From the NCBI GenBank assembly GCA_023957235.1, contig JAMLHI010000002.1, positions 325,836 to 389,835 on the forward strand: a stretch of DNA of 64,000 bases, written 5' to 3'. Under the pieces are notes generated by a model that was given only the letters and a program-made list of their open reading frames with translations, ran no database searches and was not told where the DNA came from. The position numbers and the translations under genes are program-made. Of the stretch, positions 1-64,000 are shown one piece after another; the stretch's first letter is position 1, and each line of letters opens with the position of its first letter. The DNA is from Chitinophagales bacterium (GTDB taxonomy: Bacteria > Bacteroidota > Bacteroidia > Chitinophagales > JADIYW01).

Positions 1-58
1 AATGATACCAATAGAAGGTAGAGCAGACAACTTCTGACTCATGTCACAAAAATAGAAA

Positions 59-967
59 CTATGGTTGATAGTAGAGCAATAATTCTATGGGATTATGATC
101 TGCTAGTGATTTTCTTTTCTTAGACCAAAGTTTTTCAATAATTGGAATTAGTCTGAAAGTACGTTTTACTTTTAACTTTTCTGGTTTAAAATATATATAA
201 TCAATCGTTTCTCTATGTTTACCCAATGCAAGATCATTGATTTGATAATCATAAGTATATTGATTGGCACCATCAAGGATATAATCATCCATATCCAAAA
301 TACACAACATACTATCCAAGCCATTTGGATTGGATTTTAAAATATTAAAATCTCCAGCTATCACCAAAGGTACTCCAGGCGTATGATGAGCTTTTACAAG
401 TTCATCCTGTATCTGTTTTAATTGGCTAGTTCTTAATTCCAAGGTACCTCCACTATTTAGATGAGTCCCAATGATTTGAAAAGCTTGTCCATTTTTATTT
501 ACTTCTACCATTAATGCCCCTTTATTGGCCATTTTATTATCGAAGCCAGAAACCCGATTAAACTTTGTTTTAGCAACTTCTTTCATGGGATATTTTGATA
601 AAATCCATACACCACTAGAAGTTTTCATAGAAAAATTGTTTGCAAAAGAAGGTCCTTCTTTATACGGATATAACTCTTTGAGTTGCTGATAGATTCTCTT
701 TCTTGCTCCTACATGAAAAGCCTCCTGAAATACAATGACATCATAGTCCATATACTTCAACTTTTCTCCAATTGCTTTCGCTCTCTTTTTCTTTCCAGAA
801 AATTTTATCATTGGGGGTAACATGTAAATATTCCAAGAGAGAAGTTTTAAGCTATCACTTTCTCTTTTTGTTTCTTTTCGAGAACTATTTACTTGAGCAT
901 CACTTTGGCTTGGACATAACAAAGCAAAAGATACAATTAGTATTAAAAAAAACTTAAACATATACAT
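59..967 (-). CDS. Secreted endonuclease/exonuclease/phosphatase-fold phosphodiesterase (sphingomyelinase-like)
   Basis: The EEP-superfamily motifs occur in order: SWNIYMLPP near the mature N-terminus, FQEAFH, GTHLNSGG, GDFN (Gly205-Asn208) and the terminal ADHNP with Asp290-His291 as the probable catalytic pair. The order and spacing resemble bacterial neutral sphingomyelinases and related Mg2+-dependent phosphodiesterases, but the substrate cannot be read from sequence. The N-terminus MFKFFLILIVSFALL is a signal peptide, so the protein is exported. The start is placed at 967 (MYMFKFF); 961 is equally possible. An upstream Met at 1009 would add 14 residues in front of the signal peptide and is unlikely. 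It is followed 101 bp upstream by another secreted hydrolase on the same strand. Confidence 0.75.
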   Translation of the reverse strand: MYMFKFFLILIVSFALLCPSQSDAQVNSSRKETKRESDSLKLLSWNIYMLPPMIKFSGKKKRAKAIGEKLKYMDYDVIVFQEAFHVGARKRIYQQLKELYPYKEGPSFANNFSMKTSSGVWILSKYPMKEVAKTKFNRVSGFDNKMANKGALMVEVNKNGQAFQIIGTHLNSGGTLELRTSQLKQIQDELVKAHHTPGVPLVIAGDFNILKSNPNGLDSMLCILDMDDYILDGANQYTYDYQINDLALGKHRETIDYIYFKPEKLKVKRTFRLIPIIEKLWSKKRKSLADHNPIELLLYYQP

Positions 968-1068
968 TAGATGATAACGAATATAAAATAAATAAATCAA
1001 TATCACCAAAAATCAGTAACCGTTTTTTGTTTTTTAACAAATTTCATCAATAGCCAATAAAAAAATAT

Positions 1069-2340
1069 CTATTTGTTCAAAAATAGTTTTTGTTGAGCTA
1101 AAATCTCATTTTCCGCATTCAAAGCTTCAACTATATAAAATCCATTTGCTCTAGGCAATCCTCCCAAATCTATTACATAAGGAAAATGTTGAGATTTGGC
1201 ATATAAAACGATATGTCCCATCATATCAATAATTCTAATTTTTCGAATCAGATTGATATCAAAATTTTGCTCACCTAGCACAAAATAATCAGTAGCAGGA
1301 TTAGGAAATATACTTAGTTCCTTTATCACTCTTGGTTGAACTTGTTGCAAATTGACTTGAGCAGGATTACACTCCAATAGACTGAACATGAAATGAGCAA
1401 CGCTATTCATCACATTATCAAAATTGGGAGTATATGCCCCTCCGTCTTTGATATATGGCACTGTTCCCATCCCTTTGATCATATTATTAACATTGTAAAT
1501 CCCTTGCCTATCCATTTGTCTAGCTAAAACATAAGATCCCATCATAATAGGCATTGTGATAATTCCTAGCGGCCTTCCATAATAGCTAGGCAGCATTTGA
1601 TCATTGATATATTGAATATTTAACAAAGGAATATCACGATTATTATTGACAAAGTTTTTATCTAAAATTGCACCAGCAATATTTATCACGCCTTTTACTT
1701 TAGTGGAATATCCTTCATTACCACTATTACCATCTAAACCTCCTACATCATTGATATATCTGCTCAGCAAAAAATCTTTTTCATCAATATCATCCAAATA
1801 TGCAACCTGAAGCGCAGTAACTGCACCTGCTGAAACCCCACCCAAAAAAATCTGATTGGTATCTATTCTGTATGGATTACCCCATTCCCTAGCCTGCTTA
1901 TAAAAAAAGCGAATGGCAGCCTTTGCATCTTGAGACGCTCTTAGAGAGGCTTTCAACATCAATTCACTGAACACTAAAGCTAAATAATTATCTTCCAACC
2001 TATATTCCACACCTGCCACGGCAAAGCCTCTCTGTGCTAGATTAGTACAAGGCAATACAATTTCAGAGTAATTTTTATTACCACTTAAAAAAGCTCCTCC
2101 TTGCAAAAAAATGAGTAAAGGACGTAAAGCTAGCTGATCACCTTCAGGCTCATAAAAATCTAGCAATAAATTGCGAGTCTGACTCTTTGTAATATTGACT
2201 TGTCCATAAACAATATCTTTAGTGCACTTGGCAGAAAAGAGAAGCGAATCTTGATATCTATATCCACATTGAGCATAAGTATTGAATAAGGGGAACAATA
2301 ATAACCCAGCCATCCATACAAGTATTTTTATTGTGCTCAT
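1069..2340 (-). CDS. T9SS-secreted alpha/beta-hydrolase (carboxylesterase type) with C-terminal sorting domain
   Basis: A signal peptide (about residues 1-23, ending TYA-Q) is followed by an alpha/beta-hydrolase domain. It has an oxyanion motif LQGGAF and a nucleophile elbow GGVSAGA with Ser170. Residues about 345-423 form a T9SS type A sorting domain, beginning ELSIFPNPATDYF and ending in a beta-rich tail. It should therefore be secreted by the type IX system and released or attached at the cell surface. The ester substrate is unknown. The gene at 35342-38059 has the same hydrolase-plus-sorting-domain design. A perfect dyad lies 43 bp upstream of the start. Confidence 0.8.
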   Translation of the reverse strand: MSTIKILVWMAGLLLFPLFNTYAQCGYRYQDSLLFSAKCTKDIVYGQVNITKSQTRNLLLDFYEPEGDQLALRPLLIFLQGGAFLSGNKNYSEIVLPCTNLAQRGFAVAGVEYRLEDNYLALVFSELMLKASLRASQDAKAAIRFFYKQAREWGNPYRIDTNQIFLGGVSAGAVTALQVAYLDDIDEKDFLLSRYINDVGGLDGNSGNEGYSTKVKGVINIAGAILDKNFVNNNRDIPLLNIQYINDQMLPSYYGRPLGIITMPIMMGSYVLARQMDRQGIYNVNNMIKGMGTVPYIKDGGAYTPNFDNVMNSVAHFMFSLLECNPAQVNLQQVQPRVIKELSIFPNPATDYFVLGEQNFDINLIRKIRIIDMMGHIVLYAKSQHFPYVIDLGGLPRANGFYIVEALNAENEILAQQKLFLNK

Positions 2341-2382
2341 TCCTTCGTCTAGCCCTACTATTTAGATATACTTATAAAACAG

Positions 2383-2400
2383 TATCATAAAGTTATGATA
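2383..2400. promoter_or_regulatory. Perfect inverted repeat upstream of the T9SS esterase, possible operator
   Basis: TATCATAA and TTATGATA form 8-bp perfect arms around a 2-bp spacer, 43 bp upstream of the minus-strand esterase start. The size and symmetry suit a dimeric repressor or activator site. The element is AT-rich, so chance is possible. The rest of 2341-2590 shows no other gene or clear promoter. Confidence 0.3.
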
Positions 2401-2590
2401 AAATTTAAACTAATTGTATCTATCCTTTCTCTATTGTCCAATTTATTTTAACTAGCAGAATATGAAATAGTAAAAAAGAATTTATAGCGACTTTCATCTG
2501 ATGAAAAAATAATTGAGTATAATTGTACTTTATAAATAATTATTTATATTGAATTATAGTGTTCAATTCGTTACCTAAAACAATAGTATT

Positions 2591-3412
2591 TTGATTAAGT
2601 ATATAAAATGGTTAAAAATAATATTAGGCATTTTTGTAGGCTTAAACTTGATTATTTTCATTGGGCTAATCTTTCAGGAACCTATTATTTTCAGAGCAAA
2701 GCCTGAAAAGGACAGCTATAAATTTAAGATTCTTATCCCTCATAAAGAATATTTATGGATAGATTCACTTCGCAAAGACCATCAAATCTTTAATGTCATA
2801 TACACTCCCAGAAATGAGGTGAAAAAATATATTTTTTTACTTCACGGTAGTCAAGGCAATGTAGAATATCATACACAATTTATTCCTTTCTTTACAGAGA
2901 ATAACTATGAAGTATGGATGATGGACTATCCCGGTTTTGGGAAAAGCAAAGGCAATAATTCAGAGGATGCTATCTACCAAGATGCTTCTAAAATGTTTGA
3001 TATATATGCAAAAAAAATAAACGTCAATCCTAAAGAAATTATCATTGTTGGCAAAGATTTGGGAACAGGAATTGCAAGTAGGTTAGCATTTGATAAAAAA
3101 TCAGACAAACTAATACTCATTTCTCCATTCACAAATATTCAATCTCTTTTAAAAGGTTGGATGCCATGGTTTCCTTTCCATTTGTTTTTAAACTATAATT
3201 TTCCTAATGATATTTATCTTAAAGATTTTAAAGGAAGCGTAGGAATTTTCTATGGAGCAAATGATTTAATGATTCCTCATCGCAATGTTCGCAACCTTCA
3301 ACCCTATCTACAACCAGGTGATGAATTTCACGAGTATGACACAAAAAGGCTTGATAATGTGATAGATACGAAAGAATTTCAAAATGATTTGAAACTTTTT
3401 TTAAAAAAGTAA
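2591..3412 (+). CDS. Membrane-anchored alpha/beta-hydrolase homologue lacking the canonical Ser and His
   Basis: The protein has an N-terminal membrane anchor (about residues 8-30) and an alpha/beta-hydrolase fold of the Bem46/YfhR-like group: LLHGSQGN oxyanion region, DYPGFGKSKG, and GANDLMIP carrying the usual acid Asp225. The nucleophile elbow reads VGKDLGTG, with Asp156 where relatives have Ser. The C-terminal segment where GxGHND is expected reads TKRLDN, with no His. It is therefore either an inactive homologue or uses an Asp nucleophile. The start is TTG at 2591, because no in-frame ATG precedes the anchor. It lies 71 bp before ssb on the same strand. Confidence 0.7.
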   Translation: MIKYIKWLKIILGIFVGLNLIIFIGLIFQEPIIFRAKPEKDSYKFKILIPHKEYLWIDSLRKDHQIFNVIYTPRNEVKKYIFLLHGSQGNVEYHTQFIPFFTENNYEVWMMDYPGFGKSKGNNSEDAIYQDASKMFDIYAKKINVNPKEIIIVGKDLGTGIASRLAFDKKSDKLILISPFTNIQSLLKGWMPWFPFHLFLNYNFPNDIYLKDFKGSVGIFYGANDLMIPHRNVRNLQPYLQPGDEFHEYDTKRLDNVIDTKEFQNDLKLFLKK

Positions 3413-3483
3413 AAAAAAATTTATGGAATTTATTGTGGTCTTGCATCTTATAGATGTATTTATTCACAATTAATTTTATCGTC

Positions 3484-3834
3484 ATGAACACAGTTAAAAA
3501 TTTCGTACAACTAGTCGGAAACTTGGGAAGAAACCCAGAAATGAAAACATTTGAAAATGGCAATTCAATAGCCAAATTCAGTTTAGCAACTTCCGAATCT
3601 TACACAAACAAGCTTGGTGAAAAAGTACAAGACACCCAATGGCACAATATTGTTGCTTGGGGAAAACTAGCAAAAATTGCTGAAGAGCAATTGGAAAAAG
3701 GGAAAGAGGTATCTGTAAAAGGAAAAATTACCTACAAAAATTACGAAGACAAAAACGGAGTGAAAAAAATATTCACTGAAATTGTTGCCGAAGAGATTGA
3801 ATGTATAGATAGACCTATTCAAACCATCTCATAA
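3484..3834 (+). CDS. ssb: Single-stranded DNA-binding protein, short form
   Basis: The OB-fold signature is clear: VQLVGNLGRNPEMK, then SLATSESY, WHNIVAWGKLA and a C-terminal VKGKITYKNYEDKNG strand pair. It coats ssDNA during replication and repair. At 116 residues it is little more than the OB domain. It ends RPIQTIS with no linker and no acidic DDDIPF-like tip, so recruitment of partner proteins through the usual tail is not expected. A longer ssb may exist elsewhere in the genome. The ATG at 3484 is chosen over 3454 because the extra residues have no counterpart in the family. Confidence 0.9.
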   Translation: MNTVKNFVQLVGNLGRNPEMKTFENGNSIAKFSLATSESYTNKLGEKVQDTQWHNIVAWGKLAKIAEEQLEKGKEVSVKGKITYKNYEDKNGVKKIFTEIVAEEIECIDRPIQTIS

Positions 3835-3862
3835 ATCCCATTCTCCACAGAAATCTAGTTCA

Positions 3863-3897
3863 TGTAGCAGTCGTCTAAACCTAGTTCGACTGCTACA
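3863..3897. terminator. Bidirectional hairpin between convergent ssb and the M61 peptidase gene
   Basis: GTAGCAGTCG (3864-3873) pairs perfectly with CGACTGCTAC (3887-3896), extended by a T-A pair. The loop is 13 nt. It lies midway between two convergent genes; T-runs are weak on both sides. Confidence 0.65.
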
Positions 3898-3913
3898 AAT
3901 TATTCTACTTTTT

Positions 3914-5626
3914 TTAAATCTTTGACCATTTAGAAAGTATTTTCTGTTGCTTATCAGAAATCCCTTCCTTTCGAGAAATAACAAAAGATTTTTTTATCGG
4001 AGACTGAATTTCTATTTTAAAAGATTTGACAATTCCTGACCTAGATACCAAAATATCCAATTCATCTCCCACTTTATATGTATGCAATGAACGTCTCCAT
4101 TGGGAAGTCATTCTATAACCATTCAAAGCTAAAATTTCATCGCGGGCATTTATCCCACCATTTGCAGCACTTGAGCCATTATCAATTTTACTCACCCAAA
4201 AGGAGTTCCCTTTTTCTTCCAATATCCACCCAAAATCCAAATCTTGATATACTTCTTCCTTCAAAGACAATCCTGCATATTCAAAATACTCACTATAATT
4301 TAAAGGCTCAACACCAAAAATATATTTCTCAAAAAAACTTCTTAAACAGACTCCTGCTACTTCTTCACATATCTGTAATAATTCTTCTTCACTATATCCT
4401 TGATTTGGACGAATGAGATACATTTCATATAGAGCTCGCATCACATCATCCAACGACTTCTCCCCTTCAGTTTGATGCATTATTAAGAAATTCAATGCTA
4501 TTGCAACCGTTGCCCCTTTAGAATAATAGCTGACCTGATTATTATGTGTATTTTCATGTCCTCTATAATACTTTATCCATGCATCAAAGCTAGATTCGCC
4601 AAGTGATTGTACAGTATTTCCAGGAGTATTGACAACATTACTTATATTATCAGCAATTATCTTTAGATATTCGTCCAAGCTAGACACTCCTGCTAGATAT
4701 ACAAAATAATCATCATAATAACTTGTTATACCCTCAATTGCCCACAGTTGACGAGTATAATTTTCTTTCATATAATCAAAAGGACCTAATTCAACTGGGC
4801 GAATCCTTTTAATATTCCATAAATGAAAATATTCATGTGACAATAAACTAATCGTACGAAGATATTTGTCACGAGGAAAATAATCCCATCGAGGCACCAT
4901 ATTCACAGAGCTATTCAAATGCTCCAAGCCACCATATATGTTATCTGTATGATGGATGATAAAGACATATTTTTCGCATGGGTGAGGGTGACCAAAAAGA
5001 TCTACTTCTTTATCAATTATAGCTTTTAAATGTTCAATCAACTTAGAATTATCTCCATTAGACAAACCGACAATAGCCAATTCATGAGGAATCCCTCCAG
5101 CATCAAATGAAATTATCTTATGACTACCTATTTCAATAGGACTATCTACTAGCAAATCATAATTTTCTGCCGTCCTTATCCATTTGTTTTCATTATGAGG
5201 TAGTGTGCAAGAAATTTCTTTCCAATTTTTATGTGGCCAAATAATCACTTGATGAGTCTTTTGTTCATATCCTTTGACAGCTAAAAACACTCCTGCCCCA
5301 TTGAGTAAGGCATGATCAATATCTACATGGTTGGTTCTGACTGTAAGATCATTAGCATAAATACGATACTTGACTATATGCCTTGAATACTGAGAATAAA
5401 ACCGCCAAATATTCTTACTATATTTATGACAATCAACAAATTGCCCATCTTTATTTTGAACTATTAAATTATCCAGATGTCTAGAAAACTCCCTTATCAT
5501 ATATGAACCGGGAGTCCAAACAGGCATATACATCTCCATCCATTTATTGTCAGGTGTTTCTATTGACAATTCCACTTCTACATAATGTAATTCAGGATGT
5601 GGAAACTTTATTTGATATGATAACAT
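3914..5626 (-). CDS. M61 family (glycyl aminopeptidase-like) metallopeptidase with PDZ domain
   Basis: The zinc-binding HEYFH motif is at residues 264-268, within SHEYFHLWNIKRIRP, which is diagnostic for peptidase family M61. The N-terminal third is the M61 beta-sandwich domain (PVWTPGSYMIREFSRH). Residues about 445-545 form a PDZ domain (GWILEEKGN, GINARDEILALNG). At 570 residues the length is normal for the family. No signal peptide is visible, so a cytoplasmic aminopeptidase role is likely; the natural substrate is unknown. It is convergent with ssb and lies 66 bp downstream of kdsA on the same strand. Confidence 0.88.
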   Translation of the reverse strand: MLSYQIKFPHPELHYVEVELSIETPDNKWMEMYMPVWTPGSYMIREFSRHLDNLIVQNKDGQFVDCHKYSKNIWRFYSQYSRHIVKYRIYANDLTVRTNHVDIDHALLNGAGVFLAVKGYEQKTHQVIIWPHKNWKEISCTLPHNENKWIRTAENYDLLVDSPIEIGSHKIISFDAGGIPHELAIVGLSNGDNSKLIEHLKAIIDKEVDLFGHPHPCEKYVFIIHHTDNIYGGLEHLNSSVNMVPRWDYFPRDKYLRTISLLSHEYFHLWNIKRIRPVELGPFDYMKENYTRQLWAIEGITSYYDDYFVYLAGVSSLDEYLKIIADNISNVVNTPGNTVQSLGESSFDAWIKYYRGHENTHNNQVSYYSKGATVAIALNFLIMHQTEGEKSLDDVMRALYEMYLIRPNQGYSEEELLQICEEVAGVCLRSFFEKYIFGVEPLNYSEYFEYAGLSLKEEVYQDLDFGWILEEKGNSFWVSKIDNGSSAANGGINARDEILALNGYRMTSQWRRSLHTYKVGDELDILVSRSGIVKSFKIEIQSPIKKSFVISRKEGISDKQQKILSKWSKI

Positions 5627-5692
5627 TTCAACAAATCTACAAAATACTGATGAACTCCATTTCTCTACAAAACAGAATAGCTCAAAATATTA

Positions 5693-6496
5693 CTACAATC
5701 CTCTTTTAAAAAGATAAAGATCGTGTGATTTTTTTAAAAATCTTTTTAATTCATGTAATGCCAACATAGTTGAAGAGTCTGACAAGCCCAAATGAGGATA
5801 TGGATGAGTTTCTACAAACAACCCATCAGCACCAATCGCCATTGCTGCCATACATAACGGTTCTATCATTTCTCTTTCACCGCCACTTTTACCATTTGCT
5901 TTCCCAGGTTGCTGTACAGAATGAGTAGCATCATAAATAACAGGCACATCCAATTTTTGCATTTTAGGAATATTGCGAAAATCTACTACCAAATCTTCAT
6001 AACCCAAAAATGTGCCTCGCTCTGTCAACATCCCTTGTAAATTTCCTACACTTTTCACTTTTTCAATAGCATAAGACATCATTTCTGCTGAAGCAAATTG
6101 CCCTTTTTTGATATTCACTGGCTTTTGAGTATTGGCAGCCGCAACTATCAAATCTGTTTGACGGCATAAAAATGCTGGTATTTGAATGACATCAATCAAT
6201 CCCCTGACCATCTCTACATCTTTTACCTCATGTATATCTGTTAACACTGGAAGCTTTGTCTGCACTTTAACCTCGTCTAAAATTTTCAAACCTTCTTCAT
6301 CACCAATTCCTGAAAATGAATCAATAGAAGTCCTATTGGCCTTTTTGTATGATGCCTTAAAAATGATAGGAATATTTAATTGCTGACCAATTTCGGCCAA
6401 TTTATCTGCTACTGTCAAACACAAATCTCGTGATTCAACAACACAAGGTCCTGCAATGACAAAAAAGCTATTTCGAGCATATTGTTTAAAATTCAT
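5693..6496 (-). CDS. kdsA: 3-deoxy-8-phosphooctulonate synthase (KDO-8-P synthase)
   Basis: It condenses phosphoenolpyruvate with arabinose-5-phosphate to make KDO-8-phosphate for the lipid A core. Family motifs are FFVIAGPCVVESRD, FKASYKKANRTS, TDIHE, KKGQFASAEM and FVETHPYPHLG. At 267 residues it is full length. Its ATG shares one base with the TAA stop of rarA (TAATG), so the two are translationally coupled. The combination of an LPS gene with rarA is probably a matter of operon economy rather than shared function. Confidence 0.95.
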   Translation of the reverse strand: MNFKQYARNSFFVIAGPCVVESRDLCLTVADKLAEIGQQLNIPIIFKASYKKANRTSIDSFSGIGDEEGLKILDEVKVQTKLPVLTDIHEVKDVEMVRGLIDVIQIPAFLCRQTDLIVAAANTQKPVNIKKGQFASAEMMSYAIEKVKSVGNLQGMLTERGTFLGYEDLVVDFRNIPKMQKLDVPVIYDATHSVQQPGKANGKSGGEREMIEPLCMAAMAIGADGLFVETHPYPHLGLSDSSTMLALHELKRFLKKSHDLYLFKRGL

Positions 6497-7755
6497 TAGT
6501 ATTCATATTTATGATTCCAATTGAAGCTAAGATATTTTTTTAATTCATTTTCTCGAAGATTCAACTGAGGTTCAAATATTTTATTTCCTTGCAGCTCATT
6601 AGGCATATATTCTTGTTGCACAAAATGTCCTGGAAAATTATGTGGGTAAAGATATTCATTCCCGTATCCAATTTCTTTCATCAGCTTGGTAGGAGCATTC
6701 CTCAAATGTAATGGAACAGGCAAATACGATGTTCTCTCGGCTAGTTGCATCGCTTTATCAATAGCAAGATATGCAGAATTACTCTTAGGACTTGAAGCTA
6801 AATAAGTCACAGCCTGACTCAGAATAATCCTACATTCTGGCATTCCTATCACTTCACAAGCACGAAAGCAAGCTTCAGCAATCAAAATTCCATTTGGATT
6901 GGCTAAACCGACATCTTCAGAAGCAAAAATTAAGATTCTTCTTGCAATGAATTTGGGGTCTTCACCTGAAACCAACATTCTAGCCAACCAATATAGTGCA
7001 GCATTAGGATCACTTCCTCTCATTGATTTTATAAAGGCTGAAATGATATCGTAATGTTGCTCTCCAGATTTATCATATCGAGCGATATTATTTTGAACAA
7101 TTTGTTTGACTTTCTCATCATTTATTATCTTCTTCTCTTCAGAAAGATTATCCAATACTAATTCCAAAAGGTTTAACAACTTTCGTGCATCGCCTCCTGA
7201 ATATTCATACAAGGCAGTTTTCTCTTGAAAATCTATTTTCAATTTACTCAAATATTCATCTTTAGTAACTGCTCTATTAATAACAGAAGACAATTCATTG
7301 ACACCAAGAGATTCCATAATATAAACCTGACATCTTGAAAGCAATGGTGAAATGACTTCAAAAGAAGGGTTTTCCGTTGTTGCACCAATTAATACAATCG
7401 TACCATCTTCAACAGCACCCAATAAAGCATCTTGTTGAGACTTACTGAATCGATGAATTTCATCAATAAACAAAATCACAGTCCCAGACATTCTTGCTTT
7501 TTCAATCACTGCTCGAATATCTTTGACACCAGATTGAATAGCACTGAGATATTCAAAAGGCAATTGGCAAGTTTCTGCCAAAATCCTAGCAATAGTTGTT
7601 TTCCCAACTCCTGGAGGCCCCCAAAGAATGACACTTCTCAATGTACCACCTTCAACCATCTTCCTCAATGGCTTATCCTTTCCTATCAAATGTTCTTGCC
7701 CTATGACCTCATCCAAAGACTGGGGGCGTAACCTTTCTGCTAATGGTCTGTTCAT
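6496..7755 (-). CDS. rarA: Replication-associated recombination protein RarA (MgsA), AAA+ ATPase
   Basis: This clamp-loader-like AAA+ ATPase acts at stalled forks. Visible motifs are PLAERLRPQSLDEVIGQEHL, Walker A GPPGVGKT, Walker B LFIDEIHR, sensor 1 IGATTENPSF, and the MgsA C-terminal block with RGSDPNAALYWLARM and SEDVGLANP. The start at 7755 (MNRPLAERLRP) matches relatives; an upstream ATG at 7800 would add 15 residues. It is transcribed divergently from pyrD with only a short spacer and overlaps kdsA by one base. Confidence 0.93.
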   Translation of the reverse strand: MNRPLAERLRPQSLDEVIGQEHLIGKDKPLRKMVEGGTLRSVILWGPPGVGKTTIARILAETCQLPFEYLSAIQSGVKDIRAVIEKARMSGTVILFIDEIHRFSKSQQDALLGAVEDGTIVLIGATTENPSFEVISPLLSRCQVYIMESLGVNELSSVINRAVTKDEYLSKLKIDFQEKTALYEYSGGDARKLLNLLELVLDNLSEEKKIINDEKVKQIVQNNIARYDKSGEQHYDIISAFIKSMRGSDPNAALYWLARMLVSGEDPKFIARRILIFASEDVGLANPNGILIAEACFRACEVIGMPECRIILSQAVTYLASSPKSNSAYLAIDKAMQLAERTSYLPVPLHLRNAPTKLMKEIGYGNEYLYPHNFPGHFVQQEYMPNELQGNKIFEPQLNLRENELKKYLSFNWNHKYEY

Positions 7756-7818
7756 TAACGCTAAATTAAGATTTTGTTTCCACGATTTTTTAATATTCAT
7801 TGATTGTATCTTTGACTT

Positions 7819-8874
7819 ATGTATTCTGCAATCAGATCTGCACTTTTTAAACTATCTGCTGAAAATGCACACCATTTTACACTAAATGCATTAAATTATC
7901 TAGGTTTTTTACCGGGTTTTAATTCATTATTGGAGAGAATGTTTTCGATAAAAAATAAAAAACTTCATCGTGTTTTTTGGGGCATTCATTTTCCCAACCC
8001 AGTAGGACTTGCTGCAGGACTTGATAAAAATGGAGAAGTATTCCCAGAAATGAGTAATCTAGGATTTGGATTTGTTGAAATAGGAACAGTCACTCCCAAA
8101 GGTCAAGAAGGAAACCCAAGTCCAAGATTATTTAGAATCATTGAGGATGAAGCTATTATCAATAGAATGGGTTTTAATAATGTAGGTGTTGAAGAAATGA
8201 TTCACAACATTAAAAAAGGCAGGAAAAGACGTGGAGGAAATGTAGTCTTAGGAGGGAATATTGGAAAAAATAAAATCACTCCTAATGAAGATGCCAATCA
8301 AGACTACCTAACATGCCTAGAGGCTCTTTATCCGTATGTCGATTATTTTGTTGTCAATGTCAGTTCTCCCAATACTCCAAATTTGAGGGCTCTTCAAGAC
8401 AAAGAACCTTTGACTGAGCTACTTCAGCAACTCAAAGTAGCAATGGCAAACAAACCTAGGGCAAAACCAATTCTCCTCAAAATTGCTCCAGATTTAAATA
8501 ATGAACAATTAGACGATATTATTGAGATTCTTAATTCGCCGATCATCGATGGAATTGTAGCCACAAATACAACTATATCAAGAGAAGGATTGAGTTTGTC
8601 TCAAGAGGAAATAGAAAAGATGGGTGCTGGTGGATTGAGTGGCCATCCTTTGACTCAACGCTCAACAGAAATTGTCAGATATATCTCAAAGCACACTCAT
8701 AAACCAATTATTGCTGTCGGAGGAATTATGACAGTTCAAGATGCATTAGAAAAATTCAGAGCTGGAGCTTCATTAGTGCAGCTATACAGTGGCTTTATTT
8801 TCAAGGGTCCTAATTTAATTAAGGAAATTAATCAGGCACTCATAAATAAATGTAGTGCTCCAAATTGTAAATAA
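7819..8874 (+). CDS. pyrD: Dihydroorotate dehydrogenase (quinone), class 2
   Basis: This enzyme catalyses the fourth step of pyrimidine synthesis, passing electrons to the membrane quinone pool. The N-terminal extension with the amphipathic helix region (residues 1-45), [15 protein letters not shown], the catalytic-Ser loop [11 protein letters not shown], and [25 protein letters not shown] identify class 2. At 351 residues the length is normal. The gene faces away from rarA, so its promoter must overlap the rarA 5' end. DUF1415 follows 33 bp downstream. Confidence 0.95.
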
Positions 8875-8907
8875 TTATTATAAAATCAAAATTGTAATTT
8901 TGATTTT

Positions 8908-9456
8908 ATGAAAGATGAATTAGTAATTGCCCATACCAAGAGATGGGTAAAAGATGTAGTTATAGGACTCAATCTATGTCCATTTGCCAATAAAGAGTAT
9001 AAAAATAATGCTATTCGCTATCATGTTTCTGACACAATGGATTTAAGTGATGCTATGTTAGATTTAATAGATGAATGCGTTTATTTGGACAATAATGAAA
9101 ATATTTCTACCACACTATTGATTTTCAAAGAAGGATTTGCTGATTTTGACGAATTCTTATATTTGATTCACTTATCTGAGAAATTATTGATAAAAGAAAA
9201 GTATGAAGGAATATTTCAGATAGCTAGTTTTCATCCTGAATACATTTTTAACAATTCAGATTTTGAAGATGCTTCTAATTATACAAATCGTTCACCTTAT
9301 CCAATGATACATATTTTAAGAGAAGATCAATTGGAAGAAGCAATAGATAACTTTCCTGATACATCTACTATTCCTGAAAGAAATATTGAACTTACCCGAA
9401 AATTAGGAATTGCAAAGATGAAGCAACTCTTAGCGGCATGTTTTGATTCTGAATAA
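8908..9456 (+). CDS. DUF1415 family protein
   Basis: The opening block HTKRWVKDVVIGLNLCPFA, the SFHPEYIF region and the late SPYPMIHILREDQLEEAI block match the conserved layout of DUF1415 proteins, which are widespread and uncharacterised. There are 182 residues and no signal peptide or membrane segment, so it is cytoplasmic. A conserved Cys in NLCPFA may be functional, but no reaction is known. It probably shares the pyrD transcript and ends just before a strong hairpin. Confidence 0.8.
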   Translation: MKDELVIAHTKRWVKDVVIGLNLCPFANKEYKNNAIRYHVSDTMDLSDAMLDLIDECVYLDNNENISTTLLIFKEGFADFDEFLYLIHLSEKLLIKEKYEGIFQIASFHPEYIFNNSDFEDASNYTNRSPYPMIHILREDQLEEAIDNFPDTSTIPERNIELTRKLGIAKMKQLLAACFDSE

Positions 9457-9458
9457 AA

Positions 9459-9487
9459 AGGACCCTCCTACATTAAAGGAGAGTCCT
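9459..9487. terminator. Terminator hairpin between DUF1415 and aspA
   Basis: AGGACCCTCCT (9459-9469) pairs with AGGAGAGTCCT (9477-9487) around a 7-nt loop. The single non-Watson-Crick position is a G-U wobble in the minus-strand RNA and a C-A mismatch in the plus-strand RNA. This suggests the main client is aspA, whose RNA runs into TTTATTC after the stem. Confidence 0.75.
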
Positions 9488-9514
9488 ATTCAAATACCTA
9501 TATTTAAAAATAAT

Positions 9515-10897
9515 TTATAGCATATTTTCTGGATCAAGTATTGTATCCAACTCTTCTTTAGTCAAAAGTTGATGCTCTAATACTAAATCATAAACACTTT
9601 TTCCAGAATCTAATGCTTCTTTAGCAATTATTGTTGAATTTTTATATCCAATATGAGGATTTAATGCAGTAACGATACCAATACTATTTTTCACCTTAGT
9701 AGTACAGCTATCCTCATCTACAGTAATACCACTTACACATTTATCCACCAAAGTATCCAAAGCATTACCCATAAATCTAACACTTTCCATAATAGAAAGA
9801 CAAAGAATTGGCTCCATGACGTTTAGCTGTAACTGACCAGCTTCTGCTGCATAAGCAACAGTCAGGTCATTACCAATGATTTTAAAACATGTCTGGTTGA
9901 CAACTTCTGGTATTACTGGGTTCACTTTCCCAGGCATGATAGAAGAACCTGGAGCCATAGGAGGAAGATTAATCTCTTTCAAGCCTGCCCTTGGTCCAGA
10001 AGCCAAAAGTCTCAAGTCATTACTGATTTTAGAAACTTTAAGCGCTAAGACTTTTAAAGCTGATGAATAGCTGGCATAACCACTACAATCAGGAGTAGCT
10101 TCAATCAAATTCTTAGAAAGTGTAATAGGAAGGCCCGTAAACTCAGCCAATTTTTCAGTACATAATTCAGCATATCCTTTAGGAGCATTCAGACCAGTAC
10201 CTATAGCTGTTGCTCCCATATTCACTTCTAAAAGCAAATTGGCATTAAAATTTAATTTTGGTATTTCATTTTCAACGGCTACAGCAAATGCTTCAAATTC
10301 CTGACCTAAAGTCATAGGAACAGCATCTTGTAATTGAGTACGTCCCATTTTTATAATTGAAGCAAACTCCACCCCTTTTGCTCTAAAAGCATCAACCGTT
10401 TTCTTCATGCTTTTGAGAAGATTTTGATGCATCAGATAGATAGCAATTTTTATGGCTGTCGGATAAGCATCATTCGTAGATTGAGAACCATTGATATGAT
10501 CGTTTGGAGATACATGGCTATAATCTCCTTTTTCAAAACCCAATATTTCAATTGCTCTATTAGCAATTACTTCATTGGCATTCATATTCATTGTCGTCCC
10601 AGCGCCTCCCTGAATCATGTCAGTAGGAAATTCATTATCTAATTTGCCATCGATAACCTCATCACAAGCTTGAATAATCGCTTTGTATAACTTCTCATCA
10701 AATAAACCATAATGATTGTTAGCTGCTGCAGCTCCCTTTTTCACATAGCCAAAAGCTTTTACAAATTCAGGGTAAGATGATTGAGGTTGATTAGAAATCT
10801 TATAAGTATTGATACCTCTTTGAGTTTGTACACCATAATACGCATTAATAGGAACTTGCAGTTCACCTAATAAGTCGCTTTCTGTTCTTGTTTTCAT
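9515..10897 (-). CDS. aspA: Aspartate ammonia-lyase
   Basis: It converts L-aspartate to fumarate and ammonia. It belongs to the fumarase/aspartase superfamily: the GSSIMPGKVNPVIPE signature loop, GGAGTTMNMNANEVIANRA and SPNDHINGSQSTNDAYPTA are intact. The N-terminus RTESDLLGELQVPINAYYG fits aspartase better than class II fumarase. At 460 residues it is full length. It is a single gene between its own promoter and a terminator hairpin. Confidence 0.93.
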   Translation of the reverse strand: MKTRTESDLLGELQVPINAYYGVQTQRGINTYKISNQPQSSYPEFVKAFGYVKKGAAAANNHYGLFDEKLYKAIIQACDEVIDGKLDNEFPTDMIQGGAGTTMNMNANEVIANRAIEILGFEKGDYSHVSPNDHINGSQSTNDAYPTAIKIAIYLMHQNLLKSMKKTVDAFRAKGVEFASIIKMGRTQLQDAVPMTLGQEFEAFAVAVENEIPKLNFNANLLLEVNMGATAIGTGLNAPKGYAELCTEKLAEFTGLPITLSKNLIEATPDCSGYASYSSALKVLALKVSKISNDLRLLASGPRAGLKEINLPPMAPGSSIMPGKVNPVIPEVVNQTCFKIIGNDLTVAYAAEAGQLQLNVMEPILCLSIMESVRFMGNALDTLVDKCVSGITVDEDSCTTKVKNSIGIVTALNPHIGYKNSTIIAKEALDSGKSVYDLVLEHQLLTKEELDTILDPENML

Positions 10898-10932
10898 AGT
10901 AAAATAAAAAATAATATTTTGGATTCAAATAA

Positions 10933-10962
10933 CAAAAGTACAAAATAAAATACTCTTTCAAA
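10933..10962 (-). promoter_or_regulatory. Bacteroidota-type promoter of aspA
   Basis: On the minus strand TTTG (10962-10959) is followed after 18 bp by TACTTTTG (10940-10933), matching the TTG / TAnnTTTG consensus. Predicted transcription starts roughly 30 nt before the aspA ATG. The remaining sequence up to birA (to 11110) shows nothing else. Confidence 0.6.
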
Positions 10963-11110
10963 AATCTACTAATTCCCAATGCTTCTATAAATCAATATCG
11001 CAAAAATTATTTTCCACGCCAAATACAATTAAATAGGTTAAGTTGATGACAATTCGATATATATTGAGCATAAAATATACAATTGCTATTATCAAAAATC
11101 AATAAATAGA

Positions 11111-11872
11111 TTATAAGAAAAAGATGACTTCTTTATGATAGAATGTACGAATATGATTAGACGTTTCAATCTGAATAGATCCATCATCTAAAACCTTTCT
11201 AATCGTACCCCAAAACTCATTTTTGAGGTCACTCATTTTCATTAACTTATCCTTTCCAAATAACACATCATGATATCTATCACGTAACACTTGAATCTGA
11301 CCGTTTTTAAGAAGCAAATAATTCTTTTCAATACATTCAAACAATCTTTTAATGACTGAATTTATATCCCCTTCATAACCATTCAATTTCATTGAAGTAG
11401 CTTGAGGCAAGTTAAAAAAATACTCTTGTAACACATTTAGCCCAATTCCAATAATACTATATTGCAAAACGGCATTCTGAATACCGTTTTCAATTAACAC
11501 TCCACATACTTTCTTATTATCAATTAAGATATCATTAGGCCATTTCACTTCAATTAATTTTTCGGGTAAAAACTCTTTCAAAGTTTCATAGATGCTATAG
11601 GCAATACAAATGCTTAAATAAAACTGTTTTTGCACAGGTAAAAACTTTGGTATATACAAAAGCGACATTATGATATTCTTAAATGGCTCAGACTGCCAAG
11701 AAGTCCCAAGTTGCCCCCTTCCAGAGGTTTGTTTATAAGTCATTATGACAGCACCTTCAATTGGCTTATTATTTGACATCCATAATTTCATAAAATTATT
11801 GGTGGAATCAATTTCATTTAGTTGCATTAAAAACTTTCCTGTAAATAAAGTGTTGATTGAGGATGTATCCAA
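11111..11872 (-). CDS. birA: Biotin--[acetyl-CoA-carboxylase] ligase
   Basis: It attaches biotin to the carrier domain of biotin-dependent carboxylases. Motifs are the nucleotide/biotin loop SGRGQLGTSW, KWPNDILIDNKKVCGVLIE, and a small C-terminal SH3-like domain. There is no N-terminal winged helix, so it is a class I ligase without repressor function. At 253 residues it is of normal length. It is divergent from rsfS across 51 bp. Confidence 0.92.
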   Translation of the reverse strand: MDTSSINTLFTGKFLMQLNEIDSTNNFMKLWMSNNKPIEGAVIMTYKQTSGRGQLGTSWQSEPFKNIIMSLLYIPKFLPVQKQFYLSICIAYSIYETLKEFLPEKLIEVKWPNDILIDNKKVCGVLIENGIQNAVLQYSIIGIGLNVLQEYFFNLPQATSMKLNGYEGDINSVIKRLFECIEKNYLLLKNGQIQVLRDRYHDVLFGKDKLMKMSDLKNEFWGTIRKVLDDGSIQIETSNHIRTFYHKEVIFFL

Positions 11873-11923
11873 TAGATTATATTTAATAGTAAAATTAAAA
11901 TTTTAAAACTAGAAAATAAAAAT

Positions 11924-12307
11924 TTGAAAATAAGCAATTCATTATTAGACAAGAACGACAACAATTATTTGGTTGAACAGGTAGTCGAATTTATTCAGGA
12001 CAAAAAAGGAAAAGATATTATCAGTTTAAATCTATCACAAATCCCTGAGGCTATTGCAGATTATTTTATTATTTGCCATGCAGATTCCTATACACATGTC
12101 AGAGCAATCATGGATAATATTGAACATGAATTGACCCAAAAACTTGGAATAAAAAATATTCATATTGAAGGGCGTAGTAATGGAGAATGGGTTTTGGCAG
12201 ACATTGGAAACGTCATTGTCCATATTTTTCAAACAGAAAAAAGAGAATTTTATCAATTAGAGGATCTTTGGAGCGATGCTTTAATAAAAATATACGAAAA
12301 TACTTAA
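11924..12307 (+). CDS. rsfS: Ribosomal silencing factor RsfS
   Basis: RsfS binds uL14 on the 50S subunit and blocks subunit joining during starvation. The conserved core is IADYFIICHADSYTHVRAI, GRSNGEWVLADIGNVIVHIF and REFYQLEDLWSDA. The start is TTG at 11924; no suitable ATG is available before the conserved N-terminal helix. It lies 21 bp upstream of ftsH and is probably cotranscribed with it. Confidence 0.92.
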   Translation: MKISNSLLDKNDNNYLVEQVVEFIQDKKGKDIISLNLSQIPEAIADYFIICHADSYTHVRAIMDNIEHELTQKLGIKNIHIEGRSNGEWVLADIGNVIVHIFQTEKREFYQLEDLWSDALIKIYENT

Positions 12308-12328
12308 TAACAGTTTACCTTTATACTC

Positions 12329-14281
12329 ATGAGCGGACTACCACAAAACAGCAACAAATCACCCAAGAAAAGCAAGTTTAACTTTTATTGGATATATGCA
12401 ATTATTATTATTTTTCTCTTAGGGTCACAATTAACCAAGTTTAGTGGTTCAGTCAAAAGATTGTCTCTCAATTCACAGGCTTTTAAAGAGTTAATTCATT
12501 CTGGGGATATTAAAAAAATTGTTATTGTCAATGATGACAATGCTGAGATATTTCTAAAAGAAAGTGCACTTGAAAAAGAAAAATATAAAGACCTCAACAA
12601 GTCTAAAATGTCTTTTAACAATGCACAGCCTCAATACCAAATGTCAATACCTGGAAAGATATATTTTCAAGAGCAAATAGATAAGCTAGTTCAAGATCTT
12701 CCAGCTGATAAGGCTATCACAGTAGAATATGTAAAAAGAGGCAGTTTCTTTGATTTTTTCCTTTCCGGAATATTCCCTCTTCTTATTATCATAGGCTTAT
12801 GGTTTTTTGTGATGCGCTCAGTAGGAAATAGTATGGGCAAAGCTGGCGGTCAAATATTTAACATTGGAAAATCAAAAGCCTCATTATATGAAAAAGATAA
12901 TAACCAAGTTTCTATCACTTTTGATGATGTAGCAGGTCTTGATGAGGCAAAAGAAGAAGTAAAGGAAGTCGTGGATTTTCTAAAAAATCCAAAGAAATAC
13001 ACCAATCTTGGAGGATCTATCCCCAAAGGCTTATTGCTAGTAGGCTCACCAGGTACGGGAAAAACACTTTTAGCGAAGGCAGTTGCAGGTGAGGCAAAAG
13101 TTCCATTCTTCTCATTGTCTGGTTCTGATTTTGTTGAAATGTTTGTTGGAGTTGGTGCTTCTAGAGTGCGAGACTTGTTTAAGACTGCTAGAGAAAAAGC
13201 TCCTTGTATCATTTTTATAGACGAAATTGATGCTATTGGTAGAGCAAGAGGCAAAAATATGATTCAAAGCAATGACGAAAGAGAAAACACTCTCAATCAA
13301 ATGCTTGTAGAAATGGATGGCTTTGGTGGAGATACTGGTGTTATTATTTTAGCAGCTACCAACCGACCTGATGTGCTTGACCCAGCTTTACTCAGACCTG
13401 GACGTTTTGATAGACAAATTTCTATTGACAAACCAGATCAAAAAGGTAGAGAGCAAATTTTTAAAGTTCATTTGAAAAAACTCAAATTGGATCCTGAAGT
13501 AAGAGCAGACAAATTAGCGGCTTTGACTCCAGGATTTGCTGGGGCAGAAATTGCTAACGTCTGCAACGAAGCTGCGCTAATAGCTGCTCGAAAGAATAAA
13601 TCTATGGTGCAAGTTGATGACTTTAACAATGCAATAGATAGAGTGATTGGAGGTTTAGAAAAGAAAAACAAAATCATCTCTCCACATGAAAAAGAAATTA
13701 TCGCATACCATGAGGCTGGTCATGCTATCTGTGGATGGTACTTAGAACATGCCGACCCTTTGTTAAAAGTAACAATTATCCCTCGTGGTGAGGCTGCATT
13801 AGGATATGCGCAATATCTCCCAAAGGAACAATATCTATATAGAACTGAACAACTCTATGATATGATGTGTATGACATTGGGAGGGCGAGTAGCAGAAGAC
13901 ATTGTATTCAACAAAATATCTACAGGAGCTCAGAATGATTTGCAACGCATCACTAATATGGCTTATGGGATGGTAACTGTCTATGGTATGAATGAAAAAA
14001 TCGGGAATATATCCTTTTATGACCCGTCTAATGAAAATGCATTCACTAAACCTTATTCAGAAGCCACTGCTAGAGAGATAGATGAAGAAGTTAGAAAAAT
14101 TATTCAAAAGGCTTATGATAAAACTAAAGAAGTTCTAACTGAGAGAAGAGACCAGTTGGAAATTATCGCTCAAGCATTACTTAAAAAAGAAGTGTTGTTT
14201 AAATCTGACTTAGAAGAATTAATCGGCCATAGAATTTATGAAACTGAGCATCATAATGAGGAACCCATATCCAATCAATAG
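12329..14281 (+). CDS. ftsH: ATP-dependent zinc metalloprotease FtsH
   Basis: This is a membrane-anchored AAA+ protease for membrane-protein quality control. In order: TM1 (about residues 20-38), periplasmic region, TM2 (about 138-158), AAA+ module with Walker A GSPGTGKT (239-246, Ser in place of the more common second Pro), Walker [12 protein letters not shown], second region of homology [20 protein letters not shown], and zinc site HEAGH (461-465). At 650 residues it is full length. It ends with TAG, which shows that TAG is a normal stop here. Confidence 0.97.
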
Positions 14282-14304
14282 GCTTATCACTAATCAGTAG
14301 ATAG

Positions 14305-14991
14305 ATGAAGAGTGTATATAAATATTATATTTTCAGTGTTTTCCCAATTATACTATTCAGTTGTAATCAAAAAAAGACTATTACTATAAAAAATAAAATA
14401 TTTGATAATCAGTTTGAAATCTATGAAGTTCTTAAATCTGATAAAAAAACAAAAGAAGGGCCTTATTATAGGATCAATGCATTGGGAGACACAATAGAAA
14501 AAGTCAATTATATGGAGGGGAAAATGGAGGGACAACGCATCCTTTATTACCCAAATGGACAAGTAGAAATAGTAGAAAACTATATCAATAATCAATATAA
14601 TGGACCCTATCAATCCTTTTATGAAAATGGTTCGCCCAAACAGTTTGGAACTTTCAAAGATGGACAATTTGAATCAGAGCTTAAAACATACTACCAAGAA
14701 CCTGCTGGACAACTGAAAGAAAGTGTTTGGATGAGTAAAGGCGTAGAAAATGGTCCAATAAAAATCTATTTTACCAATGGTCAACTGAAAGAATCCTATT
14801 CTTATAAAGATGGAATTAAAGAAGGTGGGTTCAAAGAATATCATCCTAATGGAATATTGGCTGCTGAGGGTCAATATGTTGATGATTTTGAAGATGGTGA
14901 GGTCAAAGTCTTTGATACGCTAGGTAACCATACTAAAACTTATATTTTTAAAGATAAAAAACCTATAGAAACTCTAAACATTAAAAATTAA
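14305..14991 (+). CDS. Lipoprotein with YwqK/MORN-type repeats
   Basis: A lipoprotein signal (IILFSC lipobox, Cys20) is followed by about five short repeats of the form YYPNGQ / FYENGSPKQFGTFKDGQ / YFTNGQLKESYSYKDG / YHPNGILAAEGQY. These are the antitoxin-YwqK-like MORN variant repeats common in Bacteroidota. They form a beta-meander; the function is unknown. It starts 23 bp after ftsH and ends 6 bp before the next lipoprotein gene, so it may be part of the same transcript. Confidence 0.75.
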   Translation: MKSVYKYYIFSVFPIILFSCNQKKTITIKNKIFDNQFEIYEVLKSDKKTKEGPYYRINALGDTIEKVNYMEGKMEGQRILYYPNGQVEIVENYINNQYNGPYQSFYENGSPKQFGTFKDGQFESELKTYYQEPAGQLKESVWMSKGVENGPIKIYFTNGQLKESYSYKDGIKEGGFKEYHPNGILAAEGQYVDDFEDGEVKVFDTLGNHTKTYIFKDKKPIETLNIKN

Positions 14992-14997
14992 ACATTT

Positions 14998-15381
14998 ATG
15001 AAGAATTGGATTTATGGAATAATTGCAACGCTAATCTTATTAGGATGTAGTCAGCAAGAAGAAGTAAAAAGTTTATATGGAGAAGACTTCAATATTTCTT
15101 CCCCCATCTCTACTGAACAGCTTATACAAGAAATAGATAGTAAAGCAGAAGTCAAAAACACTCAAGTTGAAGGAGTAGTAGAAAAATCTTGTGGTCATAC
15201 AGGTTGCTGGCTTACTTTAAAAAACAGTCAGGGCAAAACTATATATGTTACATATAAAGATGATGCTTTCACAACTGCAAAAAACCTGAAAGACAGGAAA
15301 GTAGTTTTACAAGGAGAAGGGCGATACAACCAAGATGATGAAGAATATGAATTTATTGCTAGTGGATTAAAGTTTGAATAA
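14998..15381 (+). CDS. DUF4920 lipoprotein
   Basis: The signal peptide ends in LILLGC (lipobox, Cys17). The body is a small OB-like domain with the conserved VEKSCGHTGCWLTL block, whose two Cys and His could bind metal, then IYVTYKDDAF and ASGLKFE at the end. This pattern fits DUF4920. The role is unknown; a periplasmic metal- or redox-related function is only a guess from the CGHTGC motif. It lies 6 bp downstream of the repeat lipoprotein. Confidence 0.75.
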   Translation: MKNWIYGIIATLILLGCSQQEEVKSLYGEDFNISSPISTEQLIQEIDSKAEVKNTQVEGVVEKSCGHTGCWLTLKNSQGKTIYVTYKDDAFTTAKNLKDRKVVLQGEGRYNQDDEEYEFIASGLKFE

Positions 15382-15491
15382 GCCTTTCCCAAATAAGTAT
15401 ATCTTTCTTAAAATCAAATGATAATCTATATACCTAGATTGTTAAAGTGTCAGATTCTATATTTTAATAAAAATAAAATGCCAAACTAGGC

Positions 15492-15521
15492 TTGTATTTT
15501 AAGTTTAAGTTTATATATTTG
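15492..15521 (+). promoter_or_regulatory. Promoter of the Lys-Leu-Lys tRNA operon
   Basis: TTG (15492-15494), 19 bp, TATATTTG (15514-15521): an exact match to the Bacteroidota consensus, 20 bp before the first tRNA. The following GCACTCGC is shared with the tRNA-Gly operon promoter at 63.07 kb. Confidence 0.75.
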
Positions 15522-15541
15522 CACTCGCTTTTAAAAATTAT

Positions 15542-15614
15542 GATTCCGTAGCTCAGCCGGTAGAGCAATACACTTTTAATGTATGGGTCCTGGGTTCGAA
15601 TCCCAGCGGGATCA
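15542..15614 (+). tRNA. tRNA-Lys (TTT)
   Basis: The 73-nt cloverleaf has acceptor GATTCCG/CGGGATC, anticodon arm ATACA-CTTTTAA-TGTAT with anticodon TTT, T arm CTGGG-TTCGAAT-CCCAG and discriminator A. CCA is not encoded. Confidence 0.96.
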
Positions 15615-15651
15615 CAAAACACCTTCTCGGTGAAGTTCTTAAAAAACTAAT

Positions 15652-15734
15652 GCCCACGTGGTGAAATTGGTAGACACGCCATCTTGAGGGGGTGGTTTCC
15701 TACGGATGTGCTGGTTCGAGTCCAGTCGTGGGCA
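15652..15734 (+). tRNA. tRNA-Leu (GAG)
   Basis: The class II tRNA of 83 nt has acceptor GCCCACG/CGTGGGC, anticodon arm CCATC-TTGAGGG-GGTGG with anticodon GAG, and a variable arm before the T arm CTGGTTCGAGTCCAG. CCA is not encoded. Confidence 0.94.
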
Positions 15735-15762
15735 CTCTAGCAATTTTATCGAAAAAAAATAT

Positions 15763-15835
15763 GATTCCGTAGCTCAGCCGGTAGAGCAATACACTTTTAA
15801 TGTATGGGTCCTGGGTTCGAATCCCAGCGGGATCA
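15763..15835 (+). tRNA. tRNA-Lys (TTT), second identical copy
   Basis: It is identical base for base to the copy at 15542-15614, including anticodon TTT. The two flank the Leu tRNA, which suggests a recent tandem duplication or gene conversion. Confidence 0.96.
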
Positions 15836-15842
15836 CTAAACA

Positions 15843-15880
15843 AAAAGCCATACGATAAGGTCGTGTGGCTTTTTTGTTTT
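15843..15880 (+). terminator. Rho-independent terminator of the tRNA operon
   Basis: AAAAGCCATACGA pairs with TCGTGTGGCTTTT (one T-G wobble) around TAAGG, followed by a T-run TTTTTTGTTTTT. It starts 8 bp after the last tRNA. Confidence 0.88.
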
Positions 15881-16108
15881 TCTGATATACAGTCCAGCTT
15901 TTTGTTACTTTCAAAATATCATTTTCATATCAAAACTATTCTACAGTATTTTTATGAACAAAAACATAAAGCCTGAAATACAAGAATATGAAACATAAAG
16001 AAAACAAATTACCTCTTGACTTTTATCAAATAAGCCTATTTGACTGACCTTATAGGCTACCTAGCTAAAAGAGCAGACAAAAACAGTTAAATATCTGACC
16101 TAAATGCT

Positions 16109-16116
16109 TATTTTTG
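16109..16116 (+). promoter_or_regulatory. Possible -7 element for the ALDH-GMC operon
   Basis: TATTTTTG fits TAnnTTTG, 23 bp before the aldehyde dehydrogenase ATG. No TTG is found at the usual -33 distance, so this is only a candidate. The stretch 15881-16108 holds nothing else recognised. Confidence 0.35.
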
Positions 16117-16139
16117 ACAAATAAATATTTTTTCATTTT

Positions 16140-17711
16140 ATGGAAAATCAAAACACATCTACAATCAATATCAAAAGTCCAATCACTGGAAAATTTTTGT
16201 ATGAATTGCACGATCCTTCATCTTCAGATTTGAAGAAAATAATGGATGTATCTCGTCAGATGCAACCGATTATTAGAGCCATGTCTTTAGAAGATAGGAT
16301 TAAAGAAGTTGATAAAATCATGCAGTATGTATTGAATCATGCGGATTTTATCTTGGATCAAATTATTGCTGAAACGGGCAAATCACGTACAGATGCTTAT
16401 GCAGCAGAAGTCTTTGAAGTATGTGATGTGATAGACGTGTACAAAAAGATGGCACCTAAAGTATTGGCTGATAAGAAACTTCCTATCCCAATATTCCTAA
16501 TGGGAAAAAAATCACGCCAATGGAAAGAGCCATTAGGAACGATTATGGTGATAACTCCATGGAATTTTCCTTTCTATCAAGTAATTGTTCCTGCCTTAAT
16601 GGCATTTCTAGCAGGAAATGCTGTAGTTGTAAAACCAAGCGAAGTAACTCCCCTACTTCCTTTATGGAAACATTTTTTTGCCAATAGTGGATTTATGAAA
16701 GATGCTATCCAAGTAGTATGTGGAGGAAAAACTGTAGGTGCTGAATTAATAAAACTCCGTCCTGATAAAATTCATTTCACAGGAAGCGTGAGGACTGGTA
16801 AAAAAATCATGGCGCTATGTGCAGAACAACTTATACCAGTAGATTTGGAATTGGGAGGCAAAGATCCTTCTATTGTTTTCGATGATATCAATATTGATAG
16901 AACAGTCAATGGAGTAATGTGGGGAGCTTTTACCAATGCTGGTCAAAATTGTACTGGGATAGAACGTCTCTATATTCAAGAGGGTATCTATGATAAATTT
17001 TTAAAGGAACTAGTTGATAAAACTAAACTATTGAAAACTTCTCATCCTGATAGAAACACTCAATCCCCAGAAGACTGCGATGTAGGTGCTATTACTGCAG
17101 ATTTTCAAGTTGCCTTAATAGAAGACCATATTGAAGATGCTCTTGCAAAAGGAGCTAAACTTTTATGTGGTGGAATATCACAAAAAGGCTCTCATCATAT
17201 TCCTCCTACTATCCTTGAAAATTGTACTCTAGATATGAAAGTTGCAACTGAAGAAACTTTTGGCCCAACAGTAGCAGTTTTCAAATTTAAATCCGAAGAG
17301 GAAGCTATACAAATGGCTAACAATTCACCTTATGGCCTTGGTGGCTCAGTATGGACAAGTGATATGAATAGAGGAGAACGTGTTGCTCGAGCATTAGTAG
17401 TTGGCAACGTTTGTATCAATAACCACATGATCAACGAAGCCAACCCATATCTCCCATTTGGAGGGACTAAAGACAGTGGAATAGGAAGATTTAAAGGAGA
17501 AGATGGATTGTTGACATTTTGCAATCTTAAATCTGTCATCATTGAAAAACAAAGCGATTCGATAGAGTTGCAATGGTATCCATTCACCAAAGAAAAAGCT
17601 GAAGTGCTAAGTAATTTGATGAGTGCATATTTTAGCAAACCGAAAAACTGGATAAAATTTGCTGTCAACGGAATCAAAGCTGATAGTATTGGTAAAAAAC
17701 AAAAATTATAA
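16140..17711 (+). CDS. NAD(P)-dependent aldehyde dehydrogenase family protein
   Basis: It oxidises an aldehyde to the acid through a Cys thioester. ALDH hallmarks: TPWNFPFYQ, KPSEVTPL, HFTGSVRTGKKI, the general-base region LELGGKDPS, catalytic Cys in AGQNCTG, and EETFGPTVAVF. There are 523 residues, about 30-40 more than typical because of a C-terminal extension ending in basic residues. It is 4 bp upstream of a GMC oxidoreductase, so the pair probably oxidises an alcohol to the acid in two steps. The alcohol is not known; the GMC type suggests long-chain or sterol-like substrates. Confidence 0.9.
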   Translation: MENQNTSTINIKSPITGKFLYELHDPSSSDLKKIMDVSRQMQPIIRAMSLEDRIKEVDKIMQYVLNHADFILDQIIAETGKSRTDAYAAEVFEVCDVIDVYKKMAPKVLADKKLPIPIFLMGKKSRQWKEPLGTIMVITPWNFPFYQVIVPALMAFLAGNAVVVKPSEVTPLLPLWKHFFANSGFMKDAIQVVCGGKTVGAELIKLRPDKIHFTGSVRTGKKIMALCAEQLIPVDLELGGKDPSIVFDDINIDRTVNGVMWGAFTNAGQNCTGIERLYIQEGIYDKFLKELVDKTKLLKTSHPDRNTQSPEDCDVGAITADFQVALIEDHIEDALAKGAKLLCGGISQKGSHHIPPTILENCTLDMKVATEETFGPTVAVFKFKSEEEAIQMANNSPYGLGGSVWTSDMNRGERVARALVVGNVCINNHMINEANPYLPFGGTKDSGIGRFKGEDGLLTFCNLKSVIIEKQSDSIELQWYPFTKEKAEVLSNLMSAYFSKPKNWIKFAVNGIKADSIGKKQKL

Positions 17712-17715
17712 TTCT

Positions 17716-19110
17716 ATGGCAATTTATGATTTCATAATAGTTGGATCTGGTGCTGGAGGAGGAACCCTTGCATATTATTTAAATAAATCTGGAGCTAATG
17801 TTCTATTATTAGAGGCTGGTAGATTTTACAGAAAAAATACTTTCCCAAAAACAGAAGCTGAAGCTTCTGCAGAATTATATTGGGGAGGCGGTATAGAATA
17901 TGATAATCAAGCAAAATTAGGATTTCTTAGAGGTAGATTAGTTGGAGGTTCTTCCATCATGTACCAATGCTTAATGGATAGATTTGATGATATAGCTCTA
18001 AATGATTGGCAGGCTGAATCAGGTATCAACTATTTCACTCAAAATGGAATGGACAGTCATTATACTCAAATAGAAAATGATTTGCAATTACACACTTTTA
18101 CAGAAGGAGAACGCAATGGAAATGCTAATTTGTTTGTAAAAGCTTGTGATGAACTAGGTTATAAATGGGGTTATCTTCGTAGAGGTCAGCATGATTGCGG
18201 AAGAGAACTTGGCAATGACTGTATCACTTGTTTGAATGGATGCCATAGAGATTCCAAACAAAGTTCTATGGTCGCTTTTGTGCAGAAAGCAGAAGAGAAC
18301 AACTTAAAAGTAGAAACTGAAATAGAAATCACTCAAGTCATTCATCAAAAAGATGGTGTAATTGTTAGAGGACTTCAAGGGCTGATTGGGCACAAAAAAC
18401 CTGTAGAATATAAAGCTAAAAAAACAATTTTAGCTGGAGGAGCTTTTGGTTCTACAAGAATGATGTTGATGTCTGGTTACCAAAACCAACTCCCAGCTCT
18501 AGGTAAAAAATTTGCTACCCATCCACAATTTATGTGGTTTGGATTTCAAAAGGAATATGTAGATTCTCATAAATTATTTTTTCAGTCAGTTGCCTCAAAA
18601 GATCCAAATTTTAGAGCTAATGGGTTTAAATTAGAGAATGTATTCAGCTCACCGGTCTCTACTAGTATGTTATTTACTGTCAGAGGAGCTCAACATCATG
18701 ATTTCTTAAAAAGATACAGATACATGCAGTGTGTAGAAGTAGCAGTAAGAGATGAGAACATTGGAGAAATCAGAGTGGATAAAAAAGGCAAGTTGAACGT
18801 CCATAAACCAATGACAGATCAAGATAACGAACGTAAAACTAAAGGCCATAATGCCATAAGAAACATCTTAAAAACGGCTGGAGCTTATGAAGTATATGAA
18901 TCACAAATGTCATTTGGTCTTCACTTAATGGGTGGTTGTACAATAGGTGTTGACGGTAAAAATTCTGTTGTAAGTCCAGAATTCAATGTTCATGGCATGG
19001 AGAATTTATATATCTGTGATTCAAGTGTATTTCCAAATGCACCTGGTATCAATCCGTCATTAACGATAATGGCACTAGCACATAAACTTTCTACTTTATT
19101 AATAAAATAG
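17716..19110 (+). CDS. GMC family FAD oxidoreductase (alcohol oxidase/dehydrogenase type)
   Basis: The N-terminal FAD site is FIIVGSGAGGGTLAYYL with LLLEAG ending the second strand. The C-terminal GMC block has HLMGGCTIG and NPSLTIMALA. A Cys cluster, CGRELGNDCITCLNGC then HRDSKQS, resembles that in long-chain alcohol oxidases and related bacterial GMC enzymes. The ATG at 17716 is used because the Rossmann strand begins five residues later; an upstream start at 17659 lies inside the ALDH gene. It is coupled to the aldehyde dehydrogenase and ends at a strong terminator. Confidence 0.9.
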   Translation: MAIYDFIIVGSGAGGGTLAYYLNKSGANVLLLEAGRFYRKNTFPKTEAEASAELYWGGGIEYDNQAKLGFLRGRLVGGSSIMYQCLMDRFDDIALNDWQAESGINYFTQNGMDSHYTQIENDLQLHTFTEGERNGNANLFVKACDELGYKWGYLRRGQHDCGRELGNDCITCLNGCHRDSKQSSMVAFVQKAEENNLKVETEIEITQVIHQKDGVIVRGLQGLIGHKKPVEYKAKKTILAGGAFGSTRMMLMSGYQNQLPALGKKFATHPQFMWFGFQKEYVDSHKLFFQSVASKDPNFRANGFKLENVFSSPVSTSMLFTVRGAQHHDFLKRYRYMQCVEVAVRDENIGEIRVDKKGKLNVHKPMTDQDNERKTKGHNAIRNILKTAGAYEVYESQMSFGLHLMGGCTIGVDGKNSVVSPEFNVHGMENLYICDSSVFPNAPGINPSLTIMALAHKLSTLLIK

Positions 19111-19113
19111 TCA

Positions 19114-19145
19114 AAAAACGGCAGTCAAAAATGGCTGCCGTTTTT
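19114..19145 (+). terminator. Rho-independent terminator of the ALDH-GMC operon
   Basis: AAAAACGGCAG and CTGCCGTTTTT form a perfect 11-bp stem with a 10-nt loop and a T-run in the 3' arm, 3 bp after the GMC stop codon. Confidence 0.9.
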
Positions 19146-19216
19146 ATATATGCATATTTCTTTTTGGATGATGGCTATCATTTAATAGCACAAGGAAAAC
19201 TTTCTTATAATGAGTA

Positions 19217-20461
19217 CTATAGAATATCTTTCAATATATTGTGCCCCAATTTATCTCGCTTTGTCAAGAGATAAGATTCATTGTGTTTATTAGGTATAAT
19301 TTCAATAGGCAAATTCTCCACTATCTCTATCCCATATCCATCTAATGCAACTCGCTTTTTAGGATTATTGGATATTAATCTAATTTTCGTAATATTTTGG
19401 TCTCTCAAAATTTGAGCACCAATACCAAAATCTCTTTCATCAGCTTTAAATCCCAATGCAAGGTTGGCTTCTACTGTATCCATACCTTCTTCTTGCAATT
19501 TGTATGCTTTCAATTTATTCAGAAGTCCTATACCTCTACCTTCCTGCATCATATACAAGACAGCTCCTTTCCCTTCCCTTTCTACCATTTTCATGGCACT
19601 ATGTAACTGGTCTCCACAATCACATCTCATTGAACCTAAAATATCTCCAGTAACACATGATGAATGGACACGTACCAATACTTCATCACCTTCTTGCCAA
19701 TCTCCCTTTTTCAATAATAGATGTTGTTCACCAGTATTGATTTGAGTATAACAGACCAATTTAAAATCTCCATATTTGGTAGGCATATTCACTTCAACCT
19801 CTCTACGAACTTGCATTTCATGCTTCAACCTATAGGATACTAAGTCTTTGATGGAGATAATTTTCATATCATGCTTATTTGCAATCTCCATTAAGTCAGG
19901 CAAGCGAGCCATAGAACCATCCTCATTCATAATTTCCACCAATATTCCAGCTGGTTCAAATCCTGCCAAACGTGCCAAATCTGTTGCGGCTTCTGTATGT
20001 CCAGTACGTCTAAGTACTCCTTCTTTTTTTGCTTTTAAGGGAAAAATATGGCCTGGTTTTCCAAAATCAGATGGCTTAATATTGGGATCTATCAAGGCCT
20101 GAATAGTCTTTGCTCTATCTGAAACAGAAATTCCTGTAGAACATCCTCGACCTATCAAATCCACAGAAACTGTAAAAGGCGTATCAAAATGAGATGTATT
20201 ATTACGCCCTACCATCAATTCAAGCTCCAACTCATTACATCTATCCTCATCTAAAGGTGTACAAATCAACCCTCTTCCATGAGTGGCCATAAAATTAATA
20301 ATTTCAGGAGTTGCATTTCTAGCTGCAGTTATAAAATCTCCTTCGTTCTCACGATCTTCATCATCTACTACAATTATAAGTTTTCCTGCTTTAATATCCT
20401 CAATTGCAGATTCGACAGAATCTAGTTGAACTTTATTTCCTTTGAGTTGGTTTCCAGACAT
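19217..20461 (-). CDS. ribBA: Bifunctional 3,4-dihydroxy-2-butanone-4-phosphate synthase / GTP cyclohydrolase II
   Basis: It provides both starting branches of riboflavin synthesis. Residues 1-205 form RibB ([30 protein letters not shown]). Residues about 206-414 form RibA with the zinc Cys set [15 protein letters not shown] and the [14 protein letters not shown] active-site loop. Both halves look intact. The start overlaps the end of the glycosyltransferase gene by 29 bp, so it is the last gene of the clpS-aat-lptG/F-GT2 operon. No FMN riboswitch is possible immediately upstream, because that sequence is coding. Confidence 0.95.
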
Positions 20462-21593
20462 TACTTTTAATCCCTTTTAAATAAATATAGAACCCCTTAC
20501 ATAAGGCAAAGTTTATGAAAATAAAATAATTTAATCTCTCAACAGTTCTATTTTGCAAATTTAACCTTTGTAAAACGTATTGTGTCAATGGTAAGCCAAT
20601 TATTAATATTAATGTAACTAAAGAAAGGAAAAAAGGATATCCCCAAACGATATTTAATATTAAATCAATACCAATAAATGGAATCAGCAATAAAGGCAAT
20701 ATCCACCTTAGTACTTTGTGCAAAAGCCATGAAACACTTAATGCAGTAAAAGGCTTCTTAAAAATTGGTGAAAAATATTTCAGATTCTGAAAATTACCTG
20801 CAGCAATCCGCTGTTTGCGTCTAATTTCTTCCTGCAAATCAGTATGCACTTCTTCTATTACTGTCGCTAGTGGATTCATTATTGAAGCATATCCATTCCT
20901 CATCACATCCATCCCAATAAAAAAATCATCAACGAGAAAGTTTTTAGGAATAGGCGAAAATAATTTAGTTCTAATAGCAAAACAACCACCAAAAGGACCC
21001 TGCATTGTTCCCCAAACTATGCCTTCATTAAATTTTAATTGCTGTTCATAATTCAAATATAGATTCTCATTTTCATTACTAATATTATCAGAAGACAATA
21101 CAAATTTGCTATCTACCAAACCTATGTATAAAGTCTTAAAATATTTCACTAATTCATAAATTGTTGAGGGTGTAAATATTACATTGGCATCTGTAAAAAT
21201 AGTAATCTGAGCATCGACAAATCTTTTTTCCATCAAAATATTCAACATATTTGGTTTCCCCACTCTGTCTGATTCAAAATAGTAAATCCGTGATGGATAC
21301 TGTTTCTCAAATTCTTGAACAATCTGTAAACTATTATCACTACAATTATCTAGCCCAATGACAATTGTCAAATTCCTTTCTGGATAGTTCCCTGAAAGAA
21401 TAGAATTCAATTTTGCTTGCAATATTTTCTCTTCATTGTGCACAGACATCACTATTTGAACCATTGGCAAGTCATCAAATAGTTCATAATATGAATATTT
21501 GGAGATACGATGCCTCTTCCCTATCTTTTTCATCATCAACGGATAAACCAGATAGCTCAAAACCAATAATATCCACCAAAGAATAACAAGCAT
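20433..21593 (-). CDS. Membrane glycosyltransferase family 2 protein
   Basis: An N-terminal TM helix (residues 1-19) precedes a GT-A domain with [19 protein letters not shown], the metal-binding-type FTDANVIF and acceptor-site DDFFIGMD, then [10 protein letters not shown] in place of the QxxRW motif. Three or four C-terminal TM helices follow (from about residue 285). The layout is that of processive or lipid-linked GT2 enzymes such as the cellulose/PNAG synthase group; the product is unknown. It shares bases with the stop of the upstream LptF/LptG gene and overlaps ribBA, so it is tightly operonic. Confidence 0.85.
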
Positions 21594-23062
21594 TATTTTA
21601 AGAAGTATTTAAGGTACAATTGTTTAATATTAAAAAAATTGATATAAGTGTCTTTCTTGAAAATTTTTGAATCATTTGTTGCAGCATACGCCAATCCTAT
21701 TGCTATAGGAAGCAACACTATAGCTGGCAACCAAGCACCTATCTCAGCTGGCACAACTCTATTATACGCTAGTTTATCCCCAGTCATATTGAGCACATGA
21801 AATACCAAATAAAAGCAAATGGAAATCAAAATAGGCATTCCCAAGCCCCCTTTTCTAACTATTGCTCCCATCGAACTACCTATTAGTAAAAAGATAATAC
21901 ATGCAAAAGAGAGCATAAATCTCTTGTAAAGTTCCACCTCAAATTTTTCCTTAAAAGATTTTTTTACATCCAAATCTGACAAATGCATTTCGAGATAATT
22001 CTGCATAGATTCAATATTAGCAATAGCTGAATTCACCACTGTCATATTGGGTCCATCGCTTGACAACATTCCAGTAATATTTAAAGAATCTTTCTCTTGC
22101 TGAAATCCGACAGTATCTTTTTCAGGTAGCACTTCTGGTCTAGAATATAATAAAAACCCTCTATTATAATCATTCATAACGTTTTTTGATGCCAATAAAT
22201 CCCTATTAATTGAATCGGCTTCTATACGCAACTGCTTGGAATTGAGCATCTCATGATAGCCTTTATAAAGACTCTGATCAGTACGGCTGAGCTTAAATTC
22301 TTTCAAGTCAAAGACTTTTCTATAATATTTAAATTCAACTATATTCTGTTCATTTAAGAGCTCAAAAGATTTATTTCTCTTCATGGTTTCTTGATATTGA
22401 CGTCCATCCATTAGCTCTAAAACCATATACCTTCCATCAGCACTTAATTCCATTTCTCCTTTTTCAGCCAATAAAATATTGTCATTTCCATAGCCTGAGC
22501 TATGATCATAAATAATGATATCAAATATTGAAGTATTATTAGGTGCTTTTTTACCAATTTTCAGTGTAAAACCATTGATTCCTTTGTAAAAAACACCTTC
22601 CTTAATATCCAAAGCAGGCTTATGCTTGCGAATATCCATCAGTAAAGACATGAATTTTAAATTGGTATATGGCAGCACCCTATTGGAAAAATAAAAGGCA
22701 CCTATACTTAGCAATAATACAAAAACAAGCAAAGAACTCATCATTCTTAATGTGGATATTCCTGATGCCTTGCAAGCAACAATCTCATTATTCTCACCAA
22801 AATTACCCATCACCATTGAAGAGGCAAGCAAGATGGATAGCGGCAATGCTAGAGGCACTACTTTAAAAGAAAACAAACCAAGTAATTGAAAAAGCAATGT
22901 TGTTTCTAATCCTTTGCCTACTAAATCATCAATATACTTCCATAAAAATTGCATCAAGAAGATGAACTCAGAAATAATAAAAGTGAATATAAGTGGTGCT
23001 ATAAATGCAACAAAAACTATTTTATCTATTCGTTTAATAACTGGCATTATTTTGAGAATCAC
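21593..23062 (-). CDS. LptF/LptG family permease (LPS export)
   Basis: This YjgP/YjgQ-type permease forms the membrane core of the Lpt exporter that moves LPS out of the inner membrane. Three N-terminal TM helices (about residues 12-125, with PLALPLSILLASSMVMGNFGE and CKASGIS coupling segment) and three C-terminal ones (about 375-470) flank a large beta-jellyroll periplasmic domain. At 489 residues it is longer than enterobacterial forms, as is usual in Bacteroidota. It lies 24 bp downstream of aat. Confidence 0.88.
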   Translation of the reverse strand: MILKIMPVIKRIDKIVFVAFIAPLIFTFIISEFIFLMQFLWKYIDDLVGKGLETTLLFQLLGLFSFKVVPLALPLSILLASSMVMGNFGENNEIVACKASGISTLRMMSSLLVFVLLLSIGAFYFSNRVLPYTNLKFMSLLMDIRKHKPALDIKEGVFYKGINGFTLKIGKKAPNNTSIFDIIIYDHSSGYGNDNILLAEKGEMELSADGRYMVLELMDGRQYQETMKRNKSFELLNEQNIVEFKYYRKVFDLKEFKLSRTDQSLYKGYHEMLNSKQLRIEADSINRDLLASKNVMNDYNRGFLLYSRPEVLPEKDTVGFQQEKDSLNITGMLSSDGPNMTVVNSAIANIESMQNYLEMHLSDLDVKKSFKEKFEVELYKRFMLSFACIIFLLIGSSMGAIVRKGGLGMPILISICFYLVFHVLNMTGDKLAYNRVVPAEIGAWLPAIVLLPIAIGLAYAATNDSKIFKKDTYINFFNIKQLYLKYFLK

Positions 23063-23086
23063 TCTAAAATACTAATAACAAATGGC

Positions 23087-23800
23087 TTATTGTAAAATAA
23101 GATTTTCAAATTTCCAATCCTTCCAATTCTGAGGTTCAATATTTCTTTCTAAATACTTTTCCAAATAAAGTAAAAAATCATTACGCGAAATCATTTCAGC
23201 ACCTAAAGAGGCTAAATGAGAGGTATAAACCTGACAATCAATCATTTCAAAACCTCTTAAATTCAAATTTTGAACTAATGCAATAAATCCAAATTTGGAT
23301 GCATTATCTTCAAGAGAAAACATAGACTCTCCAAAAAAACATTTGCCCATTACAATTCCATACAAGCCACCTACTAATTGACCATTTTTATTCCAAACCT
23401 CCACAGAATGAGCCCACCCAAATTGAGACAATTGCTTATATGCTTCTTCCATTTCTTTGGTTATCCAAGTATCTTTTCTATTCTTATATCTGACATCAGC
23501 ACATTTTGCAATCACTTGGGAAAAATCTCGATCAAAAGTCACATTAAACCTATTTTTCCTAAACAATGATTTCATAGATTTAGAAATTTTCAAGCGAGAT
23601 GGGAAAAGTACCATTCTAGGGTCAGGAGAATGCCAAAGAATAGGACTATTTTCATCATACCAAGGAAATATACCTCTTCGATATGCTTCTAAAATTCGAT
23701 AGGGATTCAAATCTCCTCCAATAGCAATTATACCCTCTTCAGCTTCTTTTGGATTGGGGAAGACAAATTCTTCATTAAGTATAAAAATCGGCATAGACAA
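23087..23800 (-). CDS. aat: Leucyl/phenylalanyl-tRNA--protein transferase
   Basis: It adds Leu or Phe to proteins with N-terminal Lys/Arg, creating a bacterial N-degron. Motifs: EEGIIAIGGDLNPYRILEAYRRGIFPWY, LWHSPDPRMVLFP, AHSVEVW, GGLYGIVMGKCFFGESMFS and DCQVYTSHLASLGAE. At 237 residues it is full length. The gene lies 3 bp downstream of clpS, the adaptor that reads the degron, so writer and reader are made together. Confidence 0.95.
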   Translation of the reverse strand: MSMPIFILNEEFVFPNPKEAEEGIIAIGGDLNPYRILEAYRRGIFPWYDENSPILWHSPDPRMVLFPSRLKISKSMKSLFRKNRFNVTFDRDFSQVIAKCADVRYKNRKDTWITKEMEEAYKQLSQFGWAHSVEVWNKNGQLVGGLYGIVMGKCFFGESMFSLEDNASKFGFIALVQNLNLRGFEMIDCQVYTSHLASLGAEMISRNDFLLYLEKYLERNIEPQNWKDWKFENLILQ

Positions 23801-23803
23801 TTC

Positions 23804-24100
23804 TCAAAGCGCTTGAACCTCAGCAGAAATTCCTTTATCCAACAATGCATCCTTCATTGGAATCAATTCAGTTTCACTGCCTTCTTTTACAGCATATTTA
23901 CCTTTGAAATGAATATACAAAGCACATTGTTCTGCCTGTTCAACTGTATGCTTGCAGATAGATACTAAACATTCAATCACCCATTCAAAAGTATTGACAT
24001 CGTCATTGAATACGACTAGCGCAAAGCCACTATAGGAATCTTCCAAAATATCTTCAATGGTCAGAAAATCTTCTTTAATTGAGGGTAATTGAATAGGCAT
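23804..24100 (-). CDS. clpS: ATP-dependent Clp protease adaptor ClpS
   Basis: It binds N-degron substrates and hands them to ClpA/ClpC-type unfoldases. The core FALVVFNDDVNTFEWVIECL has the acidic pair (Asp) that binds the alpha-amino group, followed by EQAEQCALYIHFKGKYAV. At 98 residues it is normal length. First gene of the operon with aat; no clear TAnnTTTG box was found just upstream. Confidence 0.93.
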   Translation of the reverse strand: MPIQLPSIKEDFLTIEDILEDSYSGFALVVFNDDVNTFEWVIECLVSICKHTVEQAEQCALYIHFKGKYAVKEGSETELIPMKDALLDKGISAEVQAL

Positions 24101-24158
24101 AATTTCTTCAATTTGACACTTACAAAATTGCTAAAAATAAAAGGAATTTCAAAAAGTG

Positions 24159-24191
24159 TTTGGAATAATAAAAATAAAGATTGTACATTTG
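24159..24191 (+). promoter_or_regulatory. Promoter of tRNA-Met
   Basis: TTTG (24159-24162), 21 bp, TACATTTG (24184-24191), 16 bp before the tRNA. The spacer is slightly longer than at the other two tRNA promoters. Confidence 0.6.
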
Positions 24192-24207
24192 CGCCACTAA
24201 TCACCAT

Positions 24208-24281
24208 GGCGGGGTAGCTCAGATGGTTAGAGCGCAGGATTCATAACCCTGAGGTCACGGGTTCAACTCCCGTCTCCGCTA
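24208..24281 (+). tRNA. tRNA-Met (CAT), elongator type
   Basis: The 74-nt cloverleaf has acceptor GGCGGGG/CTCCGCT (two G-T wobbles), loop TTCATAA with anticodon CAT, T arm ACGGG-TTCAACT-CCCGT and discriminator A. It lacks the three G-C pairs next to the anticodon loop that mark initiators. A lysidine-modified Ile tRNA (CAT) cannot be fully excluded. Confidence 0.9.
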
Positions 24282-24285
24282 CTAT

Positions 24286-24326
24286 AAAAAATGCAACTTA
24301 TTATATTTCAATAGGTTGCATTTTTT
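24286..24326 (+). terminator. Rho-independent terminator after tRNA-Met
   Basis: TGCAACTTATT pairs with AATAGGTTGCA (one T-G wobble) and is flanked by an A-run and T-run, so the stem extends to about 17 bp. It also faces the end of the convergent NUDIX gene. Confidence 0.85.
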
Positions 24327-24369
24327 GTATTATTGAGCATCATTTGGAAAATCACACTCTTTAATCTTT

Positions 24370-25035
24370 TCAATAATATTTACCAAAACTTGCGTCTATG
24401 ACATCAATAATAGAAGGATACATATTATTGAAATAATTTGGTAAATCTTCAATATTCACCCACTTGATTTTTTCTATATCTTCTTCTGTTTGAGGTACTG
24501 GTTCAGAATTTCCTAAATATTTCATATTATACCAATAAGCTATTTTCATTGCTATTTGGCCTTTATAATGATAAGTATGGTAGGTCGCTAAATTTAAGAA
24601 ACTAGGAAATTTTATTAAATCACCTAATTCAAGCTCCATCAAACCTGTTTCTTCTTGGACTTCTCTGATAGCTGCTTCTTCCTTTGATTCTCCATCTTCA
24701 ATTTTTCCTTTAGGCAGATCCCATGAACCTCTTCTATACATTAGTAGTACTTGACCTTTTGAATTTTGCACAAGTCCCCCAGCTGCTTCAATATTGATAA
24801 ATAAGGATAAAAAATCTCTTTTCAGCATTTCTATATCAGGATGAAAAAACAATAGCTGTGTTTCATTTGTATATTCTAATAATATATCCACCCATTTTTT
24901 GAGCTGTTTAATATCTTTATATTTATGAACTATAAAAGAATCGTTAGCATCTAACAATTCATCCGCCTTTCCAGGGTTATCACATAGTATAACTGCTTTA
25001 CTATTGATAAAATATTTATATTTTTGAGGTATCAT
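24370..25035 (-). CDS. NUDIX hydrolase
   Basis: The Nudix box is complete: GKIEDGESKEEAAIREVQEE followed by TG, giving GX5EX7REUXEEXGU. Before it lies an unusual ~80-residue N-terminal segment (KYKYFINSKAVILC...), seen in a Bacteroidota group whose substrate is not known. SWDLPKGK upstream of the box suggests a nucleotide-type pyrophosphohydrolase. Its ATG at 25035 overlaps the pyrE ATG on the other strand within CATG; no alternative start fits better. Confidence 0.85.
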   Translation of the reverse strand: MIPQKYKYFINSKAVILCDNPGKADELLDANDSFIVHKYKDIKQLKKWVDILLEYTNETQLLFFHPDIEMLKRDFLSLFINIEAAGGLVQNSKGQVLLMYRRGSWDLPKGKIEDGESKEEAAIREVQEETGLMELELGDLIKFPSFLNLATYHTYHYKGQIAMKIAYWYNMKYLGNSEPVPQTEEDIEKIKWVNIEDLPNYFNNMYPSIIDVIDASFGKYY

Positions 25036-25669
25036 GGCAAACTCTTCAATATTGTTATCAGAATATCTTTTACAAATTAAAGCAATTCAACTCAACGTAC
25101 AAAACCCTTTTATTTGGGCTTCAGGTTGGAAATCTCCTGTTTATTGCGACAATAGAATTTTACTTTCATTTCCAGAGGTAAGAAATTTTGTCAAAAATGA
25201 ACTTGTTAATATTGTCAGAGAACATTTCCCTCAAGCCAATTGTATTGCAGGAGTAGCCACTGCAGGAATACCGCATGGTACATTGGTAGCAGATATATTG
25301 CAATTGCCTATGGTATATGTGAGAGATAAACCCAAAGGACATGGCATGAAAAATTCTATTGAAGGCCGACTTCCAGATAATGCTAGGGTAGTCGTCATTG
25401 AAGATGTCATATCTACTGGGAAAAGTAGCCTAAAAGCAGTGGAAGATTTAAGAGAAGCTGGAGCGCATATAGAAGGAATGGCAGCCATTTATTCTTATGA
25501 GTTTGAAATTGCCAAAACTCGCTTTAAAGAATTAAACGTAGATTTATTGACGATTACCAATTATTCTGATTTGATACCTACCGCTGTAAATTCAGGCTAT
25601 GTGAGTGCCGATTCTTTACAAACACTATCTGAGTGGAGAAACAATCCTTCTACTTGGAATGAAAAATAA
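25034..25669 (+). CDS. pyrE: Orotate phosphoribosyltransferase
   Basis: It makes orotidine-5'-phosphate from orotate and PRPP. Motifs: FIWASGWKSPVYCDNR, IAGVATAGIPHG, MVYVRDKPKGHG and the PRPP loop VVVIEDVISTGKS. At 211 residues it is full length. The start at 25034 matches family N-termini. It is divergent from the NUDIX gene with start codons sharing CATG, and 5 bp upstream of the DUF445 gene. Confidence 0.95.
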   Translation: MANSSILLSEYLLQIKAIQLNVQNPFIWASGWKSPVYCDNRILLSFPEVRNFVKNELVNIVREHFPQANCIAGVATAGIPHGTLVADILQLPMVYVRDKPKGHGMKNSIEGRLPDNARVVVIEDVISTGKSSLKAVEDLREAGAHIEGMAAIYSYEFEIAKTRFKELNVDLLTITNYSDLIPTAVNSGYVSADSLQTLSEWRNNPSTWNEK

Positions 25670-25674
25670 AAATA

Positions 25675-26298
25675 ATGATGATAGAACATATCAATTGGAT
25701 AGAATTTGCACGCTTGTCAGCAATTCCTCTTATCGGAGCTTTTATAGGATGGTTGACAAATTATATTGCTATAAAAATGCTCTTTTATCCCAGACAACCA
25801 AAGAAAATATTATTCCTCACTTTTCATGGGATATTTCCAAAAAATAAATCAAGAATAGCTACCAAACTTGGGAATGTTGTTCAAAGAGACCTTATCAATT
25901 TCAATGATATCAAAGAAAGGCTCAAGGACAGTGATTCAATTAATAATGTCAATGAGGAAATCGCCCTCAGAGTCGATGAAGCTTTACGTAACCGCTTAGG
26001 GAAAATGGGTATTAGTAATGTAGTCCCTGAACAAATCATCACAGCTATTCACAAAGTTATCGTCAGAGAAATTCACAAAAATCTACCTACTTTAATTGAC
26101 ACTACTATCTCTAAAGTGGAAGGCAAACTTAATATTCAAGAAATTGTGTACAACAAAGTTCAAAATTTTTCAGATGAAAAACTCGAGCAATTGCTCATGG
26201 ATATTACTGCAAGAGAATTTAAGTTTATAGAAATTATAGGTGGAGTTCTTGGTTTTCTTATAGGCATCATTCAACTATTGATTGGAGGCATATTATAG
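25675..26298 (+). CDS. DUF445 family membrane protein
   Basis: An N-terminal TM helix with the family signature IGAFIGWLTNYIAIKMLFYPR and a C-terminal TM helix (GGVLGFLIGIIQLLIGGIL) bracket an alpha-helical middle. At 207 residues it is a short DUF445/YheB-like protein. Function is unknown. It follows pyrE by 5 bp, so it is probably cotranscribed. Confidence 0.82.
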   Translation: MMIEHINWIEFARLSAIPLIGAFIGWLTNYIAIKMLFYPRQPKKILFLTFHGIFPKNKSRIATKLGNVVQRDLINFNDIKERLKDSDSINNVNEEIALRVDEALRNRLGKMGISNVVPEQIITAIHKVIVREIHKNLPTLIDTTISKVEGKLNIQEIVYNKVQNFSDEKLEQLLMDITAREFKFIEIIGGVLGFLIGIIQLLIGGIL

Positions 26299-26363
26299 TT
26301 TGGGATTTGAAGCGAAAACTCATTGCTTGTTTTATTGTTTATATATCAAGTTAAGTTGTTAAA

Positions 26364-27581
26364 GTGGTCACTTTTCTAATTATTGTTTTTGCTATTATTC
26401 TCCTTACGGATATCTATTTATTTAGAGGCTTAAAAAGTTTGCAGCCTAAACGAAATTGGCTTTGGTATCTTTACTTTATAACTAGTATATTTTCTTACTC
26501 AATATTTATCTATTATTTTTCATACGGGAAAGAGGTTGTTTATTTAAGTCCTAAAATTTATTTATTAGGTATTGCTCAATCTCTGATTATTGCCAAAATA
26601 GTAGCTCTTCCTTTTGTTCTTGTGACAGATATTTTAAAAGGCACTCATTGGTCTATCAGATACATGAAAAAATTGCCTACTGAAGAGAAAATAAAAAGAT
26701 ACCCATCTGTTTTACGAATAGGATTTGTTTTTGCACTCATATTTTTCGGAATAATGATACAAGGGATGACTTATGGTGCATACCACATCAAAAAATATAA
26801 TATCACTATTACTATTCCCAATTTAGCTAAAGAGTTGAAAGGACTCAAAATTGCTCAAATTTCTGATGCTCACTTAGGTAGTTTTGCCAATACACATTCT
26901 ATCGAAAAAGTAGTTCAATTCATTAATGAGGAACATGTTGATATTTTTGTATTTACTGGAGACCTCGTTAACGACAAGGCAATTGAAAGTAAAATCTATA
27001 TTCCTATTTTCAAAAATATAGAAGCCCAATATGGCAAATTTTCCATTTTAGGCAATCATGATTATAGCCCATATATTCATTGGGACAGTAAAGAGGAGCA
27101 ATCTAAAAATCTTAAAAGCCTCATTCGATATCAAAAAGAAATGGATTGGGACGTGCTTCTCAACGAAAATAGATTAATTGATATCAATGGAAAAAAAATT
27201 GCAATTATCGGCGTAGAATATTGGGGAAGAAGCAAAAGATGGGGGCAATATGCCGATATGGATAAAGCATTGAAAAATACAGAAAAAGCAGATTTAAAAA
27301 TATTATTGACTCACGATCCTACACATTGGGATAGGATTATCAGTCAGGATAAAAAGTTTCAAGATATTGCTCTGACACTATCAGGTCATACACATGGATT
27401 TCAATTCGGAGTAGATATACCTGGTGTCAAGTGGAGCCCTTCACAATATATTTATCCTAGATGGGCAGGTGTATATCTAGAAGATTGGCAATATCTATAT
27501 GTTAATAGAGGACTGGGCTTTTTAGGTTATCCAGGAAGAGTAGGTATATTTCCAGAAATCACAATTATCACATTAGAATAA
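26364..27581 (+). CDS. Membrane-bound calcineurin-like metallophosphoesterase (YkuE-like)
   Basis: Four TM helices (residues 1-150) are followed by a phosphoesterase domain with all metal motifs: SDAHLGSF, GDLVND, GNHDYS and SGHTHGFQ. Relatives act on phospholipid-type or nucleotide substrates at the membrane; the substrate here is not clear. The start is GTG at 26364, giving a clean first TM helix. It lies 65 bp after the DUF445 gene. Confidence 0.87.
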   Translation: MVTFLIIVFAIILLTDIYLFRGLKSLQPKRNWLWYLYFITSIFSYSIFIYYFSYGKEVVYLSPKIYLLGIAQSLIIAKIVALPFVLVTDILKGTHWSIRYMKKLPTEEKIKRYPSVLRIGFVFALIFFGIMIQGMTYGAYHIKKYNITITIPNLAKELKGLKIAQISDAHLGSFANTHSIEKVVQFINEEHVDIFVFTGDLVNDKAIESKIYIPIFKNIEAQYGKFSILGNHDYSPYIHWDSKEEQSKNLKSLIRYQKEMDWDVLLNENRLIDINGKKIAIIGVEYWGRSKRWGQYADMDKALKNTEKADLKILLTHDPTHWDRIISQDKKFQDIALTLSGHTHGFQFGVDIPGVKWSPSQYIYPRWAGVYLEDWQYLYVNRGLGFLGYPGRVGIFPEITIITLE

Positions 27582-27590
27582 AAGGAAATA

Positions 27591-27655
27591 AATATTAATA
27601 TTCCTTAATAAATTTTGATTTACTAAAGAATATTAATGTAACTTTATTAATTTTG
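27591..27655 (+). promoter_or_regulatory. Possible control region of the asnC-type regulator
   Basis: ATATTAAT occurs at 27592-27599 (within the palindrome AATATTAATATT) and again at 27630-27637. TAATTTTG at 27648-27655 matches the -7 box. Autoregulation by the product would explain the repeats. The sequence is very AT-rich, so this is weak. Confidence 0.3.
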
Positions 27656-27727
27656 CATCCTTAATTTTACCTTTTTTCAAATTAATTATAACAGATTATT
27701 TTAGTTAAATTTGACAAGTAGCGACCT

Positions 27728-28225
27728 ATGACAAAAATTAATGATTTAGATAAAATTGATTTGCAAATTCTGTCATTTTTGATGGATGATGCAAAAATGC
27801 CCTATACTGAAATTGCCAAAATTTTGTTTATCTCAAGTGGGACAGTTCATGTCAGAATGAAAAAAATGGAAGAATTGGGCGTTATCAAAAGTAGTAATCT
27901 TCATGTGAATTATGAGAAACTAGGTTATGATATTACAGCATTTATTGGTGTACATCTAAGAAATAGCAATCTTTATAATATGGTAGCCAAACAAATGGAA
28001 GCTATTCCAGAAATTGTTAATGTACACTATACTACTGGTGAATATTCAATGTTTATCAAAATCGTTTGTAAAGACACTAGACATTTAAGGACAGTCCTTC
28101 ACGATAAGATTCAAAAAATAGATGAAATTTCTAGAACTGAAACATTTATATCTCTTGAAGAAAGTATCCATCGTTCAGTGAGAATAGATATTGATGATGA
28201 AAGCAATAACAATCCTGTAGAGTAA
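27728..28225 (+). CDS. Lrp/AsnC family transcriptional regulator
   Basis: The N-terminal winged helix-turn-helix is at residues about 8-60 (YTEIAKILFISSGTVHVRMK as the helix-turn-helix). A RAM ligand-binding domain follows (FIGVHLRNSN, VHYTTGEYSMFIKIVCKD). At 165 residues it is of normal length. The ligand is probably an amino acid; the target genes cannot be told. It is monocistronic and convergent with the THUMP methyltransferase gene. No clear terminator is visible in the 94-bp gap. Confidence 0.9.
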   Translation: MTKINDLDKIDLQILSFLMDDAKMPYTEIAKILFISSGTVHVRMKKMEELGVIKSSNLHVNYEKLGYDITAFIGVHLRNSNLYNMVAKQMEAIPEIVNVHYTTGEYSMFIKIVCKDTRHLRTVLHDKIQKIDEISRTETFISLEESIHRSVRIDIDDESNNNPVE

Positions 28226-28319
28226 ACTATATACAAGTTCCCTAATTAGCTTTACTAATCCAATATTGTTCAGTAAAACTTCTCCTCATTTTCTTCAAAT
28301 ACTTTTTCTAGAATAAAAA

Positions 28320-29480
28320 TTATTCTTCTATTTTTTTCTTTTTACCTTCAAATAGTTCGTATAATTTAAAATCACATTCTAATTTACCATTTAAAAGGTG
28401 TCGAGTATCATACGAATTCAATCCGATAGCCATTAATGATTCTTTGCTACTACTAATAACCCCTGCTTTCCATCCCGGAAATGAATGTTTCAAGGTAGTA
28501 CCTATCTCTTTATAGAGCAAATTGAGATTTTCTACTTCCATCCGTTCACCATAAGGAGGATTAAGTAAAAGCAGTCCTTTATTACTTTGAGGTTTAAAGT
28601 CTAAGAAATCACCTTTTTTGAACTTAACTAATTTTGATACACCAGCGATTTTAGCATGTTGTTCAGCGGTTTCTATTGATCTCGGAGAAATATCTATCCC
28701 TATAATCTCTGGGACTGTATTTCTTACACGTTGAGTCAATTCTTTTCTAATACTTTGAAACAATTCGTCATCATCATCTTTCCATTTTCTGAATGGGAAG
28801 TTTCTTCTGTTGAGATTAGGGGCTCTTCTTCCAGCCATCATTGCAGCCTCAATAGCAATAGTACCTGAGCCAGTCATCCCATCCACAAATGAAGTTGTAC
28901 CATCCCATCCAGAAAGATAAATTAATCCACAAGCCAATACTTCGTTAATGGGAGCTCCATGGTGACCTCTTCTATATCCTCTAATATGAAGAGAAGTCCC
29001 AGAACTATCCAAAGAGATAGTGACTTTATTCTCATAAACATGTAAATGCCAAAAAACATCTGGGGATTTGGTTTCTACATCAGGTCTTCTGTTATAAAGC
29101 TTTCTAAATCTATCACACAATGCATCTTTTAACCTTAATGAAGCATACTGGCTGTGTTTAAATACATTGGAATTTATCGCATTAAAAATTGCAAAAGTTT
29201 GTTCCACATCTTGAAACTTTTCCCACTTCAGATGAAGGGCATTCTTATACAACTGGTCAGTATCATTAGCTTCAAAACTAAATACTGGCACCAAAACTCT
29301 CATCGCAACCCTGCAAGCCATATTAGCCAAATATAAATTACGTTTTGAATAAGGGATGGCTACTCCTCTATTAATGATTTCTGTTTGATTAATTCCTAAA
29401 AGATTCAATTCTTTCTCAAGAACATTCTCTAAACCACTAAGGGTCGTCACTATAATATCTTGTTTTCCGTAAACTTCCAT
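28320..29480 (-). CDS. THUMP-domain class I RNA methyltransferase (RlmL N-terminal-like)
   Basis: An N-terminal ferredoxin-like/THUMP domain (residues about 1-160) precedes a Rossmann methyltransferase with DGMTGSGTIAIEAAM, the SAM-binding acidic strand IIGIDISPRS, and the N2-guanine catalytic motif LLLLNPPYGERM. This fits 23S rRNA G2445 N2-methyltransferase (RlmL/YcbY N-half). The second RlmK domain of E. coli is absent, as is normal outside gammaproteobacteria. It ends a transcript with purE, 3 bp upstream. Confidence 0.88.
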   Translation of the reverse strand: MEVYGKQDIIVTTLSGLENVLEKELNLLGINQTEIINRGVAIPYSKRNLYLANMACRVAMRVLVPVFSFEANDTDQLYKNALHLKWEKFQDVEQTFAIFNAINSNVFKHSQYASLRLKDALCDRFRKLYNRRPDVETKSPDVFWHLHVYENKVTISLDSSGTSLHIRGYRRGHHGAPINEVLACGLIYLSGWDGTTSFVDGMTGSGTIAIEAAMMAGRRAPNLNRRNFPFRKWKDDDDELFQSIRKELTQRVRNTVPEIIGIDISPRSIETAEQHAKIAGVSKLVKFKKGDFLDFKPQSNKGLLLLNPPYGERMEVENLNLLYKEIGTTLKHSFPGWKAGVISSSKESLMAIGLNSYDTRHLLNGKLECDFKLYELFEGKKKKIEE

Positions 29481-29483
29481 TTC

Positions 29484-29981
29484 TTATCTTTCAGATTCCA
29501 TCTTTTGTGCCTTCTCAATCACTTCTTGTTCCATGCTCTTTTTATATTCTACCATTTTATCTACCAATTCAGGTTGCGCAACAGAAATTATCTGAACAGC
29601 TAATAATCCAGCATTTTTAGCACCATTAATAGCAACAGTTGCTACTGGGACACCTCCAGGCATCTGAGCAATAGACAGTAAAGAATCCCACCCTGATAAA
29701 GTTTTGGACTGAACCGGCACACCAATAACTGGCAATGGGCTTATTGCTGCTACCATACCTGGTAAATGTGCTGCTCCTCCTGCTCCTGCAATAATAACTT
29801 GAAAACCATTATTGTGTGCAGTTCTGGCAAAATCATACATTCGTTCAGGAGTCCTATGTGCTGAAACTATAGTATATTGATAAGGCACGCCAAACGATTG
29901 AAGAATTTTCGCAGCATCATCCATCACTGGCTTATCACTATCAGAACCCATGATAATAGCTACTTTAGGTTGTTGAGACAT
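29484..29981 (-). CDS. purE: 5-(carboxyamino)imidazole ribonucleotide mutase
   Basis: This enzyme of purine synthesis moves the carboxylate of N5-CAIR to C4. Class I motifs: [34 protein letters not shown] and [16 protein letters not shown]. It is 165 residues from ATG 29981; a TTG two codons upstream is less likely. A TATTTTTG box lies about 22 bp upstream on the minus strand (30011-30004), without a clear -33 partner. Confidence 0.95.
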
Positions 29982-30095
29982 TTTCAAGAGATTTATTCAA
30001 GTACAAAAATAGACAACTACATTCAGATAATAGAAACCTTAAAGTTAATTATCTACATAACATTTAAAGTGAGAGAAAAAATATGAAAAAAATGA

Positions 30096-30124
30096 ATAAG
30101 GCTATCATTTTTGGATAGCCTTAT
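30096..30124 (-). terminator. Rho-independent terminator of pckA
   Basis: ATAAGGCTATC and GATAGCCTTAT pair perfectly over 11 bp with a 7-nt loop. On the minus strand the stem is followed by TCATTTTTTT. It lies 26 bp after the pckA stop. Confidence 0.88.
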
Positions 30125-30149
30125 GTCAAATATTTAAAATAAAATTTGA

Positions 30150-31751
30150 TTATACTTTTGGAGCAGCACTTAGAATATCTTCGCTAGTACCTGCTTCATA
30201 TTTCTTAAAATTCTCCACAAATTTATTAGCTAATAAATGGGCAGTTTTATCGTAATCTTCAGGATTTGACCAAGTATTTCTAGGATTCAAAATTTCTGAA
30301 GGAACACCTTCACAAGAGCTAGGAATTTGAAAATTAAATATCGGTAGTGTATCAAAAGAGCCATTCACTAAAGAACCATCTAAAGCAGATTTAATGATAG
30401 CTCTAGTATATTTCAAACTCATTCTAGAACCTACACCATAAACCCCACCAGTCATACCTGTATTGACCAACCAAACATTAGCTCCGCTCTCATCCAATTT
30501 ATTACCTAACATTTCTGCATATTTAGCAGGATGCAAAGGAATAAATGCAGCACCAAAACAAGCTGAAAAAGTAGTTTGAGGCTCAGTAATTCCAGCTTCA
30601 GTACCTGCAACTTTAGATGTATATCCACTCACAAATAAATACATTGCTTGTGCTTTTGTCAATTTTGAGATAGGAGGTAATACCCCAAATGCATCATAAG
30701 ACAAGAAGAATATATTCTTAGGGGTAGGGCCTACAGAAGGTACAGCAATATTATTAATATGACTCAAAGGATAAGAAACTCTCGTATTTTCTGTAATAGA
30801 AGTATCTTCAAAATTTACAGTATTTGTCCCTTCAAAAAAGTTAATATTTTCTAGAATAGCACCTCTTTTGATTGCTCGATAAATATCTGGCTCCTTTTCT
30901 TCAGTCAAATCAATACATTTGGCATAGCAACCTCCCTCAAAGTTAAAAACACCTTCATTACTCCAACCGTGTTCATCATCACCAATCAATTTTCTATGTG
31001 GATCAGCAGATAAAGTAGTTTTCCCAGTTCCAGAAAGACCAAAATACAGAGCAGAATCTCCTTCTTCTCCTATATTGGCAGAACAATGCATGGAAAGTAC
31101 ATTTTTCAAATGTGGTAAAGTAAAATTCAATACAGAGAAAATTCCTTTCTTAATTTCACCAGTATAGCTGCTTCCACCTATCAATATCACTTTCTTAGTA
31201 AAATTAACAATAGAAAAATTATGCTGACGAGTATTGTGTAAAAGCTTTTCAGCATGGAAAGAAGGAGCACATAAAATCAACCATTCTTGTTCATAAGATA
31301 ATAATTCCTCATGACTAGGTCGAATAAACATATTGTCAGCAAATAAACTTGCCCATGGAGTCTCAGTAACGACTCTAACATTAAGTTGATAAGATGGATC
31401 TGCACAGGCATAAACATCTCTGACATAAACTGTTTCTAATTTGTCCATGTACTCAATTAATGCCTTTTCTAATACATCATAATCGCTTTGTGAAAAAGGC
31501 TGATTAATATTGTTCCAATTCACTGAATTTGCCGTCAGATCATCTTTAACAATAAACTTATCTTTAGGAGAACGCCCTGTAAATTCACCTGTATTAACAC
31601 ATAAAGCTCCTTTATCATCAAGTACACCTTGACCTAATTCCAGAGTTTTGTTAATTAGCTCATCTCTTTCGAGATTCCATAAAGCAGTCGTTTTGTTAAA
31701 TCCAAGTGGTGTTAACGTTGCTTTAGGATTCTTAATTCCCTGCTCATTCAT
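30150..31751 (-). CDS. pckA: Phosphoenolpyruvate carboxykinase (ATP)
   Basis: It decarboxylates and phosphorylates oxaloacetate to PEP, the first committed step of gluconeogenesis. The P-loop GLSGTGKTTLSADP, DDEHGWSNEGVFNFEGGCYAK and the N-terminal GRSPKDKFIV block are diagnostic for the ATP-dependent form. At 533 residues it is full length. A TATTTTTG box (31794-31787, minus strand) is a possible -7 element but has no clear -33. It fits with aspA and gltBD as a carbon/nitrogen-balance set, though they are unlinked. Confidence 0.96.
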   Translation of the reverse strand: MNEQGIKNPKATLTPLGFNKTTALWNLERDELINKTLELGQGVLDDKGALCVNTGEFTGRSPKDKFIVKDDLTANSVNWNNINQPFSQSDYDVLEKALIEYMDKLETVYVRDVYACADPSYQLNVRVVTETPWASLFADNMFIRPSHEELLSYEQEWLILCAPSFHAEKLLHNTRQHNFSIVNFTKKVILIGGSSYTGEIKKGIFSVLNFTLPHLKNVLSMHCSANIGEEGDSALYFGLSGTGKTTLSADPHRKLIGDDEHGWSNEGVFNFEGGCYAKCIDLTEEKEPDIYRAIKRGAILENINFFEGTNTVNFEDTSITENTRVSYPLSHINNIAVPSVGPTPKNIFFLSYDAFGVLPPISKLTKAQAMYLFVSGYTSKVAGTEAGITEPQTTFSACFGAAFIPLHPAKYAEMLGNKLDESGANVWLVNTGMTGGVYGVGSRMSLKYTRAIIKSALDGSLVNGSFDTLPIFNFQIPSSCEGVPSEILNPRNTWSNPEDYDKTAHLLANKFVENFKKYEAGTSEDILSAAPKV

Positions 31752-31854
31752 AATTACTTCGCTTGTATATTTTTTATAACGTGGTGCAAAAATACTGATT
31801 TTTTAAACATAAAAATAGGATATTAACAATTGTGCAAAAAATTATAATTTGTTC

Positions 31855-32964
31855 TTATTTCAGTTGAAATCTCTTACCGGGAAGAGCCTTTAAAATCCCC
31901 TTTAACTCTAAAGAAAGCAAAATTGCTGACAATTCTCCTATAGGTATCTCTGTGGAATAATGCAAAATGTCTATAGAAACAGGTTCACTGTTCATGCAAG
32001 CAACGATTTTTCTTTCATTTTCCTCCAAATGCTGAAATTTAGCTTTATTATCAAAAAATCCATCTATTATTAACTGTTCTTTTATTTTCCATCCCATCAA
32101 TTCTGCTAAATCATTTGGTTGGGTTAAAATTTGCGCCTTAAGATTTTTAATTAAATAATTGGCTCCCTGAGAAACTGGATCATTCCAACGTCCTGGAATA
32201 GCAAAAACTTCTCTGCCATACGAATGAGCAATTTCTGCTGTAATCATTGAGCCACCTTTCAGGGCAGATTCAATTAAAATGGTAGCATCAGACATTCCTG
32301 CAACTATCCTATTACGCATCGGGAAATTGTTCTTATTAAAAGTAGTATTCCGTGAAAACTCAGAAATCAACGCCCCCTGTTTAGCAATTTTTTTGGATAA
32401 TTCTTTATGCTGAAATGGATATATCTGATCTAAAGCATGCCCCAATACTGCAATTGTAGGAACTTGAAGCTCAATACATTTTTTATGAGCGACACCATCA
32501 ACACCCAATGCCAAGCCACTCACAACTGTTACATCCAATGATTGAAGAGACTTAATAATCTGTTCTGTAACTTCTTTTCCGTATTCAGTAATATTTCTTG
32601 TACCAACAATACTGACAATCTTAGTTGTATTGAGCTGATGAGTTCCTTTTACAAAAAGAAATAATGGAGCATCATGACATTCTAATAATCGTTTAGGATA
32701 TTCTTTTTGATTAAATGCGACAATTTGAATATCATTTTGTTCACACCAGAGGATTTCATCTTCTATCCATCCAAATTGATTAAACTGGATTATCTCCTTT
32801 GCAACAGATTCAGAAATTCTAGGAATTTTTAATAATTTGGAAGCTCCCATTTTAAAGACATCTTCGGCACTCCCAACATGAGAAATTAAAAATCTAGATA
32901 GAATATCTCCTACCCCTTTAATTTCTTTTAAAGCAATCAGATATTTTAACTCTTGTAGGCTCAT
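31855..32964 (-). CDS. dprA: DNA processing protein DprA (Smf)
   Basis: It loads RecA on incoming single strands in natural transformation. An N-terminal HhH-like region (GVGDILSRFLISHVG) is followed by the Rossmann-like core: VSIVGTRNITEYG, SGLALGVDGVAHK, GHALDQIYPFQH, GALISEF, FPMRNRIVAGMSD and SALKGGSMITAEIA. A C-terminal winged-helix tail (about residues 305-369) is present. It lies 3 bp downstream of the outer-membrane barrel gene, an association without an obvious functional reason. Confidence 0.94.
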   Translation of the reverse strand: MSLQELKYLIALKEIKGVGDILSRFLISHVGSAEDVFKMGASKLLKIPRISESVAKEIIQFNQFGWIEDEILWCEQNDIQIVAFNQKEYPKRLLECHDAPLFLFVKGTHQLNTTKIVSIVGTRNITEYGKEVTEQIIKSLQSLDVTVVSGLALGVDGVAHKKCIELQVPTIAVLGHALDQIYPFQHKELSKKIAKQGALISEFSRNTTFNKNNFPMRNRIVAGMSDATILIESALKGGSMITAEIAHSYGREVFAIPGRWNDPVSQGANYLIKNLKAQILTQPNDLAELMGWKIKEQLIIDGFFDNKAKFQHLEENERKIVACMNSEPVSIDILHYSTEIPIGELSAILLSLELKGILKALPGKRFQLK

Positions 32965-32967
32965 GGG

Positions 32968-34620
32968 CTAAAAATCCCTATAACGATTGAATAGATTAGA
33001 TTTGATACCTATACCAACAAAAATATTTCTTTCATTTTGAATTTCTGAAGACAATTTCCTCAAATGAAAGATTGCTTCAGCAGAAAGTTTAATCTTTGGA
33101 TTGAGTAAATAACCAGCCCTCAATTCGGCACTTAACAAATCTGTTTTCACTCCTTGAAGGAAGCTATTATTAAAAGCTAAATCCAAATTGGGTGCTATAT
33201 CATAATCAGAACGATAAATATTGCTGCCTTTATGTTCGCCCGGCAAATCTCTCCCTTGTCTAGCATACTGAAGTTTGGCTACTCCATAAAAACTATTTTT
33301 CTCATATCTGAGGATAGCTAAAAACTCGACAAAATTTGCACCAAGAGGATGTGTCAGAGATAAATTGTTGTGGGTATAGTTTTGAGCAGGAATTTTATGA
33401 GCAAAGACATAAGGCCTTACGGCATTAGCTTCTAATTGTAAATCAAACATTGGGATTTTAAACAAATCAAATGATTTAAGTCCCAATTGGAATGCAAATT
33501 TATTTCTATAAAAACCTTTCCCTTTTCGAGCAAATTTGACATCCAAGTCATCTAATAAAATCTGAGTATAAATATTAGTTTTCTTGGAAACTTTGAACTT
33601 CATATTCAACCCCAAAGTAATATTATCAGGCGAACCTACTGCAAACTCAACCGGTCTAAAAAATACGACAGGATTGAGATAGTTCAATTCAATTCCTCTA
33701 GTGCCAGTACTATCACCATGTGACCATACTACCCCTTCAAAAAAACTAAATTCAAACCATTTGGCAATATCTGCACTCAACATGTGAAAAACTCCGTATT
33801 TTTTCTGAAAATGAAAGTTATTATTCTCATTAGCTAAAGAACCATCTTTCATAAAATTGAAAAGATAACTATACTTTATTCTCCAAAAATTGGCATGAAA
33901 TGCAAAATAAGGATAAGAAGATGCATAATCACTAATAAACAAACTACGATATCCATCGCCCCAAAAATTTTTGCCATATCCAGCTTGAAGATGAATAAAC
34001 TTAGCAGGTTTTATGCTGATATAGCCATTAAAATCATGAGCATTGATAGTCGAACCATCCCATTTGACTTTTCCGAATCCAGGAGTCACCCCTTTATCTT
34101 CTGCCAGCCTATCTATATATTCATAAGTGTTTTCAGTAAGTCCTCTGTATGTAAAACTCATAGAAACCTTCTTGCCAAAATTTGAATTCAGTTGCGCACC
34201 ATATTGACTACCTAACAAGGCACTTTTTTCTTTCAAATCATAACCGACTGAAAAATCAACAATTGGATTGATGCCTATATAAATTTTTTCTTTTTGAAAC
34301 TGTAAAAAATCTCCTCTCTTAATTCCAAATGTAAATCCGTCTTTGCCTTGTTGAAGCAAAGTCTTTCCTATACTATCTTTATAAGGAGAGAAATATTCAT
34401 TGTATGATGTTATCCCCAAAGACTTCCATTCATCTCTAGGAATAGATGCCAACACCTCACTTTCTAAATAAGGTTTCACAGAAGTATGAAATTTCACATC
34501 CGGGTCACTTAAATATCTTTCTAAGCGATTTTGATAGTCTTGTTCTAAAGGGATTTGCAATTGTTGGGCACTGACATATAATATTGCAGTGCTGAAAAGT
34601 ATCGAGAGAATTTTCTTCAT
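32968..34620 (-). CDS. Outer-membrane beta-barrel protein, Wzi/RemB-like
   Basis: A signal peptide (MKKILSILFSTAILYVSA, cleaved before Q-Q) is followed by a short N-terminal domain and many alternating-hydrophobicity strands ending in an aromatic residue (YRDF). The block AGYGKNFWGDGYRSLFISD resembles the conserved GxxRSLxLSD region of Wzi-like capsule-assembly barrels and of the gliding protein RemB. A surface polysaccharide or adhesion role is possible; the family call is from memory of this motif and is moderate. Confidence 0.6.
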   Translation of the reverse strand: MKKILSILFSTAILYVSAQQLQIPLEQDYQNRLERYLSDPDVKFHTSVKPYLESEVLASIPRDEWKSLGITSYNEYFSPYKDSIGKTLLQQGKDGFTFGIKRGDFLQFQKEKIYIGINPIVDFSVGYDLKEKSALLGSQYGAQLNSNFGKKVSMSFTYRGLTENTYEYIDRLAEDKGVTPGFGKVKWDGSTINAHDFNGYISIKPAKFIHLQAGYGKNFWGDGYRSLFISDYASSYPYFAFHANFWRIKYSYLFNFMKDGSLANENNNFHFQKKYGVFHMLSADIAKWFEFSFFEGVVWSHGDSTGTRGIELNYLNPVVFFRPVEFAVGSPDNITLGLNMKFKVSKKTNIYTQILLDDLDVKFARKGKGFYRNKFAFQLGLKSFDLFKIPMFDLQLEANAVRPYVFAHKIPAQNYTHNNLSLTHPLGANFVEFLAILRYEKNSFYGVAKLQYARQGRDLPGEHKGSNIYRSDYDIAPNLDLAFNNSFLQGVKTDLLSAELRAGYLLNPKIKLSAEAIFHLRKLSSEIQNERNIFVGIGIKSNLFNRYRDF

Positions 34621-34849
34621 GAATGATTTGTCGTTTTATACCTTGTCTATTCTATCAGGTCAATAATAGTATTTTGTATTTTACCACTAAAATAATAAGA
34701 TTACACACAATCAGACAGCGTTGCATACAGAATATAAAAATAATCTGATAATAAAATACAAATATGAATATAATGCATCCAAAGGTGTCATAATAATTAT
34801 TTCAAATCAGCTTAACGAAAGTCCCGAAAAATAGACAGTACTTTGCCAA

Positions 34850-35320
34850 ATGAACTGGTTGAAAATATCTAAAAAAAGAAAAGCCAAACTCATCAATTTT
34901 TATCCACCCTTTTTAGGGGCAAATATTCAATTGGAAGAATGCAATGAAAATCTAACTCAATTTCAAGTCAAATTGAGTCTCAACCGTTGGAATAAAAATG
35001 TCATGGGCACTCATTTTGGTGGTTCTCTATATGCTATGTGTGACCCATTCTACATGTGGATATTGATGGAAAATCTAGGAAAAGATTTTATTGTTTGGGA
35101 TAAAGCAGCTACTATCCAATTTAAAAAGCCTGGCACAGGCACTGTCAGAGCTATTTTTGAGATATCTATAGAACAAATAGAAAACATTAGGAAAGAAGTC
35201 ATAGAGTTAGGTAAAAATGATTATCATTTTTCAACAGTGGTCAAAAATGAAAACGGTCAAATTGTTGCTGAAGTGGACAAAACTGTTTATGTGAGATATA
35301 ATAAAAAGCGCAATATTTAA
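34850..35320 (+). CDS. DUF4442 hot-dog-fold protein (thioesterase-like)
   Basis: The hot-dog core NVMGTHFGGSLYAMCDPFYM and VWDKAATIQFKKPGTG matches DUF4442, a branch of the acyl-CoA thioesterase superfamily. At 156 residues it is a single domain. The substrate is unknown. It stands alone on the plus strand between two minus-strand genes and has no clear promoter box; TACTTTG just upstream is one base short of the consensus. Confidence 0.78.
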   Translation: MNWLKISKKRKAKLINFYPPFLGANIQLEECNENLTQFQVKLSLNRWNKNVMGTHFGGSLYAMCDPFYMWILMENLGKDFIVWDKAATIQFKKPGTGTVRAIFEISIEQIENIRKEVIELGKNDYHFSTVVKNENGQIVAEVDKTVYVRYNKKRNI

Positions 35321-35341
35321 TCAAATAGACTACTGATTCAA

Positions 35342-38059
35342 CTATAATTTTACACCTTTGATAAAATACTTTTTATTTTTTACTTCAATAACAATAACAT
35401 AGGAACCTGCACTCATTTCATTAGTCTGGATTGAACATTTATTCTGATGAGAAAAATTAGTTTCAATGATCTTTTCTCCGCTAATATTATAAATAGTCAC
35501 TTTAAAAATCTCAATATCTTTTAAATCAATACTTAACTCATCCATAAAAGGATTGGGGTAAACTGATATAGAATGAGCATTCTCATCATGAAGAAGGGTG
35601 GCTATTGAAATAAAATTGGCTATTAAAAATCTATTCTCTGTCACTTTAAAGCGATAAGTGCTATCTGTAGAAATAACAATACCTGACTCTGACCAATCTT
35701 TAAAAACAAATCCAGCTGAAGGCTGTGCTGATATGAATGCATCCTGACCATATTGATAAATACCTCCCCCTGTAATCACTCCACCCTCAGCAGGAGAAGC
35801 AGTAATTTCAATTTCAAAATCCTGAGCAATAAAATTGGCTGTCAATATCCTGTCACTAGTAGCCTTGAAATTCATCACTTTATTGGTGGACACTTCTTGG
35901 CCTGCCTCAGTCCAATTTTTGAACACATAACCCTCCGCAGCTTGAGCTGAAACACTGACAGGACTACCTACTTCATAAGTTCCTCCACCCGTCAAAACGC
36001 CTCCTTCTATTGGTGAAGCCAGTACTTCAATACTAAATTCTTTAAGAACAAAGTTGGCAGTCAGAACCCTGTCCTTTAAAACAGAAAAGCTAAAAACACT
36101 ATCTGTAGAAACTACAACACCATTTTCAGTCCAGCTCTTAAAATTAAATCTCGCCCTTGGTTTGGCAACGACAGAGGTCGAATCTCCAAAATTAAATATT
36201 CCTTCACCAGCTAATATTCCACCATCGACCGGAGAGGCATTCAGCTCTATTTTATATTCTTTTGGAACAAAAATAGCCTTTAATATTCTATTACTAGTTG
36301 CAAAAAATTGATAAGTACTATCTCTGGAAACTACATGTCCTTGTTCCGTCCAGCTATCAAAATTATATCCTAAAGAGGGAAGAGCTTTAACAATCACTGA
36401 TTGGCACTGAAGGTATGAGCTATCTCTTGAAACAACACCAGCATTAGAAGGATATGCCTTTGAACTGATATGATATGAATGATTATTCCTTGCAATATTT
36501 ACTATTTTATAAGTAGAAACTTTGTCATTATTATTAAATACAATAGTAACAAAAAGGGTGTCAATAGAAATTTTATTAAATGTTTCAAAAAGCAAGATGG
36601 AATCATTGTTTGATCCAATAATTTTTAAATTAGAGGATACACTCCACTCAATAGATTTGGTAAATTTTGGAAATTTAATATTTAATGTGGCTGATTCAAT
36701 GGAATTAGGACAGATAGTATCAGCAACCATGATAGGCGACTGATTCAATTGAAGATCATCATCTAAGCATAAACTAGTTGTATTATCAGGAAATACAGAA
36801 TAATTGTTCAATAGTCTAGTTTCAATATCAAATGTTCCAATTGTTGACTTAATAAAATAGGATAGTTCATCAAAAACAATATCTCTTTGATTTAAAATCG
36901 AAGTAGAATTATTCGTTGTATATTGATCCCATCCGCCAACAAGATCAACAGCTGTGGGTGTCGGAGCAATTACTTCATGTCCCCCATTGATAACCTGACC
37001 AAAACTTACTTGATGATGAGTCTTTTTTATCTTATCAAAAATATACTTAGAACCATAAGCATAAGGGAATCTTTCTATATCGCTTTGATTATATTCAATT
37101 GACAGAGGAATAGCACTAAAATATTTATAAGGCAATCTTCCTTCATTCTGGCTGATGACCTCATCACAAGTTCCATGCATAAAGCCTAATGCTACTTTAC
37201 TGGTTTCTACTGTTTTATTGAGAAAAATATTTTCATACAAACTACCTCCAGCTATTGCAAATATGCCTTTAACTTTAGGCAATGGAAATCCTTCTGAACG
37301 AACTTCATTAGGAACTTCAATAAGCAACTCAGTCGTATCATTACATTTATAATAAGAGATATTATTTGGAATTTCTTCTTTATCTAAAAACAAATAATAT
37401 AAGGACAAAAATGCGCCTGCACTAATACCAGAAATAAAAACATTATTCGTATCAATTTGATATTCTGAATTATTAAGTATCTCTTTTATTTTTAGTCTGA
37501 TATCTCTGAATGCTACCAATGAACTATATTCAAATAATGCCTTTGATTCAGAACCGCTGGTATAAAAACAATTTTCCGACTTAGGGTCAAATAACTTATC
37601 AATTTTGGAAGCATTTTCTTGAGAAGCTGTTTCATATTTTATCCAAAAAACATTAAATCCAAGTTTAGCCAACTTATTACTCAGCTTTAAACTATCATCA
37701 ATAACATTATTTTCTGGATTCAATTCTATTTCATTGTCAAGATTTTTAAATGCTCCTCCAGATAAAAGAAATATAGTAGGTCTTAAGTCAACCGTAGTAC
37801 TTTTATTATGACTATTCTTATCATCGATAGGCAGATAGCTAGTCACTTCTATTTTAGATTTCCAATTTATTTCTGTATTCTGATTAAAATCATGATGATT
37901 CAAAATCTTAACTTGATGAGAAGATTGTTGCCAATCAGCATCTATATTCAATGATAAATTATGATGTAATTGTAAAGTATTATTATCAGCAATGACAGCG
38001 TTTGAAAAACTCAAATTAAGTGCAATTAATATAAATATACCTTTAAAAAGTCGAAACAT
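35342..38059 (-). CDS. Large T9SS-secreted alpha/beta-hydrolase with four InlB-B-like repeats
   Basis: Numbered from the ATG at 38059. A signal peptide (MFRLFKGIFILIALNLSFSNA) is followed by a hydrolase domain (FLLSGGAF oxyanion region; nucleophile elbow GISAGA with Ser213), then an Ig-like linker. Four ~69-residue repeats follow with consensus SPxEGGVxTGGGxY...F..W.E.G..VSTDS...A.F (divergent InlB B-repeat type), and finally a T9SS sorting domain (ISVYPNPFMDEL to the end). It should be exported and surface-bound, with the repeats as a stalk. An upstream Met at 38104 lies above the promoter and is rejected. It is a larger relative of the gene at 1069-2340. Confidence 0.82.
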   Translation of the reverse strand: MFRLFKGIFILIALNLSFSNAVIADNNTLQLHHNLSLNIDADWQQSSHQVKILNHHDFNQNTEINWKSKIEVTSYLPIDDKNSHNKSTTVDLRPTIFLLSGGAFKNLDNEIELNPENNVIDDSLKLSNKLAKLGFNVFWIKYETASQENASKIDKLFDPKSENCFYTSGSESKALFEYSSLVAFRDIRLKIKEILNNSEYQIDTNNVFISGISAGAFLSLYYLFLDKEEIPNNISYYKCNDTTELLIEVPNEVRSEGFPLPKVKGIFAIAGGSLYENIFLNKTVETSKVALGFMHGTCDEVISQNEGRLPYKYFSAIPLSIEYNQSDIERFPYAYGSKYIFDKIKKTHHQVSFGQVINGGHEVIAPTPTAVDLVGGWDQYTTNNSTSILNQRDIVFDELSYFIKSTIGTFDIETRLLNNYSVFPDNTTSLCLDDDLQLNQSPIMVADTICPNSIESATLNIKFPKFTKSIEWSVSSNLKIIGSNNDSILLFETFNKISIDTLFVTIVFNNNDKVSTYKIVNIARNNHSYHISSKAYPSNAGVVSRDSSYLQCQSVIVKALPSLGYNFDSWTEQGHVVSRDSTYQFFATSNRILKAIFVPKEYKIELNASPVDGGILAGEGIFNFGDSTSVVAKPRARFNFKSWTENGVVVSTDSVFSFSVLKDRVLTANFVLKEFSIEVLASPIEGGVLTGGGTYEVGSPVSVSAQAAEGYVFKNWTEAGQEVSTNKVMNFKATSDRILTANFIAQDFEIEITASPAEGGVITGGGIYQYGQDAFISAQPSAGFVFKDWSESGIVISTDSTYRFKVTENRFLIANFISIATLLHDENAHSISVYPNPFMDELSIDLKDIEIFKVTIYNISGEKIIETNFSHQNKCSIQTNEMSAGSYVIVIEVKNKKYFIKGVKL
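35612..36442 (-). repeat. Four tandem ~207-bp coding repeats (InlB-B-like units)
   Basis: Four units of about 69 codons, each starting near I-E-x-x-A-S-P and ending in A-N-F or A-I-F. The last two (GGVLTGGGTY and GGVITGGGIY) are the most alike; the first is the most diverged. The limits given are approximate. Confidence 0.7.
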
Positions 38060-38075
38060 ATAAAACTTAAAAAAG

Positions 38076-38104
38076 CAAATATATATGTTCTTATAACATT
38101 GCAT
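38076..38104 (-). promoter_or_regulatory. Promoter of the large T9SS hydrolase gene
   Basis: TATATTTG on the minus strand (38083-38076), with ATG in place of TTG 18 bp further upstream (38104-38102). Transcription should begin near 38069, which places the translation start at 38059 rather than 38104. Confidence 0.5.
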
Positions 38105-38513
38105 GTCATTTAAGAAAAATTTAAGATTTCATGTAATTACTAAACTAAAAATCATCTTCAAGACAATACATAACAAGTGAATATACTAGTATTTGAGACT
38201 ATAACTCAATCACATCAGTCAACTCATCATCATTGTCAACAAAGGCCATTCTATGAAAAAAACATCAGCAAACTCTTTCAAAGATAAATATTTATAAAGT
38301 ACAATATTTAAACAAATCATTTATTCTTATTGGGATTCACCGCTATTAACTAACCTTTTCAAAGTTAGAAAGTCAGATAGGCAAGAGAACAAAATTTTCA
38401 AGAGAATCTCCATTTTCAGGTATTGAGATTTGAATATTATATCCTGCAATAGCATTACAGCTTTACACATTTGCGTGTAAATCTATTTTAGGAAAAAACT
38501 CTACTGAGTAAAA
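38105..38513. other. 409-bp intergenic region without a recognised gene
   Basis: AT-rich. A stop-bounded minus-strand frame of about 28 codons (stop near 38375, no start codon) has a protein-like look (GYNIQISIPENGDSLENF), but no family could be assigned. It may be debris from a lost gene downstream of doxX. Confidence 0.4.
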
Positions 38514-38945
38514 TTACTTTTCTTTAAAGAATAAGTGATCTAATGAAAGATTGCCTGCACCAGTAAAAGTCAATGCAATAAATGGAAGCAAATATAAATA
38601 CCTTAATTCAAGAACTTCAAAACCATCTTTCACTATAAAGGCATGAAAAATAAATATGACAATAAAATTAACAGTGAGAACCAATGATGCAAATCGTGAA
38701 AACAATCCTAATATTAACAGAATAGCACAAATTCCTTCTGCAAATGTTGCCATATAAAACGACAGATTTGCCCCAATACCAATAGGGTCCATGAATTGAA
38801 TTTCTTGACCGCTAAATACTACTGAAAGTTTGCCAAAGCCATGCCCATATAAAAGAACAAGACCTAATGTCCATCTAAAAATCAACAATCCAATATCAGT
38901 ATTACATTTACATTGACTAAATAAAAAGGATTTAATGATGTTCAT
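38514..38945 (-). CDS. DoxX family membrane protein
   Basis: Four TM helices with the family layout: LLIFRWTLGLVLLYGHGFGKL, a polar segment, ATFAEGICAILLILGLFSRFASL and a final FIALTFTGAGNLSLDHL. At 143 residues the length is typical. DoxX-like proteins are linked to quinone or thiosulfate redox chemistry, but most are uncharacterised. It is flanked on both sides by unusually long gene-poor stretches. Confidence 0.85.
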   Translation of the reverse strand: MNIIKSFLFSQCKCNTDIGLLIFRWTLGLVLLYGHGFGKLSVVFSGQEIQFMDPIGIGANLSFYMATFAEGICAILLILGLFSRFASLVLTVNFIVIFIFHAFIVKDGFEVLELRYLYLLPFIALTFTGAGNLSLDHLFFKEK

Positions 38946-39109
38946 AATATGAAAATTTTAATTGTGATAAAATTCAATAACTCAACTCTTTCACATTGCT
39001 ATTAGAGAAAAATTATATCATCAATGATTAGTATCAATAACGCTAAAACCAATTATTTGTTTCAAAATCAGCTTTGATCAAAAAGTGCCTAATCAAAAAT
39101 TTCAGTTGA

Positions 39110-39298
39110 AATGTTCAAGTAATTTTATCTAAAATCATAAAAGAGCAACATATTGCAAACAGAAATTCTCCTCCAAAAGTGATAGCTCAACATATTCTTA
39201 AAGCCATAGAAAGTAAATATCCTAAAGCTAGATATGCAGGTGACTTTTTAGCAACAATCTTCTTATTGAAAAATATTATTGCCAGACCAAATACTTAA
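39110..39298 (+). pseudogene. Remnant: C-terminal end of a short-chain dehydrogenase/reductase
   Basis: A stop-to-stop frame of 62 codons without a start codon encodes SPPKVIAQHILKAIESKYPK followed by ARYAGD. This matches the C-terminal SDR pattern SPevVAkaIvkAlesk-P-k-tRY-vG. The frame begins right after TGA at 39107, and no Rossmann or YxxxK part precedes it. It is therefore a truncated relic. The rest of 38946-39378 has no recognised gene. Confidence 0.6.
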
Positions 39299-39378
39299 CA
39301 AACTCCTAATGAATCCAGTAAAGAAATCAAAATAAGATAAACATTACATTTACTATATACTGAGTTGGCTTTTATTTA

Positions 39379-40848
39379 TCAGGTAAAAGGTAAATTGTAT
39401 TTAGAAGGAAGTTTACTAGAACCCATCAGATATTCATCTATTTTTCTTGCTGTCTCTCTACCTTCAGAAATTGCCCATACAACCAAAGATTGGCCTCTAC
39501 GTGCATCTCCTGTGGCGAATACTTTAGGTACATTGGTTTGAAATACACGATCTTTTGCTTTGATATTTCCTCTTTCATCAAGTTCAACACCTAATTTTTC
39601 CAATAAACCTTCTTTTTGTGGATGTAAAAATCCCATTGCCAAGAAAACCAATTCACAAGGTAAATCACGTTCTGAACCTTCAACCTCCTTGAAGCTAATA
39701 GGTCTTCCTGATTTTTCATCAATAGTCCATTCGACATCAACAATCTTTAAAGCTTTCAAATTCCCATTTTCATCAGAAACAAATTCTTTCGAATTCACCG
39801 TCCATGAACGCTCTGCACCTTCTTCATGGGAAGATGTTGTTTTTAACAACATTGGATAACTTGGCCAAGGCATAAATTCATTACGAACTTTTGGAGGGAT
39901 AGGCATTATTTCCAATTGAGTAATAGACTTAGCACCATGCCTATTGGAAGTACCGATACAGTCAGAACCAGTATCTCCACCACCAATCACAATAACATTT
40001 TTACCCTTAGCAGAAATTTCTTCATCAGAGTAAGGAAGATGAGCTACTTTTTTATTCTCTTGCTTTAAAAATTGCATAGCAAAATAAACTCCTTTGGAGT
40101 CTCTACCGGGCAGATTGAGGTCTCGAGGGATAGTAGAACCCGTTGCTAAAACAATTGCTTGATTTTCACGAAGCAATATATCAACTGGCACATTTTCTCC
40201 TACATTGACATTGCATTTAAAAACAACTCCTTCATCTCTTAAAAATTGCACTCTGCGTTCTACCACATCCTTTTGCAATTTAAAATCAGGAATTCCATAT
40301 CTCAATAAACCTCCAGGTTCATCATCACGTTCATAAACAATGACTTCATGACCAGCTTTATTGAGTTGAGCTGCTACAGCCATTCCTGAAGGACCAGAGC
40401 CTATAACTGCCACCTTTTTCCCTGTTCTCACCAATGGAGGGTTGGGTTTAACATATCCTCTTTCAAATCCAATTTCTATAATATGCTTTTCAATTTCTTC
40501 AATAGAAACTGGTGATTTATTGATTCCTAAAACACATGCACTTTCACATGGAGCAGGACATATACGACCCGTAAAGTCAGGAAAATTATTAGTACCCAAC
40601 AAAATATCAGCAGCTAAGTCCCATTTTTCCTTATAAATAGCATCATTGAACTCTGGAATAACATTGCCCAATGGACATCCCGACTGGCAAAAGGGCACAC
40701 CACAATCCATACAACGCGCTGCTTGTTTTTGAAGCTCATCTTTTGGAAATTGTGAAACAAACTCTTTATGATGTTTTACACGTTCCTCTGGTTTTTCTTT
40801 TGGAGGAGAAACTCTATCATACTCCAAAAATCCTGTAATTTTTCCCAT
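39379..40848 (-). CDS. gltD: Glutamate synthase (NADPH) small subunit
   Basis: It takes electrons from NADPH and passes them to GltB for glutamine-dependent glutamate synthesis. The N-terminal Fe-S domain has RCMDCGVPFCQSGCPLGN and CPAPCESACVLG. FAD and NADPH Rossmann motifs follow: AVIGSGPSGMAVAAQL and IVIGGGDTGSDCIGT. A terminal ATGDARRGQSLVVWAI block completes the FAD site. At 489 residues it is full length. It follows gltB by 1 bp. Confidence 0.96.
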   Translation of the reverse strand: MGKITGFLEYDRVSPPKEKPEERVKHHKEFVSQFPKDELQKQAARCMDCGVPFCQSGCPLGNVIPEFNDAIYKEKWDLAADILLGTNNFPDFTGRICPAPCESACVLGINKSPVSIEEIEKHIIEIGFERGYVKPNPPLVRTGKKVAVIGSGPSGMAVAAQLNKAGHEVIVYERDDEPGGLLRYGIPDFKLQKDVVERRVQFLRDEGVVFKCNVNVGENVPVDILLRENQAIVLATGSTIPRDLNLPGRDSKGVYFAMQFLKQENKKVAHLPYSDEEISAKGKNVIVIGGGDTGSDCIGTSNRHGAKSITQLEIMPIPPKVRNEFMPWPSYPMLLKTTSSHEEGAERSWTVNSKEFVSDENGNLKALKIVDVEWTIDEKSGRPISFKEVEGSERDLPCELVFLAMGFLHPQKEGLLEKLGVELDERGNIKAKDRVFQTNVPKVFATGDARRGQSLVVWAISEGRETARKIDEYLMGSSKLPSKYNLPFT

Positions 40849-40849
40849 T

Positions 40850-43800
40850 TTAATTAACTTCTACTTGATTACGTTTTAGCAATACTGCTTTATACTCACT
40901 CGGAAATACTTTTATAAAGTTCTGTACTTGATTTTCCCAATCTTTCAAGATAAAATCAGCAACAGAGCTCTCAGTTAATATGATATGATTCTTCAACAAT
41001 TCTTTAATTCTGATTTCATCTTGCTCAGAAATTGGGTCTAAATGTACCATCTCCATATTGCATCTACTTGAAAAAGTCTTTGTCACATCATAAATCCATG
41101 CAACGCCACCACTCATCCCTGCTGCAAAATTATTTCCTGTTTCGCCTAAGATAAGCACCTCTCCTCCTGTCATGTATTCACATCCATGGTCACCTACACT
41201 TTCAACTACTGCAGTAGCTCCAGAATTACGCACTGCAAAACGTTCACCTGCTTTTCCTCTAGCATACATCTCTCCAGATGTCGCTCCATAAAGGGCCACA
41301 TTACCAATGATTATATTCTGTTCAGCTTTATATCTGGTATCTGAGAAAGGGTAAATCACTAGCTTGGCTCCCGATAGACCTTTGCCTACATAATCATTCC
41401 CCTCTCCTTCTAAGGTCAAAGAAATCCCTTTAGTAGAAAAAGCTCCAAAACTTTGACCTGCAGAACCTTCGAATTTAAAATGAATAGTATCATTTGGAAG
41501 CCCTTGGCTTTGATGTACTTTCGTCACTTCATTTGAAAGCATAGTTCCTACAGACCTATCTGTATTCTTTATTTTAAACACTTCAAAAACTGGAATGTTA
41601 TTCTTTATTGCCTTTTGTGAAGCCTCAATCAACTTTAAATCAAGAACTGACTCCAGTCCATGATTTTGTTTATCAGTATGATATATTGCTTTACCATTTG
41701 AAGGTTCCTTATATAAGATAGCTGACAAATCAATATTTTTCAATTTCCATTCTGATTCATGAATAGGTCTAGCTTTCAACATATCAGATTGACCTACCAT
41801 CTCATTAATGGTTTTAAATCCTAGTTCAGCCATCAACTCTCTGACTTCTTGAGCTAAAAAATAAAACATATTTACAACGTCTTCTGGTTTTCCTGTAAAA
41901 AGTTTCCTTAATTCTGGATCTTGCGTGGCCACACCTACAGGACAAGTATTCAAATGGCATTTTCGCATCATTATACACCCTGAAGTAACTAATGCTGCAG
42001 TAGCAACTCCCCATTCTTCAGCACCCAACAAAGTTGCAATTACAATATCTCTACCTGTTTTCAATTGACCATCAGTCTGTAAGACCACACGAGAGCGCAA
42101 TCCATTTTTCACTAAGGTTTGTTGCGCTTCAGCAAGACCAAGCTCCCAAGGCAAACCTGCATGTTGAATTGAAGTCAAAGGAGATGCTCCTGTACCACCG
42201 TCATAACCAGAAATTAATACCACATCTGCATGAGCTTTCACCACACCTGCAGCAATTGTTCCCACTCCTGCCTTTGACACTAGTTTAACGTTGATACGTG
42301 CTGCTCTATTAGCATTTTTTAAATCATAAATTAGCTGAGCTAAATCTTCTATCGAATAAATATCATGGTGCGGAGGTGGAGAAATCAATCCTACTCCTGG
42401 AGTCGAGTGACGAACTTTAGCAATCCATTCATCTACCTTATGCCCTGGCAATTGTCCCCCTTCTCCAGGTTTTGCTCCCTGAGCCATTTTGATTTGTAAT
42501 TCATCAGCATTGGTCAAATAATAACTAGTAACACCAAAGCGTCCTGATGCAATTTGTTTAATAGCTGAGCGCATGGAGTCTCCATTATTCATCAACTGAT
42601 ATCTGATTTCATCTTCTCCGCCCTCACCAGTATTACTCTTGGCGCCGATACGATTCATTGCAATAGCCAATGTAGAATGTGCTTCATGTGAAATTGACCC
42701 AAATGACATAGCTCCAGTTGCAAATCGTTTCAAGATATTTTCTATCGGTTCTACTTCATCAATACTTATTGAGGGACGAGTATAATTGAATTCAAATAAA
42801 CCTCTAATCGTACAAGCTTGGACTGTCTGATCATTAACTAATGCTGAATATTTTTTAAACTGTTGATAATCATTTCTTTTGGTAGAGTTTTGTAACAAAT
42901 GAATCGTTTCAGGATTGAAAAGATGCTTTTCAGCATTTCGCCTCCATTTATACCTTCCTCCAGCAGACAAGATATTATCATTCATGGTTTTTGCACCAAA
43001 GACTCTATTATGTTTGATAAGTGTTTCTTGAGCAATTTCATCAAGTCCCAAGCCATTGATTCTAGAAACAGCACCTGTAAAATAACGATTTACCATTTCC
43101 TGATCTAAACCCACAATTTCAAAAACTTGAGCTGCATGATAGGATTGTAAAGTAGAGATTCCCATTTTAGAGAAAATCTTCAACAAGCCATCTTTAATGC
43201 CTTTTATATAATTATAACTTAATTTTTCTCTGCTTAAGCCACTATCTTTTTCAAACAAATTAATAGTTTCTAAAGCTAAGTATGGATTAATAGCAGTTGC
43301 TCCAAAACCTAATAATGTGGCGAAATGATGTACTTCCCACACATCTCCAGCTTCTACTACTATACCCACAGAACCTCTCAATCCCTTCCTGATTAAATGA
43401 TGATGAACTGCTGAAACTGCCAATAAAGAAGGGATGGCAGCATGGGTAGAATCTAATGCTCTGTCACTTAAAATAACCACTTGATAACCATCACCAACTG
43501 CATCCACAGCATAACGACACAGCCTATCTAAAGCATTTTCCATGGAACCTTTCTTCCCATCAGCTTTAAAATACATCTGAAGGGTTTTGGATTGAAACAT
43601 ACCCGTATCGATACTACGAAGTTTTTCCAAATTTTCGTTAGTCAAAACTGGATGAGGGAGATCTACACAATGGCATTGTTCAGGTCTTTCGTCCAATAAA
43701 TTACCACTACTTCCCATAAATCCAGACAAGCTCATGACTAAACGTTCACGAATAGAATCTATTGGTGGGTTAGTTACTTGCGCAAACAACTGTTTAAAAT

Positions 43801-45358
43801 AAGAAGATAAATGTTGAGCTTGATGTGACAAAAAGGCTAAAGGAGTATCTGTACCCATAGAGCCAACAGCTTCTTTACCATCAATAGCCAATGGTTTTAA
43901 CAACAATTCTACATCCTCTCTTGTATAGCCAAATACTTGTTGATAGTTATAAATATTCTGTTCAGAAAGCTGAGTAAACATGACACGAGGCTCTGGCAGT
44001 TCGTCCAATTTTATTCGATATTGGTCTATCCATTCTTTATAGGGACGACGCTGACTTACTTGTTTTTTAATCTCTTCATCACTAATGATACGGCCTTGTT
44101 CTATATCTACTACAAACATTTTCCCTGGAGTAAGCCTTCCTTTTTTTATAATGGTACTTTGGTCAATATGTAATGCGCCAGATTCTGATGCCAAAATAAC
44201 GCGATCATCATCAGTCAACACATATCTTGAAGGACGCAATCCATTTCTATCTAATGTGGCTCCAATAATATTACCATCAGTAAAAGCAATGGCAGCTGGG
44301 CCGTCCCATGGTTCCATCACTGTAGCATGGAACTGATAGAATGCACTTTTCTCTTCATCCATTTTTTCATTTCCATCCCAAGCTTCAGGAATTAGCATCA
44401 TTAATACATGAGGCAAAGAACGCCCAGCATGCATTAACAACTCAATAACATTATCCAAACAAGCAGAATCAGATTGATTTTCATCGATTACGGGCAAAAT
44501 CATATTCAATTCCTCTGAAGAAAAATAGGGTGATGCAAAAGATTTAATTTTTGATCTGAACCAATTCAAATTGCCTTGAAGTGTATTAATTTCACCATTA
44601 TGAGCGATATGTCTGAATGGTTGCGCTAAACGCCATGAAGGAAAAGTATTTGTTGCAAATCTGGAATGTACTAATCCAAAAGCTGACACCAACCTTTTAT
44701 CAGTCAAATCAGTAAAATAAGTTCTTACTTGTAAGGAAGTGAGCTGACCTTTATACACAATAATCCGTGAAGAGAAAGAAGCAATATAAAAATCATTGGC
44801 ACTTCCCTTTACAGTGCTATATATTGTTTTATTTAAATAAGATTTCAGTACAAAAAGCTTCCTTTCAAAATCCGCACCTGCTGCTACCTGATAAGGTTTA
44901 GCTATAAAGACTTGTTCCATCTCAGGTTCAACAGACAAGGCAGTAGGTCCAATATCCTCAGAATTGACCTTTACTTTTCTAAATCCTAATATCTCTAAAC
45001 CCAATTTTCCAGCTGTGCGATAAATCACTTCACGACACTCTTCTCTCAGTCTAATTTCTTTTGGTAGGAAAAGCATTCCAACGCCATAGTTGCCACTAGA
45101 AGGCAAATTAATACCCACTCGCAAACATTCGTCAAACAAAAACTCGTGGGGTATTTGTATCATGATACCTGCACCATCTCCACTATTGGACTCTGCACCT
45201 GAAGCGCCTCTATGATCCAAATTTTCTAAGATAGTCAGCGCATCAGATATGTTTTGATGTGATTTTCTTCCTTTCACATGTGCAACAAATCCTATTCCGC
45301 AAGCATCATGCTCAAAGCATTTGCGGTATAAGCCTTGTTCTGAATTCAATTTATTCAT
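40850..45358 (-). CDS. gltB: Glutamate synthase large subunit
   Basis: It transfers ammonia from glutamine to 2-oxoglutarate. A 19-residue propeptide precedes Cys20 (DACGIGF), the N-terminal nucleophile of the glutaminase domain. Next are the central domain, the FMN domain (MSFGSISHEAHSTLAIAMN, PGEGGQLPGHKV), the 3Fe-4S Cys set CIMMRKCHLNTCPVGVATQ, and the C-terminal beta-helix (GGEVLILGETGNNFAAGMSG). At 1502 residues it is complete. gltBD forms a two-gene operon behind its own promoter. Confidence 0.97.
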   Translation of the reverse strand: MNKLNSEQGLYRKCFEHDACGIGFVAHVKGRKSHQNISDALTILENLDHRGASGAESNSGDGAGIMIQIPHEFLFDECLRVGINLPSSGNYGVGMLFLPKEIRLREECREVIYRTAGKLGLEILGFRKVKVNSEDIGPTALSVEPEMEQVFIAKPYQVAAGADFERKLFVLKSYLNKTIYSTVKGSANDFYIASFSSRIIVYKGQLTSLQVRTYFTDLTDKRLVSAFGLVHSRFATNTFPSWRLAQPFRHIAHNGEINTLQGNLNWFRSKIKSFASPYFSSEELNMILPVIDENQSDSACLDNVIELLMHAGRSLPHVLMMLIPEAWDGNEKMDEEKSAFYQFHATVMEPWDGPAAIAFTDGNIIGATLDRNGLRPSRYVLTDDDRVILASESGALHIDQSTIIKKGRLTPGKMFVVDIEQGRIISDEEIKKQVSQRRPYKEWIDQYRIKLDELPEPRVMFTQLSEQNIYNYQQVFGYTREDVELLLKPLAIDGKEAVGSMGTDTPLAFLSHQAQHLSSYFKQLFAQVTNPPIDSIRERLVMSLSGFMGSSGNLLDERPEQCHCVDLPHPVLTNENLEKLRSIDTGMFQSKTLQMYFKADGKKGSMENALDRLCRYAVDAVGDGYQVVILSDRALDSTHAAIPSLLAVSAVHHHLIRKGLRGSVGIVVEAGDVWEVHHFATLLGFGATAINPYLALETINLFEKDSGLSREKLSYNYIKGIKDGLLKIFSKMGISTLQSYHAAQVFEIVGLDQEMVNRYFTGAVSRINGLGLDEIAQETLIKHNRVFGAKTMNDNILSAGGRYKWRRNAEKHLFNPETIHLLQNSTKRNDYQQFKKYSALVNDQTVQACTIRGLFEFNYTRPSISIDEVEPIENILKRFATGAMSFGSISHEAHSTLAIAMNRIGAKSNTGEGGEDEIRYQLMNNGDSMRSAIKQIASGRFGVTSYYLTNADELQIKMAQGAKPGEGGQLPGHKVDEWIAKVRHSTPGVGLISPPPHHDIYSIEDLAQLIYDLKNANRAARINVKLVSKAGVGTIAAGVVKAHADVVLISGYDGGTGASPLTSIQHAGLPWELGLAEAQQTLVKNGLRSRVVLQTDGQLKTGRDIVIATLLGAEEWGVATAALVTSGCIMMRKCHLNTCPVGVATQDPELRKLFTGKPEDVVNMFYFLAQEVRELMAELGFKTINEMVGQSDMLKARPIHESEWKLKNIDLSAILYKEPSNGKAIYHTDKQNHGLESVLDLKLIEASQKAIKNNIPVFEVFKIKNTDRSVGTMLSNEVTKVHQSQGLPNDTIHFKFEGSAGQSFGAFSTKGISLTLEGEGNDYVGKGLSGAKLVIYPFSDTRYKAEQNIIIGNVALYGATSGEMYARGKAGERFAVRNSGATAVVESVGDHGCEYMTGGEVLILGETGNNFAAGMSGGVAWIYDVTKTFSSRCNMEMVHLDPISEQDEIRIKELLKNHIILTESSVADFILKDWENQVQNFIKVFPSEYKAVLLKRNQVEVN

Positions 45359-45821
45359 TGAGATTAATTAGGTTGGTATGATATACAAACAAAGTTATAA
45401 AACATTTTTTTTCAAAAACCAATTGAAATTCAAGGCTCTAGAGCACATTTTGTTGGATGAACGTTTGTTAAAAAAAATTGATGTCACAACTAATTAAAAA
45501 TATTTCACTTAGAAATAAATAAAAAAAAATATTTATTAATTTGCGCTTTTTTAAAAAATTATTATCATTCATTAAAAATTCGTTAAAAAAAACAGAGTTA
45601 TAGTAACAAAACCTCAAAATAACCTGCAAAACATTAAAAGCATACAAATAACATGACGAAAAATTGCAAATGTGAAAACGATTCAATGAAGCTATTAGGC
45701 TAACAATTCCAGCATATAATCAGAGCAATTGGGTAAAAAGAAGCAAAAAATATTTGATTTTTGACTTGGATGCCCTAGTGCGGAATTCAAAAGCAAAGAC
45801 TCTTCCAAAATCAATCAAAAA
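45359..45821. other. Gene-poor region between gltB and the accessory unit
   Basis: It contains the gltB promoter near 45390-45422. The rest is very AT-rich and shows no convincing coding frame. A 72-codon minus-strand frame at 45468-45686 has no family resemblance or initiation context. Confidence 0.5.
45390..45422 (-). promoter_or_regulatory. Promoter of gltBD
   Basis: TAACTTTG (45397-45390, minus strand) matches the -7 box, with TTG (45422-45420) 22 bp upstream. Predicted leader about 25 nt. Confidence 0.5.
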
Positions 45822-45852
45822 AGCCCTGACAACAATAAATGCTATCAGGGCT
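45822..45852 (-). terminator. Rho-independent terminator of the 111-aa gene
   Basis: AGCCCTGA and TCAGGGCT pair perfectly around a 15-nt loop. On the minus strand the stem is followed by TTTTTTGATT, 8 bp after the stop of the small gene. Confidence 0.85.
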
Positions 45853-45859
45853 AGTTATT

Positions 45860-46195
45860 TTAGATCTTGTAAATTCTCAATTTATTTGTTTTAAGATTAA
45901 AAAACTTGTTGATATCAGGGTGATTAAAGACACTTAGGATATCATTCCAGATGGAATTGGTTTCATATTTAAAAATCTCCATAGGAATCTGCTGATTTTC
46001 GTATCTTTCTTTGAGTAGAATATATCTTTTGTCGGAATAAAGCAGTTCAGTTTTTAATTTGGTAAATTCGGTTTGGACGACATAATCTCTTATCGGAATA
46101 TATTTGAAACACTGTGCCTTGTACCTACTTTTAGCTTTTTGGATGAAATCTAAGACTAATTGCTCTTTGGATGAAATGACATTGTTTGTTTTCAT
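45860..46195 (-). CDS. Unknown 111-residue protein with structured leader RNA
   Basis: I do not recognise a family. The protein is soluble, predicted mainly helical and rich in Lys, Tyr and Ile, with one Cys and no signal peptide or TM helix. Notable segments are LDFIQKAKSRYKAQCFKYI and NSIWNDILSVFNHPDINKFF. It is supported as a real gene by its transcription unit: a TATCTTTG box at 46449-46442, a ~240-nt leader with a three-way-junction RNA, a clean ATG at 46195, and a T-tailed hairpin 8 bp after the stop. It lies among decayed accessory genes. Regulation by the leader is an inference. Confidence 0.65.
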   Translation of the reverse strand: MKTNNVISSKEQLVLDFIQKAKSRYKAQCFKYIPIRDYVVQTEFTKLKTELLYSDKRYILLKERYENQQIPMEIFKYETNSIWNDILSVFNHPDINKFFNLKTNKLRIYKI

Positions 46196-46279
46196 GGAAT
46201 TTAAGATTTAAGATTTAAAAATGTGCGTCTCAGTCAATATGACCTTTTTTGAGTAGGGCACTTGAGCGAAGACTTTATG

Positions 46280-46359
46280 TCAAAGAACTGCTGTGCTTAA
46301 AGGCACACTACTTCTCATCTAGCTCTAATTGAGCCTCATGAGGTTAGTCAGTTCTTCGA
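46280..46359 (-). ncRNA. Three-way-junction leader RNA (candidate cis-regulatory element)
   Basis: Read on the minus strand. P1 is an 11-bp stem: UCGAAGAACUG (46359-46349) with CAGUUCUUUGA (46290-46280), one G-U. It closes two arms. P2 has ACUA/UAGU (46348-46345 with 46310-46307), CUCAU/AUGAG (46342-46338 with 46318-46314) and GCUC/GAGC (46334-46331 with 46325-46322) separated by small internal loops. P3 has UGUGC/GCACA (46307-46303 with 46296-46292). The G-U in P1 would be a C-A mismatch in the plus strand, which favours minus-strand RNA. It ends 85 nt before the 111-aa gene. The 3' arm GUUCUUUGACA resembles a boxA antitermination sequence. Confidence 0.65.
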
Positions 46360-46441
46360 TATGTCAATCGCTAATATTTCATCTTAAATCCCTGTATATT
46401 TAGTCTTTTTAGATTTCGAATACTATTATCAAATAATTTGC

Positions 46442-46449
46442 CAAAGATA
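46442..46449 (-). promoter_or_regulatory. Candidate -7 element for the structured leader and 111-aa gene
   Basis: TATCTTTG on the minus strand fits TAnnTTTG. No good TTG is present at -33. Transcription from here would start near 46435 and include the whole three-way junction. Confidence 0.4.
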
Positions 46450-46539
46450 TGAAATAAGAATAGAAGTGAAAAATAAATTCAATTATTCTATAATAATATT
46501 TTCACTTTTTTGAAACAACCTAAATTTTAAAATTGATTT

Positions 46540-46705
46540 TTTTCCTTTTGCTGTTAACAATCCTTTTGCCCGTCATTCCAAACACAGTAAAACACTCCAC
46601 TCAAAATGGCTTTTCGTCTGCTTTTTAGTTAGAAGTATCTGTCCAATCTTTAGAGAATCCAAATGCCAGATTTTTAATTTCGTTCCAGTTTAATGTTATA
46701 CCTTT
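46540..46705 (-). pseudogene. Remnant: N-terminus of a type IIG-like DNA methyltransferase
   Basis: One continuous minus-strand frame reads LNWNEIKNLAFGFSKDWTDT-SN, stop (TAA, 46627-46625), KADEKPF, stop (TGA), VECFTVFGMTGKRI. With the stops restored to Glu and Trp this is the typical start of large class I DNA methyltransferases of type IIG restriction systems: W-x-E-I-x-x-x-A-x-x-F-S-x-x-W ... E-x-A-D-x-K-x-F-W-x-x-F-F-x-V-F-G. The match then ends at TAG near 46523. No start codon, catalytic domain or nuclease remains. The limits are approximate. Confidence 0.6.
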
Positions 46706-46877
46706 TAGTCTGTATATTTTGCTGGTGAAAATAAAAGGGCTTAAAATAGCTGATATAAAGTCTATTTTCAGCAAAAAAGTCACCTCCTGGGTACTTTGGT
46801 GTCCACACAGTGAATACCAATAATTATAGGTGTTTTTTTTTGCAAATATTATACTTTAAAAAATACAAAATTTTTGC

Positions 46878-46885
46878 TACTTTTG
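46878..46885 (+). promoter_or_regulatory. Candidate -7 element for the chaA-like gene
   Basis: TACTTTTG matches TAnnTTTG, about 80 bp before the original ATG at 46966. No -33 element at the right distance. Confidence 0.3.
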
Positions 46886-46965
46886 AATGAATCAGTGAAT
46901 GATTTTTTTCACAGACTGCCGTTACTTGCTATGCTAACTAACAATCACAAAACATAAAGAAGCGA

Positions 46966-47067
46966 ATGAAAAAAATTAGAAAACTTTATGAATGGACAAC
47001 TTCAATCCCTTTGTTGGCCTGTGTTCTATATTTTTCTGGAATCCTAGATAATAACCTTATTTTCTAG
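46966..47067 (+). pseudogene. Detached N-terminus of the chaA-like antiporter, ending in TAG
   Basis: ATG at 46966 opens the same frame as the antiporter downstream. Thirty-three codons give KKIRKLYEWTTSIPLLACVL, a TM helix typical of the ChaA N-terminus, then TAG at 47065-47067. Beyond the stop the frame continues AIAGILLIFCV and runs into Met at 47101 with no frameshift. The lost residue was probably Trp (TGG to TAG). Confidence 0.75.
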
Positions 47068-47100
47068 GCAATAGCCGGTATCCTGTTAATATTTTGTGTT

Positions 47101-48051
47101 ATGTCCGCTGTACACCACTCTGAAATTATTGCCCACCGTGTAGGAGAGCCTTATGGTACTATTATTCTAGCTGTGTCAATTACAATAATTGAAGTAGCGA
47201 TTATTATTTCATTAATGTCAACTGGCGGTAAAGAATATGCCGCATTTGCAAGAGATACCGTTTATGCAGCTGTAATGCTTATTTTAAATGGCATTGTTGG
47301 ACTTAGTTTATTTATAGGAGGACAAAAATTTCATACACAGACTTTCTCACCACACTCAGTGAAAATTGCACTTATTTCACTGGTATCTATTGTTGCTTTT
47401 ACAATGATACTGCCAACATTTACCAATAGTGAGGCTGGTCCATATTATACAGAAGCTCAATTACTGTTTGAAATCTTTGCTTGTTTAGCAATTTATATTG
47501 CATTTATTTCTGCGCAAACGGTTAGACACAGAGAGTATTTTATCATTGATGATACTGATACACAAAATAATGAAAGTAAAGGAAATTACATTTCTAACAC
47601 TTCCCTAATCATTAGTTTAATATTTTTGTTAATATCTCTTACCATCGTTGTAATACTTGCAAAAACATTATCCGTACCTATTGAACATTTGATAGTCAGC
47701 CAAGGATTACCTAAAAGTTTAGTTGGAATTATTATTGCAGCAATAATTTTACTGCCAGAAGGTATTGCTGCTGTTAGTGCAGCAAGAAACAATAAACTGC
47801 AAACGAGTCTTAATTTGTCATTAGGCTCCGCCTTAGCCAGTATAGGATTAACTATTCCTGCTGTTTCAGTAGCAAGTTATATTTATGATTTTCCAATAGT
47901 TTTGGGGTTGGATATTTTATCAATAATACTATTGGCAATATCAATATTTACTGTAATGCTATCGCTTATTGGTGGACGAAGTAATGCTGTATATGGTGTA
48001 GTTTTGTTAGTTAACCTTGTTGCATATGTGTTTTTGACAATCAATCCTTGA
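47101..48051 (+). CDS. chaA: Ca2+/H+ antiporter ChaA-like, N-terminally interrupted
   Basis: This is a member of the CaCA superfamily. Both alpha-repeats are present: VHHSEIIAHRVGEPYGTIIL with TIIEVAII, and ILLPEGIAAVSAARNNKLQT with LGSALASIGLTIP. There are about ten TM helices. It would export Ca2+ (or Na+/K+) against protons. The full gene should start at 46966, but an in-frame TAG cuts off the first 45 codons. A shorter protein from ATG 47101 would lack the first TM helix but keep both ion-binding repeats. Whether it is functional is open. Its flanks share a CCGTTA motif (46919 and 48203), and it sits among remnants, suggesting acquisition by transfer. Confidence 0.8.
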   Translation: MSAVHHSEIIAHRVGEPYGTIILAVSITIIEVAIIISLMSTGGKEYAAFARDTVYAAVMLILNGIVGLSLFIGGQKFHTQTFSPHSVKIALISLVSIVAFTMILPTFTNSEAGPYYTEAQLLFEIFACLAIYIAFISAQTVRHREYFIIDDTDTQNNESKGNYISNTSLIISLIFLLISLTIVVILAKTLSVPIEHLIVSQGLPKSLVGIIIAAIILLPEGIAAVSAARNNKLQTSLNLSLGSALASIGLTIPAVSVASYIYDFPIVLGLDILSIILLAISIFTVMLSLIGGRSNAVYGVVLLVNLVAYVFLTINP

Positions 48052-48416
48052 TACTATTCTAATACCAAGGTAGCACAGCAAGTAGTATCGGTTTTGCAAT
48101 AGAGTCGGTGAAGTATTCCTATTGAGCTTTGGTCCAAGGTTGAAGTTTAGTAATTCTATTCAATATTTGAACTAAAAGTAGGCTCCATTACCAATTTGCT
48201 AACCGTTATTCTAAATTAAGTGCACATAAACAACAAAAAAATGAATATAAAAATGAAAGTTGTAAACTTTTTGGGACGATATACAATTGTCATATCCTTA
48301 AACTGGTTTACACTAAACGACTATACTCTCAATCCAATAGAGACTCTCAAAAAAGAAAAACTAATTCACGATAAAATAGTGAACACATTGAATCTTAAAA
48401 AATATTTCAGATGAAG
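48052..48416. other. Region after chaA: imperfect inverted repeats and a doubtful 64-codon frame
   Basis: GATACTA near 48050 and TAGTATC near 48087 form a 7-bp inverted repeat. AGCAAgTaGTA (about 48077) is partly mirrored by the sequence around CCAATTTGCTAACCGTTA (48191-48208). A plus-strand frame from GTG 48220 (or ATG 48241) to 48414 encodes a basic peptide with no family resemblance; it may be a fragment. The base composition differs slightly from neighbouring core genes. Confidence 0.35.
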
Positions 48417-49334
48417 CTATTTGAATACATTAATGACTTTGTCATTTTCTACTTCAACAACATAGGCGTTTTCAAAGCCATGCCTAGCTCTCACTTTTTT
48501 CATTAATTCTTGAGCTTCCCCCAAAGTTTTATAAGCACCTAAATGAACACTAGTCAAACCAGTAGAAGTTTTTATTGTCTTAAAAGAACCTAGATCGTTC
48601 AACTGATTAAGCACAGTCCAATTAGGATTGGAAAAAGAGCCTAATTGCACCCTAAATTCTTTTCCTGATATAGGAGTTGATGCAGAAGGAACATTAGATG
48701 AAGGAGGTGTTGGAGCAGGCTTCACAATCGGCTTTTCTACTACAGGAGTTGGATCAGAAGAAGTTACTTCTCCAGACGTTTTTTCATTATAAACAGGAAT
48801 TTGGGCAGTAGAACCTATCACTTCAGATAAATCAAAATTGACTTGAGTTGAATTTCTATATATCTGTAAAACTCCAGCTTCCGTAACGAATGGAAACATT
48901 TCATCTGATGGTGTATTCACTTTCAATCCCAAATTGGTAGGATCTGACCATTTGCCATTTCTATTTTCTGAGTAATAAATATCATATCCTCCAGCACCGC
49001 CAGGGATATTTGAAATAAAAAATACTCTTTTACCTCCATTTTGTAAAAACGGATGACCTACTTTGATTGTACCTTTCCCATTAGGATTGGCAGTATATCT
49101 CAACCACTTGCCATTTTCCCATGTACAATTGAGAACTTGGTACATTAAAATTTCTTCCGCACTCAAAGTACGATCTCCCACATTCGGCATCCCTAACACT
49201 TTTCCTGCCAATGATGAATTAAATACATTATCTACATCTACCAAAAATAAATTATTTGGATTTTGTTGTGCTTGTGCTGAAAAAAGGGCGCATGAAAGAG
49301 CCAAAACCGTCAAAATATTCTTAAAACTCACCAT
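48417..49334 (-). CDS. Secreted protein with PD40-like segment and C-terminal SPOR domain
   Basis: The signal peptide ends ALFSAQA-Q. Residues about 85-150 carry a PD40/WD40-like beta-propeller blade (GGYDIYYSENRNGKWSDPTNLG, then TPSDEMFPF), as in OmpA-associated Bacteroidota proteins. A Pro/Ser/Thr linker (about 185-220) leads to a SPOR domain (FRVQLGSFSNPNW ... VHLGAYKTLGEAQELMKKV). SPOR domains bind denuded peptidoglycan at septa, so a cell-wall or division-site role is likely. A promoter lies about 26 bp upstream. Confidence 0.8.
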   Translation of the reverse strand: MVSFKNILTVLALSCALFSAQAQQNPNNLFLVDVDNVFNSSLAGKVLGMPNVGDRTLSAEEILMYQVLNCTWENGKWLRYTANPNGKGTIKVGHPFLQNGGKRVFFISNIPGGAGGYDIYYSENRNGKWSDPTNLGLKVNTPSDEMFPFVTEAGVLQIYRNSTQVNFDLSEVIGSTAQIPVYNEKTSGEVTSSDPTPVVEKPIVKPAPTPPSSNVPSASTPISGKEFRVQLGSFSNPNWTVLNQLNDLGSFKTIKTSTGLTSVHLGAYKTLGEAQELMKKVRARHGFENAYVVEVENDKVINVFK

Positions 49335-49359
49335 AAAATTAAAATCAAAGTAATTTTGA

Positions 49360-49389
49360 CAAATATAATGCCTTGATTTCTTTAGTCAT
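49360..49389 (-). promoter_or_regulatory. Promoter of the SPOR-domain gene
   Basis: TATATTTG (49367-49360, minus strand) with ATG instead of TTG 19 bp upstream (49389-49387). Predicted leader about 20 nt. Confidence 0.5.
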
Positions 49390-49439
49390 AATTTATTTGA
49401 TAGGATAAAGGTTCATTTTTTTTTATTTACTTTATCCTT

Positions 49440-50267
49440 GTGAAGTTTTTAGTAAAGATTAACATTCTATTGTGGATGCTCTTTAAGGTCTTTTCAGCAA
49501 ATTGTTTTGCAGGAGGAGAATATCGGGCAATAGGTACACGAATGATAACTCCTGGACTGGGAGGAGTAAGTATAATATCACCTTACTCAGCTAGTAGCAA
49601 TCAAGCAGCATTGGGATTTTCAGAGCATTCCAGCGTGGCTGTGTACTATGCCAACACTGGTATCAGTGAAGGTGTAAATAATTTTCTAATGATGGGACAA
49701 TATCACCTCCCTAAAGGAGGAACCATAGGATTTACAGGTTCCTATTTTGGATACCATTTGTTCAATGATAAAAAAATAGGTATCGGTTATGGATTAAAAT
49801 TAGCAGATTTTGTATCAATAGGAGCACAAATTGATATTCTAAACAATCATGTTTCAGGATATGGAGCGAATACTGCTGTTACATTTGAATTAGGGACATT
49901 ATTTAAAATCAACCAACATATTCAAGCTGGTTTACATATCTATAATCCTGCCAGAGTAAGATATGGCAAAAATACAGAAGAACGAGTTCCAACTGTATTC
50001 AGATTAGGTGCTACATATACAACCAAAGAAAAAATATGGATAACAAGCGAAATAGAACAGGACCTGGACTTAAACTTAGCCTTCAGAGTAGGGATAGACT
50101 ATTTAGTCAATCCATATCTCATCATTAGAGGAAACATGCTGAGCTATCCCCTATCTGGCACTTTAGGTGTAGGATTAAAATATAAATCTGCACAATTTGA
50201 AATATCAGGTGCTTATCAAAAAATCACTGGAGTTTCACCTCATCTAGGAATATCTTATGAGTTTTAG
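49440..50267 (+). CDS. Outer-membrane beta-barrel protein (PorV/FadL-like fold)
   Basis: A signal peptide (about 1-24) is followed by RAIGTRMITPGLGGVSIISP and SASSNQAALG. This is the G-x-R---LG--------N-x-A-x-L opening typical of PorV/PorQ/FadL-related barrels. About ten beta-strands follow, ending in aromatic ISYEF. The start is GTG at 49440. The gene overlaps the next one by 11 bp, so the products probably act together at the outer membrane. Function unknown. Confidence 0.65.
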   Translation: MKFLVKINILLWMLFKVFSANCFAGGEYRAIGTRMITPGLGGVSIISPYSASSNQAALGFSEHSSVAVYYANTGISEGVNNFLMMGQYHLPKGGTIGFTGSYFGYHLFNDKKIGIGYGLKLADFVSIGAQIDILNNHVSGYGANTAVTFELGTLFKINQHIQAGLHIYNPARVRYGKNTEERVPTVFRLGATYTTKEKIWITSEIEQDLDLNLAFRVGIDYLVNPYLIIRGNMLSYPLSGTLGVGLKYKSAQFEISGAYQKITGVSPHLGISYEF

Positions 50268-52353
50268 AAACACCATATTCCTTTGTTTTATTATCTATTT
50301 TCCCTTGTCGCTTGTGGGGCAAGGAATTGATTCATTAAGTCAAGAAGTCCCTACAGATATATTAGAAAATATTGCTGAACAAGTAGAAAATGAAAGTGGA
50401 GAATTTGACAACAATACTTTTTTAGAAGATTTGGAGATGCTCAACCAAATAAAAATCAATCTCAATTATGCTAGCATAGATGAATTGATGCAGACGACTG
50501 TCCTTACAGAGTTACAAGCTTTGTCCATAGTCAATTATGTCAAAAATTATGGAGAATTTAAAAGCATATACGAGCTCAAAGGAGTTATAGGTCTTGACAA
50601 AAATACAATTGAAAAACTCCTGCCATTTGTCGAAGTCTCTAATACTCAGCATCCAATATACAACTGGAAAGACTTATTGAACAAAGGAAGACACACAGTC
50701 ATGTATAGGTATCAACAGACTATAGAAAAGGCCAAAGGATATACAGAGCCAGAATGGTACCAAAACCGTTGGACAAGCAGATATTTAGGTGATAGAACAC
50801 GTCAATATTTGAGATATCGTTATCAACTTCTCAAAGGGATTTCCTATGGCATAACATTGGAAAAAGATCCAGGTGAACAATTATTTCAGAAAGATGTCAA
50901 ACTTCGTATCGATTATGTTTCGGCACATTTATTTATTGAGAACAGAGGCATTTTTAGATATATTGCTGTCGGCGACTACGAAGTCAATCTAGGTCAAGGA
51001 TTATTGATGTGGCAGGGTTTCGGAGTAGGCAAATCTGTTTCTGTCAATAATATCAAACGAAGTTCTGAAGTATTAAGACCCCACACTTCTGTCATTGAAG
51101 ACAACTTTTCGAGAGGGGCTGCTGCATCTATACAGAAAAAAAGATTTGAAGTCACTGGATTTGTTTCCTATCGCATGAGAGATGGGTCAAGTATAGCAGT
51201 AGATACACTTACCAATGATAATTTGGAAATTTTATCTTTACAAAGTAGTGGTCTCCACAGGACAACTTCAGAATTAGCCAATCGTGCCAATACGAAACTA
51301 TGGACTACAGGAGGCAGATTGGGTTGGTCAGGAAGATTATTTTCAGTGTATATCAATGCAACTTATAATAAACTGGGTGCTCAACTGAGTGCCTCAAAAG
51401 ATTTATATAAAAAATATACTTTCTATGGTAATTCCCTTTTCAACTCCAGTATTAACTATCAATATTTAGGAAAGAAATTTTATTTTTTTGGAGAAAGTGC
51501 TGTTTCCGAAAATGGAGGTTTTGCAATCGTTAATGGCATCAGCAGTCGTCCGACACTAGGAGTAACATTAAGCATTGTTCATAGATATTACAGCAAAAAA
51601 TTTCAATCTATCAATGGAAGTGCCTTTGGCGAAAGCACAGTTTCAAGCCACTCCAATGAACATGGTATATATGCTGGCATTAGTTTTAAGATTCACCCCA
51701 AAATTACTCTAAACAATTATGTCGATGTGTTTTATTTCCCTTGGATGAAGTACAGAGTGGACGTGCCTGGCACTTATGGTTATGATATTTTTCATGAATG
51801 GCAATATTATCACAACAGAAAACTAGATTTTTATGCAAGGTTCAGATATGAATCAAAAGCTAGAAACATTAACATTCCATTAGCACCTATAACAGATATT
51901 TCATACTATAAAAAATCTTCTTTCAGACTACAGTTGAATTATCGTCCTTCAGAAAATTGGACATTCAAATCCAGAGGTGAGTGGAGCTTTTTTAATGACA
52001 GATATAATGGATTGAAAAAAGGTTATATTTTTTATCAAGATATTGGGTATAAATTTCCTTCTGGAAAGATTTCGTTATCAGGTAGATATGCTATTTTTAA
52101 TATCAATGATTATGACGCTCGTATTTATACCTATGAAAATGATGTGCTTTATGCCTTTTCCATTCCTGCAATGATTGGAAAGGGAAGCAGAGCCTATATC
52201 GTTGCAAAAATCCGATTATATCGCAACCTTGATTTATGGCTCAGATGGGCTCAAACATTTAGAAATGACATCAAAGTATTTGGTAGTGGACTAGAAGAAT
52301 TACCCAAAAATACTCGATCAGAAATAAAAGTTCAATTGAGATACAGATTTTGA
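50257..52353 (+). CDS. Helix-hairpin-helix protein with outer-membrane barrel
   Basis: After a signal peptide (1-22) and an acidic stretch, residues about 65-130 form a tandem ComEA-like HhH module (KINLNYASIDELMQ, LSIVNYVKNYGEFKSIYELK, IGLDKNTIEKLLPFV). The remaining ~560 residues form a large beta-barrel with many aromatic-ended strands and a terminal RYRF. HhH modules bind DNA in ComEA, so DNA capture at the surface is imaginable, but the HhH may also be a protein-interaction module. It overlaps the upstream barrel gene (ATGAGTTTTAG). It ends with TGA, showing TGA is a normal stop here. Confidence 0.75.
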   Translation: MSFRNTIFLCFIIYFPLSLVGQGIDSLSQEVPTDILENIAEQVENESGEFDNNTFLEDLEMLNQIKINLNYASIDELMQTTVLTELQALSIVNYVKNYGEFKSIYELKGVIGLDKNTIEKLLPFVEVSNTQHPIYNWKDLLNKGRHTVMYRYQQTIEKAKGYTEPEWYQNRWTSRYLGDRTRQYLRYRYQLLKGISYGITLEKDPGEQLFQKDVKLRIDYVSAHLFIENRGIFRYIAVGDYEVNLGQGLLMWQGFGVGKSVSVNNIKRSSEVLRPHTSVIEDNFSRGAAASIQKKRFEVTGFVSYRMRDGSSIAVDTLTNDNLEILSLQSSGLHRTTSELANRANTKLWTTGGRLGWSGRLFSVYINATYNKLGAQLSASKDLYKKYTFYGNSLFNSSINYQYLGKKFYFFGESAVSENGGFAIVNGISSRPTLGVTLSIVHRYYSKKFQSINGSAFGESTVSSHSNEHGIYAGISFKIHPKITLNNYVDVFYFPWMKYRVDVPGTYGYDIFHEWQYYHNRKLDFYARFRYESKARNINIPLAPITDISYYKKSSFRLQLNYRPSENWTFKSRGEWSFFNDRYNGLKKGYIFYQDIGYKFPSGKISLSGRYAIFNINDYDARIYTYENDVLYAFSIPAMIGKGSRAYIVAKIRLYRNLDLWLRWAQTFRNDIKVFGSGLEELPKNTRSEIKVQLRYRF

Positions 52354-52394
52354 CATTTATGTCTATTAAGAATAAACCCAAAGAAAGAAATTAA

Positions 52395-52676
52395 TTATCT
52401 AATACTAACTCCCAATAAATAGCCAATCGCTACAGAAGCTCCCATTGCCAAGGTGCCCCAAATAGTAATTCTTAAAATAGCGACACTGACTTTTGAACCT
52501 CCTATTTTAGCCGACACCATCCCCAAAACCATCAAAAATACTATTGAAAAGCTGTAAAGAAAATATTCCATTCTTTCAATAGGAGCTAATAAAATCACAG
52601 TCAATGGCAAGGCTGCTCCAACAGTAAATGCCGCTCCAGAAGTAAATGCTGCTTGTAATGGCTTGGCTTCGGTCAC
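52395..52676 (-). pseudogene. VIT/CCC1 transporter, C-terminal part after in-frame TGA
   Basis: It continues the upstream frame directly: after DEL comes TGA, then INDVTEAKPLQAAFTSGAAF. It supplies the last three TM helices (TVGAALPLTVILLAP, FSIVFLMVLGMVSAKIGGS, ITIWGTLAMGASVAIGYLLG). A GTG at 52676 could restart translation, but no ribosome-binding site supports this. The stop position usually carries Gly (GGA to TGA is a single change). Confidence 0.75.
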
Positions 52677-52685
52677 ATCATTAAT

Positions 52686-53105
52686 TCATAACTCATCTCT
52701 AATATGTGCAGCCAAAGGATCAACTTCCATTAGTTCTTTAGCAACCATCAAAGCAGTTTCTGGCTTAAGTCCCCTATCTTCATAAATTTTAGCAAGATGC
52801 TTTAATTCAAACTCAGGCATATCTCTTAACTCTTTCATTTCTCTCTGAATATCCGCATTTTCAGTATCCTTTTGCGAACTGACAGAAACATATTCTCCTG
52901 CAGACATAGACAAGGCACCAGCAATCAAACTTGCCACAGTAGCAATGATTAAGTTTTCTCTACTCGTACCAGATGCTACCACTCCAGCTGCCAAACTAGA
53001 TACTGAAATAATTCCATCATTTGCACCAAGCACAGCAGCTCTTAGCCAATTACTCCTATTGATATAATGAAAAGATAAATAATTATCAAGTGAATACATA
53101 CCCAT
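52686..53105 (-). pseudogene. VIT/CCC1 family Fe2+/Mn2+ transporter, N-terminal part
   Basis: HYINRSNWLRAAVLGANDGIISVSSLAAGV is the family signature, followed by TM2 (ATVASLIAGALSMSAGEYVSV) and the cytosolic metal-binding helices (SQKDTENADIQREMKEL, LDVAKELMEVDPLAAHIRDEL-like segment). The frame stops at TGA 52688-52686 in the middle of the protein. Full-length relatives continue for another ~95 residues, which are present in frame downstream. It is either a recent pseudogene or a split protein. Confidence 0.8.
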
Positions 53106-53262
53106 TATTTGTTATAAAAATAAGATATACTGGCGAGATAAACACTTTTTATGATATCGAAATCAAAATATTAAAATCATGATTAATGTGTACAAAACAA
53201 TTTTTAGCCTTTTTTCTGAATTCAAGAAATCTTGCTTTAATTTGCCATACAAATAAAAAATA

Positions 53263-54315
53263 ATGACCATTGACTATTCCCAAGCATATATCATAGATTT
53301 ATCTATCCACTTTATCGGCAACAAAACCAATCATATAGATATCAAAATTTCCGAATCGCCCGTTTTATTTGATTCTGAAATGGCTTTACGACTAAAAGAT
53401 TTTTTTCTCAATAAAATTTCCAAACAGACTGAAAAATATCAGTTCACTCATGTAGAATCACTAGAATACAATGAGGTTTTTAATTTTGTTGGACAAGCAT
53501 TAACCAATGACCAGCCTTTTCATGAGGTTTCTAAAAAAGTGGCTCGCCATCTTCATGACATGTGTGAACATCCCAATATCAAAGCTGGAGAATTATTCTT
53601 TGTACATTTTTCAAATATCTTGGTTGATCATACTCCTATTGATGCCATAGGAATCTTTAAGACAGAAAATAAAAATGGTTTTTTCCAGATACAACAAGGA
53701 TACAATAACTTTGATGTCCTTTACCAAGAAGGTATTGATACAGGAAAAATTGATAAAGGCTGCCTTGTCCTAGATTTGAATTTTGATACAGGTTTTGAAA
53801 TCATGTTGATTGATAGCACTTCGAACAAAGGTGAAGAAGCATTATATTGGAAAGAGGATTTTTTAAATGTCAGCCCAATCAATGATTCATTCTTTCAGAC
53901 AAAAAGTTTTATGAATTTGGCAAAAGATTTTGTCCAATTTCAAGTTAAAAAAGATATAGGCACAATAGAAAAAGCAGACCAAATAGATATGCTTAATAAA
54001 TCTATTCAATACTTCAAGACGAATAATGATTTCAACCAGACATCCTTTGAAAAAGAAGTATTTGCAACACCTCAAGTCGCAGAATCTTTCAGAGATTATA
54101 GTGCTGCCAACCAATACTCTTATGGGCTGGATTTGGATAAGGGCTTTGAAATCTCTAGTCCTGCTGTAAAAAAACAAGCTAAAGATTTCAAAAGCATTTT
54201 AAAATTGGATAAAAATTTTCACATATACATCCATGGTGACCGTAGCCTAATAGAAAGAGGTACCGATGAAAATGGAAAGAAATTTTATAAATTGTATTTC
54301 AAAGATGAAGCCTAA
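53263..54315 (+). CDS. Nucleoid-associated protein (NdpA/YejK family)
   Basis: The 37-kDa nucleoid protein layout is present: N-terminal DLSIHFIGNK, central ARHLHDMCEHPNIKAGELFF and DAIGIFKTEN, NKGCLVLDLNFD-like block, and late DYSAANQYSYGLDLDKGFE with IHGDRSLIERG. At 350 residues it is of normal length. It binds the chromosome; the exact role is not well known. It is monocistronic and convergent with a lipoprotein gene, whose stop abuts its own. Confidence 0.82.
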   Translation: MTIDYSQAYIIDLSIHFIGNKTNHIDIKISESPVLFDSEMALRLKDFFLNKISKQTEKYQFTHVESLEYNEVFNFVGQALTNDQPFHEVSKKVARHLHDMCEHPNIKAGELFFVHFSNILVDHTPIDAIGIFKTENKNGFFQIQQGYNNFDVLYQEGIDTGKIDKGCLVLDLNFDTGFEIMLIDSTSNKGEEALYWKEDFLNVSPINDSFFQTKSFMNLAKDFVQFQVKKDIGTIEKADQIDMLNKSIQYFKTNNDFNQTSFEKEVFATPQVAESFRDYSAANQYSYGLDLDKGFEISSPAVKKQAKDFKSILKLDKNFHIYIHGDRSLIERGTDENGKKFYKLYFKDEA

Positions 54316-54705
54316 TTACAGATGTTTTTTAACATCCTGAGCTGCTTTCTCTGTGTTTTCTTTCGCATCTTTTGCTGCTTTTTCAAGTTTTTCTTTTGCT
54401 TCTTGAGCAGCAGATTTTAGCTCTTCAGTAGATTTTTGAGCTTTATTTTTCACATCTTCCCCTAATGCTTTCGTATCATTCTTCAATTCTTTCCCCAATG
54501 ATTCTACTTTCCCTTTAACTTCTTCCAAACTTTTTTTAGCAGTATCTATGCCTTCATTTACTTCCTTGTTCATTTCATGACTGACATCTTCTGCAACTTC
54601 TTCAGGTGCATTATTTTGAGAAGATTCATCTTTTGAGTTAGAAGGATTGCATGACATTACCAAAAAGGCAGATACCATGGCACTCATTAACAATAATTTT
54701 TTCAT
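54316..54705 (-). CDS. Lipoprotein with long amphipathic Lys/Ala/Glu helix
   Basis: The signal MKKLLLMSAMVSAFLVMSC ends in a lipobox-like VMSC with Cys19. An acidic Asn/Glu spacer follows, then about 75 residues of heptad/11-mer helix (LKNDTKALGEDVKNKAQKS, AAQEAKEKLEKAAKDAKENT), LEA- or apolipoprotein-like. The start is 54705; further Mets up to 54825 precede the signal peptide and are rejected. Such proteins often act in envelope stress or as Lpp-like spacers; this is inference. Confidence 0.75.
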   Translation of the reverse strand: MKKLLLMSAMVSAFLVMSCNPSNSKDESSQNNAPEEVAEDVSHEMNKEVNEGIDTAKKSLEEVKGKVESLGKELKNDTKALGEDVKNKAQKSTEELKSAAQEAKEKLEKAAKDAKENTEKAAQDVKKHL

Positions 54706-54872
54706 ATTTATCTTTTTAGATAGGGCAATGTAACATAGGTTGAACAAAAAGTGCAAATAATTCATTTTAAAAAAATTAAAATAGTAGTGGATTTTGCATA
54801 ATTTCACAGTTGAAATATTAATCATTAAAAATGGTTAGTTATTTTTAACTATTCAAAAATATTTTATTCATA

Positions 54873-55667
54873 ATGATACCAGAAAGGAGGGCTATATTTA
54901 CAACTACTTTGATAGTGGCAATTGTTTCAGTGTCATTATTCACTATAGCTATATTCTTTCATTGGCTAGGTGAGCCAGCTGGAGCAGGTGCAGGATTTTG
55001 CGAAGCAGGGCATCCGGGTTTGATTAAACAGCCTGTCAATACATTCAGCAATATAGGATTCATAATAGTTGGATTATTGATTGGTTGGTCACAAGCTTCT
55101 GGGCATTTTAAAGAAAATAAAAATTTGATTACACAGGGATTATTTTTTAGTACATTTTTTGCCTGTCTATCTGTTTTATTGGGACCTGGTTCAATGGCCA
55201 TGCACGCTACTACAAGCCATGTAGGAGGATTTCTAGATATGCTTTCTATGTATATGGTAGCATCTTTTATCTTTTCTTATGCAATAACAAGATTAATGAA
55301 ATGGGATAAAAGAGGTTTTATTGGAGCATTTATTTTTGCCATGACAGTTCAACTCATTGTACACCATTTAGATTATGAAGTGCCAGTTGTAGGATTTATT
55401 GGTAGCTTCTGTTTTGGTGTATTTCTTGTCCTTACTGCGATTATAGAATTTATCAATTATATCATCCACCGTCCAAACATTCAATTAATATATGGCATTG
55501 CGAGTATTTTAGCTATGTGTTTGGCATTTTTTATTTGGAACCTCTCCCTTTCCACTTCTCCTTGGTGTGATCCCTCTTCGTTGATACAAGGACACGGAAT
55601 TTGGCATATATTGAATGCTGTTTCTATTTATTTCCTCTATCGATTTTACACCTCTGAAAGGAATTAA
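54873..55667 (+). CDS. Ceramidase-like (CREST superfamily) seven-TM membrane protein
   Basis: The family pattern is visible: FCEAGHPGLIKQPVNTFSNIGFI, the metal-site region MAMHATTSHVGGFLDMLSMY with His and Asp, and the C-terminal GHGIWHILNAVSIYFLYRFY with two His. About seven TM helices. Relatives include alkaline ceramidases and adiponectin receptors, zinc-dependent membrane amidases. Bacteroidota make sphingolipids, so ceramide turnover is plausible but not shown. Confidence 0.78.
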   Translation: MIPERRAIFTTTLIVAIVSVSLFTIAIFFHWLGEPAGAGAGFCEAGHPGLIKQPVNTFSNIGFIIVGLLIGWSQASGHFKENKNLITQGLFFSTFFACLSVLLGPGSMAMHATTSHVGGFLDMLSMYMVASFIFSYAITRLMKWDKRGFIGAFIFAMTVQLIVHHLDYEVPVVGFIGSFCFGVFLVLTAIIEFINYIIHRPNIQLIYGIASILAMCLAFFIWNLSLSTSPWCDPSSLIQGHGIWHILNAVSIYFLYRFYTSERN

Positions 55668-55693
55668 TCCCTTAGAATTAAAATCAAGACTAG

Positions 55694-56716
55694 TTACTCA
55701 TTCATCTCCCATCTAGCCAAAGTGGGAAGAAGCAAAGAGCTTGTTTCGCCTTTTAGAAATTTATAATACCCACTGATTGCAATCATTCCAGCATTATCAG
55801 TACAATATTGAAAATCAGGAATATACACTCTCCAGCCTTCTTGTACTGCCATCTCTGATAAATATTTTCTTAATCCCTGATTGGCACTAACACCACCCGC
55901 AATTGCAATTTCTTGAATTCCAGTCTCTTTAGCGGCTTTCTTAAGCTTTTTCAATAATATCTTTATAATTGTATATTGGACTGAAGCACAAAGATCAGAT
56001 AAATTCTCTTCAATAAAATGAGAATTGTCTTTTAATTTATCTTTCAGAAAATATAAAACTGATGTTTTCAAGCCACTAAAACTATAGTCCAAGCCTGGAA
56101 TATTAGGCTCATTAAATTTGAATGCCATTGGATTACCTAAGCTGGCATATTTATCTATCAAAGGACCGCCAGGATATGGCAACCCAAGCATTTTGGCCGT
56201 TTTGTCAAATGCCTCTCCTGCGGCATCATCTATTGTAGAGCCTAAAACTTCCATCACATTATAATCTGTCACCTTGACTATCTGAGTATGTCCTCCTGAA
56301 ACAGTCAAACATAAAAACGGGAATTGAGGATGGGGTTCATTGATAAAATGAGCCATAACATGTGCTTTCATATGATGCACATCTACCAATGGAATATTTA
56401 ATGCCTGAGCCATTCCTTTTGCAAATCCAGCTCCAACTAATAATGAACCCAAAAGCCCTGGACCTCTTGTATAAGCAATTGCATGAATATCTTTCATAGC
56501 AATACCAGCCCCTTTCATTGCCAAATCTACTACGGGTACAATATTTGCTGTATGTGCACGTGATGCAAGTTCGGGTACAACTCCTCCATATTCCGCATGA
56601 ATTTTTTGGTCGGCAGAGATATTTGTCAGCACTTTACCGTTTTTACAAACTGCCGCTGAAGTGTCGTCACATGAAGATTCTATTGCTAAAATGTAAATGT
56701 CTGCTTGAGTTTGCAC
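55694..56716 (-). CDS. tsaD: tRNA N6-adenosine threonylcarbamoyltransferase TsaD
   Basis: It makes t6A37 in ANN-decoding tRNAs with TsaB/TsaE. Motifs: LAIESSCDDTSAAV, GGVVPELASRAH, metal site DVHHMKAHVMAHF, LTVSGGHTQIV and IAGGVSANQGLR. At 340 residues it is full length. The start is GTG at 56716. It is divergent from tamB with 34 bp between the two non-ATG starts, an arrangement common in the phylum. Confidence 0.95.
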   Translation of the reverse strand: MQTQADIYILAIESSCDDTSAAVCKNGKVLTNISADQKIHAEYGGVVPELASRAHTANIVPVVDLAMKGAGIAMKDIHAIAYTRGPGLLGSLLVGAGFAKGMAQALNIPLVDVHHMKAHVMAHFINEPHPQFPFLCLTVSGGHTQIVKVTDYNVMEVLGSTIDDAAGEAFDKTAKMLGLPYPGGPLIDKYASLGNPMAFKFNEPNIPGLDYSFSGLKTSVLYFLKDKLKDNSHFIEENLSDLCASVQYTIIKILLKKLKKAAKETGIQEIAIAGGVSANQGLRKYLSEMAVQEGWRVYIPDFQYCTDNAGMIAISGYYKFLKGETSSLLLPTLARWEMNE

Positions 56717-56750
56717 AGATTAGATTATTTTTGAGTTTAAATTAAAAAAT

Positions 56751-59700
56751 TTGTTCAACAAAATTATAAAATACATCTTCAATGGACTAGGATTCATCTT
56801 AGTATCTGCATTGGCATTTATAATTTTATTGTTTTTTATTATCCAACAAGAAAGTGTACAAACTTGGTTAGTTGGGAAAGCTACTGATTATCTATCTGAA
56901 AAAACCGGTACTGAATTGTCCGTTGGTCATGTAGGCATCAAATTTTTCAGGACAGTTTCTTTGGGTGATATTTATGTAGAAGATAAAAATGGCGATACAC
57001 TAGCATACATTAGAAATCTAGACACTAAACTAGCTTACTTCAATCCATTTACTTCTAAATTCCACTTCAATAACCTAACATTAGAGGGAGTAAGGGCAAA
57101 TATCTATCGCACAGAAAATGATAGCACATTTAATTATCAATTTTTAATTGATGCATTTGCCGGAAAACCTAGCAATCCTTCTAAACCCAAAAAGAAAGCA
57201 TCCAATACGCCGATTGATATCAGAATTAAAGAAATACACCTTGCAGATATAGCAGTCATATTTGATGATAAAATGGGAGGACAAGGTCATCAGATACAAT
57301 TGAACTCCTTAGATCTTTTAGTAAATGGAATTGATATCAGTTCAAAGAATTTCATTATTGACAAGTTGGCAATCAACCAGCCTATGTATGTTTTAACAAT
57401 ATACAAACACGATGAAGACACCACTATATCTCCGCCATTCAAAGTCAACATGGGATTAAATCTTCAAGTCAAAGAACTCCAACTGGCCAATGGACATTTT
57501 GGCTTGCATGATTATACTCACAAAAGAACTTATTCAAAAGATGGATTTGAATATTCATGGTTTGATGTTGATAGTATTCAAGCAGATATTTCAGATTTCA
57601 AATGGGACAGTATAATGTCTGTCAATATTCACCAAGTAGCTGCTAGATCAGTGGCAAACGATATTAATTTGACAAATTTGAGCCTTCAAGGTCAATTAAA
57701 AGACACACAAATCTCTGGGGAGAATCTGTCGGTCAAATATAACCAGTCAGTCGTTAAAGGAAGGGCTACTTTAGACTTTGATAGCTTTGACGATTTTGGA
57801 GATTTCCTCAATAAAGTACATATACAAGCTGACCTTCAAGAAGTCAAATCCAATGGTAATGATGTGGGTGTATGGGCGAGAGTCGCACAACAATATGTGC
57901 CCAATGCTTTTGTTTCGGGTCAATTTGATGGCACAATAGCAAATTTTACAGCTAAAAATTTAATAATCAGAGCTAATCAATATACTGAAATTTTGGGAGA
58001 TGTAAAGATGAAAGGCATTCCTGACCCAGACTTAATGTTTATTGATGCTAATATCCGAAGTATCAAAACGAGAAGTGACGAAATCAAATCAATCATTTCT
58101 TATGTAAAACTACCTAAAGAATTAGATGCACTGGGCAAAATCAATGGGCAAGGAAGTTACAAAGGCTTTATTAAAGATTTTAATGCTCAATTAGATTTAC
58201 AAACAGATATTGGACAATTGACTGCAAATGCTTATTTAAAATTTCCAAAAATAGGAGTTCCAATTTATCGAGGCAGCGTAAAATCACAAGGAATTCAACT
58301 TGCAAAAATTGTAAATTCAGATAAAATCAATAATATAGCTTTTGATTTGAATATTGATGGAAGCGGCTTTGATTTAGATCATCTGAATACTTCTGTACAA
58401 GGCAAAATTTCTAATGTTGATTTCAATTACTACAGATACAAAGACATTACACTCAATGGTCAATTTTCCAATAAAAAATTTGAAGGAGCTGTTCAGTTAA
58501 TTGATGATTGCGCCTCCTTAAATTTCAATGGTTTAGTTGATTTGAACAATCCAGAGAAACCGATATATAATTTCTATGCTAAATTAGACAAAGCAGATTT
58601 ACAGCAACTCAAATTTATCCCTAACAAACTGATTGTAAGTGTAGAAGGCAATTTTCAGTTTGAAGGAAAAGACATTAATAACTTGACTGGTCAAGCTCAA
58701 TTAGCCAATATTCATCTTGTTGACAATCAATATAATGTAAATTTATCTGATTTATTAATTTGTTTGGAAAAATTCGGAGAATACAAAGAATACTCTATCA
58801 ATTCTCACGAAATAAATGGATATATGAAAGGCTATTTTGACCCTATCAAACTACCTGCCTCATTACAATTCTTTTTGTCCAAGCATACGACATTATTAAA
58901 ATCACCTGGTATTGAAAAACTAGATGACTTGATATTTCCTCAAGACCTAGAAATGAATATTAGAATTTCTAAAGACATTGGACTTGCGGCACTATTAGAC
59001 CCTAAAATCAAAAGTTTTTCTGATATCACACTCAAAGGAACATATAATAGTGAGAATGAAAAAGCCAATCTCAATTTAATCATTGACTCACTGAACTATG
59101 ACAATATGAAATTTCATCTGTTCAAAGCAAATATTTTTGACAGAAATGACTCTCTTATTATTACTAGTAATCTCGGTAAAATCGGAATAGGAAACACTGA
59201 ATTTAACAATATTCATTTAGGGGCAACCACCAATCTGTCAGGATTCTATAGTAGGCTGAAAGTTGAAAATGATACAGCAAAAAATAATTTGGAGCTAGTG
59301 ACAGTAGTTAATTTTTCAGATGATACAATTAATATCAAATTTCCAAGATCAAGAATCAAAATCAATAATAAAAACTGGGTCATCAACCCTACCAACAATA
59401 TTATCATAGTAGATTCAATTTTTCAACTCAATAATTTTGTTTTGCAACAAGGCGATCAAAAAATCAGTATTGAAAACAGGCAAAATCTTTCAGACGCATT
59501 TGTAAAAATTGAAAAACTAGATATTGCAGATTTAGCTCAAGTTATAGATTCTACTAAAATTATAAAAAGTGGATATTTGGATGCTAATCTAAGGTTAAAA
59601 AATGCATTGAAATCACCTGAAATTGACGGCGATATTATTTTAAGACATCTCAATGTCTATGAGGAAGAAGTGGACTCTATCAAACTGATAGCCAAACTGT

Positions 59701-61484
59701 CCGATAAAGATCAGAATCTCAATATTGATGGCTTTATTAAAGACAATGACTATGATATTTCATTAAATGGCAATTATTCTACAGATAAAAAATCTACTCA
59801 ACCTATCGATTTGAATGTTGACTTTTCAAAAATAAGCTTAAAATTCTTATCCTTCCCTATCATTTTAGGTAATGAAATATCGAATTTGAAAGCTTTTGCC
59901 AAAGGAAAAATACATGTAGGAGGCTCCTTCAAAGATATTGCTTTAGATGGGAAAGCTAGTATTATAGACACAGCATCTCTCAAAGTTAATTTCTTAGGTA
60001 CTACCCTGAAATTTGCCAATGAAGACATAGTACTCAAACCAAGGAGTATAGAATTTTATAAAGGTGGACTCTTTGATAAGTCAATTACACTGATGGATGA
60101 ATTCAATAATAAAGCTACTTTAAAGGCAAAACTTGAGCACCACAATTTCCAAGATATGTCTGTTCAAGCACAGATTATCACAGATAAGTTTAATTTCCTC
60201 AATACAAAATATAAGGACAATCCTGATTTCTTTGGCAAAGTATATGCCTCAGGAATCGTCAATATCAACGGCCCATTAAATAATATCAATATGGATATTA
60301 CAGCCAAAACATTACCTAATACTGAGTTCAATATTGTCGTAGCAGGGACAAGCGGTGATCAAATATATGATTTTGTAAAGTTCACTGACAGAAGTAAATT
60401 AAAAGATACCACACATATAGATATTAAAAAGGCTACCTCAACACCTTCGAGTATAAATCTTGAAATGAACATCAATGCTACCCAAGATGCTTTACTAAAA
60501 ATGTATTTAGATTATGCCAAAAATGATGTTATCAGGGCTAGAGGAAATGGAGAACTTCAACTTGTCATCAGTCCTAATAGTATGCAAATGTTCGGGGATT
60601 ATGTGGCGACTTCTGGTGATTACCTATTTTCACAACAAGAAATTGTCAATAAAAAGTTCAGTATAAAAAATGGTAGCACTATCAGTTGGAATGGTGATAT
60701 CATGGATGCAAAAATGAATGTCGATGCGCTCTATAGTTCCAGAGTGAGCATGAATGACATTGTGGACTCCACTTCCAACTTACGAAATAAAAGATTTCCA
60801 GTGGATGTAGTACTCAAAATAGGAGGCACTTTAGCAGAAACAGATATTAAATTTGCTCTTGCTCCTCCTTCAGGTCAAAGTAGCATACCAGATGAATTAA
60901 ATGCTGTCATTGAAAGAATTAACAATGACCCAGCTCAAGTGAATACCCAAGCATTTGGATTAATACTTTTCAATAGATTTTTAAATCTTCAAAACACTTC
61001 TAATGCACAAGCGGGAACCATCGGAGTAGATTTGGCAATTACTACATTAAGTGAGTTTTTCAATGCTAAAATTTCAGAATATGTCAATGATGCACTAAGT
61101 ATGCTGATACCAGGAGCAGAAGTAGCTATTAATCAAGGCACTGATAATACTGGAATTCGAGTGACCCAAAAACTAAACAATGATCGTCTGATTATCAATT
61201 TAGGAGGAGACGTCCAATATGGAAATAGAGAAAATATCCAGCTTCAGGAAAATAACACCGGATTTGTTGGAGATGTCGAAATAGAATATCTGATTACAGA
61301 AGATGGTCGTATAAGAGCTAAAGTATATTCTAGATATGATAATACGATTATCAGGCTTGAAAATGAAAGCTATCTCAAATCAGGCATCGGCATCACCTAC
61401 CAAAAAGAAGTGGATAAATTCCTGCAATTATTTAAACCTGATAATAATAAAAAAAGAAAAGATAAAAAGACTGTAAGTAAATAA
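56751..61484 (+). CDS. tamB: Translocation and assembly module protein TamB
   Basis: This AsmA/TamB-type bridge protein spans the periplasm, linked with outer-membrane assembly or lipid transport. One N-terminal TM anchor (about residues 8-32) is followed by ~1100 residues of repeating beta-strands (taco fold). The C-terminal DUF490 domain follows from about 1150 (ARGNGELQLVISP, GDYVATSGDYLFSQQ, IPDELNAVIERINNDP, FGLILFNRFL, LINLGGDVQYG-like). At 1577 residues it is typical for the phylum. The start is TTG at 56751. It ends in a basic tail. Confidence 0.88.
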   Translation: MFNKIIKYIFNGLGFILVSALAFIILLFFIIQQESVQTWLVGKATDYLSEKTGTELSVGHVGIKFFRTVSLGDIYVEDKNGDTLAYIRNLDTKLAYFNPFTSKFHFNNLTLEGVRANIYRTENDSTFNYQFLIDAFAGKPSNPSKPKKKASNTPIDIRIKEIHLADIAVIFDDKMGGQGHQIQLNSLDLLVNGIDISSKNFIIDKLAINQPMYVLTIYKHDEDTTISPPFKVNMGLNLQVKELQLANGHFGLHDYTHKRTYSKDGFEYSWFDVDSIQADISDFKWDSIMSVNIHQVAARSVANDINLTNLSLQGQLKDTQISGENLSVKYNQSVVKGRATLDFDSFDDFGDFLNKVHIQADLQEVKSNGNDVGVWARVAQQYVPNAFVSGQFDGTIANFTAKNLIIRANQYTEILGDVKMKGIPDPDLMFIDANIRSIKTRSDEIKSIISYVKLPKELDALGKINGQGSYKGFIKDFNAQLDLQTDIGQLTANAYLKFPKIGVPIYRGSVKSQGIQLAKIVNSDKINNIAFDLNIDGSGFDLDHLNTSVQGKISNVDFNYYRYKDITLNGQFSNKKFEGAVQLIDDCASLNFNGLVDLNNPEKPIYNFYAKLDKADLQQLKFIPNKLIVSVEGNFQFEGKDINNLTGQAQLANIHLVDNQYNVNLSDLLICLEKFGEYKEYSINSHEINGYMKGYFDPIKLPASLQFFLSKHTTLLKSPGIEKLDDLIFPQDLEMNIRISKDIGLAALLDPKIKSFSDITLKGTYNSENEKANLNLIIDSLNYDNMKFHLFKANIFDRNDSLIITSNLGKIGIGNTEFNNIHLGATTNLSGFYSRLKVENDTAKNNLELVTVVNFSDDTINIKFPRSRIKINNKNWVINPTNNIIIVDSIFQLNNFVLQQGDQKISIENRQNLSDAFVKIEKLDIADLAQVIDSTKIIKSGYLDANLRLKNALKSPEIDGDIILRHLNVYEEEVDSIKLIAKLSDKDQNLNIDGFIKDNDYDISLNGNYSTDKKSTQPIDLNVDFSKISLKFLSFPIILGNEISNLKAFAKGKIHVGGSFKDIALDGKASIIDTASLKVNFLGTTLKFANEDIVLKPRSIEFYKGGLFDKSITLMDEFNNKATLKAKLEHHNFQDMSVQAQIITDKFNFLNTKYKDNPDFFGKVYASGIVNINGPLNNINMDITAKTLPNTEFNIVVAGTSGDQIYDFVKFTDRSKLKDTTHIDIKKATSTPSSINLEMNINATQDALLKMYLDYAKNDVIRARGNGELQLVISPNSMQMFGDYVATSGDYLFSQQEIVNKKFSIKNGSTISWNGDIMDAKMNVDALYSSRVSMNDIVDSTSNLRNKRFPVDVVLKIGGTLAETDIKFALAPPSGQSSIPDELNAVIERINNDPAQVNTQAFGLILFNRFLNLQNTSNAQAGTIGVDLAITTLSEFFNAKISEYVNDALSMLIPGAEVAINQGTDNTGIRVTQKLNNDRLIINLGGDVQYGNRENIQLQENNTGFVGDVEIEYLITEDGRIRAKVYSRYDNTIIRLENESYLKSGIGITYQKEVDKFLQLFKPDNNKKRKDKKTVSK

Positions 61485-61611
61485 TGGTTCTTTTATCTGT
61501 AATAGCCACTGATATCTACAAAATATTTTCAATCAGTAAGATGAAAGTTGAATCCAAGTATCCATTTCAGGTAAGCCATCAAATTCTCAATATTAATTGT
61601 CTCATTAATTC

Positions 61612-61619
61612 TATATTTG
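61612..61619 (+). promoter_or_regulatory. -7 element directly before holB, suggesting a leaderless mRNA
   Basis: TATATTTG ends 4 bp before the ATG at 61624. With the usual distance, transcription would begin at or next to the start codon. No TTG at the optimal -33 position. Confidence 0.4.
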
Positions 61620-61623
61620 CGAA

Positions 61624-62736
61624 ATGCAATTCAGTCAGGTAGTAGGTTTAAAAGATATCAAAAAGCATTTGACGCAAATGGTATTAGACAATAAAATACC
61701 GCACGCACAATTGTTCTTAAATCAGGAAGGAGCTGGAGGATTGCCAATGGCACTTGCATTTGCTCAGTATTTAGTCTGCGAACAAAAAAGTGATACAGAT
61801 AGCTGTGGAGAATGTTCCTCTTGTCAAAAAGCACAAAAGCTGATACATCCAGATATCCACATGACATACCCTGTCATAAAAAAAGATACCAAACCTCCTA
61901 TTAGTTCAGATTTCATCAAAGAATGGCGTAATCAGGTGATAAGCAATCCATATATCAATGAGTATGAATGGTTGCAAAGTATAAGTAAAGAAATAAAGTT
62001 GGGTAATATTACTAGAGAAGAAGCTAGCCAAATTATTAATACACTATACTTAAAATCTTTTGAAGGTGGATATAAAATCCAAATTGTATGGATGGCTGAA
62101 AATCTTGGTGAAGTTGGAAATACCTTACTAAAAATCTTTGAAGAACCCCCAGAGAAAACAATTATTATCTTAATTGCAGAAAATCTGGAGGCTATTCTTC
62201 CTACTGTAATTTCAAGGACACAAATTGTAAAAATCAATGCTATAGATGAAAAAGATATCATTGAAGCCTTGGTGAATCATCATCATCTGGATAGTCAATT
62301 GGCAGAAGAATATGCCTATATAGCTAACGGAAATTATAGAAAAGCTCAACAACTAGTTGCCAACGAACTTGAAACATTTGGAGATGATTTAAAAGAATGG
62401 ATGATTTATTGCATGCGTGGACCATCCACAGATTTGATAAAATGGACAGAAAATAAGCATACTAAAAGCAGAGAATATTTAAAGAAATTTTTTGAATATA
62501 CCATTCATATATTCAGAGAGTCATTGTCTTCCAAATACACTGACAATTCACTTGCTCCACATGTCTCTAAAAGTGAAATTCCTGTGGTACAAGCGCTCAA
62601 AAAATATATTTCACACAACAATCTTTATCAGCTCATTCCTCTGATAGAAGAGGCGGCCTATTTCATTGAAAGAAATGCGTTTACTAAAATGGTTTTACTC
62701 AATCTTTCTATTCAAATACGAAAAATTTTAAAATAA
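61624..62736 (+). CDS. holB: DNA polymerase III subunit delta'
   Basis: This is the clamp-loader subunit. The family layout is clear: VVGLKDIKKHLTQMV, HAQLFLNQEGAGGLP (the P-loop lacks its Lys, as in non-hydrolysing delta'), zinc knuckle Cys52-Cys61-Cys64-Cys67, HPDIHMTYPV, IVWMAENLGEVGNTLLKIFEEPP and VISRTQIV. At 370 residues it is normal. It stands alone between tamB and the tRNA array. Confidence 0.93.
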   Translation: MQFSQVVGLKDIKKHLTQMVLDNKIPHAQLFLNQEGAGGLPMALAFAQYLVCEQKSDTDSCGECSSCQKAQKLIHPDIHMTYPVIKKDTKPPISSDFIKEWRNQVISNPYINEYEWLQSISKEIKLGNITREEASQIINTLYLKSFEGGYKIQIVWMAENLGEVGNTLLKIFEEPPEKTIIILIAENLEAILPTVISRTQIVKINAIDEKDIIEALVNHHHLDSQLAEEYAYIANGNYRKAQQLVANELETFGDDLKEWMIYCMRGPSTDLIKWTENKHTKSREYLKKFFEYTIHIFRESLSSKYTDNSLAPHVSKSEIPVVQALKKYISHNNLYQLIPLIEEAAYFIERNAFTKMVLLNLSIQIRKILK

Positions 62737-63047
62737 ATCATAGATAATTGTCCCTCAAGCTACCATTTGGGCACTCTTGAATTAATCGGCTACACATATT
62801 TTTTTTAGTCAACAATCATTCAAAAAGTGGCAAAACTGACATTTCATCAATTGAAACTTATTATCTTATTAAAATAAATGAAATACGTATAAAATAGGAA
62901 TAAAATTAGCTATTGATTTCTAGTCAATTCATCCATTTAATTCACTATTTCAATAAAAATATTGATATCCAGCCATCAATCCTGAACTATCCAATTATCT
63001 GATAGAAAAAATAAAAAATATTTCGTTGTAAAACATGCCTTTGTATA
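62737..63047. other. Gene-free stretch before the tRNA-Gly/Leu operon
   Basis: AT-rich; no coding frame, hairpin or repeat of note was found. Confidence 0.5.
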
Positions 63048-63077
63048 TTGCATTAAAAGAAAAGTACAGTATATTTG
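63048..63077 (+). promoter_or_regulatory. Promoter of the Gly-Leu tRNA operon
   Basis: TTG (63048-63050), 19 bp, TATATTTG (63070-63077). The 15-bp TATATTTGCACTCGC is identical to that of the Lys-Leu-Lys operon promoter. Confidence 0.75.
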
Positions 63078-63127
63078 CACTCGCAATAAAAGAAAGCACT
63101 TTTCTTGCAAGTTCTAAAAAATATTAT

Positions 63128-63200
<73 letters not shown>

Positions 63201-63244
63201 CATTGAAAATGAGTATAAAATTTTATACTTATTTTAAGAGAAAT

Positions 63245-63330
63245 GCCCTGGTGGTGGAACTGGTAGACACGCAGGACTTAAAATCCTGTGAGCCGAAAAG
63301 CTCGTACGGGTTCGATTCCCGTCTGGGGCA
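63245..63330 (+). tRNA. tRNA-Leu (TAA), copy 1
   Basis: The class II tRNA of 86 nt has acceptor GCCCTGG/CTGGGGC, anticodon arm CAGGA-CTTAAAA-TCCTG with anticodon TAA, a long variable arm (GTGAGCCGAAAAGCTCGT) and discriminator A. Confidence 0.96.
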
Positions 63331-63360
63331 CTCCTCTTAATAGCTCTTTAAAATCATTAT

Positions 63361-63433
63361 GCGAATGTAGCTCAGCTGGTAGAGCACAACCTTGCCAAGG
63401 TTGGGGTCGCGGGTTCGAATCTCGTCATTCGCT
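63361..63433 (+). tRNA. tRNA-Gly (GCC), copy 2
   Basis: As copy 1, but the anticodon stem is CAACC/GGTTG: a G-C pair is replaced by A-T on both sides, keeping pairing. Anticodon GCC. Confidence 0.96.
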
Positions 63434-63462
63434 CCAAATTGAAATTCAATATTGGAACAGTT

Positions 63463-63548
63463 GCCCTGGTGGTGGAACTGGTAGACACGCAGGACTTAAA
63501 ATCCTGTGAGCCGAAAAGCTCGTACGGGTTCGATTCCCGTCTGGGGCA
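63463..63548 (+). tRNA. tRNA-Leu (TAA), copy 2
   Basis: Identical in sequence to the copy at 63245-63330, anticodon TAA. Confidence 0.96.
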
Positions 63549-63563
63549 CTCTTCTAATGAATT

Positions 63564-63636
63564 GCGAATGTAGCTCAGTTGGTAGAGCACAACCTTGCCA
63601 AGGTTGGGGTCGCGGGTTCGAATCTCGTCATTCGCT
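63564..63636 (+). tRNA. tRNA-Gly (GCC), copy 3
   Basis: Same anticodon stem as copy 2, with one D-loop change (CAGTTGG instead of CAGCTGG). It ends the tandem Gly-Leu-Gly-Leu-Gly array; no strong terminator is visible before the next gene. Confidence 0.96.
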
Positions 63637-63672
63637 CATTTTCTCTTAAGTATCCATTTTTGTTTTATTAGT

Positions 63673-64000
63673 ATGAAGATTACTTTTATTAGTTGGGCTT
63701 TTATCTTTGTAGTTAGTGCATGTAAGTTTTCCTCTCAGCCCAAAAATAACCTAAGAGGAACATGGAAAGTAATAGATTATCAAAATGATATCACCATACC
63801 ATTATCTAAACAAGAAATCGAAGGATTTCATACAAGTGTAAAAATCCAAAAACAAAAAATGATTGAGTACTCTGAATACATCTATTCTGACAGTACATAT
63901 CTACTAAAGCATTCGCCTGTGGACTCTGACAAGGGTATTTGGGAAATGCCTAATGACACAACACTAATTTTGAAAAGTCAATCATACAGAATTGTGGACA
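63673..64000 (+). CDS. Lipocalin-like lipoprotein, 3' end beyond the window
   Basis: The first 109 codons are visible. MKITFISWAFIFVVSAC is a lipoprotein signal with lipobox VSAC (Cys17). The mature part begins with LRGTWKVIDYQND, the G-x-W motif of lipocalin-like domains in Bacteroidota, followed by strand-rich sequence (DTTLILKSQSYRIV). The frame is open to the window end. The role is unknown. It lies 36 bp after the last tRNA and may be read from the tRNA promoter. Confidence 0.65.
   Translation, partial: MKITFISWAFIFVVSACKFSSQPKNNLRGTWKVIDYQNDITIPLSKQEIEGFHTSVKIQKQKMIEYSEYIYSDSTYLLKHSPVDSDKGIWEMPNDTTLILKSQSYRIVD

Follow-up and report, generated by a model that had tools for sequence, protein, structure and literature searches.

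The window, by which we mean the whole 64-kb stretch of Chitinophagales DNA that was analysed, carries on its minus strand a small transcription unit in which a structured leader precedes a gene for a 111-aa protein. The first-pass annotation had described a complete unit there, made of a promoter box, a leader of ~240 nt, a small gene and a T-tailed terminator, and all of these parts are indeed in place, the block as a whole being conserved in a second Chitinophagales genome, the MAG G002. Transcription probably starts around position 46435, and the unit consists of the following features, with coordinates given in the window.

46442..46449, minus strand: promoter box of the Bacteroidota -7 type, TATCTTTG, found also ahead of the rRNA operon in this genome; conserved in G002, and TATATTTG in G001
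46196..46435, minus strand: 5' leader of ~240 nt, from conservation against G002 and folding z-scores
46381..46392, minus strand: outer 12-bp helix, 5' strand GGGAUUUAAGAU, from folding and comparison with G002
46349..46359, minus strand: closing stem, anti-boxA strand UCGAAGAACUG, from folding and comparison with G002
46314..46342, minus strand: arm 1 of the three-way junction, from folding; in G002 the lower stem pairs again after slipping by 1 nt
46292..46307, minus strand: arm 2, hairpin TGTGCCTTTAAGCACA, just upstream of boxA
46277..46288, minus strand: boxA element GTTCTTTGACAT, by its sequence an antitermination signal of the NusB/S10 type; the first 9 nt pair with anti-boxA, and it matches the rRNA and CRISPR sites of its own genome
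46196..46207, minus strand: outer 12-bp helix, 3' strand AUCUUAAAUUCC, which occupies the twelve bases immediately upstream of the AUG; all 12 pairs are kept in G002
45860..46195, minus strand: CDS of 111 aa with its ATG at 46195; homologues in G002 and G001, Ka/Ks 0.19, AF2 model
45822..45852, minus strand: intrinsic terminator, a 13-bp stem and T tail, conserved in G002

An Rfam scan of the 64-kb window reported tRNAs only, and the leader feeds the 111-aa CDS and its terminator, not rRNA genes or a repeat array.

The gene and its relatives in the genus

The genus contributes three genomes to the set compared here, each of which has a copy of the gene. In G002, homology spans window positions 45806-46474 (669 bp, 85% DNA identity), beginning just upstream of the promoter box and ending just past the terminator, and the comparison, which covered 20 kb, found no other match in the flanks. 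Since genomes of this genus are broadly scrambled in gene order, the differing neighbourhood is not in itself a sign of mobility. Upstream of the unit in G002 (L003, 2129-3099) we noted broken ATPase-like ORFs and pieces of an IS630-type transposase, both named by eye. The leader is 84% identical between the two species, against ~60% at synonymous sites, and must thus be under constraint. The third genome, G001, has a diverged homologue of the gene that begins with the same MKxNN, a promoter box of the TAnnTTTG type and a leader of ~280 nt, the sequence of which has diverged beyond alignment except for the motif GTTCTTTGACA.

The encoded protein is basic, with a pI of 9.6 (9.5-9.8 among the homologues), and is 78% identical to its counterpart in G002 and 33-34% identical to that in G001; the Ka/Ks of 0.19 between the window and G002 indicates that the gene is under purifying selection. 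The AF2 model is all-helical, with five helices and a pTM of 0.66, and comparison with the PDB using Foldseek and VIA-align gave no match beyond the level of any helical bundle. Searches of Pfam, NCBIfam, PADLOC and PHROGs returned nothing convincing, with no Pfam family above the cut-off, in agreement with the earlier description of a gene of no recognised family, and a sequence search of the PDB yielded nothing at useful E-values. The G002 protein did align to the Effector-associated domain 11 (EAD11, PF19964; E 0.08, 13.4 bits), residues 43-88 falling on profile positions 29-74 in a sensible register; we rejected membership, as 13.4 bits was reached by one of the three homologues against a curated cut-off of 26 bits, the window and G001 proteins giving no match, and no EAD11 was found in the window's own genome. 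Distant protein matches within the order were likewise discarded after six-frame translations had placed them in unrelated long ORFs.

The leader fold

At the centre of the leader, 80 nt (46359-46280, minus strand) fold into a three-way junction with two arms and an 11-bp closing stem, UCGAAGAACUG/CAGUUCUUUGA, that includes one G-U pair, much as the first-pass annotation had drawn it. Its view that so much nested pairing is unlikely by chance is borne out: the 111-nt core has a folding energy of -40.8 kcal/mol, where shuffled sequences give -22.9 +/- 3.4 (z -5.3), none of 200 shuffles being as stable, and the z-score of the entire leader lies between -4.3 and -5.7. The structure nevertheless extends beyond the junction, and the outer helix formed by 46392-46381 and 46207-46196 had been missed. 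The idea that the one G-U pair fixes the strand was overstated, since arm 1 has a second G-U pair; it is the promoter, the CDS and the boxA that determine the strand of the unit. A hairpin of the form GUGC...GCAC followed by a U-run lies between boxA and the AUG in the window, and was considered as an intrinsic attenuator and rejected, as it is not kept in G002. Within the leader there is also a three-codon frame running from ATG to TAG (46382-46371, minus strand), which reads ATG AAA TAT TAG in the window and ATG GAA CAT TAG in G002 and may be due to chance.

The covariation analysis rests on two alignable leaders, those of the window and G002, the leader of G001 having been left out as too diverged for whole-leader alignment. 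In the outer helix, G002 shows one compensatory change from U-A to A-U and one change from G-U to A-U, with 12 of the 12 pairs kept, and the lower stem of arm 1 turns from CUCAU/AUGAG in the window into CUCGA/UCGGG, re-pairing by way of the 1-nt slip. The upper part of arm 1, arm 2 and the anti-boxA stem are invariant, and the last of these is without covariation support because it does not vary between two such close species. When substitutions were placed at random over the whole leader, the observed ones broke fewer pairs than random in one direction of the comparison (P 0.006), the other direction giving P 0.46, and covariation across the whole leader is thus equivocal. The homologues proposed as a check of the fold deliver a compensatory change in the outer helix, but from two leaders only and not in the closing stem.

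The Rfam search, at gathering as well as relaxed thresholds, gave chance-level matches only and no family for the leader, so that the suspected overlap with a known RNA motif did not materialise. Among 398 genomes of the order, our covariance model recovered the leader in G000 and G002 only, plus two weak extra matches, in G264 and G207, which lie inside coding sequence or lack the motif and were judged to be chance given the 398 genomes searched. A search of the same 398 genomes for the anti-boxA...boxA pattern found no further homologous leader. The distribution is not that of a metabolite riboswitch, for which one would look for the structure across many genomes and ahead of varied genes.

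Identity and pairing of the boxA element

boxA is a short signal that normally marks rRNA and CRISPR transcripts for uninterrupted transcription. The motif GTTCTTTGACA is the only one in the leader seen in all three species, and its place is nearly fixed: G001 keeps GTTCTTTGACAT 97 nt upstream of the AUG, against 94 and 95 nt in the window and G002. In the window's own genome, GTTCWTTGACAK has eight matches, three of them within long ORFs; the other five fall in the 16S leader, the 16S-23S spacer, another rRNA leader at the end of a contig, the cas2-CRISPR leader and the present leader. From these positions at rRNA and CRISPR leaders we conclude that the motif is, as far as sequence can tell, the clade's boxA and hence a NusB/S10 site. 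The element GTTCTTTGACAT differs by one base from the GTTCATTGACAT of the 16S leader and spacer and is identical to that of the CRISPR leader; both the agreement with the genome's own rRNA operon and the fixed place across species that would be asked of a boxA are found here. Against the identification, we estimate that a 12-mer of this kind would be matched ~0.3 times by chance in the non-coding DNA of a genome. The consensus GYTCTTTAANA is gamma-proteobacterial (PMC5725501), and the site in this Bacteroidota host is one base off it.

The association with CRISPR leaders recurs in the relatives. In G002 this 11-mer is found between a CRISPR array and cas genes; in G005 a CRISPR-like array is preceded by the GTTCATTGACAT form. 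boxA elements in CRISPR leaders have reportedly been described elsewhere too. As a separate observation, Chitinophagales CRISPR leaders can carry, between cas2 and the array, a boxA that matches the one in the rRNA operon of the same genome (L022 1500-3011, in the window's own genome at C1 ~133119; L034, on C28 of G002). Palindromic elements with the ends GTTCTTTGACA...TGTCAAAGAAC, or close to these, were also seen in the order (L089 and L091 in G103, L075 in G266 and L087 in G383); those of G103 have a GTAGGGAGTC core in common, and a tyrA-like ORF lies ~150 nt downstream of one such element.

What had gone unnoticed in the closing stem is that its 3' strand CAGUUCUUUGA is the boxA, the 5' strand being a fully matched anti-boxA with one G-U pair. 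This makes NusB/S10 the likely partner, as in a protein-binding leader, and not a small-molecule ligand. The predicted cost of opening the boxA is 12.1 kcal/mol in the window and 8.6 kcal/mol in G002, above 100 of 100 and 99 of 100 shuffles, respectively, in which the boxA was held fixed, while predictions for the rRNA and CRISPR boxAs of these genomes range from 2.3 to 6.3 kcal/mol. In G001, opening costs 3.0 kcal/mol, which is not above the shuffles, and the boxA is mostly open in the predicted fold. Structure prediction thus shows the boxA masked in the two close species but not in the third.

Regulatory readings and comparison with known systems

The first-pass annotation had offered a riboswitch, an attenuator or a protein-binding leader. 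A structured regulatory leader with NusB/S10 as its likely partner is what stands of this, the intrinsic attenuator having been rejected and the riboswitch having found no positive support. Our preferred reading, to which we would give about an even chance, is that of an mRNA leader under Nus-factor (NusB/S10-boxA) control whose boxA is masked by structure. Within it, we infer that NusB/S10 binds, that control runs in the direction described next and that the gene is linked to ribosome synthesis. In the folded leader, the boxA would be masked and the start region closed, leaving RNA polymerase open to Rho and translation low; if NusB/S10 captured the boxA as it emerged, or if the junction opened, the elongation complex would become resistant to termination, the leader would be remodelled and the small basic protein made. 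The gene would thereby be coupled to free S10/NusB and so to the status of ribosome synthesis. More tentatively, and we would rather bet against it than for it, the three-way junction may act as a reversible boxA switch, hiding the NusB/S10 signal and deciding whether RNA polymerase on a protein-coding gene is converted to the termination-resistant form typical of rRNA. With the boxA 94-97 nt from the start codon instead of within ~50 nt as in the suhB type, and 94 nt from it in the window, the arrangement does not fit occlusion of the ribosome site as at suhB.

We consider it unlikely, if a serious competitor, that the element is a plain boxA of the rRNA and CRISPR kind, shielding a long untranslated and structured leader from Rho, with the fold serving RNA stability or processing and the masking being unregulated. 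A long untranslated leader and its boxA are what all three species keep, strong masking is not, and in the predictions the rRNA and some of the CRISPR boxAs are partly paired as well; yet the masking in the window and G002 exceeds that of 99-100 of 100 shuffles, and the anti-boxA strand is invariant between the two. It is quite unlikely, in our judgement, that the leader responds in cis to some other ligand or protein, be it as a riboswitch or through autoregulation by the 111-aa protein, in which case the outer helix would gate translation and the boxA be incidental or a part of the stem. The strong nested fold, the outer helix directly before the AUG with its compensatory change and the basic product (pI 9.5-9.8) would all suit such a leader, whereas it has no Rfam match, does not occur elsewhere in the 398 genomes of the order, unlike metabolite riboswitches, and does not account for GTTCTTTGACA being kept in G001 where the remainder has changed. 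Finally, the idea that the block is a palindromic element of the MITE/REP type, mobile or repetitive, or else folds by chance, in either case without a regulatory role, brought to mind by the differing surroundings of the block in the two species and by the GTTCTTTGACA palindromes of other members of the order, is very improbable given the single copy in the window's own genome, the lack of visible transposition footprints and of relatives on phages, plasmids or viral contigs, a gene order that is scrambled in the genus anyway, and the constraint on leader and gene (Ka/Ks 0.19).

Most demonstrations of Nus-factor control beyond rRNA come from gamma-proteobacteria, and our literature search turned up no mRNA leader with a boxA described from Bacteroidota. 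The site helps to define a usable boxA consensus for the clade, GTTCWTTGACAT, drawn from rRNA leaders, spacer and CRISPR leaders. If the Nus-factor reading is true, masking of the boxA would turn antitermination into a step that can be switched, and the unit could illustrate how a small lineage-specific gene is tied to ribosome synthesis.

With the structured leaders of Rfam, the present one shares the compact and nested architecture of a cis-leader and differs in matching no family even at relaxed thresholds. A boxA in the 5' UTRs of suhB (Enterobacteriaceae) and of the ParE-like toxin gene CKO_00699 (Citrobacter koseri) represses via Nus factors; sites were sought there within a 50-nt window, and boxA sites farther away can work (PMC5725501). 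Our leader resembles these in having a boxA in the 5' UTR of a protein-coding gene at a conserved, near-fixed position, and differs in the distance of 94-97 nt to the AUG, in the predicted pairing with an anti-boxA in a three-way junction, in its Bacteroidota host and in its gene, which encodes no Nus factor and no recognised toxin. The boxAs of the rRNA operon and CRISPR leaders in the same genome share its sequence, GTTC(A/T)TTGACA(T), and the rRNA operon also has the same type of promoter box; in contrast to those sites, what follows here is a 111-aa gene and its terminator, and the predicted cost of opening the boxA is 8.6-12 kcal/mol instead of 2.3-6.3 kcal/mol.
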